Positions 1-54,345 of a stretch of DNA of 54,345 bases are shown here, in pieces (the first letter of the stretch is position 1; each line of letters begins with the position of its first letter). The notes under the pieces were generated by a model. It worked only from the letters and a program-made list of their open reading frames with translations, made no database searches and was not told the origin of the DNA. The stretch is taken from positions 1-54,345 of the forward strand of contig CAJWAO010000006.1 of NCBI GenBank assembly GCA_913020765.1. Direction: 5' to 3'. The translations under genes were made by a program, and so were the position numbers. The DNA comes from an uncultured Flavobacteriales bacterium. Lineage in GTDB: Bacteria; Bacteroidota; Bacteroidia; Flavobacteriales_D; Crocinitomicaceae.

Positions 1-173
1 TTTTTATCTGTTTTAATCACCGGTGAGTTCAAGAAAATTTGAAAATCTGGTGTTTCGTTACTTGCCACAATAATACGTTCCATATCCGAGGCAACTTGTT
101 CAACAGAATTAGTTTCTGAGGACAATTCTAAAATCGCTTTCGCATATCGGATTGCTGACTTCGTTGATTTCAT
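1..173 (-). CDS. atpH: ATP synthase F1 subunit delta, partial
   Basis: This is the N-terminal part (about 57 codons) of the delta subunit of the F-type ATP synthase, the stalk protein that ties F1 to the peripheral b-subunit stalk. The gene runs off the left edge, so its C-terminal end is not in the window. The translation begins MKSTKSAIRYAKAILELS, which fits the family's N-terminal helix (the usual RYAxAL type). The ATG lies 2 bases after the atpF stop codon, so it is cotranscribed with atpF, atpE and atpB, in the standard order for this operon; atpA and atpG would be expected just outside the window. Confidence 0.9.
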   Translation of the reverse strand, partial: MKSTKSAIRYAKAILELSSETNSVEQVASDMERIIVASNETPDFQIFLNSPVIKTDK

Positions 174-175
174 GA

Positions 176-670
176 TTAATTCATATTAATATCTGATGCC
201 AAGTTATTGGCTAAAGCTTTTTGCTTTTCATCAGATGACAATTCGTTTCTAACGACTTTTTCAGCGATTTCCAATGAAAGCGCCGCAACGTGAGTTTTAA
301 GCTCTGCCATAGCCGCTGCTTTCTCGGAACGAATCGAATCTCGAGCAGCATCTACAATTTTCTGTGCTTCTTCTTTTGATTTCTCTTTGGCAGCTTCTAT
401 CATCGAATTTGATGTCTCCTTGGCATCTTTCAATATTTCGTCTCGCTCAACTTTTGCCGCTTTTAAAATCTTATCATTTTCTGCTTTCAAGGATTTCATC
501 TCCTCTCTTGTTTTCTCAGCAAGCGCCAATGCCTCAGCAATACTATCTCCTCTCTCATTCACAGCTGCCAATATTGGCTTCCATGCAAACTTCGCCAACA
601 AAAATAACAGAGAACAGAAAACAAGCCCTGTCCAAAATAACAATCCAAAATCTGGTAATACTAAATCCAT
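176..670 (-). CDS. atpF: ATP synthase F0 subunit b
   Basis: Subunit b of the membrane sector, forming the peripheral stalk that holds F1 against rotation. From the chosen start the protein has 164 residues: a short N-terminus (MDLVLPDFG), one membrane helix at about residues 9-28, then a long charged helix rich in Lys, Glu and Ala (about 30-140) that is expected to form the b-b coiled coil. An in-frame start 13 codons upstream exists, but the family typically begins a few residues before the membrane helix, so the internal ATG is preferred. It sits between atpE and atpH in an operon. Confidence 0.92.
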   Translation of the reverse strand: MDLVLPDFGLLFWTGLVFCSLLFLLAKFAWKPILAAVNERGDSIAEALALAEKTREEMKSLKAENDKILKAAKVERDEILKDAKETSNSMIEAAKEKSKEEAQKIVDAARDSIRSEKAAAMAELKTHVAALSLEIAEKVVRNELSSDEKQKALANNLASDINMN

Positions 671-736
671 TTCTTTTAATTTTAATTTTAAAAATTCTGC
701 TGCTACCAACCGTAGCAGCAGAATTCATTCTAATTA

Positions 737-964
<228 letters not shown>

Positions 965-978
965 TTAAAAATTACTAA

Positions 979-2079
979 TTAATGGTGTGCCTCTTCAACA
1001 GCAGCACCGATAAATAAAGCCGATAACATCGCAAATAAATACGCTTGAAGAGCGGCTACCAAAAGTTCCAAAATCGAAATAAACAAAGCCATAGGAACAG
1101 ACAATGCGCCCCATGCTACGTTTTTGTTTATAAAGATGATGGAAATCAATGCAAGAATGATGATGTGACCTGCCGTGATATTGGCGAACAAACGAATCAT
1201 TAAGGCAAATGGTTTTGTGAAAATCCCAACGATTTCAATAGGAATCATAATGGGCAGTAAGAGTTTTGGTACCCCTGGGGGAGCAAAGATGTGACCCCAA
1301 TAATTTTTATTACCATTTACTAAAATGATCACTAAGGTTAACGCGGCCAAAAAGAATGTAACTGATATATTTCCGGTAAGATTTGCACTTCCAGGAAATA
1401 TTGGAATCATCCCCAATAAATTATTGATCCAGATGAAGAAGAAAATAGTCAATAAAAATGGAACGAATTTCTTATACTTTTTTTCATTAATATTTGCTTT
1501 GGCAATATCATCCTGAACAAACAGGATAATAGGCTCCATAAATTTGGCAATTCCTTTTGGTGCAACAGCACCGTTTGTTTTATAAAATTTCGCACATGAA
1601 AACATGATGATAAAAACCAAAAATGACCCGATAAATAGCGAGGTCACATTTTTTGTAATGGATAAATCCATTGGTTTAATGTTGCCATGCACATGGCCAT
1701 TCTCAAAATGGAGTTTCCCATGCTCATCTAGCTCATAAATCTTTTCATGAAACATACCGAAACCCTCTGCCGGACCAACGCCTTTGTAATAATGATTTTC
1801 ACCGTCATGAACCAACTCTCCATGATACAAGTTCGATGAAGAAAAGGTCTCAATTCCTTCTTTTGTTTTTAATATAATTGGTAAATAAATAGATGTGCCG
1901 CCGTGCTCTGGACCCCACAAATGCCATTCATGGGCATCTTTAACGTGATGCATGATCATCTCGCTTACATCAAATTCTTTTTCATCATGACCTTCTTTAT
2001 CATGCTCATTCACCGGGGAGGCAAAAGAAGTCATTGAGAAAGCGAGTGCTACTAAAATATAGGATATTGCTTTTTTCAC
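979..2079 (-). CDS. atpB: ATP synthase F0 subunit a
   Basis: Subunit a, the stator channel protein of the ATP synthase, 366 residues. It begins with a likely cleaved signal peptide (MKKAISYILVALAFSMTSFA), followed by a periplasmic segment of roughly 110 residues rich in His, Asp and Glu, and then the usual five to six membrane helices. The essential arginine is in the motif PFALMIRLFANITAGH, near residue 293. The signal peptide and long exported N-terminus are longer than in enterobacterial AtpB but fit what I recall of Bacteroidota AtpB. It is the first gene of this operon segment and has its own promoter just upstream. Confidence 0.93.
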   Translation of the reverse strand: MKKAISYILVALAFSMTSFASPVNEHDKEGHDEKEFDVSEMIMHHVKDAHEWHLWGPEHGGTSIYLPIILKTKEGIETFSSSNLYHGELVHDGENHYYKGVGPAEGFGMFHEKIYELDEHGKLHFENGHVHGNIKPMDLSITKNVTSLFIGSFLVFIIMFSCAKFYKTNGAVAPKGIAKFMEPIILFVQDDIAKANINEKKYKKFVPFLLTIFFFIWINNLLGMIPIFPGSANLTGNISVTFFLAALTLVIILVNGNKNYWGHIFAPPGVPKLLLPIMIPIEIVGIFTKPFALMIRLFANITAGHIIILALISIIFINKNVAWGALSVPMALFISILELLVAALQAYLFAMLSALFIGAAVEEAHH

Positions 2080-2109
2080 GTCAAAAATATCTTTTCAAAA
2101 ATTTTGGGG

Positions 2110-2139
2110 CAAAGGTAACTAAACTTTTAAAAGAAACAA
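2110..2139 (-). promoter_or_regulatory. Promoter of the atpBEFH operon
   Basis: On the minus strand a TTG (2137-2139) is followed after 19 bases by TACCTTTG (2110-2117), an exact match to the Bacteroidota -7 consensus TAnnTTTG with normal spacing. The predicted start point is near 2105, leaving a leader of about 25 bases before the atpB ATG. This shows that the ATP synthase genes here do not need read-through from hemG. Confidence 0.7.
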
Positions 2140-2296
2140 TACAATATTCTAAGAATTCTCATGCCAAAATCAACCTGAAAATATTTGAAATTTAAAAAAA
2201 TTAAATGCAGGCCTGAGACAACTCATGATAGGCGATGCGTATTCAATTCAAAGTTCGAATTTACAGCTGAAGCCGAACATTAAAAACGTCAAAAGA

Positions 2297-3619
2297 TTAA
2301 ACTAATTTATTTGCAATATTTTTTGCTTTTAAAATACAATCACTTACTGAAATGCCTTGGTAAAAATTACCCAAAATATAAAGGCCAGGGTTTTGCGCTT
2401 CAAAAACTTTGATCGCGGCACTCAATTTTTCCTGATTCATATCATATTGAGGAATCCCTTTTTTCCAGCGAAAATGCTTTTTAAAAGTCACCTCTCCTTG
2501 GTGGCAAATCAGCTGTTCAAGCTCTCTTAAAATAATTGTTTCAAGCTGTTCTATCGGAAGATCGCAAAGTTCCTTTTGTCGCTCTCCTCCAACCAACACT
2601 GTAAAGAGCTCTGAGTCTGTCGGAGCGACATTCTCGAAAGTTCTACTGCTAAACAGTATACCTAAATAATTCTTTTGATCAGATGGCTTTGTAAGTACAC
2701 CAAAGCCAGGAGCCTGATTCATAACATGGTCTTTTTTAAAACCAAAGTGAAAGACATCGACAGGAGTGTATCGAACCTCATTAAGTACATTATTTAATTG
2801 CTTATTGGAGAATAACTTGTTCAACGAATAGGAGGGAACAGCACATATAATCTTTTTACAGAAAATAGTCCCAGATTGAGTTGATACTTTATACCCACTT
2901 TGACTTTTCTCAACCTTTTCAACCGCTACATTTAAATGAATTCTATCTTTTAAAGGTTCAGCAATTTTCTGAATCATTTGGGAGAGTCCCATAGGAAGAT
3001 TAAATGACCTCATTTGATTGTCTTTTCGCTTTTGCCTAAAAAGCCCAAGAAGAACACTGCCGTATGTTTGTTCAAGGTTCCATAAAATTTTGAGGCTATG
3101 TTTTGCACTCATCTTTTTTGTATTACCTGCATATATCCCTGTAATAAATGGTTCGATAAGTTGGTCGTGAAAATCTTTCCCAAAACGTTTTACAATAAAA
3201 TTATAAACAGTCGCATTTTCTTTGTGCTTAGAAATAAACGGTTCAAATAAAATCCTGAATTTGCCTTTTACCGAAAGTAAAGGAGAGTATATAAATTTCT
3301 TGAATGAGGTTGGGATTAGCTCAAGTTCATTTTCGTGAAGAACATATCTGTTTTTATTGCTACTCTCAGAAGGGAAGATTATACTTTTCCACAAATCACA
3401 ATCTTTTAAAAGCTCAATAATTGCATCATTATTGAGTAAAACAGTGTTGGGTCCATTTTCACAAATAAAATCACTTTTATTTTCCGTTTGAATAATCCCC
3501 CCAACATTATTCGAGGCCTCCAAAACCAAAAAATCTTTTGATTGCTTGGACAAAAAATGAGCTGAGCTCAGTCCACAAATACCAGAACCGATTATTATCG
3601 TATCGACACGCTGTTCCAT
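2297..3619 (-). CDS. hemG: Protoporphyrinogen/coproporphyrinogen oxidase (HemY type)
   Basis: FAD-dependent oxidase of late heme synthesis, converting protoporphyrinogen IX (or coproporphyrinogen III) to the porphyrin. It has 440 residues, close to the usual length. The N-terminal dinucleotide-binding motif IIGSGICGLSSAHFL is at residues 9-23, followed by the flavin-contacting LEASNNVGG segment; the C-terminal FAD-binding stretch LYILGNFYQGISVSDCI closes the Rossmann fold. Heme made here would serve the cytochromes of the respiratory operon later in the window. Whether it acts in the protoporphyrin- or coproporphyrin-dependent route cannot be told from the sequence by eye. A 217-base gap separates its stop from atpB. 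Confidence 0.88.
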   Translation of the reverse strand: MEQRVDTIIIGSGICGLSSAHFLSKQSKDFLVLEASNNVGGIIQTENKSDFICENGPNTVLLNNDAIIELLKDCDLWKSIIFPSESSNKNRYVLHENELELIPTSFKKFIYSPLLSVKGKFRILFEPFISKHKENATVYNFIVKRFGKDFHDQLIEPFITGIYAGNTKKMSAKHSLKILWNLEQTYGSVLLGLFRQKRKDNQMRSFNLPMGLSQMIQKIAEPLKDRIHLNVAVEKVEKSQSGYKVSTQSGTIFCKKIICAVPSYSLNKLFSNKQLNNVLNEVRYTPVDVFHFGFKKDHVMNQAPGFGVLTKPSDQKNYLGILFSSRTFENVAPTDSELFTVLVGGERQKELCDLPIEQLETIILRELEQLICHQGEVTFKKHFRWKKGIPQYDMNQEKLSAAIKVFEAQNPGLYILGNFYQGISVSDCILKAKNIANKLV

Positions 3620-3767
3620 TTAAAAATTTTGAGCATTACCATCAGAGCTATAAACACAAATACCACTCCTACGTTCATTTAACAAAAATACAGTTTAATG
3701 TTCATGGTTCCTTATCTTGTTTTCTCGGTATATTGATATTGATATTGTTTTAAAGTACCTTCATCCT

Positions 3768-4574
3768 ATGAAAATTATCTTCATTCTTTTTTTCAGCCTA
3801 CCAATTGTGCTCTTCAGTCAATATAAATTGCTTTCCACAGAGGGGCAATATCAAGGGGACAAGCTATTTATAAAAAACCCCAAGCAAGTCGATGGATTCG
3901 GATATTGCATCATAAAGGTCACTGTAAATGGGGACGTTCTTCCGGCATCTATTCAATCTCCCAACTTCGAGGTCGATTTTAGTCTATTTAATCTGGAGAC
4001 AGGTGCAGATGTTTTTGTGGTTATAGAACACTTCGAAGGATGTACACCGCGATTTTTAAACCCTGAAATTTTATTACCAGAAAGCACATTTATACTTAAT
4101 GAAATTAAAATGCGAGATAATACATTTCTAGAATGGTCGACCACAAACGAAATTGGGATTTTAGACTATGACATTGAACAATACAAATGGAATCACTGGG
4201 TAAGCGTGGGTCAAGTCAGAGGAAAGGGCCGTGAAACAATGAACAAATACTCATTTAAAGTACCACTGCATTCGGGTATAAATAAATTTCGGGTGACACA
4301 AACAGATAACTCTGGAAAAAAACGCATTTCTGAGGAAGTCATACAAGAATCGAAGATCCAAGAATTTTCGATGACACCAACAAGTGTTAGGGACGATATT
4401 TTCTTTTACTCTGGAGGAAAGAAAGAAAAAACCCGTTACGAAGTATATGATGCCTTTGGAAACCTCTTAAAGGTTGGGTTTGCAGACCACGTAGATTGCA
4501 GAAATATTGTGAATGGTATCTACTACATTAATTATGACAACAAAAATGAAAAGTTCTTAAAAGCCAGCGAATGA
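3768..4574 (+). CDS. Secreted protein with type IX (Por) sorting tail
   Basis: A 268-residue exported protein of unknown function. The chosen ATG opens a clear signal peptide (MKIIFILFFSLPIVLFSQ); an in-frame upstream start would bury it behind 17 extra residues. The last 70 residues look like a type A C-terminal sorting domain of the type IX secretion system: a VYDAFGNLLK strand, then IVNGIYYINY, then a lysine-containing end. The very end (FLKASE) extends a few residues past the usual K-[FV]-[VI]-K finish, so the tail is somewhat degenerate. Its stop codon overlaps the start of the epimerase gene (ATGA), so the two are translationally coupled although they act in different compartments. Confidence 0.7.
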   Translation: MKIIFILFFSLPIVLFSQYKLLSTEGQYQGDKLFIKNPKQVDGFGYCIIKVTVNGDVLPASIQSPNFEVDFSLFNLETGADVFVVIEHFEGCTPRFLNPEILLPESTFILNEIKMRDNTFLEWSTTNEIGILDYDIEQYKWNHWVSVGQVRGKGRETMNKYSFKVPLHSGINKFRVTQTDNSGKKRISEEVIQESKIQEFSMTPTSVRDDIFFYSGGKKEKTRYEVYDAFGNLLKVGFADHVDCRNIVNGIYYINYDNKNEKFLKASE

Positions 4575-4975
4575 TAAAAAAAATTGAACACTTGGGGATC
4601 GCAGTAAAGTCCATTGAGGCATCGCTTCCAATTTTTGAAAAGCTCCTTGGTAAAAAAATGTATAAAACTGAAATTGTACATTCTGAGTCGGTTAAAACTG
4701 CCTTTATCGAGCTAGGTGAATCAAAAATAGAGTTACTCGAGGCAACAGATCCGAGCTCTTCCATCGCGAAGTTTTTAGAAAAAAATAGAGAAGGGTTTCA
4801 TCATCTAGCAATAGATGTAGAAAACATTGAAGCGGAAATCACACGTTTAACCCAGGAGGGATTTACACTTATACACCAATCACCCAAGGCAGGTGCGGAT
4901 AACAAAAAAATTGCTTTTCTACATCCAAAATCGACCAATGGAATGCTTATAGAACTTTGTGAGGAGCTTGTTTAA
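4571..4975 (+). CDS. mce: Methylmalonyl-CoA epimerase
   Basis: Interconverts the (R) and (S) forms of methylmalonyl-CoA, linking propionyl-CoA metabolism to succinyl-CoA. The protein has 134 residues, the normal family size, with the two beta-alpha-beta-beta-beta units of the vicinal-oxygen-chelate fold. Likely metal ligands are His7 (IEHLGIAV), His77-78 region (GFHHLAIDV) and the C-terminal Glu in MLIELCEE. The start codon overlaps the stop of the secreted protein upstream; its own stop overlaps the stop of the convergent cyclase gene on a TTAA. Confidence 0.93.
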   Translation: MIKKIEHLGIAVKSIEASLPIFEKLLGKKMYKTEIVHSESVKTAFIELGESKIELLEATDPSSSIAKFLEKNREGFHHLAIDVENIEAEITRLTQEGFTLIHQSPKAGADNKKIAFLHPKSTNGMLIELCEELV

Positions 4976-7900
4976 TCTGCATATTCATTATTTTCAAGAC
5001 GCTCCATTACAACTTTAAGGTTTTCTTTCTTCTTTTTCCTACGCGCGGCAATAGATGTTTTGGTGAAAAATTTATGATTTTTCAGAAAATCCACTTGAAT
5101 CTCATCCCAAGCTCGATCACTATCAATTTTACCCATCCCTCTAAGTTCTAGTCTCAATCGGTTAGAAATCTCCTCGAAGTCATCACGCCCTAAATAATCA
5201 AGGTCAGCGTCACAAATGATTTCTTGCAGCTTGTTAATTGGTCTATGAGGGATTTCCGTTACATGAATAAGCTCAACTATGGTTTTAATGTGCCTTTCGG
5301 TGTAGCCGTATTTTGGCAACCACTCTGCGGCCATTGCTGCTCCGATACTTTCATTGTTTTCATACTGTTTTACAAAACCTGCATCGTGCAGAATTGCTGC
5401 AGTTTTTAATAGGAATAACCCTTCATCAGTAACTCCCTCTGAAAGTGCAATTCGCTCAACAGCTTGCACAACATCAATAGAATGGTTTACTGAATGATAA
5501 AGTAATTTATCGGAAAGTCCAGCTTTTAAATAATCTAAAACGAAATGCTGGGTTTTATAATATTTTATGGGGCTAAAATGATGGAGTTCCACAATTTCAC
5601 TGAATTTATCATTTGGAAAGAGCCCCTCTCCTTTTTCAGAAAGTTCTGGCTTGATTTTCAATACAACATAAGTATCCACCTCTATGCCGCCTTTTATTTT
5701 CACTTTACCTTTCGGGATACACTCAAAATAGGGTTCAATAAAAGTGAAAGTCGTACCTGAAATCGTCACCTCCCCGGGTGCGCCAAATTTTTCCATCTGC
5801 TGGGCTTGATTTACCGTTGGCCCCCAGATATCGTAAGCCAGCTTTAAATCTCCAATTATACCTGCGATAACTGGACCTGTATGAATACCTAAGCGTATTT
5901 CCCAGTAATCACTATGGTTAGCAATTGCATCGAACTTTAGCTTGGACATGTAATCCTGAATTTGTAATGCAGCAATACAGGCATTCATCGGATTAATTGA
6001 ATTATCAATCGGTATTCCTCCAGCGCACATGTATGCATCACCTATTGTTTTTATTTTTTCAAGATCATTGTTCTGGATAAGTTCATCAAACCTTCTAAAT
6101 AAAATATCCAAACGCTTCACAAGTCTACTTGGCCTCATTCTTCGGGAAATGTTTGTAAAACCAACAACATCAGTAAACATTACCGTTACCTTATCAAAAG
6201 CATTCGCCTCTACCTTTCCATTTACCTTGAGCTCTCTTACAACCTCCTCCGGAAGAGCATTTGCCAACCAGCGTTCAGCGTTGTCCTTTTCAATTTGTAA
6301 AAGTTCCTGTTGTCTTACGACATTATTTTTTTCCGCCTCAAGTAACTTACTTTGTTCTTCTATCCTTGTTTTTTGATTACTGATTTCTCTAGTTCTTTCA
6401 GAGACTTTAAGCTCTAACTTTATCTGCTCTCTTCGCTCGGATTCAATACGACGCTTAAAAAATAAAAATGCGAGAATTGAAATAATTAAGGCCGCGATGG
6501 TCCAAAACCACCAAGTACCCCAATATGGAGGTAAGATGGATATCTCCAAACTTTTGGGATTCTTGCTCCAAGAACCTTCTCCAAGTCTCGCATAAATTTT
6601 TAATTGATATTTTCCTGGAGATAAAGAATTAAAAGTGATTTCACGGTCCTTTTCAATGAACCTTTCGCTAGATTGAGACCCTATAAGTTCATATTTAAAT
6701 TGTGTTAGTTCAGGATTAGACAAATCGCTAGATTGAAATCGGATAGTGAAGCTTCGATCAGTATAAGGCAACTCTATTAAGGAGGTTTTTGATATAGGTT
6801 TTTTTAAGGGTGATCCTTCTTGACCTGGTTTGAGCCAACCCCCATTCAATTTAAATTTGGTAATAATTACCTCCTGTTCTATATTTTCAATATTCAATTC
6901 ATCTGGCCTAAAAACATTGTAACCATATATCGAACCAAAAAATAGTTCTCCGTTAGAGGAATTGAAAAAAGCATTTGAGTTAAACTCATTGCTCACAAGA
7001 CCATTCACTTCTAGGTAAGACTTAACCTCTGCATTTAATGGATTGTATGAAGCTATACCCTTGTTTGTACTAATCCATATCCGCTTACCATCATTTAATA
7101 CACCGTATATGGTATTGTTTGGGATACCAAATTTTTTATCAATTTTTTTAACTTCTCCCGAGTCAAAATTTACATACAGCATGCCCGACCCAGACGTACC
7201 CACATATAAATTGCCTTTTTCATCGTCACAAATAGCCATGGCATAATCCTGAGTTACTTTTATAATCTCCTTATTTATTGGATGAGGATGAATCATGTAA
7301 TTCCCAGACTCGTTCTTGGTAAGTATATTGATTCCTCCGGCGGTTGTAGCGAACCAAACCCTGCCCTTTCGGTCCTTATATATCACCCGACAGCTTCCTG
7401 GAGAAAGAGATTCCTGAGGCCGATTTATATTGTGTTCAAAGCGCACAGAATTACCCGTTTTTATATTGTATAAAAACGCCGCAGCTTTAGTAGCCAAAAG
7501 GTAATTATCTTCATCTAGACACTCTATACCGTACAACCGATTGTACTTAGATAAAATGATTGGGTTCACATAATTTAAGCGAGTATAATCGAAGGATTGA
7601 TCGCCATATATTTCCAATTTAAAAAGTCCATCCTCAAATCCTGCCAAAACTGTATTTGAATCAATTGCACAAGACGATAGAACCTTATAACTCGCTTCAT
7701 TTTTATTCAAACGATTAAAATGTTCGAAGATGCCTGTCCTTCTGTCAAGTCGTGACATTCCTATGTCAGTACCTACAAATAAATAATCTCCACTTTTGTC
7801 CTCTGTGAAGGTCCAAACATTTGGAGAAGGCAAACTCTTTTTAGGATTCGCACCGGGACCGACACCTATAAAGCCAGAATATTTGGGATCAAAACTAGAA

Positions 7901-8850
7901 ATCCCCCTGTCACTTCCAATCCATAATTTCTTATTCTTGTCTTCGAAAAGCACATTCAATTCATTGTACATTAGCGCACTCTTTTGGAACATATCTTGTG
8001 TGCTATTGATTAAATCTCCAAGTTCGTCTATGGTGTATAAACCATTGGCGGCTGAAGCAAAAAACCACTGGCCCTGGGATAGGCATACATTTTTTACTTG
8101 AATATTCTGAAGCTCAGGATAATTTTGAAATTCTCGGAGTAGACAATGGGATTTTATATCTAATTGGAATACGCCCACATTTGAGCCCACATAAATCTTA
8201 CTATCTGAGGCAATAGTGATATTTAAGATTTCAAAATCATCGAAACCTAAAACATCTGTCCTCACCTTCTTTAGAGTATTAGAAGGAAAATTATATATAA
8301 ATAATTCATCCGCACTGGTATGAATTATTAGACTATTTTCAAAGTATGTTGCAGAATTTATTTCGCGAGTACTATTCCCCCATGTAAGAGTTTCGAAATT
8401 ATTGTTATCCCTATCAAACCTATATACTCCTTGATTTAAGGTTGCAATCCACAGGTCGTCTCCTTTACCAATAGAAATCGATGAGATGTCTAGGTTTTTT
8501 TTATTGCTGGGTGTGTAGGTTTGAAATTCCTCCTTTAGTGGACTATAAGCTGTGAGTCCGTTGTGGGTTCCAAACCATAACTTACCATCCTTTGTTTTGG
8601 CGGAGCTTGTAATAAAAGGATTGTTAATACCATCTTCCTCATCTGAATTGAAGATTTCAAATTTATCGCCGTCAAACCTGTTCAAACCATCCTGGGTACC
8701 TATCCACAAAGCGCTATTATCGTCTTGGACAATCGTATTTACAACACTTTGAGAAAGACCATCATTAATTGTATAATTATTGAATCTATATACGGATTGT
8801 GCAACTGTAAAACAGGGGATGAAGGCAATGAGAAATACAAGTTTTTTCAC
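4972..8850 (-). CDS. Reg_prop/Y_Y_Y sensor fused to class III nucleotide cyclase and HD domain
   Basis: A 1292-residue membrane receptor. Seen in order: signal peptide (1-17); at least nine propeller-type repeats with the W/F-[IVF]-G-[TS]-x(2)-G pattern (about 25-650); a Y_Y_Y domain ending in PPYWGTWW (about 670-770); one membrane helix (about 775-797); a charged coiled coil (800-865); a class III cyclase domain (about 880-1065); and an HD domain (about 1100-1240). The cyclase has both metal aspartates (MFTDVVGFT, IGDAYM) and the adenine-selecting Lys (EKIKTIG) and Asp (YDIWG), so ATP is the likely substrate. The transition-state Asn is present (TVNQA), but the Arg expected in VNxAxRM is Gln (VNQAQQM), which may lower activity. 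The HD region has HSVNHSIDV, LHDAG and DADLD. Such sensors usually drive histidine kinases. The ATG is 12 bases after the ferritin stop, so the two are probably cotranscribed. Confidence 0.85.
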   Translation of the reverse strand: MKKLVFLIAFIPCFTVAQSVYRFNNYTINDGLSQSVVNTIVQDDNSALWIGTQDGLNRFDGDKFEIFNSDEEDGINNPFITSSAKTKDGKLWFGTHNGLTAYSPLKEEFQTYTPSNKKNLDISSISIGKGDDLWIATLNQGVYRFDRDNNNFETLTWGNSTREINSATYFENSLIIHTSADELFIYNFPSNTLKKVRTDVLGFDDFEILNITIASDSKIYVGSNVGVFQLDIKSHCLLREFQNYPELQNIQVKNVCLSQGQWFFASAANGLYTIDELGDLINSTQDMFQKSALMYNELNVLFEDKNKKLWIGSDRGISSFDPKYSGFIGVGPGANPKKSLPSPNVWTFTEDKSGDYLFVGTDIGMSRLDRRTGIFEHFNRLNKNEASYKVLSSCAIDSNTVLAGFEDGLFKLEIYGDQSFDYTRLNYVNPIILSKYNRLYGIECLDEDNYLLATKAAAFLYNIKTGNSVRFEHNINRPQESLSPGSCRVIYKDRKGRVWFATTAGGINILTKNESGNYMIHPHPINKEIIKVTQDYAMAICDDEKGNLYVGTSGSGMLYVNFDSGEVKKIDKKFGIPNNTIYGVLNDGKRIWISTNKGIASYNPLNAEVKSYLEVNGLVSNEFNSNAFFNSSNGELFFGSIYGYNVFRPDELNIENIEQEVIITKFKLNGGWLKPGQEGSPLKKPISKTSLIELPYTDRSFTIRFQSSDLSNPELTQFKYELIGSQSSERFIEKDREITFNSLSPGKYQLKIYARLGEGSWSKNPKSLEISILPPYWGTWWFWTIAALIISILAFLFFKRRIESERREQIKLELKVSERTREISNQKTRIEEQSKLLEAEKNNVVRQQELLQIEKDNAERWLANALPEEVVRELKVNGKVEANAFDKVTVMFTDVVGFTNISRRMRPSRLVKRLDILFRRFDELIQNNDLEKIKTIGDAYMCAGGIPIDNSINPMNACIAALQIQDYMSKLKFDAIANHSDYWEIRLGIHTGPVIAGIIGDLKLAYDIWGPTVNQAQQMEKFGAPGEVTISGTTFTFIEPYFECIPKGKVKIKGGIEVDTYVVLKIKPELSEKGEGLFPNDKFSEIVELHHFSPIKYYKTQHFVLDYLKAGLSDKLLYHSVNHSIDVVQAVERIALSEGVTDEGLFLLKTAAILHDAGFVKQYENNESIGAAMAAEWLPKYGYTERHIKTIVELIHVTEIPHRPINKLQEIICDADLDYLGRDDFEEISNRLRLELRGMGKIDSDRAWDEIQVDFLKNHKFFTKTSIAARRKKKKENLKVVMERLENNEYAD

Positions 8851-8862
8851 TCGTTTTAAAAA

Positions 8863-9390
8863 CTATTGCTCCGCAGAGTCATTTACATTATTGGCTTGAA
8901 TTAAAGAGTTCTCCATATCTCGGTCAAACATATACATCCCTCCTGAATCGGTTCCGATTAGGTTTAGCTTATCTAAGATTGTTCGCGCCAAAGCTTCCTC
9001 CTCGAGCTGCTCTGAAACATACCATTGAACAAAGTTATGGGTCGTGTAATCCTTTTCCTGAAGACAGATATCTACCAAATTATTTATACTCGCGGTGACA
9101 CCAATTTCATGTTGTAGTAGTGCTTCAAAAACACTTTTCAGATTCTTAAACTCGTGCGGTGGTTTTTCCAATTGAGGGACCTCAGCCCTTCCACCTCGCT
9201 CATTGACAAATTTCACCAACTTAAGCATATGAAAGCGTTCTTCGTCGGAATGTGTATACATAAAGTTTGCCGTTCCGTTTAGACCGTTTGACTCCGCCCA
9301 TGAGGCCATTGACAGGTAGTATTGAGAGGATGACGCTTCCTTTTTGATTTGGTCATTTAATGCGGCTTCTACTCTTTTGTTCATTTTCAT
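8863..9390 (-). CDS. ftnA: Non-heme ferritin
   Basis: Iron-storage ferritin of the bacterial FtnA type, 175 residues from the chosen start, forming four long helices that assemble into a shell and oxidise Fe(II). Ferroxidase residues are visible: the Glu in the first helix (KEASSSQYYLSMASW), the Glu and His pair in HSDEERFHML, the Glu in HEIGVTASI, and the Gln/Glu in SEQLEEEALA. A TTG upstream gives an extended frame, but two ATGs at 9390 and 9384 give the family's usual N-terminus (MNKRVEAAL). Two inverted repeats lie in the 50 bases upstream, suggesting repressor control. The receptor-cyclase gene follows after 12 bases. Confidence 0.92.
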   Translation of the reverse strand: MKMNKRVEAALNDQIKKEASSSQYYLSMASWAESNGLNGTANFMYTHSDEERFHMLKLVKFVNERGGRAEVPQLEKPPHEFKNLKSVFEALLQHEIGVTASINNLVDICLQEKDYTTHNFVQWYVSEQLEEEALARTILDKLNLIGTDSGGMYMFDRDMENSLIQANNVNDSAEQ

Positions 9391-9397
9391 TTTTTTT

Positions 9398-9418
9398 ATT
9401 TGTTGCAATACAACAAAT
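9398..9418 (-). promoter_or_regulatory. Inverted repeat proximal to ferritin start
   Basis: A perfect 8-base inverted repeat, ATTTGTTG and CAACAAAT, separated by 5 bases and lying 8 bases upstream of the ferritin ATG. It could be an operator for an iron- or oxidant-responsive repressor, or an mRNA hairpin near the ribosome-binding region. The sequence shows the symmetry; the function is inference. Confidence 0.5.
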
Positions 9419-9422
9419 GATG

Positions 9423-9439
9423 TTCCTAAAAGTTAGGAA
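9423..9439 (-). promoter_or_regulatory. Inverted repeat between the OMP-like gene and ferritin
   Basis: A perfect 7-base inverted repeat, TTCCTAA and TTAGGAA, with a 3-base spacer, directly after the stop codon of the upstream gene. There is no run of U after it on the minus strand, so it is a poor intrinsic terminator and a better candidate for an operator in the ferritin promoter. Confidence 0.45.
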
Positions 9440-10516
9440 TTAAAATTTAAAAAACCATGATATTAGCGGTAATGGAAACGTAATGTTATCACCAGAATCC
9501 CATACCGATACTCCCGCAACCGCAATTTGAAAAGCTCGATTTTCATTTTTCTGAAAACGCATTCCAGGCATTAAATATAATGCTGCAAATGTTTCTGAGA
9601 CTAACTGATTTTCAGTTACACTAATAATCAATGGAGAGTTGTTGCCACCCTCATAATTCCTATCAATGTCAGACCTTTCAACCTCACCAAACGCAAACAT
9701 AGAATCGAAGAATATACTTGCACTACTGGTTATTTGGAAAATTCCTGCAACAGAAATAATCGGCGATTTCAAAAGATCATCATTGGCTTGAAAAGGTATA
9801 TTAGGATAATTATAGTCTACATAATCTGTACCATCCGCACTCGTATAAATGGTCGAATCTCCGATATAAACTCCCGGTGTCTCCTGCGAAGTACCTGGAC
9901 GAATGTATCCAAATCCAGCGGAAAAACTAATATTATTTTTTCGATTGCCGTAGGTAAATGTACCCCAATGCAAACCACCAAATCCTTTGAAACCGTTTAA
10001 GTAGCCCGTTGTTCCAAACATTGAGGCAATGGAAAAATTAACTTTCTTATTTGATGTGGGTATGGTATATTTTCCAACAGCAACTAATGGACTACCGATC
10101 CAAGTAGACATGACACCTATGTTCAAATGGTCATTTACCGCAAAATGAGCCTCAGGCCCAAATAGATTCACCATAGCATAATGGTCATTTCGTTTGATAG
10201 GTAATGCATTATTGGTAAATGCATATCTGGTTGAAAAGGGACTTTCCTCAAGTAGCTCTCCATTTTTTATTTCATCCTGGTTTTCGATCAGGGTTATTCT
10301 TTTAACCTCTGACTTAGGAATATAGATCTTACCTATTGTTTCAGTTTCAATAAGTAGTTCCCTTGCATCATCACTTAGGATAATGGCAATATACTTTGTA
10401 CCATCATTTTTTTCTATTAAACGCAACGTTGAATCTGATGCCTTAACTTGAGCATGTATTTGAAAAGAAACTGAAATTAAAACGATAGCAAAAATAGAGA
10501 CGATGAAATTTTTCAT
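9440..10516 (-). CDS. Putative outer-membrane beta-barrel protein
   Basis: A 358-residue protein I do not recognise as a named family. It has a signal peptide (about 1-22, ending HIHAQ), then a segment with short strand-like repeats including IGKIYIPKSEVKRITLI (about 60-77), a pattern common in Bacteroidota exported proteins. The rest alternates short hydrophobic strands with Gly/Asn/Asp turns and ends in SWFFKF, a terminal aromatic residue typical of outer-membrane barrels. It lies 19 bases after murF-alr and before ferritin on the same strand. A role in transport is possible but not supported by any specific motif. Confidence 0.6.
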   Translation of the reverse strand: MKNFIVSIFAIVLISVSFQIHAQVKASDSTLRLIEKNDGTKYIAIILSDDARELLIETETIGKIYIPKSEVKRITLIENQDEIKNGELLEESPFSTRYAFTNNALPIKRNDHYAMVNLFGPEAHFAVNDHLNIGVMSTWIGSPLVAVGKYTIPTSNKKVNFSIASMFGTTGYLNGFKGFGGLHWGTFTYGNRKNNISFSAGFGYIRPGTSQETPGVYIGDSTIYTSADGTDYVDYNYPNIPFQANDDLLKSPIISVAGIFQITSSASIFFDSMFAFGEVERSDIDRNYEGGNNSPLIISVTENQLVSETFAALYLMPGMRFQKNENRAFQIAVAGVSVWDSGDNITFPLPLISWFFKF

Positions 10517-10535
10517 ACACTAAAAATTTAGTTTG

Positions 10536-12818
10536 CTAAGTTACAATATAATTTCTGTGAACCCGCAAAGAAAGAGATGTTAAAACTTCGTATGGAATTG
10601 TATCCAACTGAGCAGAAAACGCTGAAATAGATTGATTTTTGCCTATTATCTCAACTACGGCGCCCTCTCTAATATTTAATCCAGTAACATCGACCATTGC
10701 CATATCCATACAAATATTTCCAACAGTTTTACAGCTTTTACTATCTATAAAAACAGTCCCTTTACCATTACCTAGAGAGCGACGAAAGCCATCGGCATAA
10801 CCTACTGGAACAATAGCAATGGTCATCTCTTTTTTTACTATAAACTCCCTATTGTAACCAACCGTATCCCCTTTATTCAAATGCTTAATTTGCGTGACTT
10901 CACTCAGCCATTCAATCACCGGATAAAGCTTCTTTTCCATCTTTAAATTATGATTAATGCCGTAAACAATTAATCCCATACGAACCATATCCAAAGATGC
11001 TCGGGGATGGGATATTATAGCTGCAGAATTGGCTATATGTTTGATAAATGGATATGAAATATGCTTCCTTAACGTTGCACATGAGTCTTTGAATACATTT
11101 AACTGATGATCCGTAAAAGATGCGTCTAATTGATTATCCGATTCAGCGAAATGGGAATAAACACCCTTTAAATGAAGCTCTGGTTGAGAATTGAGAATGT
11201 CTATAAAGTTGGATATTTCAGAAGGCTTTATCCCCAAACGATTCATGCCAGTGTCTATTTTAAGATGTATAGGGAAACCCATTCTTTTTTTCAGAATTAA
11301 GATACTGACAAAGGTGTCAAGCAATTGTAAAGAGAAAATTGCTGGTTCTAATCCATACTCTATACAATCATGAAAATCATCAGCACTAGGACTCATTACT
11401 AAAATAGGGCATTTGACTCCGTAGTTCCTGAGTTGTACACCTTCATCTGTATAGGCCACACCCAAATAATCAATGCCTAATTCCTCTAAAAATAAAGCAG
11501 TTCTTTTCATTCCCGTACCGTAAGCATTTGCTTTTACCATTACCAGGCTTTTCGTTTGCTTAGGCAAAATATCTTTTAAGGAATGAATATTTTTCCGCAG
11601 TGCACTCAAGTTGACATTAATTTTGGTTCTGTGCTGCTTCACCTTCAAAAGATGTGCGATCTTATTCATAGACGATTCTGCATTACCTTTCACCAAAACA
11701 ACAGCGTCATTCAAATCCGATGCCGGTAGATTTAATTCATTAGAAAAGTGACATGTCAATGGGGCATAACGTTCGAGTAAGGACTCAATTTCATCCTTTG
11801 GAAGCATCACCTCTTTAGGCAATAACAACACCCGATTCTTAGATTTTGCAATTGACCTTTGATATTGCAAAGCTGCGTCCAAAGACTCTATATCCAAACT
11901 GTAGGTGTCATTGATTACGAGAGAATTATGAATCCCATCAAAGGTTTCAAGACGCATTGCAAGATCTGAAAATCGAATATCCTTAGGTATGTCAATCCCA
12001 AAATAGTCTGCCACACCCATGGCCATTATAGCATTTTCTTCTTTTATTTTATCTTGAAAACCTAATGCTGTGAGTGATGATTGAAAGCCCGATGATGACA
12101 GCTTAATCACGCCCTTATTTCCTGAAAAAAAGTCATCCGTCTTTGTTTCAGGCTGGAAAACTGAGATAGCGCCTTTCATAAAATTTAAATACTCTTTCTT
12201 TTTCCCATTTTTTTCTGAAAAGTTTTCGTCAAACTTTCCTCCGATAGAACCAACTATAACATGCGTAGGCGCGAGTATTTCATTGAATAATTCGCCTTCG
12301 TTTGGAAGAGATATAGAAAGTTCAAAAAGCCCGATGTCTGCGCTTGAATGAAGACCTAAAATAGAAAGAGCGAGACCTAATTTAGAGTTATAGCTCTTGG
12401 GAGATTTGACAAGCTTGTATTTTCGCTTTAATAGGGAACCAAGCCACTCTTTAATTGTTGTTTTGCCGTGGGTGCCAATAACCGCAACAATTGGGATGTT
12501 GAAATTTCTTCTATGCCACTTTGCAAGGGTCATTAGAGCCTTTAAAGGATCCTTTACTTTCAAATAAATGGCATCAGAATGAACGCTATCAGGAAGCTGA
12601 GAAACCACAAAAAAACGAACACCTTTTTGATAGGCCTCTTCAACAAATAAGACCCCATTGCGGTATTTTCCAGCTAATGCAAAAAATATCTTCCCCTGCC
12701 CCTTAACAATGGTTCTGGTGTCATAAACCACTTCATTGAAAATGAATGCGTCATCTTGAGGACTGCTATCGAGTTCAAGAAGTTTACGAAGCTGACCTAT
12801 TGAAAGCTGTAAATTCAC
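10536..12818 (-). CDS. murF-alr: Bifunctional MurF ligase / alanine racemase
   Basis: A fusion of two peptidoglycan enzymes, 760 residues. The N-terminal half (about 1-375) is a MurF-type ligase that adds D-Ala-D-Ala to UDP-MurNAc-tripeptide; its ATP-binding motif GTHGKTTIKEW is near residue 115. The C-terminal half (about 385-760) is a PLP-dependent alanine racemase, with the Schiff-base lysine in VMVKANAYGTG (near 424) and the catalytic tyrosine in TVGYNREF (near 651). The racemase thus makes the D-Ala needed for the ligase substrate. This fusion is a known Bacteroidota arrangement. The start is GTG, overlapping the tdk stop (GTGA), so tdk and murF-alr are coupled. Confidence 0.93.
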   Translation of the reverse strand: MNLQLSIGQLRKLLELDSSPQDDAFIFNEVVYDTRTIVKGQGKIFFALAGKYRNGVLFVEEAYQKGVRFFVVSQLPDSVHSDAIYLKVKDPLKALMTLAKWHRRNFNIPIVAVIGTHGKTTIKEWLGSLLKRKYKLVKSPKSYNSKLGLALSILGLHSSADIGLFELSISLPNEGELFNEILAPTHVIVGSIGGKFDENFSEKNGKKKEYLNFMKGAISVFQPETKTDDFFSGNKGVIKLSSSGFQSSLTALGFQDKIKEENAIMAMGVADYFGIDIPKDIRFSDLAMRLETFDGIHNSLVINDTYSLDIESLDAALQYQRSIAKSKNRVLLLPKEVMLPKDEIESLLERYAPLTCHFSNELNLPASDLNDAVVLVKGNAESSMNKIAHLLKVKQHRTKINVNLSALRKNIHSLKDILPKQTKSLVMVKANAYGTGMKRTALFLEELGIDYLGVAYTDEGVQLRNYGVKCPILVMSPSADDFHDCIEYGLEPAIFSLQLLDTFVSILILKKRMGFPIHLKIDTGMNRLGIKPSEISNFIDILNSQPELHLKGVYSHFAESDNQLDASFTDHQLNVFKDSCATLRKHISYPFIKHIANSAAIISHPRASLDMVRMGLIVYGINHNLKMEKKLYPVIEWLSEVTQIKHLNKGDTVGYNREFIVKKEMTIAIVPVGYADGFRRSLGNGKGTVFIDSKSCKTVGNICMDMAMVDVTGLNIREGAVVEIIGKNQSISAFSAQLDTIPYEVLTSLSLRVHRNYIVT

Positions 12819-13396
12819 GATGAGGATTTGTTAAAACATGATCTGCAAAGCGGACGGTATTCCTCAACTGCGCCGAGCATTACCTGATCAGTATCAGCGA
12901 CTAGACGATTTGAAAATTGAGCAAGGTTACCACAAGATACACAGATTGCATGAACCTTTGAAACATATTCTGCTGATGCAAGCAGCGCAGGCATTGGACC
13001 AAAAGGAGTCCCTGTATAATCCATATCCAAACCTGCAAGGATTACTCTAATCCCGCGTCCAGCGAGCTCAGATGCAACCTCCACAAGCTGTTCATCAAAA
13101 AACTGCGCCTCGTCTATGGCAACAACTTTTTGCTTGTCGACATGACCTAATATCTCTTTAGAATTAGCAACGAGCATAGCATTGAATTCCGTACCTCTGT
13201 GGCTAACGACATTTTTATTACTATACCGCACATCTACCGAAGGCTTAAATAATATTAAATCTTGCTTTGCGAACTCTGCACGTCGCAACCTTCGTATAAG
13301 CTCCTCTGTTTTTCCAGAGAACATCGAGCCACAAATAACTTCAATCCACCCGTTAGATCTATTTTGTATCGGAAATTGCTCTAAAAACATAGGCAC
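12815..13396 (-). CDS. tdk: Thymidine kinase
   Basis: Phosphorylates thymidine to dTMP in the nucleotide salvage pathway. It has 193 residues, the usual size of the type II enzyme. Visible features are the Walker A loop GSMFSGKTEELIRR (about 23-36), the catalytic and Mg-binding DEAQFFD segment, and two CxxC pairs (CVSCG and CRSC) that would hold the structural zinc of the lasso domain. It leads a minus-strand run into murF-alr with a 4-base overlap. A palindrome 18 bases upstream of the start may be an operator. Confidence 0.95.
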   Translation of the reverse strand: MPMFLEQFPIQNRSNGWIEVICGSMFSGKTEELIRRLRRAEFAKQDLILFKPSVDVRYSNKNVVSHRGTEFNAMLVANSKEILGHVDKQKVVAIDEAQFFDEQLVEVASELAGRGIRVILAGLDMDYTGTPFGPMPALLASAEYVSKVHAICVSCGNLAQFSNRLVADTDQVMLGAVEEYRPLCRSCFNKSSS

Positions 13397-13414
13397 TAAT
13401 TTTATCCATTTAGG

Positions 13415-13430
13415 TACTTCTCAAGAAGTA
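13415..13430. promoter_or_regulatory. Palindrome in the tdk / peptidase divergent region
   Basis: A perfect palindrome, TACTTCT-CA-AGAAGTA, between the divergent tdk and M28 peptidase genes, 18 bases upstream of the tdk ATG. Its symmetry and position suit a dimeric repressor site for tdk. Ten bases further lies TTCCTAAAATAGGGAA (13440-13455), which resembles the ferritin-side repeat at 9423-9439. Confidence 0.4.
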
Positions 13431-13550
13431 TATCTTTCATTCCTAAAATAGGGAACAAGATAAGAACTTTTAGATTAATAAAGACCTTGTCTTTCCCCAA
13501 AAAGAGAGACTAATTCAGTAAATTAGACGAAATAAGTTTTGAATTAAAGA

Positions 13551-14840
13551 ATGAAGATTTACCTACCTATTCTGTGCCTTTTATGCACCATTCAGTTGAA
13601 TGCTCAGCTAGATTTTGACCACAAAAAATTTACAAAAGTAATGTGCTCACCAGAGTTTCATGGGAGAGGTTACGTTAATGGAGGAGATTCAATTGCTGCA
13701 GCATATATAGCAAGTAACTATGCAGAAATTGGAATAGCTCCTGTCTCTGGGTCGTATTACCAAACTTTCGACTTTGGTGTGAACACTTTCCCGAGTCAAT
13801 GTAATGTTTTGTTTTCAGGAAAAATGCTCGTACCTGGAAAAGATTATATTGCTACAGCATCCTCTTCAGGCACTTGCGCTCAGCAACCTTGTACTCCTCA
13901 AACATATTATTCAAAATTCATTTCTGGGGAAGCATTCTTAGAAACTATCCGAAAAGGCGATTTACAGGGTTTTAATTTAAAAGAAAGACAGATTTTAATT
14001 GTAAAAAACGAAGGTCCCTCCGTTGAAATTAGGAGGCAAATCAATTATTTTATAGGTCAATATGCCGAATATAAACCAATCATTGAACTTGTAAATAAAA
14101 AATTCACTTGGTCTGTTAGTTCAATGAGACAGGGTTCGCTTCATCTCAAGATACAATCCTCTGCCATTCCAAATCAAACAGATGGCTCTGAGATACAAAT
14201 CAATATTCATAATCGATTTCTTGACAGTCACATATCGCGGAATGTGGTAGGAATGATTGAATCACGTAAAAAAGCAAAATCAACCATTATGCTGACCGCA
14301 CATTACGACCATTTAGGTCGCCTAGGCGCAGAGACTTTTTTTCCTGGAGGAAATGATAATGCGAGTGGTGTTGCAATGATGCTTTCCGTGGCAGAAAGAT
14401 TTAAAGACAAACCCTTAAGAAATACCAATGTTTTGGTTGTTGCATTCGCTGGTGAAGAAATCGGATTATTGGGGTCAAAATATCTTTCTGAGCACCCAAT
14501 TATTCCATTAAATAAAATCAAATTTCAGCTCAATATGGATATTATGGGAAGTGGAGAAAAAGGCATCACTGCAGTCAATGGAAAGGTGTTTAAAAAAGAA
14601 TTTAAAATACTTCAAAAAATGAATAAAAGGCACAAGGCAGTTTCCATAGTGAAACCACGTGGGAAATCAGCAAATTCAGACCACCATTATTTTACCGAAA
14701 AAGGCGTGCCGGGATTTTTTATTTACACTATGGGGTATAATCAAAATTACCATGATATATATGATACCTATGATGCCCTCACCTTTTCCTCGTTCGAAAG
14801 GCTTTCAGTCCTATTCGAGGAATTTATTCGTCATCTATGA
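13551..14840 (+). CDS. Secreted M28 family metallopeptidase
   Basis: A zinc aminopeptidase-like enzyme, 429 residues, with a signal peptide (MKIYLPILCLLCTIQLNAQ), so it acts in the periplasm or outside the cell. The two-zinc site is complete: His in TAHYDHLG (about 251-258), bridging Asp in GGNDNASG (about 266), catalytic Glu pair in FAGEEIGLLG (about 299), Asp in NMDIMG (about 328) and His in SDHHYF (about 377). The region before the catalytic domain (20-230) may hold an inserted apical or PA-like domain. No type IX sorting tail is evident; the protein ends in FEEFIRHL. Its last 6 bases overlap the end of the convergent small membrane gene. Confidence 0.9.
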   Translation: MKIYLPILCLLCTIQLNAQLDFDHKKFTKVMCSPEFHGRGYVNGGDSIAAAYIASNYAEIGIAPVSGSYYQTFDFGVNTFPSQCNVLFSGKMLVPGKDYIATASSSGTCAQQPCTPQTYYSKFISGEAFLETIRKGDLQGFNLKERQILIVKNEGPSVEIRRQINYFIGQYAEYKPIIELVNKKFTWSVSSMRQGSLHLKIQSSAIPNQTDGSEIQINIHNRFLDSHISRNVVGMIESRKKAKSTIMLTAHYDHLGRLGAETFFPGGNDNASGVAMMLSVAERFKDKPLRNTNVLVVAFAGEEIGLLGSKYLSEHPIIPLNKIKFQLNMDIMGSGEKGITAVNGKVFKKEFKILQKMNKRHKAVSIVKPRGKSANSDHHYFTEKGVPGFFIYTMGYNQNYHDIYDTYDALTFSSFERLSVLFEEFIRHL

Positions 14841-15197
14841 TTTTCCCGACTGTGCAAGCGCAACAGTTTGAATGATTAAAAGTACAATACAGAGCCCTAA
14901 GGCATGTATAACTTGTATCCAAGCCGCATTATTCATGACCAAAACCAGTTCAAAAGTCAAAAAAGCTAGAAACTGCATAACTGTCATAATCATAAAATTC
15001 ACGACAAATCTTTTCGGGTTGTTCTGTACCCCAATATGTACAAAGAACCAAGAAAGGGTAAACAGAATCATCAAGAAAATCGAATTCAAAGCATTATCAG
15101 ACTTAGAGATACTCGGTAAGAAAATTTGTGTTAGCAGAGAAGCACTAAGAATGGATAAATAAATGAATAATAAGCCTTTAAATCTTTTGCGAATCAT
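14835..15197 (-). CDS. Small four-helix membrane protein of the ATP synthase block
   Basis: A 120-residue protein with four predicted membrane helices (about 8-28, 38-55, 66-87, 94-113) and a basic N-terminus. I do not know a function. It overlaps the AtpI-like gene by 20 bases and belongs to the bactofilin/AtpI-like block. A protein of this kind usually stands just before atpB in related genomes as I recall them, so a role in ATP synthase assembly, like that of AtpI, is a reasonable guess only. Confidence 0.7.
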   Translation of the reverse strand: MIRKRFKGLLFIYLSILSASLLTQIFLPSISKSDNALNSIFLMILFTLSWFFVHIGVQNNPKRFVVNFMIMTVMQFLAFLTFELVLVMNNAAWIQVIHALGLCIVLLIIQTVALAQSGKS

Positions 15198-15426
15198 CGT
15201 GCTTATTGATTTTGATGACCTCTCTTATGACAAGCACTAGAGAACCTATTACACCAGACAAAGAAAAGGCGACAGTGAACCATGGCGTTGACATTTCGTT
15301 ACGTTCGTCTAAAACCATACCCCCCCAAGTGAAAAGATAAATGATTAAGCCCATTTGAATACCTAAGGACGAAAACTTAACATATTTGTTAACTTTTCTC
15401 TTGAGCGAAGGCTGCTTATTCTTCAT
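15178..15426 (-). CDS. AtpI/AtpZ-like membrane protein
   Basis: An 82-residue protein with two membrane helices (about 20-38 and 48-68) and a basic N-terminal tail, matching the small AtpI/AtpQ-type family encoded with F-type ATP synthases and thought to help assemble the c-ring or carry Mg2+ or Ca2+. The first helix contains LGIQMGLIIYLFTWGGMVLDE, where the family has a conserved glycine-rich helix ended by acidic residues. It overlaps bactofilin by 11 bases and the next small gene by 20 bases, so the three are translationally coupled. It is separated here from atpB by about 13 kb. Confidence 0.75.
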   Translation of the reverse strand: MKNKQPSLKRKVNKYVKFSSLGIQMGLIIYLFTWGGMVLDERNEMSTPWFTVAFSLSGVIGSLVLVIREVIKINKHDDSQKI

Positions 15427-15829
15427 TTAACTCTAATTGGGATACTTCCCTCATATCGGGCAACGCAGAAGACATTTTACACGTCCCTTCGAAGAACGAA
15501 CCTTCTTCGATCTTTAACTTAAGCGTTTCAATATTTCCATGAATTCTTGAGGTTTCTTTTAAAGTAAGTAAATCTTCGACTTTTAACTCTCCATCAATTT
15601 TACCATGAATCTCACAAGTTAAGCAATTTAAATTCCCCTTGACGCGACCTGAACTGCCGATAGTCACCATTCCTTTACAAGATATATTGCCATGAATTTC
15701 TCCTTCAATATGAATGTTGTTGTCCGTGACAATGTCACCCAACAGTTTCGTTCCATCAATAATTAAATTCGTTGTTTGTGTATCTGAATTTGCCATAGTT
15801 GTATTTTCTATTTCCTTACGCTTAAACAT
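15416..15829 (-). CDS. Bactofilin
   Basis: A polymerising cytoskeletal protein of the bactofilin family, 137 residues. The core (about 20-125) shows the short repeats expected of its right-handed beta-helix, for example NIHIEGEIHGNISCKG, VTIGSSGRVKGNLNC and IHGKIDGELKVED, with alternating hydrophobic residues and turn glycines. The ends are polar and disordered. Bactofilins form filaments that can scaffold cell-wall or envelope machinery. The gene is 8 bases after sprE and runs into the AtpI-like gene. An in-frame second ATG (residue 12) could also serve as start. Confidence 0.88.
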   Translation of the reverse strand: MFKRKEIENTTMANSDTQTTNLIIDGTKLLGDIVTDNNIHIEGEIHGNISCKGMVTIGSSGRVKGNLNCLTCEIHGKIDGELKVEDLLTLKETSRIHGNIETLKLKIEEGSFFEGTCKMSSALPDMREVSQLELNEE

Positions 15830-15837
15830 TGTACAAT

Positions 15838-18465
15838 TTAATAAAAATCATCAAAAAATGATTTGTACTCATCTAATTTTGAAGTTTCAATCAGCAATTT
15901 CAAATTGGTTTTACCAATCGAGTATATTTTATTGTTTTGAAACTCCTCCAAATACTCGTATCCAGCTTTGTATGAGTTAATGTAGTCTTGTGCCGACTTC
16001 GAATTACCAAACTCCTTAACCACTACAAAGGGATCTTTTTTTGCGGTTTTACTAATACTCTCTTTAAGAGACTTAGACTTATGCATTTTTCGATTGAAAG
16101 ACTTAACTCCTGATTTCAAATCTTCAATTTCCTCATCCTCTTCGTCGACAAAAATAATGACAAAGTGTTTTTCAGAAAATGCCCTCTTGTAAATATAATT
16201 TGGCTCAAAGGAAATTTCCACATTTTCAGAATATCCATTCTTCAAAATGTCCAATAGATCTTTGGCAACCTCAGCTTGTGGGGTTCCCGGTTTCTCCTCA
16301 ATTACTCTATTTATCAATGGTTCCAATAAAGATTTATCCTCCGTAATTTGGCCCATTGCAAAAACATGTAAAAGAAGATACTCTGCCCGGAAAGCATTGG
16401 TCAGGTCTTCATCAATAACCTTCAGAGATGCCGAGGCCACCTCATTATATTTACCTGCAAAGTATAACTCCGCCATTTCAATATAGGCTTCTTCATTGAG
16501 TTTTTCTGACTCTTTTTGTTTGATATAAAAATCGGGATCCTTCAAATATTTCGCTGCATCCGACTTAGGATAGTATTCTAATATATGGTCGATAAAGACT
16601 TGCTTTTTTCCAGATGATTCATTGATTTTATAAAGCTGAAAGGCAGAAGAAAGATCAGTAAGGTTACGTTTGTTTTTTGCAAGAACACGCTCAAATTGAA
16701 CCTGTGCAAGCTCATTTTCATTTAGAATTTCTTTGTAAAGAACCCCGCTCGTGTAAAGCGCCTCAAATAAACGAAGTTCCGAAGCAGCAAATGCACTATC
16801 TGTCAATGGTATATTTTTTCTTAGATTATCTATGGTTAGAGAGTCCGAATCGGTATCTTCAGTGAGTAAAGAGTCGATTGCTGTAGAGTCGGATTGCGTA
16901 CTTATTTCGAAGCTCATTTTTTCACTTCTTCGCCAATGGTCCTCGTTCTCTCGAGTCGTGCCCCAAATTTTCCGGAACTCTTCGAAACCTTGCTCACGTA
17001 ATTTAGGATTGCTAAAAACAGATTTACTCGAATTGGCATTGGAATTTGCATTACTCTGTTCTTGAAGGGCAAGAAGTTTAGCTGCCTCACGCTCTTTGCG
17101 CTCCTGTGCCTCTCTTTTTAATTGCTTTAAGGTTTCCTTGAGGAATCTTTCGCGATCTTTCTCAGACATAAGTGCGATTCGCTCAACACTATCCTCAAAA
17201 TTTACAGTTTCAATGGCCACAACTAAATCAGAAAGTTTGGCAGCTTTTTCTATTACAAGTGCTCCATTTGGATATCCCTCGGGGATGAAACGAGCACAAG
17301 AATCATAATATTTCTGGGCAGAAACATAATTTCGATCTGCATAACTTATATCACCTAGTTTTTCATATGCCATCGCTTTTTGCCGTGCATTACCATTCGA
17401 ATAAAATGCACATTCTGTGAGATATGTAATTCCCATTTCTTTTTCTCCACGGTTCAACTCTAGATTTGCCATGGCAAAATAAATCTGATCCTTGTACTGT
17501 GCATTTTTAGCATCCTTCAGCATTCTTTTTAGATCTTTACTCAGACGCTCACCACCTCCGCAAATTGCGCGATTCAATCGGGCATTGAATGCTATATCAA
17601 ATGGAGCTGTCGATTTCAGTGCTTTGGAAAAATAATACGCCGCAGAATCAAGTTGATTGCTCTGCTGATAAAGTTGACCTAGAATGAAATTCAATCTAGT
17701 CTTCTCTTTTGACGTTGGGCATTTTAGAATTGCCGATTTCAAACCCATTATTGCCTCAGGATATTCATTTCTTTTAATGGCTAGATCGGCATAAGCTTTA
17801 TAAATATCAAACTGCAGACTTTTGCTCATCTCGGGAAGTATTTCTTCATCCGTCGGCTTTTTATTCACAAAAGGTATGTAGTCTTTGAATGTCTTTTTTC
17901 TTTGCGCTTTAGAAATTCCGTTAAGTTCATCAAGTGTCAGCTTCGCATCAGCATAAGACCTTTGCTCAATATGAATCTTAGCCATCCACAATTGAGCAAC
18001 ATAGAAGGAAGGATCTTTAACAAATAAGCGTTTTACAAATTGAAAGTTTTTTAATGACTTCTCATACGCTCGCTTATAATAAAGCGCTCTCCCAATTGTG
18101 ATCCAATTCTCGTCTATCCATTTGTTGTGCTCGACATCTTTGTAGTACATATCCTCAGTACTGGGCATACTGTGATTTTTAATAACCTCTGAACATTTAA
18201 CAACTGCTGTATCAATTGCAGGATGCATTGCTTTTGCCTCTTCCTCATCTGGTAGAGGGTTAACATCTATGATTGAATAGAAATCGTCTTTATTGGAATT
18301 GTAAAAACTTCTCAATGCCTGGTCCAAAAGTTCATTTGCATTGAAATAGCCGTTATACTTCGCTGTTGTTGAATGATAAGTCCGATTCAAAAATGCATTG
18401 TTCTCTGTCGAACAAGAAGAAAACAACAAAAAAACCAATAATAAAACGTATAAACCTGATTTCAT
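15838..18465 (-). CDS. sprE: Gliding motility / type IX secretion lipoprotein SprE (PorW)
   Basis: An 875-residue TPR lipoprotein of the SprE/PorW family, needed in relatives for type IX secretion and gliding, where PorW is thought to connect the motor-ring and translocon parts. The N-terminus has a lipoprotein signal with the acylated Cys at about residue 19 (LLFSSCSTEN). The segment FLNRTYHSTTAKYNGYFNA right after it is characteristic of the family. TPR-like helix pairs run through about 120-420 and again from about 560-720, with a charged coiled region (about 440-490) between. Length matches the family. It implies that this organism has a type IX system, consistent with the sorting tail on the protein at 3768-4574. 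Confidence 0.88.
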   Translation of the reverse strand: MKSGLYVLLLVFLLFSSCSTENNAFLNRTYHSTTAKYNGYFNANELLDQALRSFYNSNKDDFYSIIDVNPLPDEEEAKAMHPAIDTAVVKCSEVIKNHSMPSTEDMYYKDVEHNKWIDENWITIGRALYYKRAYEKSLKNFQFVKRLFVKDPSFYVAQLWMAKIHIEQRSYADAKLTLDELNGISKAQRKKTFKDYIPFVNKKPTDEEILPEMSKSLQFDIYKAYADLAIKRNEYPEAIMGLKSAILKCPTSKEKTRLNFILGQLYQQSNQLDSAAYYFSKALKSTAPFDIAFNARLNRAICGGGERLSKDLKRMLKDAKNAQYKDQIYFAMANLELNRGEKEMGITYLTECAFYSNGNARQKAMAYEKLGDISYADRNYVSAQKYYDSCARFIPEGYPNGALVIEKAAKLSDLVVAIETVNFEDSVERIALMSEKDRERFLKETLKQLKREAQERKEREAAKLLALQEQSNANSNANSSKSVFSNPKLREQGFEEFRKIWGTTRENEDHWRRSEKMSFEISTQSDSTAIDSLLTEDTDSDSLTIDNLRKNIPLTDSAFAASELRLFEALYTSGVLYKEILNENELAQVQFERVLAKNKRNLTDLSSAFQLYKINESSGKKQVFIDHILEYYPKSDAAKYLKDPDFYIKQKESEKLNEEAYIEMAELYFAGKYNEVASASLKVIDEDLTNAFRAEYLLLHVFAMGQITEDKSLLEPLINRVIEEKPGTPQAEVAKDLLDILKNGYSENVEISFEPNYIYKRAFSEKHFVIIFVDEEDEEIEDLKSGVKSFNRKMHKSKSLKESISKTAKKDPFVVVKEFGNSKSAQDYINSYKAGYEYLEEFQNNKIYSIGKTNLKLLIETSKLDEYKSFFDDFY

Positions 18466-18525
18466 GAGAGCGAATGTCTTACTATAACTTGTTTTAATGG
18501 ACTTTAGTATATCAAATAACGATTT

Positions 18526-19236
18526 CTATGCGATGTTTGTAAAAACTTGTTGAATATCGTCGTCATCCTCAATCTTATCCAACATTTTCTCAATCTCAAC
18601 AAGCTGCTCTTCGGAGAATTCTACCGGTGAAGTTGCATATCTTTTGAGTCCGGATTTTTGAACAGAAATCTCCATATCCTCTAGACTCTTTGAAATTGTA
18701 CCAAAAGCGGTGTAATCACCATAAATAAATAGTGTCTGTTCTTGAACCTCAAGTTCCTCTACACCAGCATCTATCAAGTTAAGTTCAAGCTCCTCAAGGT
18801 CCATTCCATCCGTCATTTCTATTTCAAAAACACTTTTTCTTTGAAACATATATTCCAATGAACCTGTCGGGACAATGCCACCGCCCGCTTTATTAAAGTA
18901 GGATTTAACATTAGCTACCGTTCTCGTGGAGTTATCAGTTGCGCATTCTACAAAAACGAGTACTCCATGTGGACCTTTACCTTCATAATTGATTTCCGAA
19001 AACAGGTCTGTATCTTTTTGAACAGAACGAGATATTGCCGCCTCAATATTGTCTTTTGGCATATTTTCGGACTTGGCATTTTGAATGGCGGTACGAAGCT
19101 TAGCATTCGTGGTTGGATCAATTCCTCCCTCTTTGGCAGCCATTGTAATTGCTTTTCCAAGCTTTGGAAAAATCTTGGACATTTTATCCCATCTCTTTTC
19201 TTTTGCTGCTCGGCGATATTCAAATGCTCTTCCCAT
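18526..19236 (-). CDS. yebC: YebC/PmpR family protein
   Basis: A 236-residue protein of the YebC/PmpR/TACO1 family; members act either as transcription regulators or as translation factors that help ribosomes through difficult stretches. The N-terminal motif [20 protein letters not shown] is diagnostic for the Bacteroidota version, followed by the [11 protein letters not shown] helix and the conserved YEGKGPHGV loop. The last part is acidic. The ATG is about 13 bases after an excellent -33/-7 promoter that overlaps the end of engB. Function in this organism, regulator or ribosome factor, cannot be settled from the sequence. Confidence 0.92.
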
Positions 19237-19249
19237 GTTTTGCTTTTGA

Positions 19250-19281
19250 CAAAAATAGGGAATTGCCTGTGTTTGGTCAAA
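19250..19281 (-). promoter_or_regulatory. Promoter of yebC
   Basis: Minus strand TTTG (19278-19281), 20 bases, TATTTTTG (19250-19257): both boxes match the Bacteroidota consensus exactly. The predicted leader before the yebC ATG is only about 8-10 bases. The -33 box abuts the engB stop codon. Confidence 0.7.
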
Positions 19282-19887
19282 TTAGGAAGCTTGAAATGCC
19301 TCTAAGATTTCTTCTATGTAATTAAGCACGGATTCCCTGCCAAATTTTGACTGAGAGGAGGTAACGAAAATAGGAGGAAGCTCATCCCAAAATTTCAACA
19401 ACTCTTTTCGATAACCCACTAAATTTTTTTGTAAAGCGGAGCTGGAGAGTTTATCAGTTTTCGTGAAAACCAGAGAGAATGGAATCCCCTTACCACCACA
19501 CCAATTCATGAATTCAATATCGATTTTTTGAGGAGGATGCCGGGCATCAATCAATACAAATGTCGTCATTAGGCTCTTCCTGTGCAGTAAGTATTCAGTG
19601 ATAAACACCTCCCAGCTTTGTCGGCTTTTTTTTGATGCTTTTGCAAAGCCGTAACCTGGTAAATCAACCAAATACCAATCTTCATTGATCTCAAAGTGGT
19701 TAATGAGTTGGGTTTTTCCAGGGGTAGAAGAGGTTTTTGCCAATTTCCTTTTACCCACAATCATATTAATTAGGGAGGACTTGCCAACGTTCGATCTACC
19801 TATAAAAGCAAATTCAGGTCGTCCATCAGCGGGACACTTTTTAAATGTTGTATTTGAAACTAAAAAAGAGGCACTTTTTATATCCAT
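19282..19887 (-). CDS. engB: Ribosome biogenesis GTPase EngB (YihA/YsxC)
   Basis: An essential small GTPase for large-subunit ribosome assembly, 201 residues. G motifs are all present: G1 GRSNVGKSS (about 28-36), G2 SSTPGKTQ, G3 DLPGYGFA, G4 TKTDKL and G5 TSSQSKFG. The first ATG gives the family's usual N-terminus (MDIKSASFLVSN). A TAGTTTTG -7 box ends only 5 bases before this ATG, so the mRNA may be leaderless. It is divergent from the MerR-type regulator and is followed by yebC. Confidence 0.94.
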   Translation of the reverse strand: MDIKSASFLVSNTTFKKCPADGRPEFAFIGRSNVGKSSLINMIVGKRKLAKTSSTPGKTQLINHFEINEDWYLVDLPGYGFAKASKKSRQSWEVFITEYLLHRKSLMTTFVLIDARHPPQKIDIEFMNWCGGKGIPFSLVFTKTDKLSSSALQKNLVGYRKELLKFWDELPPIFVTSSQSKFGRESVLNYIEEILEAFQAS

Positions 19888-19891
19888 AGTA

Positions 19892-19924
19892 CAAAACTAA
19901 GATATATTGCTTTGAAGAGAACAA
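19892..19924 (-). promoter_or_regulatory. Promoter of engB, possibly leaderless
   Basis: Minus strand TAGTTTTG (19892-19899) matches TAnnTTTG; a TTG at 19922-19924 lies 22 bases upstream, slightly longer than usual spacing. The ATG begins 5 bases after the -7 box, so transcription would start at or within a base or two of the start codon. Confidence 0.5.
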
Positions 19925-19966
19925 TTAAACGCGTGGGTTGTTTCTATTTTGCGAAGCACTACCATA

Positions 19967-20839
19967 ATGGCAGAATATAAAATTAAAGATCTCGAAAACC
20001 TTACAGGTATTAAGTCTCACACCATTCGTATTTGGGAAAAGAGATATAGTATTTTATCACCTGACAGGACAGATACCAAAATCAGAACATACTCAGATGA
20101 TGAACTTACACATTTGCTTACGGTAAGTATGTTGAACCGTAATGGTATTAAAATATCCAAAATTGCTCAACTTGAGCAAGAAGATATGAACAAACTGCTT
20201 TGGGATATTAAGGTAAACAAGCAGCCTGAATACAGCATGGATAAATTGATTCTAGCCTTGGTTTCGCTTGATGAAGAGCTGTTTAAAGAAACTATGAATA
20301 CGCTAATCGAAAAATATGGTCTAGAAAAAACTTTTGTAGACCACCTTATTCCATTTTTAGATCGAATCGGTATCATGTGGTTAATTGGCTCTATCAATCC
20401 TTCTCAAGAGCATTTTATGTCCAACTTGATAAGACAAAAAATAATTTCTGAAATAGACAAACAGCCTATTCCCAAACCCGATAGCAAGTCTATTCTTATG
20501 TATCTACCTGAGCATGAATGGCACGAGATTAGTCTTTTGTTCTATCAGTTCTTGTTGAGAGAAAAAGGAGTACATACCTCCTATTTGGGGCAAAGCCTAC
20601 CTTATCCGTCATTACTGGAAAGTATTGATAAGTTAAAGCCAAATGCAATTCTCTCTTCATGGCTCACAGCAGTTGACAAAAAGTTCGTGGTCAATTACTT
20701 TAAACAGCTTAAAAAAGATCTTCCAGACCTAAAGGTCTTTGCTGGAGGAGCCCAAATTAAAGCGAACAGTAAGGACTTAGAGAAATACATCATCGAGGTA
20801 CAAAATATTCCAGAGCTACTCGATCACTTGGATAAATAA
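19967..20839 (+). CDS. MerR-type regulator with CarH-like B12-binding domain
   Basis: A 290-residue regulator from the ATG giving MAEYKIKDLENLTGI; an upstream in-frame ATG adds six residues. The N-terminal third (1-70) is a MerR winged helix (HTIRIWEKRYSI). A helical cap at about 80-160 contains the CarH signature W-x9-EH: Trp138, then Glu148-His149, where the histidine binds the upper face of adenosylcobalamin. The Rossmann-like C-terminal half has ExHxxS (Glu184, His186, Ser189) in place of DxHxxG, so the lower-ligand histidine is kept but its neighbours differ. Relatives repress carotenoid genes in the dark and release DNA on light. No carotenoid gene is nearby: engB diverges from it and leuS converges on it. 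The target is unknown. Confidence 0.85.
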   Translation: MAEYKIKDLENLTGIKSHTIRIWEKRYSILSPDRTDTKIRTYSDDELTHLLTVSMLNRNGIKISKIAQLEQEDMNKLLWDIKVNKQPEYSMDKLILALVSLDEELFKETMNTLIEKYGLEKTFVDHLIPFLDRIGIMWLIGSINPSQEHFMSNLIRQKIISEIDKQPIPKPDSKSILMYLPEHEWHEISLLFYQFLLREKGVHTSYLGQSLPYPSLLESIDKLKPNAILSSWLTAVDKKFVVNYFKQLKKDLPDLKVFAGGAQIKANSKDLEKYIIEVQNIPELLDHLDK

Positions 20840-20859
20840 TTTACCAAGTACCTCTTCCA

Positions 20860-23637
20860 TTAGAAAACAATATTTACAATTTTACCTGGAACAACGATTA
20901 CTTTTTTGGGCGTCTTTCCGTCCAACCACCTCTTTGTCATCTCCATACGCTCCACCTCTCTTTGAACCTCTGCTCTGTCCAAAGACAGTGAAAGATTTGC
21001 TTTGAATCGCATTTTCCCGTTAAATGAAATAGGGTAGTCAAATGAGTCCTCGGTTAGATATTCTTGATTAAAAATTGGAAAATTAGATTCAAATAAACTT
21101 CCCTCCTTATTTCCGATTTTCATCCATAGTTCCTCACAAAAATGGGGTGCATAAGGCGCGAGTAAAATCAAGAATTTATCCAATACCTCCAAGTTATTGC
21201 ATTTTTGCTCAGTAAATTCATTTACCGCAATCATGAAGGTAGATACACATGTATTTAAAGAATATCTGTCGAGATCATCCGTTACCTTTTTAATGGTTTT
21301 ATGTAAGGTTTTAAGTGCTGCTTTCGGGACGTCTTGTCCTTCTCTTAAAATAGACACTCCTTCCGGACTACAATACAGCCTCCAGCATTTACGCAAAAAA
21401 TTATGAACCCCGGAAATACCTTTCGTATCCCAGGGCTTGCTCTGCTCTATGGGTCCAAGAAACATTTCATAAAGCCGAAGTGTATCGGCTCCGTATTTTT
21501 GAATCAGATCATCTGGCGTTTGAACATTAAACTTGGATTTCGACATCTTTTCAACCTCATCACCACAGATGTAATCACCATTATCTTCCAATATGAAAGT
21601 TGCATTGGCATATTCCTTACGCCATTCTTTAAAGGCTTCAATATTAAGTTTGTTATTTTCAACCAATGAGATATCTACATGTATGGATTGAATTTCTTTA
21701 CCATTTACTTTTCCTTTGGTCACGAAGGTATTGCTATCTGCAATACGGTATACAAAACTGCTTTTTCCAAGAATCATGCCTTGGTTTATGAGCTTTTGAA
21801 AAGGCTCGTCAAAAGTAATATACCCTTGATCAAATAGAAACTTTGTCCAAAACCGTGCGTATAATAAGTGGCCAGTGGCATGCTCCGCACCACCAATATA
21901 CAAGTCAACTTGTTTCCAATATTCGGATTTGGATTTCGAAACAAATTCATTTTTATTCTTGGGATCCATGTATCTTAGAAAGTACCAAGAGCTGCCAGCC
22001 CATCCTGGCATCGTATTGAATTCCATCCTATCTCCCGAAAAATAATTCCATGAGGATTTTTCTGCCCGTGCCAATGGAGGCTCTCCATCTGGAGTAGGTA
22101 AATAACTGTCAATTTTGGGAAGCTCAATAGGTAAATATTGATCCTCAACAACACAAGGGAGCTCATCTTTATAGTATATTGGGAAGGGTTCGCCCCAGTA
22201 TCTTTGACGAGAAAAAACAGCATCTCTAAGCCTGTAATTTGTTTTACCTTTTCCAAAACCTTTTGATTCTAATGTCTCGATGGATTTTTTTATACCCTCA
22301 GCTACAGAACAGCCATTTAAAAAGAAAGAATCCTTGAGTATTCCGGTTTTATCAGTATGTGCAGCCTCAGAAATATCAACATCTTGAAATATATTTTTAA
22401 TGGGTATATCAAAATGACGTGCAAAATCATAATCTCTTTGATCTCCGCATGGAACAGCCATAACTGCACCCGTTCCATAAGTGGCAAGAACATAATCAGC
22501 GATCCATATTTGAATTTTATCACCACTTAAGGGGTGTATGGCAAATGCCCCTGTATTTTCACCAGTTATTGTCTTCACATCACTTTGACGATCACGTTCA
22601 GATTTTTTTACTGAAGCCTTTTGATACTTAGATACGGCCTCTTTATTTTTTTCTGTTGTAATATCTTTTACGTAAGGATGTTCTGGTGCTAATACCATAA
22701 AAGAAACACCAAATATAGTATCCGGTCGAGTGGTGAAAACCTCCAAAGGATTTTCATACCCCTCTATATCAAATAAAACAGAACTGCCAACTGATTTTCC
22801 AATCCAATTTCTCTGCTGCTCTTTGAGCGAATCTGTCCAGTCAATTTCGTTTAGTCCCTCAAGCAACCTTTCGGCATATGCTTTTATACGCATTGACCAT
22901 TGACGCATCTTTTTCTGAACTACAGGGTGTCCTCCGCGCTCAGACTTTCCATTAATCACCTCGTCATTAGCAAGCACAGTGCCAAGATTAGGGCACCAAT
23001 TTACCCAACTATCAGCAAGATAAGCCAAACGATAATTGTGTAAAATAGCCTCTTTTTTCTTTGAATCAAAAGACTTCCACTCCGCCGAGGTGAATTCAAT
23101 TTCGCAATCATTAGACGCCTTAAGGTTGGTATTTCCATTTGCCTCAAATTCTTCTATCAAGACAGAAATACGTTCAGCTTTATTCGACTTTTCGTTATAA
23201 TAACAATCAAAAAGTTGCTTAAATATCCATTGCGTCCACTTGTAATATTCTGGTGATGAAGTACGTACCTCTCTTTCCCAATCATATGAGAAGCCTAGTT
23301 GATCGAGCTGACTTCTATAGCGTTTGATATTCTCTTCTGTTGTAATCGCCGGGTGCTGTCCAGTTTGAATGGCATACTGCTCAGCTGGGAGTCCAAATGA
23401 ATCATATCCCATAGGGTGAAGCACATTATATCCTTGTAGCTTTTTGTACCTAGCCAGTACATCTGAAGCTATATATCCCAGAGGGTGACCTACATGAAGC
23501 CCTGAGCCCGAAGGATAGGGAAACATATCCAAAACATAGTACTTTTCTTTAGCTGAATCCTCAGAAACCCGATAACTATTATTTGCCTGCCAAAATGAAA
23601 CCCATTTAGATTCTATTTCCCTAAAGTTGTACTCCAT
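20860..23637 (-). CDS. leuS: Leucyl-tRNA synthetase
   Basis: Class I synthetase charging tRNA-Leu, 925 residues, normal for Bacteroidota. The HIGH signature appears as HVGH (GSGLHVGHPLGY, about 43-54), the KMSKS loop as KMSKSK near residue 696, and the CP1 editing domain carries TTRPDTIFG. The C-terminal anticodon-binding and LeuS-specific end domains are present (VVVPGKIVNIVF at the tail). The 3' end faces the MerR-B12 gene, 20 bases apart. Upstream lies the region with the divergent sigma-54 promoter; I see no strong TAnnTTTG box for leuS itself, only TATCTTTA about 20 bases before the ATG. Confidence 0.97.
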   Translation of the reverse strand: MEYNFREIESKWVSFWQANNSYRVSEDSAKEKYYVLDMFPYPSGSGLHVGHPLGYIASDVLARYKKLQGYNVLHPMGYDSFGLPAEQYAIQTGQHPAITTEENIKRYRSQLDQLGFSYDWEREVRTSSPEYYKWTQWIFKQLFDCYYNEKSNKAERISVLIEEFEANGNTNLKASNDCEIEFTSAEWKSFDSKKKEAILHNYRLAYLADSWVNWCPNLGTVLANDEVINGKSERGGHPVVQKKMRQWSMRIKAYAERLLEGLNEIDWTDSLKEQQRNWIGKSVGSSVLFDIEGYENPLEVFTTRPDTIFGVSFMVLAPEHPYVKDITTEKNKEAVSKYQKASVKKSERDRQSDVKTITGENTGAFAIHPLSGDKIQIWIADYVLATYGTGAVMAVPCGDQRDYDFARHFDIPIKNIFQDVDISEAAHTDKTGILKDSFFLNGCSVAEGIKKSIETLESKGFGKGKTNYRLRDAVFSRQRYWGEPFPIYYKDELPCVVEDQYLPIELPKIDSYLPTPDGEPPLARAEKSSWNYFSGDRMEFNTMPGWAGSSWYFLRYMDPKNKNEFVSKSKSEYWKQVDLYIGGAEHATGHLLYARFWTKFLFDQGYITFDEPFQKLINQGMILGKSSFVYRIADSNTFVTKGKVNGKEIQSIHVDISLVENNKLNIEAFKEWRKEYANATFILEDNGDYICGDEVEKMSKSKFNVQTPDDLIQKYGADTLRLYEMFLGPIEQSKPWDTKGISGVHNFLRKCWRLYCSPEGVSILREGQDVPKAALKTLHKTIKKVTDDLDRYSLNTCVSTFMIAVNEFTEQKCNNLEVLDKFLILLAPYAPHFCEELWMKIGNKEGSLFESNFPIFNQEYLTEDSFDYPISFNGKMRFKANLSLSLDRAEVQREVERMEMTKRWLDGKTPKKVIVVPGKIVNIVF

Positions 23638-23730
23638 AACGATTTTTAAGAGTGTAAAGATAGTTATTGTGATTCATGATATAAAGCTGTGAACTAAAGA
23701 TTAAATTTTTCAGAGATAGCACATTTTTTT

Positions 23731-23745
23731 TGGCATAAAACTTGC
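23731..23745 (+). promoter_or_regulatory. Sigma-54 (RpoN) promoter
   Basis: TGGCA at 23731-23735 and TTGC at 23742-23745 give the full -24/-12 pattern TGGCAN6TTGC, with exactly 10 bases between GG and GC. The predicted start point is about 23757. No ORF follows; an intrinsic terminator lies about 80 bases further on. Confidence 0.75.
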
Positions 23746-23756
23746 ATCAGTTGAAA

Positions 23757-23858
23757 TAAAATAAAGAAATATACTTTCTTACTTTTTAATTTTTAACACT
23801 TACTTTTTCATAATTCAATGTTTTTTAACACAGACAGCCCGGAATTTCCGGGCTTTTT
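23757..23858 (+). ncRNA. Candidate sigma-54-dependent small RNA
   Basis: About 100 bases between the sigma-54 promoter and a strong intrinsic terminator. The stretch is stop-rich in all forward frames and the only ATG (23819) would read through the terminator, so a protein product is unlikely. The body is U-rich and little structured, with two copies of CTTACTTTTT (23778-23787, 23799-23808) and two of TTTTTAACAC (23790-23799, 23822-23831), which could be paired target-binding segments. It lies between leuS (divergent) and the UbiA-like gene (convergent). No known RNA family was recognised. Function unknown. Confidence 0.55.
23836..23858 (+). terminator. Intrinsic terminator of the candidate small RNA
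   Basis: A perfect 9-base-pair stem, AGCCCGGAA and TTCCGGGCT, with a single base between the arms (so a few pairs open to form the loop), followed by TTTTTG on the plus strand. On the minus strand no U run follows, so it works mainly for plus-strand transcripts, yet no plus-strand protein gene precedes it. Confidence 0.85.
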
Positions 23859-23871
23859 GTTTATTCCATTT

Positions 23872-24657
23872 TTAGAAGCAAAATAAAATAATACCGACAA
23901 TTAAAAAGCAAGCATCTATCCAAACAAAAAAATAATCTTTATTTATTCTAGAATAGAAAAAAGTTAAGACGAGCATATAGCTAAAGCTCATTACCCAGGC
24001 CCACATAGATTCATCGTATACAATCACTGAATACGATATACCCAATATTGATAACATGCGAATTAAGTTTAATGAATTATTGGTACCCAAAAGTTGAGGA
24101 ATTGTTTTCATCTCCTCAGGATCAAAATCAATATCTTTCATATCGGAAGGAATAAGGATGGCAAACAAAAGTAAAAGTCCTCCTAATGGAAATACCAAAT
24201 TACCAAACAGCATGTATGGCATGATATGCAATAAAAATGACCAAATACCAAACACTAGGAATATTTTAAGGTATGGGATTTCTCGAAGACTATATCGGCG
24301 GATCCTGCATACGTATAAAATACAGATCGATACACAAATCGCACATAATAAATGAATCAGATATTGTTCTGAAAAATAACTTAGGTATAAATACATAGTA
24401 CTGATAACAGAGCTAAAAGATAGCATGGCAACGGAAAGCTTATTAGACTTCAACCAAACTAAAACCCCATAAGGTAAATCACGTCTCCTCAGTTTCCAAA
24501 GACGATGGAAATTGTATATGCTCAGAATTCCAAATGCAAACATCAAAGCGTAATGGGTAGAATACGCATTCTCCTTATATAGAGCAGAAACATATACAAA
24601 GCTGAAAATCGCCAAATGAAGGTGAGAGCGAATTGCATATTCTATTACCTTGCTCAT
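23872..24657 (-). CDS. UbiA-like integral membrane protein
   Basis: A 261-residue protein with about eight membrane helices. A loop near residues 172-190 (SDMKDIDFDPEEMKTIPQLLG) resembles the second aspartate-rich motif of UbiA prenyltransferases, including the following T-[IL]-P-x-L-[LG] part. The first motif (NxxxDxxxD) is not there; the matching loop reads YNFHRLWKLRRRD. It may therefore be a divergent member without prenyltransferase activity or with another substrate. I cannot assign a function. It is divergent from the glycosyltransferase gene and its end faces the small RNA terminator. Confidence 0.65.
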   Translation of the reverse strand: MSKVIEYAIRSHLHLAIFSFVYVSALYKENAYSTHYALMFAFGILSIYNFHRLWKLRRRDLPYGVLVWLKSNKLSVAMLSFSSVISTMYLYLSYFSEQYLIHLLCAICVSICILYVCRIRRYSLREIPYLKIFLVFGIWSFLLHIMPYMLFGNLVFPLGGLLLLFAILIPSDMKDIDFDPEEMKTIPQLLGTNNSLNLIRMLSILGISYSVIVYDESMWAWVMSFSYMLVLTFFYSRINKDYFFVWIDACFLIVGIILFCF

Positions 24658-24823
24658 TTATGACGAATTAGGTTCAACTTTTAAATAGGATGCTACTTTA
24701 CATTTCTTTTTATAAAGTTAGACATCTTTGAAAGATACAGACTAAATCGACAATAAATCATGAAAGTTCCAAAGACAATTTAATTACTACATTTAAACTG
24801 AATTTCATGTAAATATTTTCATA

Positions 24824-25585
24824 ATGACAAACCTTTCTGTCGTCATCATTACTTTCAACGAAGAGAAGAATATCGCAAGGTGTTTAGGTTCAATTGAAAA
24901 TATTGCAGACGATATTGTCGTTGTAGACTCCTTTTCACAAGATCGAACAGAACAAATTTGTTCGCAATTCAATGTGCGCTTTATCAAGCATAAATTCGAA
25001 GGGCACATAGAACAGAAAAATTGGGCAATACAGCAAGCAAAATACCCACATGTATTATCATTAGATGCGGACGAAGCACTTAACGAGCAGCTCAAGTCTC
25101 ACGTGAAAAGAATAAAAGAAAACTGGGCTGCCGATGGCTATACAATGAACAGACTTACAAATTATTGTGGTCAATGGATCAAACATTGTGGATGGTATCC
25201 GGATAAAAAACTGCGGTTATGGGATACACGGCTCGGTAGCTGGGGAGGAACAAACCCTCATGATAAAGTAATAATGAAAAAGGGAACAACGATTTGTCAT
25301 GTTGAACATGATATACTTCACTATTCATTTTACACCGTCGCGCAACATTTAAAACAGATTGATTTTTTCACCGACATCAGTGCACAAGCAGCATTTGAAA
25401 AAGGCGAAAAAAGTTCAACCTTTAAAATCATTTATAAATCAACCTTTAAATTTTTTAGAGACTATATTCTAAAGCTAGGTTTCCTTGATGGTTACTATGG
25501 ATTCGTTGTTTGTAAAAATTCTGCCTTTGCCAAAAAAATGAAATATAAGAAGCTCAAAGAATTGAACAAAAGAGCTTATAAATGA
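24824..25585 (+). CDS. Family 2 glycosyltransferase (WaaE/KdtX-like)
   Basis: A 253-residue cytoplasmic glycosyltransferase with a GT-A fold. The N-terminal strand SVVIITFNEEKNIARCL is typical of family 2, the DxD-type metal motif is SLDADEAL (about 85-92), and the middle carries CGWYPDKKLRLWD, which is characteristic of the lipopolysaccharide core transferases of the WaaE/KdtX group. The C-terminal 80 residues (basic, amphipathic) likely bind the membrane. The expected role is adding a sugar to lipid A-core or a similar glycolipid. It stands alone on the plus strand, with DUF4837 converging 16 bases away. Confidence 0.85.
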   Translation: MTNLSVVIITFNEEKNIARCLGSIENIADDIVVVDSFSQDRTEQICSQFNVRFIKHKFEGHIEQKNWAIQQAKYPHVLSLDADEALNEQLKSHVKRIKENWAADGYTMNRLTNYCGQWIKHCGWYPDKKLRLWDTRLGSWGGTNPHDKVIMKKGTTICHVEHDILHYSFYTVAQHLKQIDFFTDISAQAAFEKGEKSSTFKIIYKSTFKFFRDYILKLGFLDGYYGFVVCKNSAFAKKMKYKKLKELNKRAYK

Positions 25586-25601
25586 TCGTAAATAATTGCT
25601 C

Positions 25602-26657
25602 TTATTGAATGGAAACACTTTTCCAAATCGCTTCAATCTCTCGCAATGAATGTGTCCAGCTTGTAGTAGAAGGAGCATCAACGTAACCCGAAATACATAA
25701 TAATTTATTCGTTTTGGGATGAACGAAATGAAATGACCAAAAAGCACCACCGGTTGTATGAATCGCTTTTCCCTTGAACACAAACATCCCACGCATTTCT
25801 ACACCTGAAATACTACCATTAAAATTGGTACTCTTCGAAGCCTCTGGATAAACTAAATCCGTGTACTGCGTTCCCATATATAATCGAGATGTTTCGTGGG
25901 GAACATTGTATTTAAGCATCGTATCTCTCGCCTTAAGTAAGTTCGGTAGGGTCATTTGGGATGAATCAGTATAGGGATACTGATAAATCATTACTCCGGA
26001 ATAAATTGCTCCAACATCTTGCTGTCCGCTTCCAACGAACTCAATAGGCCTTGATGCATTTGGAAGTTCTACTCGATAGAAATTAGGCTGAGAGGCCACA
26101 ATATTTGCTCCGTCCGGAAGCTCAATATGAATTCCAAAATTTGCAGAAATCTTGTCATTGACATATGGACTCTGTTTTTCACGAAAATATTTTCGAATTC
26201 GATTCCATTCAGCTTGATCAAATAAATTATGTACCTCCTGTAAACTATCACTACACACTGCATAAAGTTGTTCCATACTTTTTGCTGTAATTTCTATAAC
26301 GAGTTGTCGATTCGCCCAAACATCTTTTTTTGAAACAATTGAGGTACTCGACTTAGAAAGTGTTTTATCAATAGTCAAAAAAAGAATATTTCGATGTCTT
26401 TTGATTGCTCCTTCAAAGGTTTCTAAATTTCTATGCACCAATTCAAATGTTGGAACATCTGGCCAATAAGGCATTATAAACTGGGTCAATGCTGTATCAA
26501 GTTCGTTGGTCAATGGCTTCTGCCAAATCGCATCATCACAAACCACTAATATTTCTCCGACTTTACCAGTAACATTTAGACCCGAAAAATTTTTCTCATC
26601 ACATCCAATGATTCCGGCTAAAATGAAAAAATAAAAAATAAGACCGTGGACTTTCAT
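25602..26657 (-). CDS. DUF4837 family lipoprotein
   Basis: A 351-residue lipoprotein of unknown function. The signal peptide ends in LAGIIGCDEK, placing the acylated Cys at about residue 19. Beyond it the protein is a mixed alpha/beta globular domain; conserved-looking elements are GKVGEILVVCDDAIW and the C-terminal ALWSFH-like stretch GGAFWSFHFVHPKTNKLLCI. The gene starts 1 base after the mltD stop, so the pair is cotranscribed, an arrangement I recall from other Flavobacteriales. This suggests an envelope or peptidoglycan-related role, but no catalytic motif is seen. Confidence 0.75.
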   Translation of the reverse strand: MKVHGLIFYFFILAGIIGCDEKNFSGLNVTGKVGEILVVCDDAIWQKPLTNELDTALTQFIMPYWPDVPTFELVHRNLETFEGAIKRHRNILFLTIDKTLSKSSTSIVSKKDVWANRQLVIEITAKSMEQLYAVCSDSLQEVHNLFDQAEWNRIRKYFREKQSPYVNDKISANFGIHIELPDGANIVASQPNFYRVELPNASRPIEFVGSGQQDVGAIYSGVMIYQYPYTDSSQMTLPNLLKARDTMLKYNVPHETSRLYMGTQYTDLVYPEASKSTNFNGSISGVEMRGMFVFKGKAIHTTGGAFWSFHFVHPKTNKLLCISGYVDAPSTTSWTHSLREIEAIWKSVSIQ

Positions 26658-26658
26658 G

Positions 26659-28137
26659 CTATCGGATTCTGATTTTTTGTCCTATTGAAATCCGATTAAT
26701 ATTCACTCGAGGGTTCAGCCTTTTGAGCCTCGACTGAGACATGCGGTGTTTTTGGGCAATATGGCCAAAGGTATCTCCGCTTCTTACAGTATAATACTTA
26801 CGAGATGTTGGACTCACAGTTGGTTTTGGCTTTGGTTTAGGTGCTGTAACTTTTTTCTCGGTTTCGATGCGTAAATGCTGACCAATATAGATATTCGAGG
26901 TTTTCAAACCATTCCAATTCATGATTGCTTCAGAACTCACCCCGTAGTAGGCAGCTACTGACTTGAGTAAATCTCCTGATTGAACCTTGTGGTAATAAAT
27001 GTTTAATGTTTTTTGAATCGTATCCCCAGATGTTGAATCTTGCACAAAGATCTGTTTCACTTGAACCTCATCTGTTCCATATATAGAGTGCTCTAGTGCC
27101 ATAAGTGAGTCCTCTAAACCTGCGATTAAACTAATTTTCTTGTATGGGCCAGTAAGACAATAAGGGGGTTCTGCCTTCGGAATATACGTTGTTTTATAAA
27201 TAGGGTTGAGCTCCTTTATTTCTTCTAGAGGCCAGTCAATCACCTTAGAAATTGTACCCATATGAATGGAAGACTTAAAGCATAAAGTATCTATTTCAAT
27301 ATTGTGTAAATTAAGGTTCACAGGAAATATATTATGCTCCTTGTGGTAGGTCATCAAATACGCTGCCGCTATAAAATTTGGTACATATCCTCTTGTCTCC
27401 TGAGGAAGATATGGCCTGACTTCCCAATATGTTTTTTTATTTCCTGACCTTCGTATTGCTTTGTTTACATTACCCGGACCTGCATTATAAGCCGCAAGTG
27501 CTAGGTTCCAATCGCCGTATATACCAAACAATTTTTTTAAATACCTACAAGCGGCATCCGTTGCTTTTTCTGGATCCATCCTTTCATCTACATACGAATT
27601 TTCTTTGAGCCCAAAATATAGCCCCGTTCGATACATAAATTGCCATAATCCAAGTGCCCCGACACGTGATTTAACATTCGGCCTTAAACCACTTTCGATA
27701 ACCGAAAGGTATTTAAGCTCAATAGGCAAATCATAAGCGGATAGCTTCGCCTCAAACATATCAAAGAACAATGGAGAACGACCAAGAACGACTTTAATGA
27801 AACCTCGCCTTTTTTGAAGAAAGTACTTAATTGTACTAAGTGTACTTTGGTTACAGTCCAAATGGAAGGGACTCATCTCATTCATTTTGCCCAATCTCTC
27901 ACAATAAACTTCATCTGAATAAACGGGAATATCAGTCGGTAAATATTCAAGGATTTGCCTTAATGAGTCGACATTTTCTGTGGTCGCATATTCTAAGTAA
28001 AATTGCTTTAAACTTTGTTCAACGGTATTCAAAAAAGGGTCCTTATGCAATGAATCCCCTATCTTGGAAGGATTGGTTGGTTGAGAAAATCCCCAAAAAG
28101 TAATCAATACAAAATAGATTATCACCCTTTTTTTCAT
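26659..28137 (-). CDS. mltD: Membrane-bound lytic transglycosylase with LysM domains
   Basis: Cleaves peptidoglycan glycan strands to anhydro-muropeptides; 492 residues. A signal peptide (ending FWGFSQ) leads to a helical N-terminal region and an SLT domain with catalytic Glu in VIESGLRPNVKSRVGALGLWQF (Glu about 149) plus AYNAGPGNV. Two LysM repeats follow, about 385-428 (YYHKVQSGDLLKSVAAYYGV) and 446-490 (YYTVRSGDTFGHIAQKHRM), separated by a Lys/Pro-rich linker. No lipobox Cys is evident, unlike enterobacterial MltD. Its start overlaps the gatA stop by 4 bases. Confidence 0.92.
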   Translation of the reverse strand: MKKRVIIYFVLITFWGFSQPTNPSKIGDSLHKDPFLNTVEQSLKQFYLEYATTENVDSLRQILEYLPTDIPVYSDEVYCERLGKMNEMSPFHLDCNQSTLSTIKYFLQKRRGFIKVVLGRSPLFFDMFEAKLSAYDLPIELKYLSVIESGLRPNVKSRVGALGLWQFMYRTGLYFGLKENSYVDERMDPEKATDAACRYLKKLFGIYGDWNLALAAYNAGPGNVNKAIRRSGNKKTYWEVRPYLPQETRGYVPNFIAAAYLMTYHKEHNIFPVNLNLHNIEIDTLCFKSSIHMGTISKVIDWPLEEIKELNPIYKTTYIPKAEPPYCLTGPYKKISLIAGLEDSLMALEHSIYGTDEVQVKQIFVQDSTSGDTIQKTLNIYYHKVQSGDLLKSVAAYYGVSSEAIMNWNGLKTSNIYIGQHLRIETEKKVTAPKPKPKPTVSPTSRKYYTVRSGDTFGHIAQKHRMSQSRLKRLNPRVNINRISIGQKIRIR

Positions 28138-29540
28138 TTCATAAAATATTTCTGAACAGCCTCTGAATAGTACATAAGTTTTTCCTCTTCGTTACAAGCC
28201 GACATGAGTTGAAGTCCAAAAGGCATACCATTCGTGTGCTCGCCAAAAGGGATACTGATTGCAGGATGTCCTGTAATATTTGCATGAACTGTAAATATGT
28301 CTTGAAGATACAATTGGACTGGGTCTGATATAGAGCCTAACTCAAAAGCAGTAGAGGCTGTGGTTGGGGTAATCAAAACGTCTACCTTTTTAAAAATTTC
28401 ATTTGTTGCCTTTTGTGCCAAACGCCGAACTTTTTGTGCCTTCGTGTAGTAAGCATCATAATACCCATGTGAAAGCACAAAAGTACCCGTCATTATTCTT
28501 CTTTTCACCTCCTCACCAAAACCTTCGGATCGCGAATTTTTGTATGTTTCTTCCACTCCTTTTGCAGCACCGCTTCTGAAACCGTAATGAACGCCATCAA
28601 ACCTAGATAGATTTGAAGATGCCTCAGCTGTAGACAAAACATAATAGGTTGGTACCAAATAATCGAGGTAGGGGAAACTGAATTCATTGACCTCAACATT
28701 TTCCTTTTCTAAAGCTCCTTTTAAAAGGTTTACTTTTTCTTTTATCTCAACATCAAGACCTTCATGATTCATATATTCAGTTAGAAAACCAAAGCGCAAT
28801 GGCCTAGTCCTATCATAAGGTAATGGCTCAGCTGCTATAGATGTCGAATCCATCGAATCTCTTCCCTGAGTTAAATCAAAAATGACCTTAACATCATTTA
28901 AATCATTTGCGAAAATTCCGATTTGATCAAACGATGAACCATAGGCAATTAATCCGTATCGGCTCAACCTACCATAGGTCGGTTTCAATCCAAAAGTATT
29001 GGTCCAAGATGCGGGCTGTCGTACAGATCCGCCTGTATCACTTCCCAAGGATACAGTGCACATACCTGATGATACCGCAACAGCTGAACCACCTGAAGAA
29101 CCACCGGGAACAAAATTTGAATTGATATTATTTTTTACCGGACCATAAAAAGAGGTTTCACTTGTGCTTCCCATTGCGAATTCATCACAGTTAAGTCTAC
29201 CAATAACAATTGCATCCTCATCTAAAAGCCTTTGTAAAACAGTGGCAGTGTAAAGTGATTGGAAGCTGTCTAGGATTTTAGAAGCTGCAGAGACTTTGTG
29301 CCCTTCATAGCATATGTTGTCCTTTATACCTAGTATTACTCCGGCCAGTTTACCTGCTGTTCCGTTTTTTATTTTAACATCAATCTTTAGGGCTGCCTCA
29401 CGAGCTGTATCTGAAAAAACTTCCACAAATGCATTAAGATGCTTGGATTTTTTAATTCTAGAAAGGCTTTCTTCAACAATCGACGCTGCTGAAGTACCAG
29501 ATTCAATGGCATGTTTAATATCCGCAATCGTCCTAAACAT
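28134..29540 (-). CDS. gatA: Aspartyl/glutamyl-tRNA amidotransferase subunit A
   Basis: Amidase subunit of the GatCAB complex that converts Glu-tRNA-Gln (and Asp-tRNA-Asn) to the amidated form, releasing ammonia from glutamine. 468 residues. The Ser-cisSer-Lys triad is visible: Lys in VILGIKDNICYEG (about 73), Ser in GGSSGGSAVAVSSG (about 148) and Ser in GSDTGGSVRQPAS (about 172). It lies between tatA and mltD, with gatB and gatC not in the window. The presence of a tRNA-Gln gene here is compatible with an indirect charging route. Confidence 0.95.
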   Translation of the reverse strand: MFRTIADIKHAIESGTSAASIVEESLSRIKKSKHLNAFVEVFSDTAREAALKIDVKIKNGTAGKLAGVILGIKDNICYEGHKVSAASKILDSFQSLYTATVLQRLLDEDAIVIGRLNCDEFAMGSTSETSFYGPVKNNINSNFVPGGSSGGSAVAVSSGMCTVSLGSDTGGSVRQPASWTNTFGLKPTYGRLSRYGLIAYGSSFDQIGIFANDLNDVKVIFDLTQGRDSMDSTSIAAEPLPYDRTRPLRFGFLTEYMNHEGLDVEIKEKVNLLKGALEKENVEVNEFSFPYLDYLVPTYYVLSTAEASSNLSRFDGVHYGFRSGAAKGVEETYKNSRSEGFGEEVKRRIMTGTFVLSHGYYDAYYTKAQKVRRLAQKATNEIFKKVDVLITPTTASTAFELGSISDPVQLYLQDIFTVHANITGHPAISIPFGEHTNGMPFGLQLMSACNEEEKLMYYSEAVQKYFMK

Positions 29541-29546
29541 GAAAAC

Positions 29547-29744
29547 TTACTTAGACTCTTTTTCGTCTTCTGATTCTGCGTCACTTGCGGTTTGATCACC
29601 TTTGGACGCGTTTTTAAATTCATTAACACCTTTACCAAGCCCTTTCATCAATTCAGGAATTTTTTTACCACCAAAAAATAATACGACGATTACTAAAACA
29701 ATAATTAAAATTTGTGGACCACCGATAACACCTAAATAAAACAT
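29547..29744 (-). CDS. tatA: Twin-arginine translocase subunit TatA/E
   Basis: A 65-residue pore-forming subunit of the Tat protein export system. It has the short N-terminal membrane helix (about 7-25), the [10 protein letters not shown] hinge (FG motif) and an amphipathic helix [14 protein letters not shown], then an acidic tail. A TACATTTG -7 box lies about 20 bases upstream. A Tat substrate candidate in this window is the RR-containing ActB protein. tatC is not present here. Confidence 0.93.
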
Positions 29745-29766
29745 ATTCTTAACTTTTAATTACAAA

Positions 29767-29774
29767 CAAATGTA
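29767..29774 (-). promoter_or_regulatory. -7 box of the tatA-gatA-mltD-DUF4837 operon
   Basis: Minus strand TACATTTG matches TAnnTTTG. No clear TTG is found 19-21 bases upstream, so the promoter is partial. The predicted start is about 17 bases before the tatA ATG and after the infB stop. Confidence 0.4.
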
Positions 29775-29815
29775 ATGAATAAAACGCAGTCGTATACCTA
29801 TAAAAAAGGGTTGAA

Positions 29816-32473
29816 TTAAAGCTTTCGAGCTACCTCAACTTCTTCATAAGCCTCCACAATATCGCCAACCTCAATATCATTGTACTTATCAATATTCAAA
29901 CCACATTCGTAGTTGTTCTTGACCTCTTTAACATCGTCTTTGAAACGCTTCAGAGAACCCAACTCTCCTGAGTGAACAACAATTCCATCCCGGATAATTC
30001 GAATCATAGAATTTCGTTTTATAATTCCCTCGAGTACGAAACAACCGGCAATGGTGCCCACTTTCGTAATGTCAAAAGTTTCCCTTATCTCGGCTGAACC
30101 AATGATTTTCTCCTCAATATCAGGAGAAAGCATTCCTTCCATAGCTGCCTTAATTTCCTCAATTGCTTTATAAATAATGGAATAAAGTCTGATGTCTATC
30201 TGCTCACTCTCAGAAAGTTTTCTAGCACCCATTGTAGGTCTTACCTGGAAACCAAGAATGATCGCATCAGACGCTGAAGCTAGGTTAACATCAGCCTCGG
30301 ATATTGCACCCACTCCTTTATGGATGATATTTACCTGGATCTCTTGGGTGGATAAATTCAATAAAGCATCTGACAGGGCTTCAATAGATCCGTCCACATC
30401 TCCCTTGATGATTAGGTTTAATTCCTTAAAGTCTCCGATAGCCAAGCGTCTTCCTATCTCATCTAGCGTAATATGCTTGGTAGTTCTAAGACCTTGCTCA
30501 CGATAGAGCTGTTCGCGCTTCGTGGCAATGGATTTTGCTTCTTTTTCGTCTAGCATGACATTGAAATTATCACCCGCACTCGGCGCTCCATTTATTCCTA
30601 AAACTGATATGGCTTGTGATGGACCAGCCTCTTTCATGGCAACCCCTTTTTCATCGTGCATGGCTCGAACCCTACCATGGTGTCGCCCAACCAAGAGCAC
30701 ATCACCTATCCTCAAGGTACCCGCTTGTACAAGCATATTCGTGATGTAACCCTTGCCCTTATCTAAAGATGCTTCAATTACCGTTCCCAAGGCAGGTTTT
30801 GCAGGGTTGGCTTTCAGATTGAGCATTTCTGCCTCTAATAATACTTTTTCAAGGAGTTCTTCAATGTTTAAATTCTGTTTGGCAGAAATTTCTTGACACT
30901 GATAGGTTCCTCCCCAATCTTCCACCAATATATTCATGGCCGAAAGTTGTTCTTTTATTTTATCTGGACTAGCACCGGGCTTATCAATTTTATTAATCGC
31001 AAAAATCATTGGAACACCTGCCGCTTGAGCATGAGAAATCGCCTCTTTTGTTTGCGGCATAACGTCGTCGTCAGCAGCAACAATAATTATGGCAACATCG
31101 GTCACCTGAGCTCCCCTTGCACGCATGGCGGTAAAAGCCTCATGACCAGGTGTATCTAGGAAAGTCATTTTACGACCATCTTTGAGCATTAAAGAGTATG
31201 CTCCGATGTGCTGTGTGATTCCGCCTGCCTCTCCCTCTGTTACATTCGCATCACGAATCCTGTCCAACAAGGATGTCTTTCCATGATCGACGTGACCCAT
31301 TACTGTAATAATTGGAGGCCTATCAATAAGGTCCTCCTCGCTATCCTCAACAACCGGTATTGATTCTTGAACCTCAGCGCTTACGAACTGAGTTTCGTAA
31401 CCAAATTCATCAGCCACAATTTGAATGGTTTCTGCATCCAACCTTTGGTTGATTGATGCGAAAATCCCTAGTGACATACAAACCGAAATAACTTGAGTAG
31501 GCTGAATATTCATCATTACGGCGAGTTCAGAAACCGTAACGAACTCTGTAAGCTTTAATATTTTCTCTTGAAGTTCAGCCGCCTCCATTTCTTCTTGGCG
31601 GCGCTGTGCTACACTTTCTCTTTTTTGCCTTCTGTTTTTAGACGCTTTCGATTTACCTCCCTTATTCGAAAGTCTGGCGAGCGTATCTTTGATTTCTTTC
31701 TGAATATCTTTTTCTGAAATTTCAGCTTTTTGAGGTTTATTAGTTTGATGTTTCGAGTTACCACTTTTGGCACCAGTTGGAGGTGTTTCTACCTTTTTAA
31801 TTCTTTTACGCTTTCTTTTGTTTGCGTTTTCTGCTTTTGAACTTCCAGCACTTTTTTGCTTTTCGGCCGGCAATTCAATTTTACCCAGAACAGTGGGTCC
31901 AGTGATTTTTTTTCGCTCTACTTTAACAGTCTCAACCTCCTCTGAATCGGTAGATTCTTCTTGTTCTTTTTTGACCTCCGCTTCTTTTTCAAGTTCAGGG
32001 TTTACTGCTGCTACCTCATCTTTTTTCTCAGCAACTGATTCAGCTTTTGTGGTATCCACTTTCTTTTCGTCGGCTTTCTTCTTCGGCTTCAATGCATTTA
32101 AGTCGATATTTCCGATAACTTTTAATCCAGCATCTGTTTTCGGTGGCGATTCTTCTTCAGCAACTTTGCGCTTGATTTCTTCAGCGTTCAAATGAGGTTC
32201 TTCCTTCACAACAGGAGCTTCCTCTTTTTTGGTATCTCGAATGGATAGCGATTCTCTTTTTTCACGATTTGTAATAACTCCCTTAGATTTTTCTTTAAGG
32301 TCTTGATCTGCAGCAAATTCATCACACAACATCTCATAATGCTCCTTATCTAGCTTGGTATTCGGATTTGTATCAATAGTGATTCCCTTAGAACTAAGAA
32401 ATTCTATAATTGTTGGTAATCCCACATTGAGCTCACCTGCTGCCTTACCTAATCTAATTGGTCTTCCTGCCAT
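29816..32473 (-). CDS. infB: Translation initiation factor IF-2
   Basis: GTPase that brings initiator tRNA to the ribosome; 885 residues. An N-terminal IF2_N module (residues 1-60) is followed by a long low-complexity Lys/Glu-rich linker (about 70-290) typical of Bacteroidota. The G domain starts near residue 388 with GHVDHGKTSLLDRIR, then DTPGHEAFT and NKIDKPGA. The C-terminal IF2 domains follow to the end (VGDIVEAYEEVEVARKL). It follows nusA by 33 bases in the rimP-nusA-infB operon. Confidence 0.97.
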   Translation of the reverse strand: MAGRPIRLGKAAGELNVGLPTIIEFLSSKGITIDTNPNTKLDKEHYEMLCDEFAADQDLKEKSKGVITNREKRESLSIRDTKKEEAPVVKEEPHLNAEEIKRKVAEEESPPKTDAGLKVIGNIDLNALKPKKKADEKKVDTTKAESVAEKKDEVAAVNPELEKEAEVKKEQEESTDSEEVETVKVERKKITGPTVLGKIELPAEKQKSAGSSKAENANKRKRKRIKKVETPPTGAKSGNSKHQTNKPQKAEISEKDIQKEIKDTLARLSNKGGKSKASKNRRQKRESVAQRRQEEMEAAELQEKILKLTEFVTVSELAVMMNIQPTQVISVCMSLGIFASINQRLDAETIQIVADEFGYETQFVSAEVQESIPVVEDSEEDLIDRPPIITVMGHVDHGKTSLLDRIRDANVTEGEAGGITQHIGAYSLMLKDGRKMTFLDTPGHEAFTAMRARGAQVTDVAIIIVAADDDVMPQTKEAISHAQAAGVPMIFAINKIDKPGASPDKIKEQLSAMNILVEDWGGTYQCQEISAKQNLNIEELLEKVLLEAEMLNLKANPAKPALGTVIEASLDKGKGYITNMLVQAGTLRIGDVLLVGRHHGRVRAMHDEKGVAMKEAGPSQAISVLGINGAPSAGDNFNVMLDEKEAKSIATKREQLYREQGLRTTKHITLDEIGRRLAIGDFKELNLIIKGDVDGSIEALSDALLNLSTQEIQVNIIHKGVGAISEADVNLASASDAIILGFQVRPTMGARKLSESEQIDIRLYSIIYKAIEEIKAAMEGMLSPDIEEKIIGSAEIRETFDITKVGTIAGCFVLEGIIKRNSMIRIIRDGIVVHSGELGSLKRFKDDVKEVKNNYECGLNIDKYNDIEVGDIVEAYEEVEVARKL

Positions 32474-32506
32474 AATCTAATTTCGATTTACAATCGATTT
32501 CCAAAT

Positions 32507-33742
32507 TTATTCAAATTCCGCATTTAATATACGAAATACTTCATCAATGGTCTCTTTTTCTAAGTCTGTTCGTTGAACCATATCCTCAGCACTAATCTCC
32601 AATACTGCTTTCGCTGTATCGCATCCGATGGCTTTAAGCTCATCAATAATCCAACTATCAATTTCGTCTGCAAACTCTTCTAAATCAACATCTTCTATGT
32701 CTACTTCACCATCTCTGTAAACGTCAATTTCATAACCGCACAACCTACCTGCGAGCTTAATATTATTTCCACCTCTACCAATGGCTAAAGATACTTGATC
32801 TGGCTTGAGAAACACTTTCACGCGACCTTCCTCCTCAACGATTTCCATTGAAGTAATTTTTGCCGGAGATAAAGCCCTTTGAATCAAAAGCTGATTATTG
32901 GTTGTAAAGTTAATTACATCAATATTTTCATTCCGAAGCTCACGCACAATTCCATGAATCCGAGAACCTTTCATTCCAACGCATGCACCTACGGGATCGA
33001 TTCTATCATCATAGGATTCGACAGCGACCTTCGCTCTTTCACCCGGCTCTCTTACAATATTCTTAATTGTAATCAAACCATCAAATACCTCTGGCACCTC
33101 TAATTCAAATAAACGCTCTAAAAACTCAGGTGCTGTTCTTGATAAAATGATTACTGGCGTACTATTGCGCATATCAACCTTGGAAACAACAGCCCTAACA
33201 GATTCTCCTTTTTTAAAGAAATCTGAAGGAATTTGCTCCGACTTTGGCAGAATAAGTTCGTTACCATCATCATCCATTACCAGAATTTCTTTTTTCCAGA
33301 CTTGATAGATTTCACCTGTCATTATTTCACCGATACGCTCCTTATATTTCTTGTAAATATGGTCTTTCTCTAATTCTAAAATTCTAGAAATTAGATTTTG
33401 TCTCAAGGAAAGTACATTACGTCTTCCGAAATCTGCAAAACGAAATTCTTCTGTCACCTCTTCACCTATTTCAAAGTCTGGTTCAATTTTAATTGCATCC
33501 GAATAAGCAATTTCTGTATTTTCGTCTTCAACCTCGCCATCGTCAACAATTTCTTTATTCAAAAATATTTGAACATCTCCCTTATCTATGTTTACGATGA
33601 TATCGATGTGCTCATCCGTGTTGAACTTTCTTTTAAACATTGCCCTAAAGACATCCTCAAGGACATGCTGCATGGTTTGCTTATCAATATTTTTGAGCTC
33701 CTTAAATTCCGAAAACGAATCTACCAATTCAATACTATTCAT
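32507..33742 (-). CDS. nusA: Transcription termination/antitermination factor NusA
   Basis: RNA polymerase-binding elongation factor, 411 residues. The N-terminal polymerase-binding domain (1-130), an S1 domain (about 135-200, GEIMTGEIYQVWKKE) and two KH domains (KH1 around VGACVGMKGSRIHGIVREL, KH2 around VSLAIGRGGNNIKLAG) are visible, then an acidic C-terminal helical part. It starts 6 bases after the rimP stop. The terminator in the rimP leader could be a target of NusA autoregulation, as known for nusA operons elsewhere; that link is inference. Confidence 0.96.
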   Translation of the reverse strand: MNSIELVDSFSEFKELKNIDKQTMQHVLEDVFRAMFKRKFNTDEHIDIIVNIDKGDVQIFLNKEIVDDGEVEDENTEIAYSDAIKIEPDFEIGEEVTEEFRFADFGRRNVLSLRQNLISRILELEKDHIYKKYKERIGEIMTGEIYQVWKKEILVMDDDGNELILPKSEQIPSDFFKKGESVRAVVSKVDMRNSTPVIILSRTAPEFLERLFELEVPEVFDGLITIKNIVREPGERAKVAVESYDDRIDPVGACVGMKGSRIHGIVRELRNENIDVINFTTNNQLLIQRALSPAKITSMEIVEEEGRVKVFLKPDQVSLAIGRGGNNIKLAGRLCGYEIDVYRDGEVDIEDVDLEEFADEIDSWIIDELKAIGCDTAKAVLEISAEDMVQRTDLEKETIDEVFRILNAEFE

Positions 33743-33748
33743 AATCTA

Positions 33749-34225
33749 TTATTTAAATGATATTACAATTTTTGTTTCTTTTATTTCTTTCCTATTAATA
33801 TTATAAAATTCCTCTACCCATTCCTTTTTTTTCCTTCCTTCCACTTTTTTCTTTACACGGTCTTTGAGTTGGATCTTGTCCAAACCAAAAGAGATAAGTT
33901 CACCCTCTATTTTCGAAGAGTCGTTTAGCTTGACTTTGACTCTTTTTCCAATATTCTTTAAATATTGGTTATCGTGGCGAAGTGGTTTGTCTAATCCGGC
34001 AGAAGAAACATGCAGTTCAAAATCATTTTGCTCACGATCTAAGTTGTGTTCAATATTACGAGAAACCGACATACAATCCTCAACTGCAACATACCCCTCC
34101 ATTCTATCGAGTTCAACACGAATAACATTACTTGGAGATATAGTCATGTCTACGATGTATAAATCCTTATTCAGTTCTTGAATCCGCTCATCAATTAAAG
34201 CCGTTATCCGCTCTTTTGAAATCAT
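33749..34225 (-). CDS. rimP: Ribosome maturation factor RimP
   Basis: Needed for maturation of the 30S subunit; 158 residues from the ATG giving MISKERITALIDERIQEL. The frame stays open for 107 more codons upstream, but that part overlaps the divergent DUF3109 gene and the leader hairpin and has no family similarity. The conserved RimP core is seen in ISPSNVIRVELDRMEGYVAV and LHVSSAGLDKPLRHD. First gene of the rimP-nusA-infB operon. Confidence 0.93.
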   Translation of the reverse strand: MISKERITALIDERIQELNKDLYIVDMTISPSNVIRVELDRMEGYVAVEDCMSVSRNIEHNLDREQNDFELHVSSAGLDKPLRHDNQYLKNIGKRVKVKLNDSSKIEGELISFGLDKIQLKDRVKKKVEGRKKKEWVEEFYNINRKEIKETKIVISFK

Positions 34226-34236
34226 CTCAATCTTGC

Positions 34237-34267
34237 TTAAAAAAAGAGGGGACTTTCGTCCCCTCTT
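34237..34267 (-). terminator. Intrinsic terminator in the rimP leader (attenuator)
   Basis: On the minus strand AAGAGGGGAC, loop GAAA, GTCCCCTCTT, then a run of seven T, ending about 11 bases before the rimP ATG. It lies between the predicted promoter and the first gene, so it can only act as an attenuator of rimP-nusA-infB. Confidence 0.8.
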
Positions 34268-34292
34268 TGTATAAACCTCATATTTGTGGATA

Positions 34293-34322
34293 CAAAGATA
34301 TAACATTTCCATGAATAACAAA
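34293..34322 (-). promoter_or_regulatory. Promoter of rimP-nusA-infB
   Basis: Minus strand TTTG (34319-34322), 18 bases, TATCTTTG (34293-34300), an excellent Bacteroidota-type promoter. The predicted start near 34288 gives a leader of about 60 bases that contains the terminator hairpin. Confidence 0.65.
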
Positions 34323-34346
34323 GGAATATCCTTTACATTTATACTT

Positions 34347-34937
34347 ATGCTGGTAGAAATTAATGATAAAATAATATCCACTGAGGTCTTTTCAGAACAG
34401 TTTGTTTGCGACCTTTCAAAATGTAAAGGAGCCTGTTGTGTCGAAGGAGACGGAGGTGCCCCACTTAAAGAATCCGAACGTATCTTAATTAAAAAGAACC
34501 TTGAAAAAATCAAACCCTTTATGGATAAAAAAGGAATTGATACCATAGAAAAAACGGACTTTTATTATGAAGATGAGGACGACTTACCTGCTACCCAACT
34601 CGTGGACAGAAAAGAATGTGTTTTTGTCTATTTCAATAAAGAGAACAATCATGCAATGTGTGCTATAGAAAATGCTTATAATGCTGGTGAAATCTCATTC
34701 AACAAACCTATATCCTGTCATTTATATCCAATACGAACAAAAGAGTTTAATGAGTTTACTGCTTTAAATTATGAACGTTGGAATATATGCAATCCAGCAT
34801 GCGACTTAGGAGCATCACTAAAATTACCAGTATATAAGTTTTTGAAGGACCCGTTGACACGTGCGTACGGAAAAACGTTTTACAAGGAACTTGAAAAGGT
34901 TGATGCACAGCTCAAAAGGCAAGAAAAAACAACCTAA
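34347..34937 (+). CDS. DUF3109 cysteine-rich protein
   Basis: A 196-residue protein of the DUF3109 family, related to the YkgJ-type zinc/iron-chelating proteins, function unknown. From the chosen ATG (MLVEINDKIIS) the cysteines fall at 21, 26, 30 and 31 (FVCDLSKCKGACCVEGD), with further Cys in ECVFVYF, HAMCAIE, ISCHLYPIR and NICNPACDLG, a pattern that suggests a metal centre. In-frame upstream starts exist but the family begins about here. It is divergent from rimP and its stop codon overlaps the stop of coxA. Confidence 0.85.
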   Translation: MLVEINDKIISTEVFSEQFVCDLSKCKGACCVEGDGGAPLKESERILIKKNLEKIKPFMDKKGIDTIEKTDFYYEDEDDLPATQLVDRKECVFVYFNKENNHAMCAIENAYNAGEISFNKPISCHLYPIRTKEFNEFTALNYERWNICNPACDLGASLKLPVYKFLKDPLTRAYGKTFYKELEKVDAQLKRQEKTT

Positions 34938-36862
34938 TGTTCTTCCTCTCCTTCAGCAAGGGGCTCAGTCTGCATGATAAAATCAACATCAGAACCTGGC
35001 TTCGAATAGTCATAAGGCCAACGATGGACTGTGGGTAGATCCCCCGGCCAGTTACCATGAACATGTTCGACAGGAGTGGTCCATTCCAGGGTAGTTGACC
35101 TCCACGGATTTTGAGGTGCTCTAGGGCCTCTAAAAATGCTATAAAAGAAATTGAAAAGGAAGATGATTTGTGCAACGGCAGAAAAAATGGCAAAAGTGGT
35201 GACGATCACATTTAAGTCCATCATCATATCTAATGCACCTTGGTCAAAATCTTGATAAACAGAATAATTATAGTACCTTCTAGGGGCACCTGCTAGTCCC
35301 ACAAAGTGCATCGGAAAGAAAACACCATAAGCACCGATTATCGTCAACCAAAAATGCACATAGCCTAATCGCGTATTCATCATCCTACCAAACATTTTAG
35401 GGAACCAATGATAGACACCTGCAAACATACCGAATACAGCTGACATACCCATTACGATGTGAAAGTGAGCAACTACAAAATAAGTATCATGTATTGCAAT
35501 ATCTAAGGCCGAGTCCGCTAAGATAATACCCGTTACACCGCCTGTTATAAAGGTGGATACCAAACCGATTGCAAACATCATTGCAGGGGTTAAAACTAAG
35601 GACCCCTTCCACAAAGTGGTTAAATAATTAAATACTTTGACCGCTGAAGGAATAGCGATTAATAATGTTGTAAAAACAAAGACCGAACCGAGAAATGGAT
35701 TCATTCCCGTAATAAACATGTGGTGCCCCCATACAATAAACGATAAAAATCCAATGGCCATAATCGAACCAATCATCGCTTTATATCCAAATATTGGCTT
35801 TCTTGAATTTGTCGCAATTACCTCAGAGGAAAGTCCAAGGGCCGGTAATAAAACAATATACACCTCTGGATGCCCAAGGAACCAAAACAAATGCTGATAA
35901 AGTATCGGTGAACCTCCGTGATTTGCGAGCATATCTGAACCTACTATTATATCGGAAAGATAAAAACTCGTACCCGCCATTCGATCCATCAGGAGCAAAA
36001 GAGCAGCCGAGAGAAGAACAGGAAATGATAGAGTACCTAAAATAGCGGTAACAAAAAATGCCCAAATTGTCAGCGGCATTCTCGTCATGGTCATCCCTTT
36101 CGTTCTTAAATTCAAAACAGTAACAATATAATTTAAAGAACCTATTAACGAGGAAGCAATAAATATGGTCATAGAAAATAACCAGAATGTCATCCCTAAA
36201 CCTGAACCGGAAACGGACTGTGGAAGGGCTGAAAGCGGAGGATAAATTGTCCAGCCAGCCATCGCCGGCCCTGAACCATCCCAAACGCCGGGTAAGGAGG
36301 TTGTAGGGTCTCCAATCTGAATACCAAATACGGCTCCTTCTTGAATAAATAAGGAGGCAAACATTAATAAAGATGATAAAAAGAAGAACCAATATGACAA
36401 CATATTCATAAAACCAGAGGCCATATCGCGAGCCCCAAGTTGCAGTGGAATAAGAAGATTAGAAAAGGTCCCAGACAGCCCACCCGTGAGAAGGAAAAAC
36501 ACCATAATGGTTCCGTGCAATGTTACCAACCCCAAATACATGTCTTCTTTCAGAATTCCGTCAGGAGCCCATGTATCACCGAGGAAAAGACTCAATACAG
36601 AAGACTCTTCACCAGGCCATGCCAATTGAATTCGGAATAAAATGGAAAGCATCATAGCCACGAGACCCATAAATACGGCAGTCATTAAAAATTGCTTTCC
36701 AATCATTTTATGGTCATGACTAAAAATATATTTCGAAACAAAGTTTTCCTCCTCATGATCGTGATCATGGTCTATTAAAACTTCTCCCAACTTTGGCTGC
36801 TTCAGGCCTTTATTTGTACCCTGTGGGAGAACAAATTCTTCAAATGGTTTTGATTTTTTCAT
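34934..36862 (-). CDS. coxA: Cytochrome c oxidase subunit I
   Basis: Catalytic subunit of the heme-copper oxygen reductase, 642 residues with about 12 membrane helices. Heme a and a3 ligands and CuB ligands are seen: TLHGTIMVFF, GHPEVYIVLLP (His, Glu and cross-linked Tyr; type A1), WGHHMFITG and DTYFVVAHFHIVMG. The N-terminus carries a His/Asp-rich patch (DHDHDHEEE, about 32-40) before the first helix. Last gene of the act-cox operon; subunits III and IV are not next to it. Its stop overlaps that of the convergent DUF3109 gene. Confidence 0.95.
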   Translation of the reverse strand: MKKSKPFEEFVLPQGTNKGLKQPKLGEVLIDHDHDHEEENFVSKYIFSHDHKMIGKQFLMTAVFMGLVAMMLSILFRIQLAWPGEESSVLSLFLGDTWAPDGILKEDMYLGLVTLHGTIMVFFLLTGGLSGTFSNLLIPLQLGARDMASGFMNMLSYWFFFLSSLLMFASLFIQEGAVFGIQIGDPTTSLPGVWDGSGPAMAGWTIYPPLSALPQSVSGSGLGMTFWLFSMTIFIASSLIGSLNYIVTVLNLRTKGMTMTRMPLTIWAFFVTAILGTLSFPVLLSAALLLLMDRMAGTSFYLSDIIVGSDMLANHGGSPILYQHLFWFLGHPEVYIVLLPALGLSSEVIATNSRKPIFGYKAMIGSIMAIGFLSFIVWGHHMFITGMNPFLGSVFVFTTLLIAIPSAVKVFNYLTTLWKGSLVLTPAMMFAIGLVSTFITGGVTGIILADSALDIAIHDTYFVVAHFHIVMGMSAVFGMFAGVYHWFPKMFGRMMNTRLGYVHFWLTIIGAYGVFFPMHFVGLAGAPRRYYNYSVYQDFDQGALDMMMDLNVIVTTFAIFSAVAQIIFLFNFFYSIFRGPRAPQNPWRSTTLEWTTPVEHVHGNWPGDLPTVHRWPYDYSKPGSDVDFIMQTEPLAEGEEEH

Positions 36863-36880
36863 TTTCTCTTCTTGTAATCA

Positions 36881-38266
36881 CTATTTTGCTGCAATCATTT
36901 CTGTCTCTTCATTTGGAAAGTACTGATCTTTGAATGTGGCTTTTCTTTTTAATGCCATCCAATCATCATACTCCGCCTCTGGATAGACCACAACAATCAT
37001 TTTCATCTTATAATGGGCGCCTCCACAAATCTTATTACACATAATAACATAATTAAATTCATCATTGTTCTTTGATGCTCTCATTTCCTGAGTGGTTAAG
37101 ATTGGTGTAAATTTAAAGCTTGTTGGCATTCCAGGTACCACATTCATTTGCGCCCGAAAGTGAGGGAAATAGGCGGAATGAATCACATCTTTTGCCCTAA
37201 AAGAAAAATCATATTCACGACCCTTACATAAATAGAGCGTGTCTTTCTGTATGATATCATTTAAGGTATATTTATCTTGGCTAGGATTGTGGTTTTGCTT
37301 CATCTGAACCAAACTACGATACAACCTTTCCTTCGTTGACAGATCTTTCTCCAAATCACCAATGATTGATTTCGTTTCATCATTTGGCTCGTTCAAGGTT
37401 ATTTTTATGTGGTCACCCCCTCCGGTATACCTACCATAAAGTTGTTTTAATTGCTCCTCTGCACCAACTAGATTGAATTCGGAGGACGAGATCTCTGTCA
37501 CCAATTCATCAACATCAGATTTATAGTCTGAAGAAGATATCAAGCTTCTGTATTCAGAAGAAAGATAATCGAAGTTGATAAGCTTTAATTTTTGCTCAAC
37601 GGCTTCAATTGATTTTCCCATTTCTTGAACTGAGGAATCAATTGTACTCCCGGTCATAAGTGCAAGCTCGTTATTTCCAGTAGTTAGTTTGTAATCAAAT
37701 TTACCCAAAGTATTGTCCTCGCCCGCATAGCGCGCTACCCATGCAAACTGGTAAGCAAATAGCTCAATCTTTTCAGCTTTTTTAGATGCATCTGCTGTTA
37801 ATTCTGACCATGACTTCAAACCAAGGATGATGATTACTGCGAGAACCACAGCTGGGACAATTGTCCAGATCATTTCCAATTTATTATTATGCGAATAGTA
37901 TTTCGCTTTTACCCCAGGCTTTCGTACATATTTAAATGAAAAAAAGAAGAGCAAGAAGTTCGTAAGAAAAAATACTGCGATAATTATGACAAAATTTATA
38001 TTCAATAACCAATCTGTTTCAACGCCCTGTATGGATGCGGCCTCTCCTCTTCCTGTCCAACCAAATCTCAATACGAGATAAATGAATCCAGAAAACAGGA
38101 ATAACATAAATCCAATCATTAATTTGGCATTGAGATTGTTGTCTCTGTTTGGGATGTCGTGTTCACCTCGGTCTTTTAACTTATACGTTAACTCGTAAAG
38201 CCTGACTAGCTGAGCAAGCGCGATAACCCCTGTTACAAGTACAATAAGAATTATAATTTTTTCCAT
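36881..38266 (-). CDS. coxB: Cytochrome c oxidase subunit II with long insertion
   Basis: CuA-carrying subunit that receives electrons from cytochrome c; 461 residues, longer than most. It has N-terminal membrane helices (about 4-20, 48-68, 92-115, 130-155) and the CuA domain with HSAYFPHFRAQMNVVPG (about 350-366) and the binding loop CNKICGGAHYKM (about 409-420). The usual Glu of the CxExC loop is Lys, which I recall as common in Bacteroidota. Between AWVARYAGEDNTLGKFDY and DTLYLCKGREYDF (about 190-338) lies an insert of some 140 residues, largely helical and charged, that standard CoxB lacks. Confidence 0.9.
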   Translation of the reverse strand: MEKIIILIVLVTGVIALAQLVRLYELTYKLKDRGEHDIPNRDNNLNAKLMIGFMLFLFSGFIYLVLRFGWTGRGEAASIQGVETDWLLNINFVIIIAVFFLTNFLLFFFSFKYVRKPGVKAKYYSHNNKLEMIWTIVPAVVLAVIIILGLKSWSELTADASKKAEKIELFAYQFAWVARYAGEDNTLGKFDYKLTTGNNELALMTGSTIDSSVQEMGKSIEAVEQKLKLINFDYLSSEYRSLISSSDYKSDVDELVTEISSSEFNLVGAEEQLKQLYGRYTGGGDHIKITLNEPNDETKSIIGDLEKDLSTKERLYRSLVQMKQNHNPSQDKYTLNDIIQKDTLYLCKGREYDFSFRAKDVIHSAYFPHFRAQMNVVPGMPTSFKFTPILTTQEMRASKNNDEFNYVIMCNKICGGAHYKMKMIVVVYPEAEYDDWMALKRKATFKDQYFPNEETEMIAAK

Positions 38267-38286
38267 TTCTCTATCGCCGTATTAAG

Positions 38287-39474
38287 TTAAATTTCATGGT
38301 GTATACTCTCATCCAAAAATGGATGGTTATGCGCCGTCAGAGGTGCCTTTGTCAAGTTTTTCAAAATAACTAAAATGAAAATACTCATTACAGTTAGTGC
38401 CATTCCGATTTCTAAGAGCCCAATATGTGCCGTGGGTCCCATGGAGCCTGCGGTAACCATTATATAGACATCAACCCAGTGACCTCCAATTATAATTAAT
38501 CCTATAAAGGTCAAGATACCTGCATTTCTTTTTGCATCCCTAGACATTAAAATGAGCATGGGGAATGCAAAATTGATAAAGAACATACCAAAGTATAAGA
38601 GTTTATAATTCTCTATTCTCATCTGAAAATATGTCGCCTCTTCACCGATATTTGCATACCAAATCAACATGAATTGAGAAAACCAAAGATATGACCAAAG
38701 AAAAGAGGTTGCAAAAGCCCATTTGCCTAAATCATGTATGTGGTGGTCATTTACTTTCTCTAAATGACCTAATTTTTTTAAGTAAAGCGTTACCATAATC
38801 AACACAACCATTGTTGTGCACCACATACCTGCAAAGGTATACCAACCGAAGAGGGTTGAAAACCAGTGCACATCAATAGACATCAACCAGTCCCATGAGG
38901 ATGTTGAACTGAATACAGCGAAGAATACCAAGAATAACGCTCCTTTTTTATAGTTCATGAAATGTAAATCCGTTCCGCCAACCCTGTCTTCTTCAAGAGA
39001 GCGTCTTCTGAAGCCGCGAAGAAAGATAAAGTAACATGCGAAATAAGCAATTGTTCTAATCCAAAAGAATGTAGGATTCAAGTATGCCGTTTTACCTTGA
39101 ATAATTGGGTCGTGAGATACCACCTCTGGATCCATCCACTGGTAAACATGAGCACCGTCCAATGCAGTTATAATCACAAGAACAACACCCAATAGAGCCA
39201 TTCCCAAAGGTAAAAACCCAGCGACAGCCTCTATCACTCTTTTCACTGCAGCATACCAACCTGTCTCAGTAGCGTAAGCCAACGAAAGAAAAAATAAAGC
39301 ACCGAGCCCCATCGCAAAAAAGAAAAAGGAATCGATCAGACCATTTGTTAGTAGTCGAGTAACAAAATGATGGCTCTTCATACCTGTTAAAACGCCAACC
39401 AAAGTCAATGTAAGGCCTATTGCCAACATAATATAAATGTTCCTTTTAGCTGTTTTTGTTATTTCAAATTCCAT
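38287..39474 (-). CDS. actF: Alternative complex III subunit ActF
   Basis: Membrane subunit of alternative complex III (quinol:cytochrome c oxidoreductase), 395 residues with about ten membrane helices. It is the second NrfD/PsrC-like quinone-interacting protein of the complex, paralogous to ActC. Features include GLGALFFLSLAYATETGWY and a middle section with SSTSSWDWLMSIDVHWFSTL, recognisable in Bacteroidota ActF. It is encoded between actE and coxB, 12 to 20 bases from each neighbour, so the complex and the oxidase it feeds are made together. Confidence 0.9.
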   Translation of the reverse strand: MEFEITKTAKRNIYIMLAIGLTLTLVGVLTGMKSHHFVTRLLTNGLIDSFFFFAMGLGALFFLSLAYATETGWYAAVKRVIEAVAGFLPLGMALLGVVLVIITALDGAHVYQWMDPEVVSHDPIIQGKTAYLNPTFFWIRTIAYFACYFIFLRGFRRRSLEEDRVGGTDLHFMNYKKGALFLVFFAVFSSTSSWDWLMSIDVHWFSTLFGWYTFAGMWCTTMVVLIMVTLYLKKLGHLEKVNDHHIHDLGKWAFATSFLWSYLWFSQFMLIWYANIGEEATYFQMRIENYKLLYFGMFFINFAFPMLILMSRDAKRNAGILTFIGLIIIGGHWVDVYIMVTAGSMGPTAHIGLLEIGMALTVMSIFILVILKNLTKAPLTAHNHPFLDESIHHEI

Positions 39475-39485
39475 TTATATATCTT

Positions 39486-40220
39486 TTACTTCGAGTCAGT
39501 TGTTTTGCTATCCGACTCATCTTTTTCCTCAAAATTACCGTATCCCTCACGTTGGAATTGACGCACATAGTGAACAAGCGTCCAAATTTCTTTCTTATCC
39601 AATAAAGATCCATGTGCCCCCATATAACCTTTTCCGTAATATATACTATAGAAAATTTTTCCTTCCGATAGCGTATCAAGATTTTTATAGGCCGGAACTA
39701 CACCTAAATCACCATAAGCACCACTTTGAATCATTGTACCATTCCCGTCCCCTTTTTCACCATGACAGTGGGTACACATTGCTTCGTAGAGCCTTTCACC
39801 TTCTTTTAAGATTGATTTTGCATTTTGGGCAGTCATCGTCAAAGGATTTATCGTATCCAATCTAGCGTTTTCATAACCACTCTCCGTATCTAAATCCCAG
39901 CCGTACAAACCGTGACTCTCTCTCCATGTCATTCCAGCTTTTCTTTTGTTCGGTAACATTAACTCAACTTCCTTTTTATTCACCCCGTAATACGGAATGG
40001 TATACTTAGGCGTTTGACGTGCCGATATTCTGGCTTTGACCTCTGTATTTTCACGTCCCTGTATTTCACCATAATCGACATAAGCCTCAATTGCGGGGGA
40101 ACGATACATATCAGGCATGTACTCCTTTCCTGGACTATCTGAACTAGAAGAACAGGAGCTAAGCATCACAATGAATGTTAGAGCGAAAAAACCAATATGT
40201 ATTTTATTTTTTTTAATCAT
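39486..40220 (-). CDS. actE: Alternative complex III cytochrome c subunit ActE
   Basis: Monoheme c-type cytochrome lipoprotein of alternative complex III, 244 residues. The signal ends in FIVMLSSCSSS, with the acylated Cys at about residue 23, so the protein is anchored at the membrane surface facing the periplasm. The heme site is CTHCHGEKGDGNG (about 148-160); a likely axial Met is in GKGYMGAHGSLL. A TTG two codons upstream would extend the frame slightly, but the ATG is preferred. It probably passes electrons from ActA to the oxidase. Confidence 0.9.
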   Translation of the reverse strand: MIKKNKIHIGFFALTFIVMLSSCSSSSDSPGKEYMPDMYRSPAIEAYVDYGEIQGRENTEVKARISARQTPKYTIPYYGVNKKEVELMLPNKRKAGMTWRESHGLYGWDLDTESGYENARLDTINPLTMTAQNAKSILKEGERLYEAMCTHCHGEKGDGNGTMIQSGAYGDLGVVPAYKNLDTLSEGKIFYSIYYGKGYMGAHGSLLDKKEIWTLVHYVRQFQREGYGNFEEKDESDSKTTDSK

Positions 40221-40242
40221 TATCAAAGTGTTATAGCTTCAC

Positions 40243-40773
40243 TCAAATGGTTTTTTTATCAATTTCAATATACCCTGTTTTTTTAATTAATTTATCCAAT
40301 TCTTTTTCGTCCATGGAATTTTCAGCAGTTCTAATTTCAATAACAAATTTATCATCTGTAGTTCTTGGATCAGGATTTTGTGCCGGCATTCCGGGTAAGG
40401 TTTTGTTCCGCAAGAAGTATGTGATGGCCATTCCGTGCGCCGCGCAAAGAACGGTAAATTCGAAGGAGATAGGAACAAAAGCTAATAAGTTCTCAAAGTA
40501 GGAAAAGTTTGGCTTTCCACCGATATTCATCGGCCAATCTTTAATCATGAAGAACCGCATACCAAGAGTGGCTAGTGTGAGTCCCGTTAAACCATATAAA
40601 AACGACATGATTCCCAAGCGCGTGTTTTTAACACCAATAATTGGATCAATACCGTGGATTGGAAATGGAGAAAAAGTATCCGAAATCTTAACCCCTTTGG
40701 ACACAAGCATTTTGGCGCCATCCTTGAGAATCCCGTCACAGTCAAACATTACATAAATTACTTTTTCAGACAT
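40243..40773 (-). CDS. actD: Alternative complex III subunit ActD (DUF3341)
   Basis: Membrane subunit with two transmembrane helices in the middle (about 55-78 and 98-120), 176 residues, of the DUF3341 family. The N-terminal soluble part contains FDCDGILKDGAKML and the conserved FPIHGID loop. It carries no cofactor motif; in solved complexes ActD stabilises ActC. Encoded between actC and actE. Confidence 0.9.
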   Translation of the reverse strand: MSEKVIYVMFDCDGILKDGAKMLVSKGVKISDTFSPFPIHGIDPIIGVKNTRLGIMSFLYGLTGLTLATLGMRFFMIKDWPMNIGGKPNFSYFENLLAFVPISFEFTVLCAAHGMAITYFLRNKTLPGMPAQNPDPRTTDDKFVIEIRTAENSMDEKELDKLIKKTGYIEIDKKTI

Positions 40774-40782
40774 CTATTTCCC

Positions 40783-42171
40783 TTAATGCGATTTATAATA
40801 ATCTGGTGATTCCTTGTAAGATTGTCCCGACCCCTTTAATATGGATTTAACCTCATTCAAAGCCAAAACCGGAAAAAATCTTGCAAACAATAAAAAGAAA
40901 ACAAAAAATAAACCAATTGTACCTACATAAACTCCTATATCTATAGGACTCGGATAATGCATACTCCACGAAGAAGGTAGATAATCTCTATGGATTGAGG
41001 TTACAATAATCACATAACGCTCAAACCACATTCCTATATTCACTACAATCGAAATGAAAAATGTAAATAATAGACTTCGTCTTAATTTTCTGAACCACAT
41101 CAATTGCGGAGAAACAACATTACATGTCATCATTGCCGCATATGACCACCAATAAGGACCTGTTGCCCTATTTATAAAAGCATAAGCCTCATACTCTACT
41201 CCAGAATACCAAGAAATAAAAAGCTCCGTAATGTAGGCAGTCCCAACAATGGAGCCTGTAACCATAATTACGATGTTCATGTATTCTACATGCTTTGTAT
41301 GAATATATGCCTCAAGATTCATGGCTTTCCTCATAATTAGCATTAAGGTTTGTACCATCGCAAACCCAGAGAAAACGGCACCTGCCACAAAATAAGGTGG
41401 GAAAATCGTAGTATGCCAACCGGGGATGACCGATGTGGCAAAATCAAAAGATACAATAGAGTGAACGGAAAAAACAAGAGGTGTTGCCAGTCCAGCCAAA
41501 ACTAAAGAAACCAACTCAAAACGATTCCACTCTTTTGCCCTTCCAGACCAGCCGAATGCCAAAATTGAATACATTTTTTTTGATATCGGTTTTTTTGCCC
41601 TATCTCTAATCGTTGCAAAATCCGGAATCAAACCAATGTACCAAAAAACTAAACCAACAGAGAGGTAAGTTGATATTGCAAATACATCCCAGAGAAGTGG
41701 TGAATTAAAGTTTACCCATAATGATCCAAACTGATTTGGAATAGGCATAACCCAATACCCTACCCATAATCGACCCATGTGAATTAATGGGAATAAACCG
41801 GCCATAAATACAGCGAAAATGGTCATCGCCTCGGCTGACCTGTTGATTGCCATTCTCCATTTCTGTCTAAATAATAATAAAACAGCCGATATTAATGTTC
41901 CTGCGTGACCTATACCGACCCACCAAACAAAGTTTGTGATATCCCAAGCCCATCCAATGGTTTTATTTAAACCCCAAACACCGACACCTGTACCTAGCAG
42001 GTATAATATGCACCCTACACCATAAACCCCTATGATTAGTGCAATCCCAAATAAAATATACCACAGCTTTGGTGCTTTATCCTCAATGGGCCTACACACA
42101 TCTTCAGTGATGTCGTGAAAAGACTTGTGACCAAGTATGAGCGGTTCCCTTATTGCTGCTTCCTTTTGCAT
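40783..42171 (-). CDS. actC: Alternative complex III subunit ActC (NrfD/PsrC-like)
   Basis: Integral membrane subunit with about ten helices, 462 residues, of the NrfD/PsrC polysulfide-reductase family; it holds the quinol oxidation site and probably a proton path. Visible landmarks are TNFVWWVGIGHAGTLISAVLL, which carries the conserved His of the family, and SIVSFDFATSVIPGWHTTIFPP. It begins 11 bases after actB. ActC and ActB together form the quinol-to-Fe-S module. Confidence 0.93.
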   Translation of the reverse strand: MQKEAAIREPLILGHKSFHDITEDVCRPIEDKAPKLWYILFGIALIIGVYGVGCILYLLGTGVGVWGLNKTIGWAWDITNFVWWVGIGHAGTLISAVLLLFRQKWRMAINRSAEAMTIFAVFMAGLFPLIHMGRLWVGYWVMPIPNQFGSLWVNFNSPLLWDVFAISTYLSVGLVFWYIGLIPDFATIRDRAKKPISKKMYSILAFGWSGRAKEWNRFELVSLVLAGLATPLVFSVHSIVSFDFATSVIPGWHTTIFPPYFVAGAVFSGFAMVQTLMLIMRKAMNLEAYIHTKHVEYMNIVIMVTGSIVGTAYITELFISWYSGVEYEAYAFINRATGPYWWSYAAMMTCNVVSPQLMWFRKLRRSLLFTFFISIVVNIGMWFERYVIIVTSIHRDYLPSSWSMHYPSPIDIGVYVGTIGLFFVFFLLFARFFPVLALNEVKSILKGSGQSYKESPDYYKSH

Positions 42172-42182
42172 AATTCTTTTTC

Positions 42183-45100
42183 TTAATGTTTTTGATGGTT
42201 GGTTTCATGCTTAGCTTCCCCGTGACCATCATGCGCCGCATGGTTTTCAGTACCGTGCGCAGAACCATGACCATGCCCCTCAGCTTGTAACTTTTCAAGC
42301 AAGTCATTTTCTTCATTGCGAACTTTAACTTTGTACCATACATTGGGTTTCACTCCAACCTCTTCCAAGGCCTGATAAGATCTCTTGTCTTCGGAACTTT
42401 TTCTGACAGCCGAATTGATGTCATTCCAATCACCAAATGTTATTGCACCGGCAGGACAAGAATCTCCGCACACCGCACTGGTGTCCTCATCCGTAAGTGG
42501 CCTATTCTCTTTTTTAGCCTTGAGCTTCGCTGCTTGTATAGTTTGAACGCACATCGAGCATTTCTCCATTACACCACGAGTTCTAACGGTAACATCCGGA
42601 TTTAAGACCATTCTACCTAAATCGTCTTGTGCAGGATTTATTTCTGTAAACTTTTTGTAAGATGGATAGTTAAACCAATTGAACCTCCTTACCTTATAAG
42701 GACAGTTATTTGCGCAATACCTTGTACCAATACATCTATTGTAGGTCATTTGATTTAATCCTTCGTTACTATGCGTGGTTGCAGCAACAGGACAAACTGT
42801 TTCACATGGTGCATGATTACAATGCTGGCACATCATCGGCATATGAACAACCTTTGGGTTTGCGGCAGCTAATTCTGCTTTGCTGAAAGAAAAAGTCTCT
42901 TTGTCCTTTCGCGTTCCAATAGTGGCTTCCTCATCACTTGCATAGTACCTATCTAAACGCAGCCAATGCATTTCTCGTCCCCTTCGAACCTCATCTTTAC
43001 CAACAACAGGTACATTATTTTCAGCCTGACAAGCGATAAGGCATGACCCACAACCAAAACAAGCATTTAAATCAATTGTCATTGCCCATCTGTGTCCAAT
43101 ATTTTCAACCGGGTGTTCATCCCATAAGTCAAATTCACCTACCGGCTTCTCGACGTGATGACCGTTCTCATCAATTGTCTGTAACGTGTGTGTAGGATTG
43201 TAAGACTCTTTATCATGAGAATCATAAATAGATTTCGTCGTCTCTCGAACAACAGAGTGCCTGCCCATTACAGTATGATGAATCTGTGTCGCAGCGATAA
43301 TATAATCACCATCTATTTTTTTCAATTTCCCAGAATTGGAATAGTTGAATACTTTTGACTCCGCAGAAAGCATCTTAAATGAATTTTCCCCTATCGGCTT
43401 TGGGTGTCCTTTTTCATTTAAAATATACCCCCCATATTCTTTTGTCTGATAGGCAGCTTTTCCAATCTTTTCACCATTTCCGCCACGACCATAGCCCAGT
43501 GCAATTCCAACCGTTCCGAGTGCCTGACCAGGAGATGGATACACCGGTAAATTAAATGTCACTCCATTGGATGAGATAGAAGCCATGGACACACCATTTT
43601 CCTGATCGAATGTTGTAGCATATCCAGCCTTCGTCATTTCTACAGGATTCATTGTGATATAATTGTCCCATGTTACTTTTGAGATAGGGTCTGGCATTTC
43701 TTGAAGCCAAGGATTATTGGCTTGTTCACCCGAACCAATACCAGTTTTTTGATACATCACAATCTCAAGCCCCTTCGCATATTTTGGCAGCTTTGAAATA
43801 GGTGCAGAATTAAATACGAATGTTTCCTCTATTGGAGAAGAAGGAAGGTCAATACAGCTATTGTGCACAGCTAATTCGAAACTTTCACCACTTATCTCTG
43901 AAAAGGTTTTCTTTATTTTTTCATACGCTACAGTCGAGACTTTACCTCCTCTTACTGCAGAGTCAGACCAAACCATTAGTGATTCAATAGGACAAGCCGT
44001 GTTGTGCAATGGGGTTATCATTGGCTGCGAAAGGGCATAATTCTTTGTATTCACATTGAAATCAGACCACCTTTCTAAACTATGGTGTGCAGGACAAATA
44101 AATTTGCACAAAGAAGCAGTCTCATCTGCGTGTGCATTCATAGAAATACTTGTTTCAACTTTCTTAAGCTCTTTGGCAAATTCTGCACCATTTGGCAATG
44201 AGTATACAGGGTTGGAATTGAGGAAAAGAACGACATCCGGTCTTTGGCCTTTTGACATCTTATCTACTAAATCTAGCATTTTTGCCTCTTCCGACTGAAA
44301 CATATTTATCTCATTGTAAATATCTATGGTCGTACCATATGAACCTACAAGGTTATTGATCTCATTTACTAGCTGCTGAATACCAATGTTATTCGTCCCA
44401 CAGACAACAAGCGACTCTTTACCTGACGCTTTAAGTGACTTTATTGCGCCATCAGCGGTCGTTTGAAGTGACTTGGATATTTCAGCCGTTTTTTGAACTT
44501 TTGATTTGTCTAATTTCGAAAGTATATACCTCAGAACATGCTCCTCCTCGGATGGCTTCATCATTGCCCTGTAGTCAGCATTAGATCCTGTAACGCTCAT
44601 GGTTGCCTCAAACTGAAAATGCTTAGACATCCATTCTGAATCAGGATTTCGTTTCATGCCATAATCACATGAGAAGACGGTAGGCAACAACCAGGTGCTG
44701 AGAAAATCAGCACCAAAAGAGACAATCGTTTTTGCTTTTAAAAAGTTGTAGCTTGGTATAAAAGCTTTTCCAAAATTCAGTTCATTCGCCTTTCGCATGG
44801 CGGAGTATGAAATGGGATCGTATTGAATGTGGTCGAAATTACCTGAAATAGAATTCTTCAACCCATCAATTGAGGAAGCTAATGAAGGGCTAATGACTGT
44901 ATTGGAGATCATTACCACATTCTTCGCGGTAGTTAATGATTTTCTTATTTCAGTATCTGCTGAGGACCACTTCGTATCCTTTCCTAATTTCATAGGGTTT
45001 TGAAGCCTCTCTCCGTCGTACAAGCCCAGAACGGATGCGATGATTTGTGCATTGACCACACCTTTTGATAAACCAAAATCTTTATTTCCTTTGATAAAAA

Positions 45101-45449
45101 TTGGACGCCCCTCTCTGGTCTTGACAAGAATACTTGCATATGAATTTCCGTCATAGTAAGTTGACGCGTACCACGTAGCCATTCCAGGAATAACATTCTC
45201 AGGCTTCATGACGTAAGGTATGGCCTTAATAATTGGCGCCTCACAAGCCGCAACAGTGGCTGCTACAACAGAAAATCCAAGAAACTTCAAGAAGTCTCTT
45301 CGCCCAGTAGAGGACTCGTTAAGACTGTCATCAGAAAGAATATTCTCCAAGTTGTTTTGTTCAGGGAACTCCACCTCCTTGGATTTCTGAAAAGCTTCCG
45401 TTTGATGCAGCTCTTCAAGACCTTTCCAATATTTTCTATCGTTTGTCAT
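42183..45449 (-). CDS. actB: Alternative complex III subunit ActB
   Basis: Periplasmic iron-sulfur subunit, 1088 residues, a fusion of a molybdopterin-oxidoreductase-like half (no cofactor motif seen) and a ferredoxin-like half. A twin-arginine motif, GRRDFLKFLGFSVV (about 49-62), implies Tat export, consistent with the tatA gene nearby. Cluster cysteines: CFGCGSCLIAC, CQHCNHAPCETVC, CIGTRYCANNC and CSMC with CGDSC, enough for four clusters. The C-terminal 40 residues are rich in His (HGHGSAHG and on). Electrons pass from ActC quinol through these clusters to the ActA hemes. Confidence 0.94.
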   Translation of the reverse strand: MTNDRKYWKGLEELHQTEAFQKSKEVEFPEQNNLENILSDDSLNESSTGRRDFLKFLGFSVVAATVAACEAPIIKAIPYVMKPENVIPGMATWYASTYYDGNSYASILVKTREGRPIFIKGNKDFGLSKGVVNAQIIASVLGLYDGERLQNPMKLGKDTKWSSADTEIRKSLTTAKNVVMISNTVISPSLASSIDGLKNSISGNFDHIQYDPISYSAMRKANELNFGKAFIPSYNFLKAKTIVSFGADFLSTWLLPTVFSCDYGMKRNPDSEWMSKHFQFEATMSVTGSNADYRAMMKPSEEEHVLRYILSKLDKSKVQKTAEISKSLQTTADGAIKSLKASGKESLVVCGTNNIGIQQLVNEINNLVGSYGTTIDIYNEINMFQSEEAKMLDLVDKMSKGQRPDVVLFLNSNPVYSLPNGAEFAKELKKVETSISMNAHADETASLCKFICPAHHSLERWSDFNVNTKNYALSQPMITPLHNTACPIESLMVWSDSAVRGGKVSTVAYEKIKKTFSEISGESFELAVHNSCIDLPSSPIEETFVFNSAPISKLPKYAKGLEIVMYQKTGIGSGEQANNPWLQEMPDPISKVTWDNYITMNPVEMTKAGYATTFDQENGVSMASISSNGVTFNLPVYPSPGQALGTVGIALGYGRGGNGEKIGKAAYQTKEYGGYILNEKGHPKPIGENSFKMLSAESKVFNYSNSGKLKKIDGDYIIAATQIHHTVMGRHSVVRETTKSIYDSHDKESYNPTHTLQTIDENGHHVEKPVGEFDLWDEHPVENIGHRWAMTIDLNACFGCGSCLIACQAENNVPVVGKDEVRRGREMHWLRLDRYYASDEEATIGTRKDKETFSFSKAELAAANPKVVHMPMMCQHCNHAPCETVCPVAATTHSNEGLNQMTYNRCIGTRYCANNCPYKVRRFNWFNYPSYKKFTEINPAQDDLGRMVLNPDVTVRTRGVMEKCSMCVQTIQAAKLKAKKENRPLTDEDTSAVCGDSCPAGAITFGDWNDINSAVRKSSEDKRSYQALEEVGVKPNVWYKVKVRNEENDLLEKLQAEGHGHGSAHGTENHAAHDGHGEAKHETNHQKH

Positions 45450-45478
45450 ATATTTTTTTCTTCAGTCGGAATGCTCGT

Positions 45479-46846
45479 TTAATAATGGCATTTTGAACAT
45501 TCCCAACCACCTAATTCTGAAACTGATACTCTACCGTCCTCATTGTATTTGGTCAACAGATTGTAATCATTTTCTTTTAGTCTATCATGTATTTCAGTGT
45601 AATAACCACTCTTTCCGTCTGTAATATTTACACTCGATTGCTCGTGACATTGAATACACCAACCCATGGTCATTGTAGCCCGATCAAACTCAATTTTACT
45701 TTCAATATTTTCTTCAATTTTATTCAATTCCTGGTAAGGCTGAACTTTTGCAGTTTCATTCAATTTTGTCATATCACCATGACATTGCTTACAGTCAAGT
45801 CCACCAACAACAACGTGCTGTGAGTGATTGAAATAGACATGATCAGGCAAATTGTGTACCTTATTCCAAACTATTGGCTCTGTCTGATTGGTGTAGGCAC
45901 CAGATGGACCTCTTGTAGGATCCCAGCCGGCCGCTGCATATATTTTTGCTATTTCTCCTTGATACTCTTCTCCCTCTCCATTAATTTTTTTGTGGCAATT
46001 CATACAAACGTTTACCGTAGGAAGACCAGCAGATTTTGATTTAGTTACCGAATTGTGACAATATTTGCAATCAATACCATTCACTCCAGCATGAACATCA
46101 TGAGGGAAGGCGATTGGTTGAGAAGGCTGATAAGCTTCAACAATATTTACGCTGTAAAGCGTTTGAAAGAAACCTACAATTAGTGATACAACAATTACCA
46201 AGGTTGTCAAACCAACGTAAAGTCTATATTTCCAAGCCCAAACTTTGAACTCATCGATATAGGTTAAGCCTTCAGATCCCTTGTCGCTCTCTTTTGTAGC
46301 TATTTTCAATTCACGACGAACGCCGCCTACTGCCATTATGATGATACTGAACATAATGCCCATGACAATCCATATCCATGGGATACTCTCCTCTTCTTCA
46401 ACTGAAATATCGGTTGAAGTAGCCTGAGCTACATTTCCTCCACCAGCCGAAGCATTAGGGTCTTGTGAATCTACCCAGTCAAGTATTGAAGAAATTTGAT
46501 CATCTGTCAAATCCCCGAAAGCCGACATTACACTTCCGTTATATTCTTGAAAAACCTCTATAGCCCGAACCGACTTACCACTGGCTCGAAGTGCCGCATT
46601 ATTCCTTACCCATTCGTAGATTAAATCCCCTTCACCTGCATCCTCCCATCTTTTTCGGGCTTCATAAAGTTTAGGACCTGTACCGTTTTTGAATACAGCG
46701 TGGCACGTAGCACATTTCGCCTTGAAAAGACCTTCACCTTGCGCAAAAGAAGAGCCGCAAAGGAGAATTAGAGCAAATAAAAACATCACTCGGGCACTCG
46801 ACAAAATTTGCACAACACGCTGAAAAACAGGCATTTTCATTAGCAT
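45479..46846 (-). CDS. actA: Alternative complex III multiheme cytochrome c ActA
   Basis: First gene of the respiratory operon, 455 residues with six CxxCH heme sites. One is in an N-terminal monoheme domain (CATCH, about 45) and five are C-terminal (CKYCH about 258, CMNCH 281, CKQCH 349, CIQCH 396, CSKCH 451, two residues from the end). The N-terminus is a signal sequence ending near SSFAQ, and two membrane helices lie at about 163-183 and 214-236 between the heme regions. ATGs at 46846, 46840 and 46834 are all possible starts. The pentaheme half matches classical ActA; the added monoheme domain is known from other Bacteroidota as I recall. Confidence 0.92.
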   Translation of the reverse strand: MLMKMPVFQRVVQILSSARVMFLFALILLCGSSFAQGEGLFKAKCATCHAVFKNGTGPKLYEARKRWEDAGEGDLIYEWVRNNAALRASGKSVRAIEVFQEYNGSVMSAFGDLTDDQISSILDWVDSQDPNASAGGGNVAQATSTDISVEEEESIPWIWIVMGIMFSIIIMAVGGVRRELKIATKESDKGSEGLTYIDEFKVWAWKYRLYVGLTTLVIVVSLIVGFFQTLYSVNIVEAYQPSQPIAFPHDVHAGVNGIDCKYCHNSVTKSKSAGLPTVNVCMNCHKKINGEGEEYQGEIAKIYAAAGWDPTRGPSGAYTNQTEPIVWNKVHNLPDHVYFNHSQHVVVGGLDCKQCHGDMTKLNETAKVQPYQELNKIEENIESKIEFDRATMTMGWCIQCHEQSSVNITDGKSGYYTEIHDRLKENDYNLLTKYNEDGRVSVSELGGWECSKCHY

Positions 46847-46894
46847 TTATAAAAAATAAATATCGACAACAATCGATTTCTGTCAAATTCATCT

Positions 46895-46939
46895 CAAAAT
46901 TACGGAGATTTCGGTGTTTTCTTGACACTTTTATGACAA
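46895..46939 (-). promoter_or_regulatory. Promoter and Crp/Fnr-like site of the act-cox operon
   Basis: Minus strand TAATTTTG (46895-46902) matches TAnnTTTG, but no TTTG stands 19-21 bases upstream. Instead the near-palindrome TTGACACTTTTATGACAA (46922-46939) is centred about 40 bases before the predicted start, the usual place of a class II Crp/Fnr activator. The motif ATCTCCGT occurs twice (46902-46909 and 46944-46951), 42 bases apart, on both sides of it. Confidence 0.45.
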
Positions 46940-47046
46940 AAAAACGGAGATAAATATTAATTTAAATTCATTCTAAATAAGAAAATTGAAGATTGTAACT
47001 ATTTTCAGTAAATTCGTATAAACTCTACCATCGAACGGTGTTTATT

Positions 47047-47442
47047 ATGCAAAAAATATTGCTTCTTTTCGTGTTTTGTATTTCACTCTTTGTGGCGGAT
47101 TATGCGCAAAAAAATATTCCTGCTGGTAACATCGACATTTTAGCTGATTCAAGAGTTGATAATTTAGTGAGCCTCGAGAAAAATATAGACGAAATGCCCG
47201 GTTATCGTCTTCAGATTTGTTTTGACTCTGACAAGAGAGTCATTGATGAGGCTAGAGATCGATTTTTGAAACTCTATCCACTCACTGCAACTTATGTTGA
47301 GTTTAATGCCCCGCACTTTAATCTGAAGGTTGGGGACTATAGAACACGTTTGGAAGCAGAAAAAGTGAAAAGACAGATTTTTGGCGAATTCGTAATCTGT
47401 ATCATTCACGAAGATCTCATTCAACTTCCGCGATTGGATTAA
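47047..47442 (+). CDS. SPOR-like domain exported protein
   Basis: A 131-residue protein with a signal peptide (MQKILLLFVFCISLFVADYAQ) and a single SPOR-like domain over the last 85 residues (from GYRLQICFDSDKRVIDEARD to HFNLKVGDYRTRLEAEKVKR). SPOR domains bind denuded glycan strands at division sites, though single-domain Bacteroidota versions are little studied. The frame opens with a GTG 3 codons earlier; the ATG is preferred because it starts the signal peptide directly. Its stop overlaps the thiL stop on a TTAA. Confidence 0.75.
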   Translation: MQKILLLFVFCISLFVADYAQKNIPAGNIDILADSRVDNLVSLEKNIDEMPGYRLQICFDSDKRVIDEARDRFLKLYPLTATYVEFNAPHFNLKVGDYRTRLEAEKVKRQIFGEFVICIIHEDLIQLPRLD

Positions 47443-48479
47443 AAATGTTTCCACCCTTGCGCAGAGATCGGAACCGCGCTATTATTTTTATCAATCAGAA
47501 GGCTCTTCTGAGACTTATCTGTAACGAAACCAATTACTGAAAAACTAGGATGGTTCTTTATCTTGTCATAATCCTTTTGACCAATCGTAAACAACAGCTC
47601 GTAGTCCTCCCCTCCATTCATAGCGCACATGTAAGGATCCAAATTAAGTTCCTCGGCAGTGAGAATAAGCTTCTCAGTAATCGGTAACTTTTCTGAATAC
47701 AAAGAAATGGAGCAATCGCTCGACTTTGCGAGATGAAGTGCTTCAGAGGCTAAGCCATCAGAAATATCGATCATTGCACTCGGTACTATATCAAGTCCCT
47801 CAAACAGGTCAATAATATCCTGCCTAGCGATAGGTTGAATCTGTTTTTTGATTAATTCGTCATACCCCTCAAGTTTAGGCTGAATACTAGGATTTTCCAT
47901 AAAAACACCCCGTTCGCGCTCTAAAATTTGAAGCCCAAGATAAGAGGACCCTACATCACCGGTAACCACGACTAGATCATTTTCTTTAGCGCCCGCTCGG
48001 TAGGTTATCTTTTTCTTTGAAACACGGCCAATTACAGATACAGATAAAATAAGCCCCGAGGAGGAAGACACCGTATCACCACCAACAAGATCTACATGGT
48101 AAAAGGCGCAAGCAGCATGAATTCCCTTGTACAATTCTTCTAAAGCCTCTACAGGGAACTTACTCGAAACACCCAAGGAAATTGTGATTTGTTCTGGCTT
48201 TCCGTTCATCGCCAAAATATCTGAAACATTCACAGAAACCGCCTTAAAACCAAGGGACTTTAGAGGTACATACGAAAGGTTAAAATGAACTCCCTCTACC
48301 AACATGTCAGAAGAAACTAGGATAGATTCTTTTGCTGAAAGTTCTATTTCCGCAGCGTCATCTCCAACACCTAGAATACTTGAGGGGTTTTTTAGTGTCG
48401 CTCCTTTTGTAAGCGTTTCAATTAAACCAAATTCGCCAAGTGCATCAATCTCACGATGCTTTTTTTCGTTTTCGCTCAT
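47439..48479 (-). CDS. thiL: Thiamine-monophosphate kinase
   Basis: Phosphorylates thiamine monophosphate to the active diphosphate cofactor; 346 residues from the ATG giving MSENEKKHREIDALGEFGLI. Family motifs are VGDDAAEI (Mg-nucleotide binding), SSDMLVEGVHF, VSDILAMNGKP, LVGGDTVSS and MIDISDGLASEA. An in-frame start 13 codons upstream would run into the tRNA terminator hairpin and is rejected. It lies downstream of tRNA-Gln on the same strand, 14 bases after the terminator's U run. Confidence 0.95.
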   Translation of the reverse strand: MSENEKKHREIDALGEFGLIETLTKGATLKNPSSILGVGDDAAEIELSAKESILVSSDMLVEGVHFNLSYVPLKSLGFKAVSVNVSDILAMNGKPEQITISLGVSSKFPVEALEELYKGIHAACAFYHVDLVGGDTVSSSSGLILSVSVIGRVSKKKITYRAGAKENDLVVVTGDVGSSYLGLQILERERGVFMENPSIQPKLEGYDELIKKQIQPIARQDIIDLFEGLDIVPSAMIDISDGLASEALHLAKSSDCSISLYSEKLPITEKLILTAEELNLDPYMCAMNGGEDYELLFTIGQKDYDKIKNHPSFSVIGFVTDKSQKSLLIDKNNSAVPISAQGWKHF

Positions 48480-48493
48480 AATAAAATGTAAAA

Positions 48494-48526
48494 CCAAAAA
48501 GAGTGAATGCTCCCACATTCACTCTT
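48494..48526 (-). terminator. Intrinsic terminator between tRNA-Gln and thiL
   Basis: On the minus strand AAGAGTGAATG, a 6-base loop, CATTCACTCTT, then TTTGGTTTT: an 11-base-pair perfect stem with a U-rich tail. It ends the tRNA transcript about 9 bases after the tRNA 3' end and would attenuate read-through into thiL. Confidence 0.85.
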
Positions 48527-48534
48527 GCAAAGTG

Positions 48535-48607
48535 TTGACCCACTAGGGCTCGAACCTAGACTCTTCTGGACCAAAACCAGACGTGTTGCCAGTTACACCA
48601 TGGGTCA
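48535..48607 (-). tRNA. tRNA-Gln (anticodon TTG)
   Basis: A complete cloverleaf is visible on the minus strand: acceptor TGACCCA pairing with TGGGTCA, D arm GTGT/ACAC, anticodon arm TCTGG-TTTTGGT-CCAGA with anticodon TTG, and T arm CTAGG-TTCGAGC-CCTAG. Length 73 with discriminator A. The CCA end is not encoded. A TAAATTTG -7 box lies about 30 bases upstream (48638-48645). Confidence 0.96.
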
Positions 48608-48637
48608 ATTAAATGAAAAATTTCAACAATTAGGGTG

Positions 48638-48645
48638 CAAATTTA
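48638..48645 (-). promoter_or_regulatory. -7 box of tRNA-Gln
   Basis: Minus strand TAAATTTG matches TAnnTTTG and would give a precursor with about 27 extra 5' bases. No clear -33 TTTG was found at the usual distance. Confidence 0.45.
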
Positions 48646-48778
48646 ACAACTAAATTTAATTTAATCAGTGCGATTAACAAAAATTATACCTCCCGCACCG
48701 TCTTTTGAGATCAGAATAGAGCACAGAACAAACGAATATTCTTAAATTCGTGCAACTATTAAAGACATTAAAACAGAC

Positions 48779-51700
48779 ATGAATTACACTTTCATCAATA
48801 AAATTACGGGTTGGACTGTCTTTGCAATTGCATCCATTGTATACCTGTTAACGATTGAAGACACAGCCAGTTTATGGGATTGTGGGGAATACATCACAGC
48901 CGCATACAAACTAGAAGTTGGACACCCCCCAGGTGCTCCGTTATACATGTTGTTAGGTAGACTTTTTTCCTTTTTTGCAGCACCAGAAAACGTTGCCTAC
49001 TGCATCAATGCGCTGTCCGCATTTTCAAGCTCTTTTACCATTCTATTTATGTTTTGGTCCTTGACCATATTGCTCAAGAAATTTATTTTACAAACCAAAG
49101 AGGAGCTGGAAGACCCCGATAAAGTCGCAATTTTCGTCTCTGCAACCATTGCATCTTTGGCATATACATTTTCTGAATCATTTTGGTTCTCTGCTGTTGA
49201 AGGAGAGGTTTATGCCATGGCTTCTTTATTTACAGCTGTCATCTTTTGGGCCATTCTTAAATGGGACGAAGAAATGGCGTTGTATGAAAAAAGCGCATAT
49301 TCAAATGGACGCTCTCCTAACAAGTGGTTGTTACTCATCATGTTTTTATTAGGACTCGCCATTGGTGTTCACTTATTAGGAATACTCGTTATTCCCGCAA
49401 TAGGATATGTCATATATTTCCGTGTTAAAAAAACGACACCACAAGGCTTTGTAGTAGCTGGACTAGCATCGATATTTATTCTAGGATTTATACAAGAAGG
49501 GATTATACCTGGTACGATTTCGCTTGCCTCTAAATTTGAAGTGTCATTTGTAAACGATTTAGGGCTGCCGTTTTATTCTGGTTCTATTTTGTTTTTTGCA
49601 TTATTAATTGGGGTATGCGTATGGGCGGTTAGAAATGCGAATAAAAGAAGGAATACACTTTTAGCCAATTCATTAATGGGCCTTATTTTTTTATTAATCG
49701 GTTATGGCTCTTTTGCAGTTATAGTCATTCGTTCCAACGCGAACACACCACTAGATGAAAATGATCCCGAAAATCTGGTTACACTTCACTCTTATCTCAA
49801 AAGAGAACAGTATGGGAGCGCACCCCTTCTTAAAGGACAATACTGGAATTCAGAAATGGCGCCGCAAAATGAATGGAATGACCTTTCGGCATATTATTTG
49901 AGAAGATGGGTCGTTACAGACGGAACCTCGGACCTAAAGGCTTTTGTAGATGAAAATGACGCCTTAAAATATGCAGAGAAGGAAGATTCAGAAAGTCTTA
50001 CTGTGGTTGAAAAATACTTTGAAAGTAATGCATCAATACGAAAAGGAGCAACACCTACTTATTCCCAAACAACCATTTTTCCGAGGATGTATTCAAGCAC
50101 ACCTCGCCATATTTCAGGTTACAAATATTGGTCTGGATATAATCCATATAGCGAAGGAAGTGATGAAATTGGAGCAGACGACAATAGAATCCCAACATTT
50201 GGAGAAAACCTTCGCTACTTTTTTAATTATCAGGTGAACTGGATGTACTTCAGGTATTTCATGTGGAACTTCGCCGGAAGACAAAATGATATACAGGGAC
50301 ATGGTGACAACATGAGGGGGAATTGGATTTCAGGGATAGGATTCATTGACGATGCTAGATTAGGAAGTCAAGCTGACGCACCTTCTTACACTGAGAACAA
50401 CAAATCAAACAACAAATTTTACTTCATCCCACTGATATTCGCACTCATTGGCCTTGTGTTTCATTACCGAAAATCCCCTAAAGATGCTTTCGTGTTAACA
50501 CTTGCTTTCATTTTTACAGGTTTTGCGATCTTGATTTATCTGAATCAAAAACCCTTCGAACCAAGAGAAAGAGACTATGCCTACGCAGGTTCTTTTTATT
50601 TCTTTGCCATGTGGATTGCCTTTGGCGTTTATGCTATAATCGATTTTCTCAAAAATAAAATCAAAGTTCAAAATGCCAATGTTCGTCTGAGTGCTGGTGC
50701 TTTGATTGGTTTGATTGTTCCATTTATTATGGGCTCACAAGGATGGGACGACCATAACCGTAACGGAAAAACAACCGCAAGAGATTTGGCTAAAAACTAC
50801 CTGGCTTCTTGCGAAAAAAATGGAATCATATTCACGAATGGAGACAACGACACATTCCCGCTCTGGTACGCGCAAGAGGTTGAAGGGTTCAGAACGGATG
50901 TCCGTGTATGTAATCTTTCACTGATGGGGACAGATTGGTATACCAATCAGATGAAGATGAAGGCATATGAATCAGCACCCCTACCTATAAAATTTACCGA
51001 GGATCAAATTCTGATGTACGGAGGAACAACAGACCAACTTTATTTTACAGATTTATATAACATCGTAGGAAGTTCTGATATTAAATTAGCAACGATAAAA
51101 GAAATTTTAACCCTAAGATTAGAAAATGGAAATAACGAAAATGTTGCCAGAATTAAATTCCCAGCTTTCAAAAATGCTGTACAAAATGTCTTGTATCAGC
51201 TTTCGGTAATGCAACCATCCACGGCAGCCCAAGCACAAAAGTTGACGGCATACTTAAATTCAAATAGTAGGCGAAATTTTAGTGATTCAATTGCCGCGCA
51301 ATATATGGTTCTCAAGCAACTCTATCCTCAACTTGAAAGTAAGTTAAGGACATACGGCCAAGGTGATGAAGCCAAATACAACGAGACAATTGGTGCGCTA
51401 AACCTTTTATCGAAACCTTTCGAGAATTTTGAGTCCGGATGGGATTCAATTGACTTAACTAAAGCAATGCGTTTTGTCCGTGAGGACAAAGGAGTCCTAA
51501 AAATGAGACGAGGTTCAAGAGCAAACATTTTCCCTGCACAAAACTTTACACTTGGCGTAAATAAAGAAAATGCCTTGAAAGCAGGAATTATAAATAATCA
51601 AGAGTTTGAAAGATGCCCGAATGAAATCACCATCAGCTATAGTGGCATTGATCGCATATCGAGAGAAGAGATCATGATGCTAGATATATTGAGCAATTTT

Positions 51701-52564
51701 AATTGGGAGCGCGGCCTATATTTCTCTAGCAATAGAGGATCAAAATTTGCTACTAGACTTCTTCAAAAAGGGTATGTCAAACAAGTCGGTGTTGCTTATG
51801 AGCTTAATCCTTGTCCACCGGAAAAACCACTTTTAAAAAATGAAAAACAAAATTTCTTCAATGTTGAGAAAATGTATTCGAAGCTCATGAAGGAATATGA
51901 ATTTGGAGAAATGGCAAATCCTGATGTACTCACTGACTACTATGCGAGAAGGCACACATCTCATTATCGAACCGACTTTTTATTACTTGCAGAACAGCTA
52001 TACTATGAGGGTGACAATGAAAGGGCTATTAGAGCTTTGGATCGCTCGTTAAAACTAATGCCAGTTAATACGGTAATTGATTTTGGGGAAATTACAGGAA
52101 ATGATCCTATTACTTCTCTTGATTACAACAGAATAAGAAACAATAGCTACAGTCCTAGAATGAGTGGCTGCTTGTATGAGTATGTTCAACTATATGCATT
52201 AATGGGTGAAACAAAAAAAGCCACTAGTTTAGGAAAGAAGCTACTTAAAATCTATAGCAGTGTATTTGCCTTTTTTGAAAACAGCGATGCAACTATCGCA
52301 ATTGAACCAGGGACAATGAATAGTAACCGAGACGATCTATTTGCGGCTGCAGATGCATGTTTTAAAATGCAAAAGGCAGTAAAGGGGATGGACTTTGAAC
52401 AAGAAGTAACAGCGACAATAAATAACCTCTATGAAAAAATTCTACCAGAAATAGATAACGAATTATCCACATTGGGTTTATCTGAAAATATGGATGCACT
52501 GAATCAGCTTTTCAAAGAGCACATGGCCAACATGGCTTCGGAGTATAATTACACATTAAAATAA
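48779..52564 (+). CDS. DUF2723 membrane glycosyltransferase-like protein with TPR region
   Basis: A 1261-residue protein of the DUF2723 family, GT-C type membrane proteins proposed to be glycosyltransferases and related to protein O-mannosyltransferases. The first periplasmic loop holds the conserved acidic motif TASLWDCGEYITAAYKLEVG (Asp34, Glu37) followed by HPPGAPLYMLLGR. About twelve helices run to residue 660, with the conserved EPRERDYAYAGSFYFFA around 606-622, and then a large soluble C-terminal part with GTDWYTNQ and, near 1090-1200, TPR-like helices. Type IX cargo in this phylum is often glycosylated, so a role in envelope or secreted-protein glycosylation is plausible. First gene of a plus-strand operon. 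Confidence 0.85.
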   Translation: MNYTFINKITGWTVFAIASIVYLLTIEDTASLWDCGEYITAAYKLEVGHPPGAPLYMLLGRLFSFFAAPENVAYCINALSAFSSSFTILFMFWSLTILLKKFILQTKEELEDPDKVAIFVSATIASLAYTFSESFWFSAVEGEVYAMASLFTAVIFWAILKWDEEMALYEKSAYSNGRSPNKWLLLIMFLLGLAIGVHLLGILVIPAIGYVIYFRVKKTTPQGFVVAGLASIFILGFIQEGIIPGTISLASKFEVSFVNDLGLPFYSGSILFFALLIGVCVWAVRNANKRRNTLLANSLMGLIFLLIGYGSFAVIVIRSNANTPLDENDPENLVTLHSYLKREQYGSAPLLKGQYWNSEMAPQNEWNDLSAYYLRRWVVTDGTSDLKAFVDENDALKYAEKEDSESLTVVEKYFESNASIRKGATPTYSQTTIFPRMYSSTPRHISGYKYWSGYNPYSEGSDEIGADDNRIPTFGENLRYFFNYQVNWMYFRYFMWNFAGRQNDIQGHGDNMRGNWISGIGFIDDARLGSQADAPSYTENNKSNNKFYFIPLIFALIGLVFHYRKSPKDAFVLTLAFIFTGFAILIYLNQKPFEPRERDYAYAGSFYFFAMWIAFGVYAIIDFLKNKIKVQNANVRLSAGALIGLIVPFIMGSQGWDDHNRNGKTTARDLAKNYLASCEKNGIIFTNGDNDTFPLWYAQEVEGFRTDVRVCNLSLMGTDWYTNQMKMKAYESAPLPIKFTEDQILMYGGTTDQLYFTDLYNIVGSSDIKLATIKEILTLRLENGNNENVARIKFPAFKNAVQNVLYQLSVMQPSTAAQAQKLTAYLNSNSRRNFSDSIAAQYMVLKQLYPQLESKLRTYGQGDEAKYNETIGALNLLSKPFENFESGWDSIDLTKAMRFVREDKGVLKMRRGSRANIFPAQNFTLGVNKENALKAGIINNQEFERCPNEITISYSGIDRISREEIMMLDILSNFNWERGLYFSSNRGSKFATRLLQKGYVKQVGVAYELNPCPPEKPLLKNEKQNFFNVEKMYSKLMKEYEFGEMANPDVLTDYYARRHTSHYRTDFLLLAEQLYYEGDNERAIRALDRSLKLMPVNTVIDFGEITGNDPITSLDYNRIRNNSYSPRMSGCLYEYVQLYALMGETKKATSLGKKLLKIYSSVFAFFENSDATIAIEPGTMNSNRDDLFAAADACFKMQKAVKGMDFEQEVTATINNLYEKILPEIDNELSTLGLSENMDALNQLFKEHMANMASEYNYTLK

Positions 52565-52573
52565 ACCTTTAAA

Positions 52574-53179
52574 ATGTTTTTTAGAGTGCCTTTTCTTGTA
52601 CAAATCCTTTTTAGAAGGAGAATTTGGAGAGGAAAAGATGCTAATGCAGTATATCTAACCTTCGACGATGGTCCAGATAGAGATACAACTCCATGGGTTT
52701 TAGATTTATTGAAAAGAGAAAATATCAAAGCTACCTTCTTTTGCATCGGTCAAAATATAGAAAATAACCCTTCGCTTTTTAATGATATTCTCGAGAACGG
52801 ACATTCCATTGGAAACCATACCTTCAATCATGAAAAGGGTACAAAAACTGAAAAATCAACTTATATTAACTCGATTTACAAAACCGAAGCGCTCTACCCC
52901 TCTGAATTTTTTCGACCACCATATGGACGGATGAATGTGTTTCAGGTAAACAAACTTATATCCATGGGGAAAAAAATAATAATGTGGACGTGGAATGCAC
53001 AAGACTACAAAAAATCATCAAATCACGCCCATATTATTGAGAAAGCTAAAATCATTCAAGGACGAGATATCCTATTATTTCACAACAGTAAAAAGAGTGC
53101 TCAAAATATGAAAAAAAGTCTTCCAGAGGTTATCAAAATTGTTAAACAAAAACAGCTTTTATTTAAGCTGCTGGATTAA
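52574..53179 (+). CDS. Polysaccharide deacetylase (NodB family)
   Basis: Carbohydrate esterase 4-type deacetylase, 201 residues. Motifs: TFDDGPD (catalytic base and metal Asp), HTFNH (metal His pair), RPPYGRMN, MWTWNAQDY and LLFHNS (C-terminal His). It has no typical cleaved signal peptide; a basic-hydrophobic N-terminus (MFFRVPFLVQILFRRR) might anchor it. The substrate could be peptidoglycan or a lipid-linked sugar. It starts 9 bases after the DUF2723 gene and 11 bases before the kinase gene. Confidence 0.9.
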   Translation: MFFRVPFLVQILFRRRIWRGKDANAVYLTFDDGPDRDTTPWVLDLLKRENIKATFFCIGQNIENNPSLFNDILENGHSIGNHTFNHEKGTKTEKSTYINSIYKTEALYPSEFFRPPYGRMNVFQVNKLISMGKKIIMWTWNAQDYKKSSNHAHIIEKAKIIQGRDILLFHNSKKSAQNMKKSLPEVIKIVKQKQLLFKLLD

Positions 53180-53190
53180 ATTGAATAGGA

Positions 53191-54087
53191 ATGATGGTTA
53201 GGTCTAAAATCTTGATTTATTTGTTGGCATTCTATGTCCTCCTTCAATTTGTTTGGTGGGGTTACCAAATTCTTGATTTAGGAGCGCTTGCCGACCAAAC
53301 GCAAGAGGACACATCGAGAAGAATCATCATGATAATTGGAGAAGGAGGGGTATTTATATTGATCCTCATGGCTGGATTTTGGAAAATTCAACAATCAATT
53401 GCAAAAGAAATTCAATTGTCTCAAAGACAAAATAACTTTATGCTTTCTGTTACCCACGAATTGAAGACTCCGTTAACCTCGACCCAATTGGCACTTCAAA
53501 CACTAAAAAAACGAAACTTGAACACCGAGGTTCGTGAGAACTTAATTGCCAAAGCCCTAAATGCAAATCAAAGACTTTCTTCACTTATTGACAATATCAT
53601 TAATGCTTCGAGATTAGAAAGCAATGATTTTACACCTCGTCTGGAAATATTTCCGTTAAATGCATTTCTGCAAGGCAAAACTGAAGAGCTTAAAATCATA
53701 TATGAGCAGGCTAGTATAGCCCTTATTTGCGAGGTAGATATTATAAATGCAGATGCATATATGCTTGAAACGATATTCAATAACCTACTAGAAAATGCAA
53801 TTAAATATTCAGACGAAAATCCAAAAATAGAGATTGCTGTAAAAAACAAGGGGCAAATGACAGAAATAACTATTGCAGACCAAGGAGTTGGAATTTCAGC
53901 ACAAGAAAAAACACAAATATTTAAGAAGTTTTACCGAGTGGGTAATGAAATATCACGAAGCCAAAAGGGAAGTGGTTTGGGTTTATTCATAACAAGCGAA
54001 TTTGTTCAACTTCATAAAGGGCGTATCAAATGCGAAAACAACAATCCCAAAGGGACAAAATTTATCATCGAATTACCACATGGATAA
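53191..54087 (+). CDS. Sensor histidine kinase
   Basis: A 298-residue membrane kinase with two helices (about 6-27 and 45-65) around a very short outer loop, so sensing may be within the membrane or by partners. The HisKA domain has the phospho-accepting His in [11 protein letters not shown] (about 89) and the ATPase domain has N box [12 protein letters not shown]1 DQGVGIS and G2 GSGLGLFI. No response regulator is next to it in the window. A second ATG follows the first directly. Its last 8 bases overlap gpmI, so the two are coupled. Confidence 0.92.
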
Positions 54088-54345
54088 TAAAATTGGCTTG
54101 ATCATTTTAGATGGTTGGGGTATCGGAAATAAAGATGAAACGGATGCTATTCATACGGCTCGAACACCATATTTTGATAAACTAATTGAGCAATATCCTA
54201 GTGCACAACTCACCACCTACGGGGAGGCTGTTGGATTGCCCGAAGGACAAATGGGAAACTCTGAGGTTGGGCATTTAAATATCGGTGCAGGACGAATTGT
54301 TTATCAGGAATTGACAAGAATCAATAAAAGCATTCAAGATAAAAC
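54080..54345 (+). CDS. gpmI: 2,3-bisphosphoglycerate-independent phosphoglycerate mutase, partial
   Basis: N-terminal 88 residues of the cofactor-independent mutase of glycolysis, cut by the right window edge. The start [20 protein letters not shown] has the first metal Asp (LILDGWG-type motif) and [17 protein letters not shown] carries the catalytic Ser that forms the phospho-enzyme. It overlaps the end of the histidine kinase gene by 8 bases, suggesting cotranscription with the envelope genes upstream. Confidence 0.95.

Follow-up and report, generated by a model that had tools for sequence, protein, structure and literature searches.

Sigma-54-dependent small RNAs (sRNAs) such as Qrr1-5, GlmY/GlmZ, CrcZ and NrsZ have been described in Proteobacteria, where several of them act with or on Hfq. 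To our knowledge, the well-characterised examples are all from Proteobacteria, and little is known of the small RNAs of Bacteroidota or of Hfq-independent riboregulation in general. The locus described here, from an uncultured Flavobacteriales bacterium (contig CAJWAO010000006.1), is like the proteobacterial genes in being a putative free-standing sRNA gene with a -24/-12 promoter that would need an AAA+ activator. It differs from them in having no sequence relation (no Rfam 15 family matched above the gathering threshold, and relaxed thresholds gave nothing credible) and in that Hfq gave no match above the cut-off in five carriers of 89-100% completeness. MicA and RybB, the SigmaE-dependent sRNAs of enterobacteria, are comparable in proposed logic only, as the branch of an envelope or protein stress regulon that represses through non-coding RNA; they use another sigma factor, and the present setting has no detected Hfq and no established outer-membrane targets.

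Two RNAs of Flavobacterium are closer by description. Rfp36 of Flavobacterium psychrophilum (PMC9723704, Table 2A), from the same order, is a putative regulatory RNA with a sigma-54 (SM4) promoter, and the measured sigma-54 regulon to which it belongs also includes groESL, lon, dnaK, htpG, skp, a thioredoxin family protein and gliding genes (PMC9723704). The present RNA, which is likened to Rfp36 by description and not by sequence, differs in that no homologue turned up beyond one genus when 399 genomes of the order were searched. Rfp18 (PMC9723704) is likewise a conserved flavobacterial sRNA thought to base-pair, and is also set apart by description: its third stem-loop is predicted to pair with metalloprotease mRNAs, whereas the core of the present RNA is predicted to be unpaired and is AU-rich. 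As judged from the comparisons below, the locus is a new, clade-restricted family of predicted sigma-54-dependent sRNAs.

The leuS-adjacent locus

The window (the whole stretch of DNA analysed, 54,345 nt) carries beside leuS, an essential tRNA-synthetase gene, a predicted non-coding RNA gene of ~100 bases, which was found as one copy each in 13 related uncultured marine Flavobacteriales (Table 1). An earlier note on this DNA had proposed a sigma-54 promoter with correct GG-N10-GC spacing and an RNA that starts near 23757 and ends at an intrinsic terminator on the same strand, with no protein gene between. The spacing is indeed exact, with the GG of TTGGCATAAAACTTGCA at 23732-23733 and the GC at 23744-23745. 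This puts -12 at 23745 and +1, as inferred from that position, at ~23757, in agreement with the proposed start. When the whole genome was searched with covariance model R1, the predicted transcript was the sole match (118 bits, E 2.8e-17). The terminator stem (23836-23854) is followed by TTTTT, and in the alignment a T run lies 3' of the stem on the + strand in every complete copy of the sRNA. No ORF of at least 60 aa was found between the leuS start and the next gene, nor was any ORF conserved in the sRNA stretch among the carriers.

Table 1. Features of the putative sRNA locus and its neighbours, with positions in the window
Feature	Position	Strand	Basis
Sigma-54 (-24/-12) promoter element TTGGCATAAAACTTGCA	23730-23746	+	exact GG-N10-GC
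Predicted small RNA, ~102 nt	23757-23858	+	covariance model R1 match
5' hairpin SL1, outer AAAA/UUUU and inner AGAAA/UUUCU	23757-23788	+	2 pairs changed on both sides, A-U to G-C
U-rich core, mostly unpaired, conserved (TTTTTAACACTTACTTTTTCATAATTCAA)	23789-23819	+	identity, unpaired probability, single copy per genome
Small hairpin SL2 (TGTT-TTTT-AACA)	23819-23830	+	2 pairs changed on both sides
Intrinsic terminator AGCCCGGAATTTCCGGGCT and T run	23836-23860	+	3 pairs changed on both sides
leuS, leucyl-tRNA synthetase, divergent neighbour	20860-23637	-	TIGR00396, 930 bits
Probable -7 box of divergent leuS promoter, TATCTTTAC, variant of TAnnTTTG	23653-23661	-	conserved near leuS
261-aa membrane-type protein, convergent neighbour, no known family	23872-24657	-	

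The probable -7 box of leuS, assigned by means of a published consensus (PMC9723704), is kept as (A)CAAAGATA/(G)TAAAGATA in congeners both with and without the sRNA. On the other side, every carrier whose sequence extends far enough has a homologue of the 261-aa protein adjoining leuS, as do many non-carriers. This protein had no Pfam or NCBIfam match and evolves fast, with 41-86% identity among carriers.

Taken each from this one sequence, the promoter and the terminator are not beyond chance: the sigma-54 pattern with at most one mismatch had 2 matches in the whole window versus 1.7 expected, and 3 terminators were found versus 1.3 +/- 1.0 expected. As these statistics are not significant, it is the comparison across genomes that settles the locus. 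The sigma-54 match inside leuS (22969-22985, -) was taken as chance.

Distribution, conservation and fold

The leuS-upstream regions were compared for those congeners with a leuS match, from a genus sample of 86 genomes. Promoter, core and terminator occurred in the same order beside leuS in 13 of the 86, the window genome included, and in these carriers 82-110 nt separated the equivalent sigma-54 site from the leuS start. The earlier note had named a lack of promoter and terminator conservation among relatives as grounds for refuting it; in these carriers both are conserved. In the alignment, the GC of -12 is replaced by GT in G026 and G090 with the spacing kept, which puts these two sites outside the strict pattern scan. 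The copy in G089 runs into a contig end inside the terminator, and G068 represents a fourteenth case, in which the contig ends just past the -24 half-site. About 60 other congeners with enough sequence had no such element at leuS; the core pattern was present once per genome in exactly the 13 carriers and nowhere else, and a reversed control pattern had 0 matches. In the leuS tree the 12 carriers with usable leuS (G068 among them) formed one clade with support of 100/99.

A covariance model search that covered 70 genera of the order, with 399 genomes in all, gave 12 matches, all in this one genus and none outside it. A scan of ~85,000 species genomes with the core pattern returned 12 MAGs of Flavobacteriales/Crocinitomicaceae (including UBA952) and five unrelated matches (Fusobacteriaceae, Gottesmanbacteria, a rumen bacterium, Carboxylicivirga and Clostridia), which were set down to chance because they are without a sigma-54 site.

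Between the two main carrier subclades the fourfold sites of leuS are 28% identical, so that neutral sequence is saturated at this distance, and the unpaired core is 82% identical. The corresponding values for two nearer subclades are 31% for the fourfold sites and 91% for the core. The region from the leuS promoter to the sigma-54 site is far less conserved than the sRNA. Based on these comparisons, the predicted transcript is under strong purifying selection.

Misaligned terminators in a plain MAFFT alignment made for a poor automatic consensus fold, and a structure of three hairpins was therefore set by hand from 5 sequences and then tested on 13. On the 13 sequences 96% of cells were paired and 7 pairs (15 cells) had changed on both sides, counts that lean in the model's favour as the structural alignment was fitted to it. 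None of 500 shuffles scored as high, and slid structures reached at most 3 pairs. The compensatory changes are spread over all three hairpins (SL1, SL2 and the terminator) and count in favour of a non-coding RNA. The core, of which AUAAUUCAA and UUUUUAACAC are segments, has a mean unpaired probability of 0.79.

Two CTTACTTTTT and two TTTTTAACAC segments had been read as duplicated target-binding parts. Both copies of each are present in the window, but the G030/G073/G090/G091 subclade lacks the CTTACTTTTT pair, and the small hairpin takes in the second TTTTTAACAC, which is altered in several genomes. As the clade as a whole does not keep the duplication, this reading of it is unsupported.

Mode of action and alternative readings

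Given a real sRNA under sigma-54 control, base-pairing of the U-rich core with mRNAs is somewhat more likely than not. Searches with two long-seed patterns, one for either half of the core, found no conserved long mRNA target and no recurrent orthologous match across carriers. In 4 of 5 cases, a match of TTGAATTATGAAAA outside the sRNA locus coincides with the start of a gene for a signal-peptide protein, with the ATG in the same register each time. The genes matched are not the same from genome to genome, and signal-peptide genes commonly begin with ATGAAAA, for which reason these matches lend pairing weak support. In addition, the core base facing the G of AUG varies (C, U or A), and this lack of conservation counts against strict pairing with AUG.

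The main rival to pairing is that the same sigma-54-dependent RNA would sequester a protein, its U-tracts titrating a U-tract-binding protein of the cold-shock or RRM type, much as CrcZ titrates a regulator in Pseudomonas. Runs of ~5 U that recur 3-4 times per copy at variable spacing, the unpaired state of the core and the lack of a long conserved target for the two long-seed patterns would all suit such a role. However, the conserved non-U letters of the core (AACAC, AUAAUUCAA) go beyond the needs of a bare U-tract binder, and no candidate protein was identified; Hfq went undetected in the five carriers. We therefore consider sequestration possible though unlikely, and pairing with mRNAs the likelier but unproven mode of action.

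Other readings do without a free RNA altogether. The element always adjoins leuS and its hairpin could slow polymerase arriving from the - strand, which would be in keeping with a cis element that serves leuS or the 261-aa protein gene as an insulator, an antisense leader or a 3' UTR/terminator. Such a role is very unlikely, as every complete copy carries the T run behind the stem on the + strand, with no such consistency on the - strand, leuS has its own conserved -7 box near its start in congeners without the element as well, and leuS and the neighbour homologue stay adjacent in many congeners that lack it. That the stretch encodes a small peptide is hardly credible: some genomes have a short ATG frame at the 3' end, but the carriers have no start or reading frame in common, indel lengths do not keep to multiples of 3, and which frame is longest depends on the subclade. 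The non-significant single-sequence statistics are what one would expect if promoter-like and terminator-like strings had arisen independently in an AT-rich gap. We give next to no weight to such a chance association and regard it as refuted by the conservation and covariation in relatives, where spacing is kept and compensatory changes occur in 13 genomes with saturated synonymous sites.

The sigma-54 setting

Sigma-54 itself is encoded in the genome by rpoN, whose product has all three domains (TIGR02395, 429 bits). Genome G000 has two strong sigma-54 activators (PF00158), one consisting of a receiver and AAA+ without a recognised DNA-binding domain and the other of AAA+ and a Fis-type HTH. 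The NtrC-like response regulator of 388 aa, with receiver and sigma-54 AAA+ and no recognised C-terminal DNA-binding domain, is located at L287:526-1692 (-) (G000:C4), and proteins similar to it in length top the activator list in many congeners. Most of the correct-spacing sigma-54 matches in G000 fall within genes; a recurrent site (TGGCACATGAATTGC) and a Skp/OmpH-linked site (TGGCACAACCTTTGC) were both set aside as lying within a coding frame. In the carriers tested, htpG and a thioredoxin-like gene each have a conserved sigma-54-like site 36-37 nt upstream, and both genes match genes of the F. psychrophilum sigma-54 regulon (PMC9723704). By analogy with that regulon, a role for sigma-54 in protein quality and envelope stress would fit here.

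Conserved spacing, compensatory changes in the hairpins, purifying selection, the presence of rpoN and activator genes and the clade's other sigma-54-like sites together argue strongly for the sigma-54-driven small RNA of the earlier note. We are highly confident that the locus is a real sRNA gene, and its control by sigma-54 is very likely.

We propose that sigma-54 RNA polymerase would transcribe this independent single-copy gene from ~23757, activated probably by the NtrC-like receiver-AAA+ protein or the Fis-type AAA+ protein of the genus, and that transcription would end at the intrinsic terminator near 23858-23860. Folded into SL1, SL2 and the terminator, the RNA would display a U-rich unpaired segment of 30 nt. 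This segment would most likely pair with A-rich translation-start regions of mRNAs, e.g., the AUGAAAAA starts of exported proteins, and, without Hfq, potentially lower their translation or stability as part of a sigma-54 response to protein-quality or envelope stress. On balance we lean towards this statement as a whole, that of a sigma-54-driven ~102-nt sRNA whose core pairs with mRNA starts in a stress response without Hfq. A more far-reaching version is speculative and quite unlikely to hold in full. In it, this lineage-specific sRNA would have become the RNA branch of a small regulon through which sigma-54 answers protein stress in marine Bacteroidota that lack Hfq. An NtrC-type activator would act enhancer-free after losing its DNA-binding domain, and the one AU-rich unpaired segment would silence many exported-protein mRNAs.

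Defined as it is by promoter, structure and clade boundary, the gene is directly searchable in marine metatranscriptomes, and it potentially ties an sRNA to a sigma-54 regulon for protein quality like that measured in Flavobacterium.

Inspection by eye revealed no conserved palindrome upstream of the sRNA promoter and no enhancer motif common to the sRNA and htpG upstream regions. Upstream of htpG (L229, L239, L241), a conserved palindrome-like TTTCNTCGAAA and GACAAAGTGTCA lie 5' of the sigma-54-like site and may be an enhancer. A conserved sigma-54-like site was also observed ~70 nt before the start of a secreted protein with long Asn/Met-rich stretches (L253, L240, L248).
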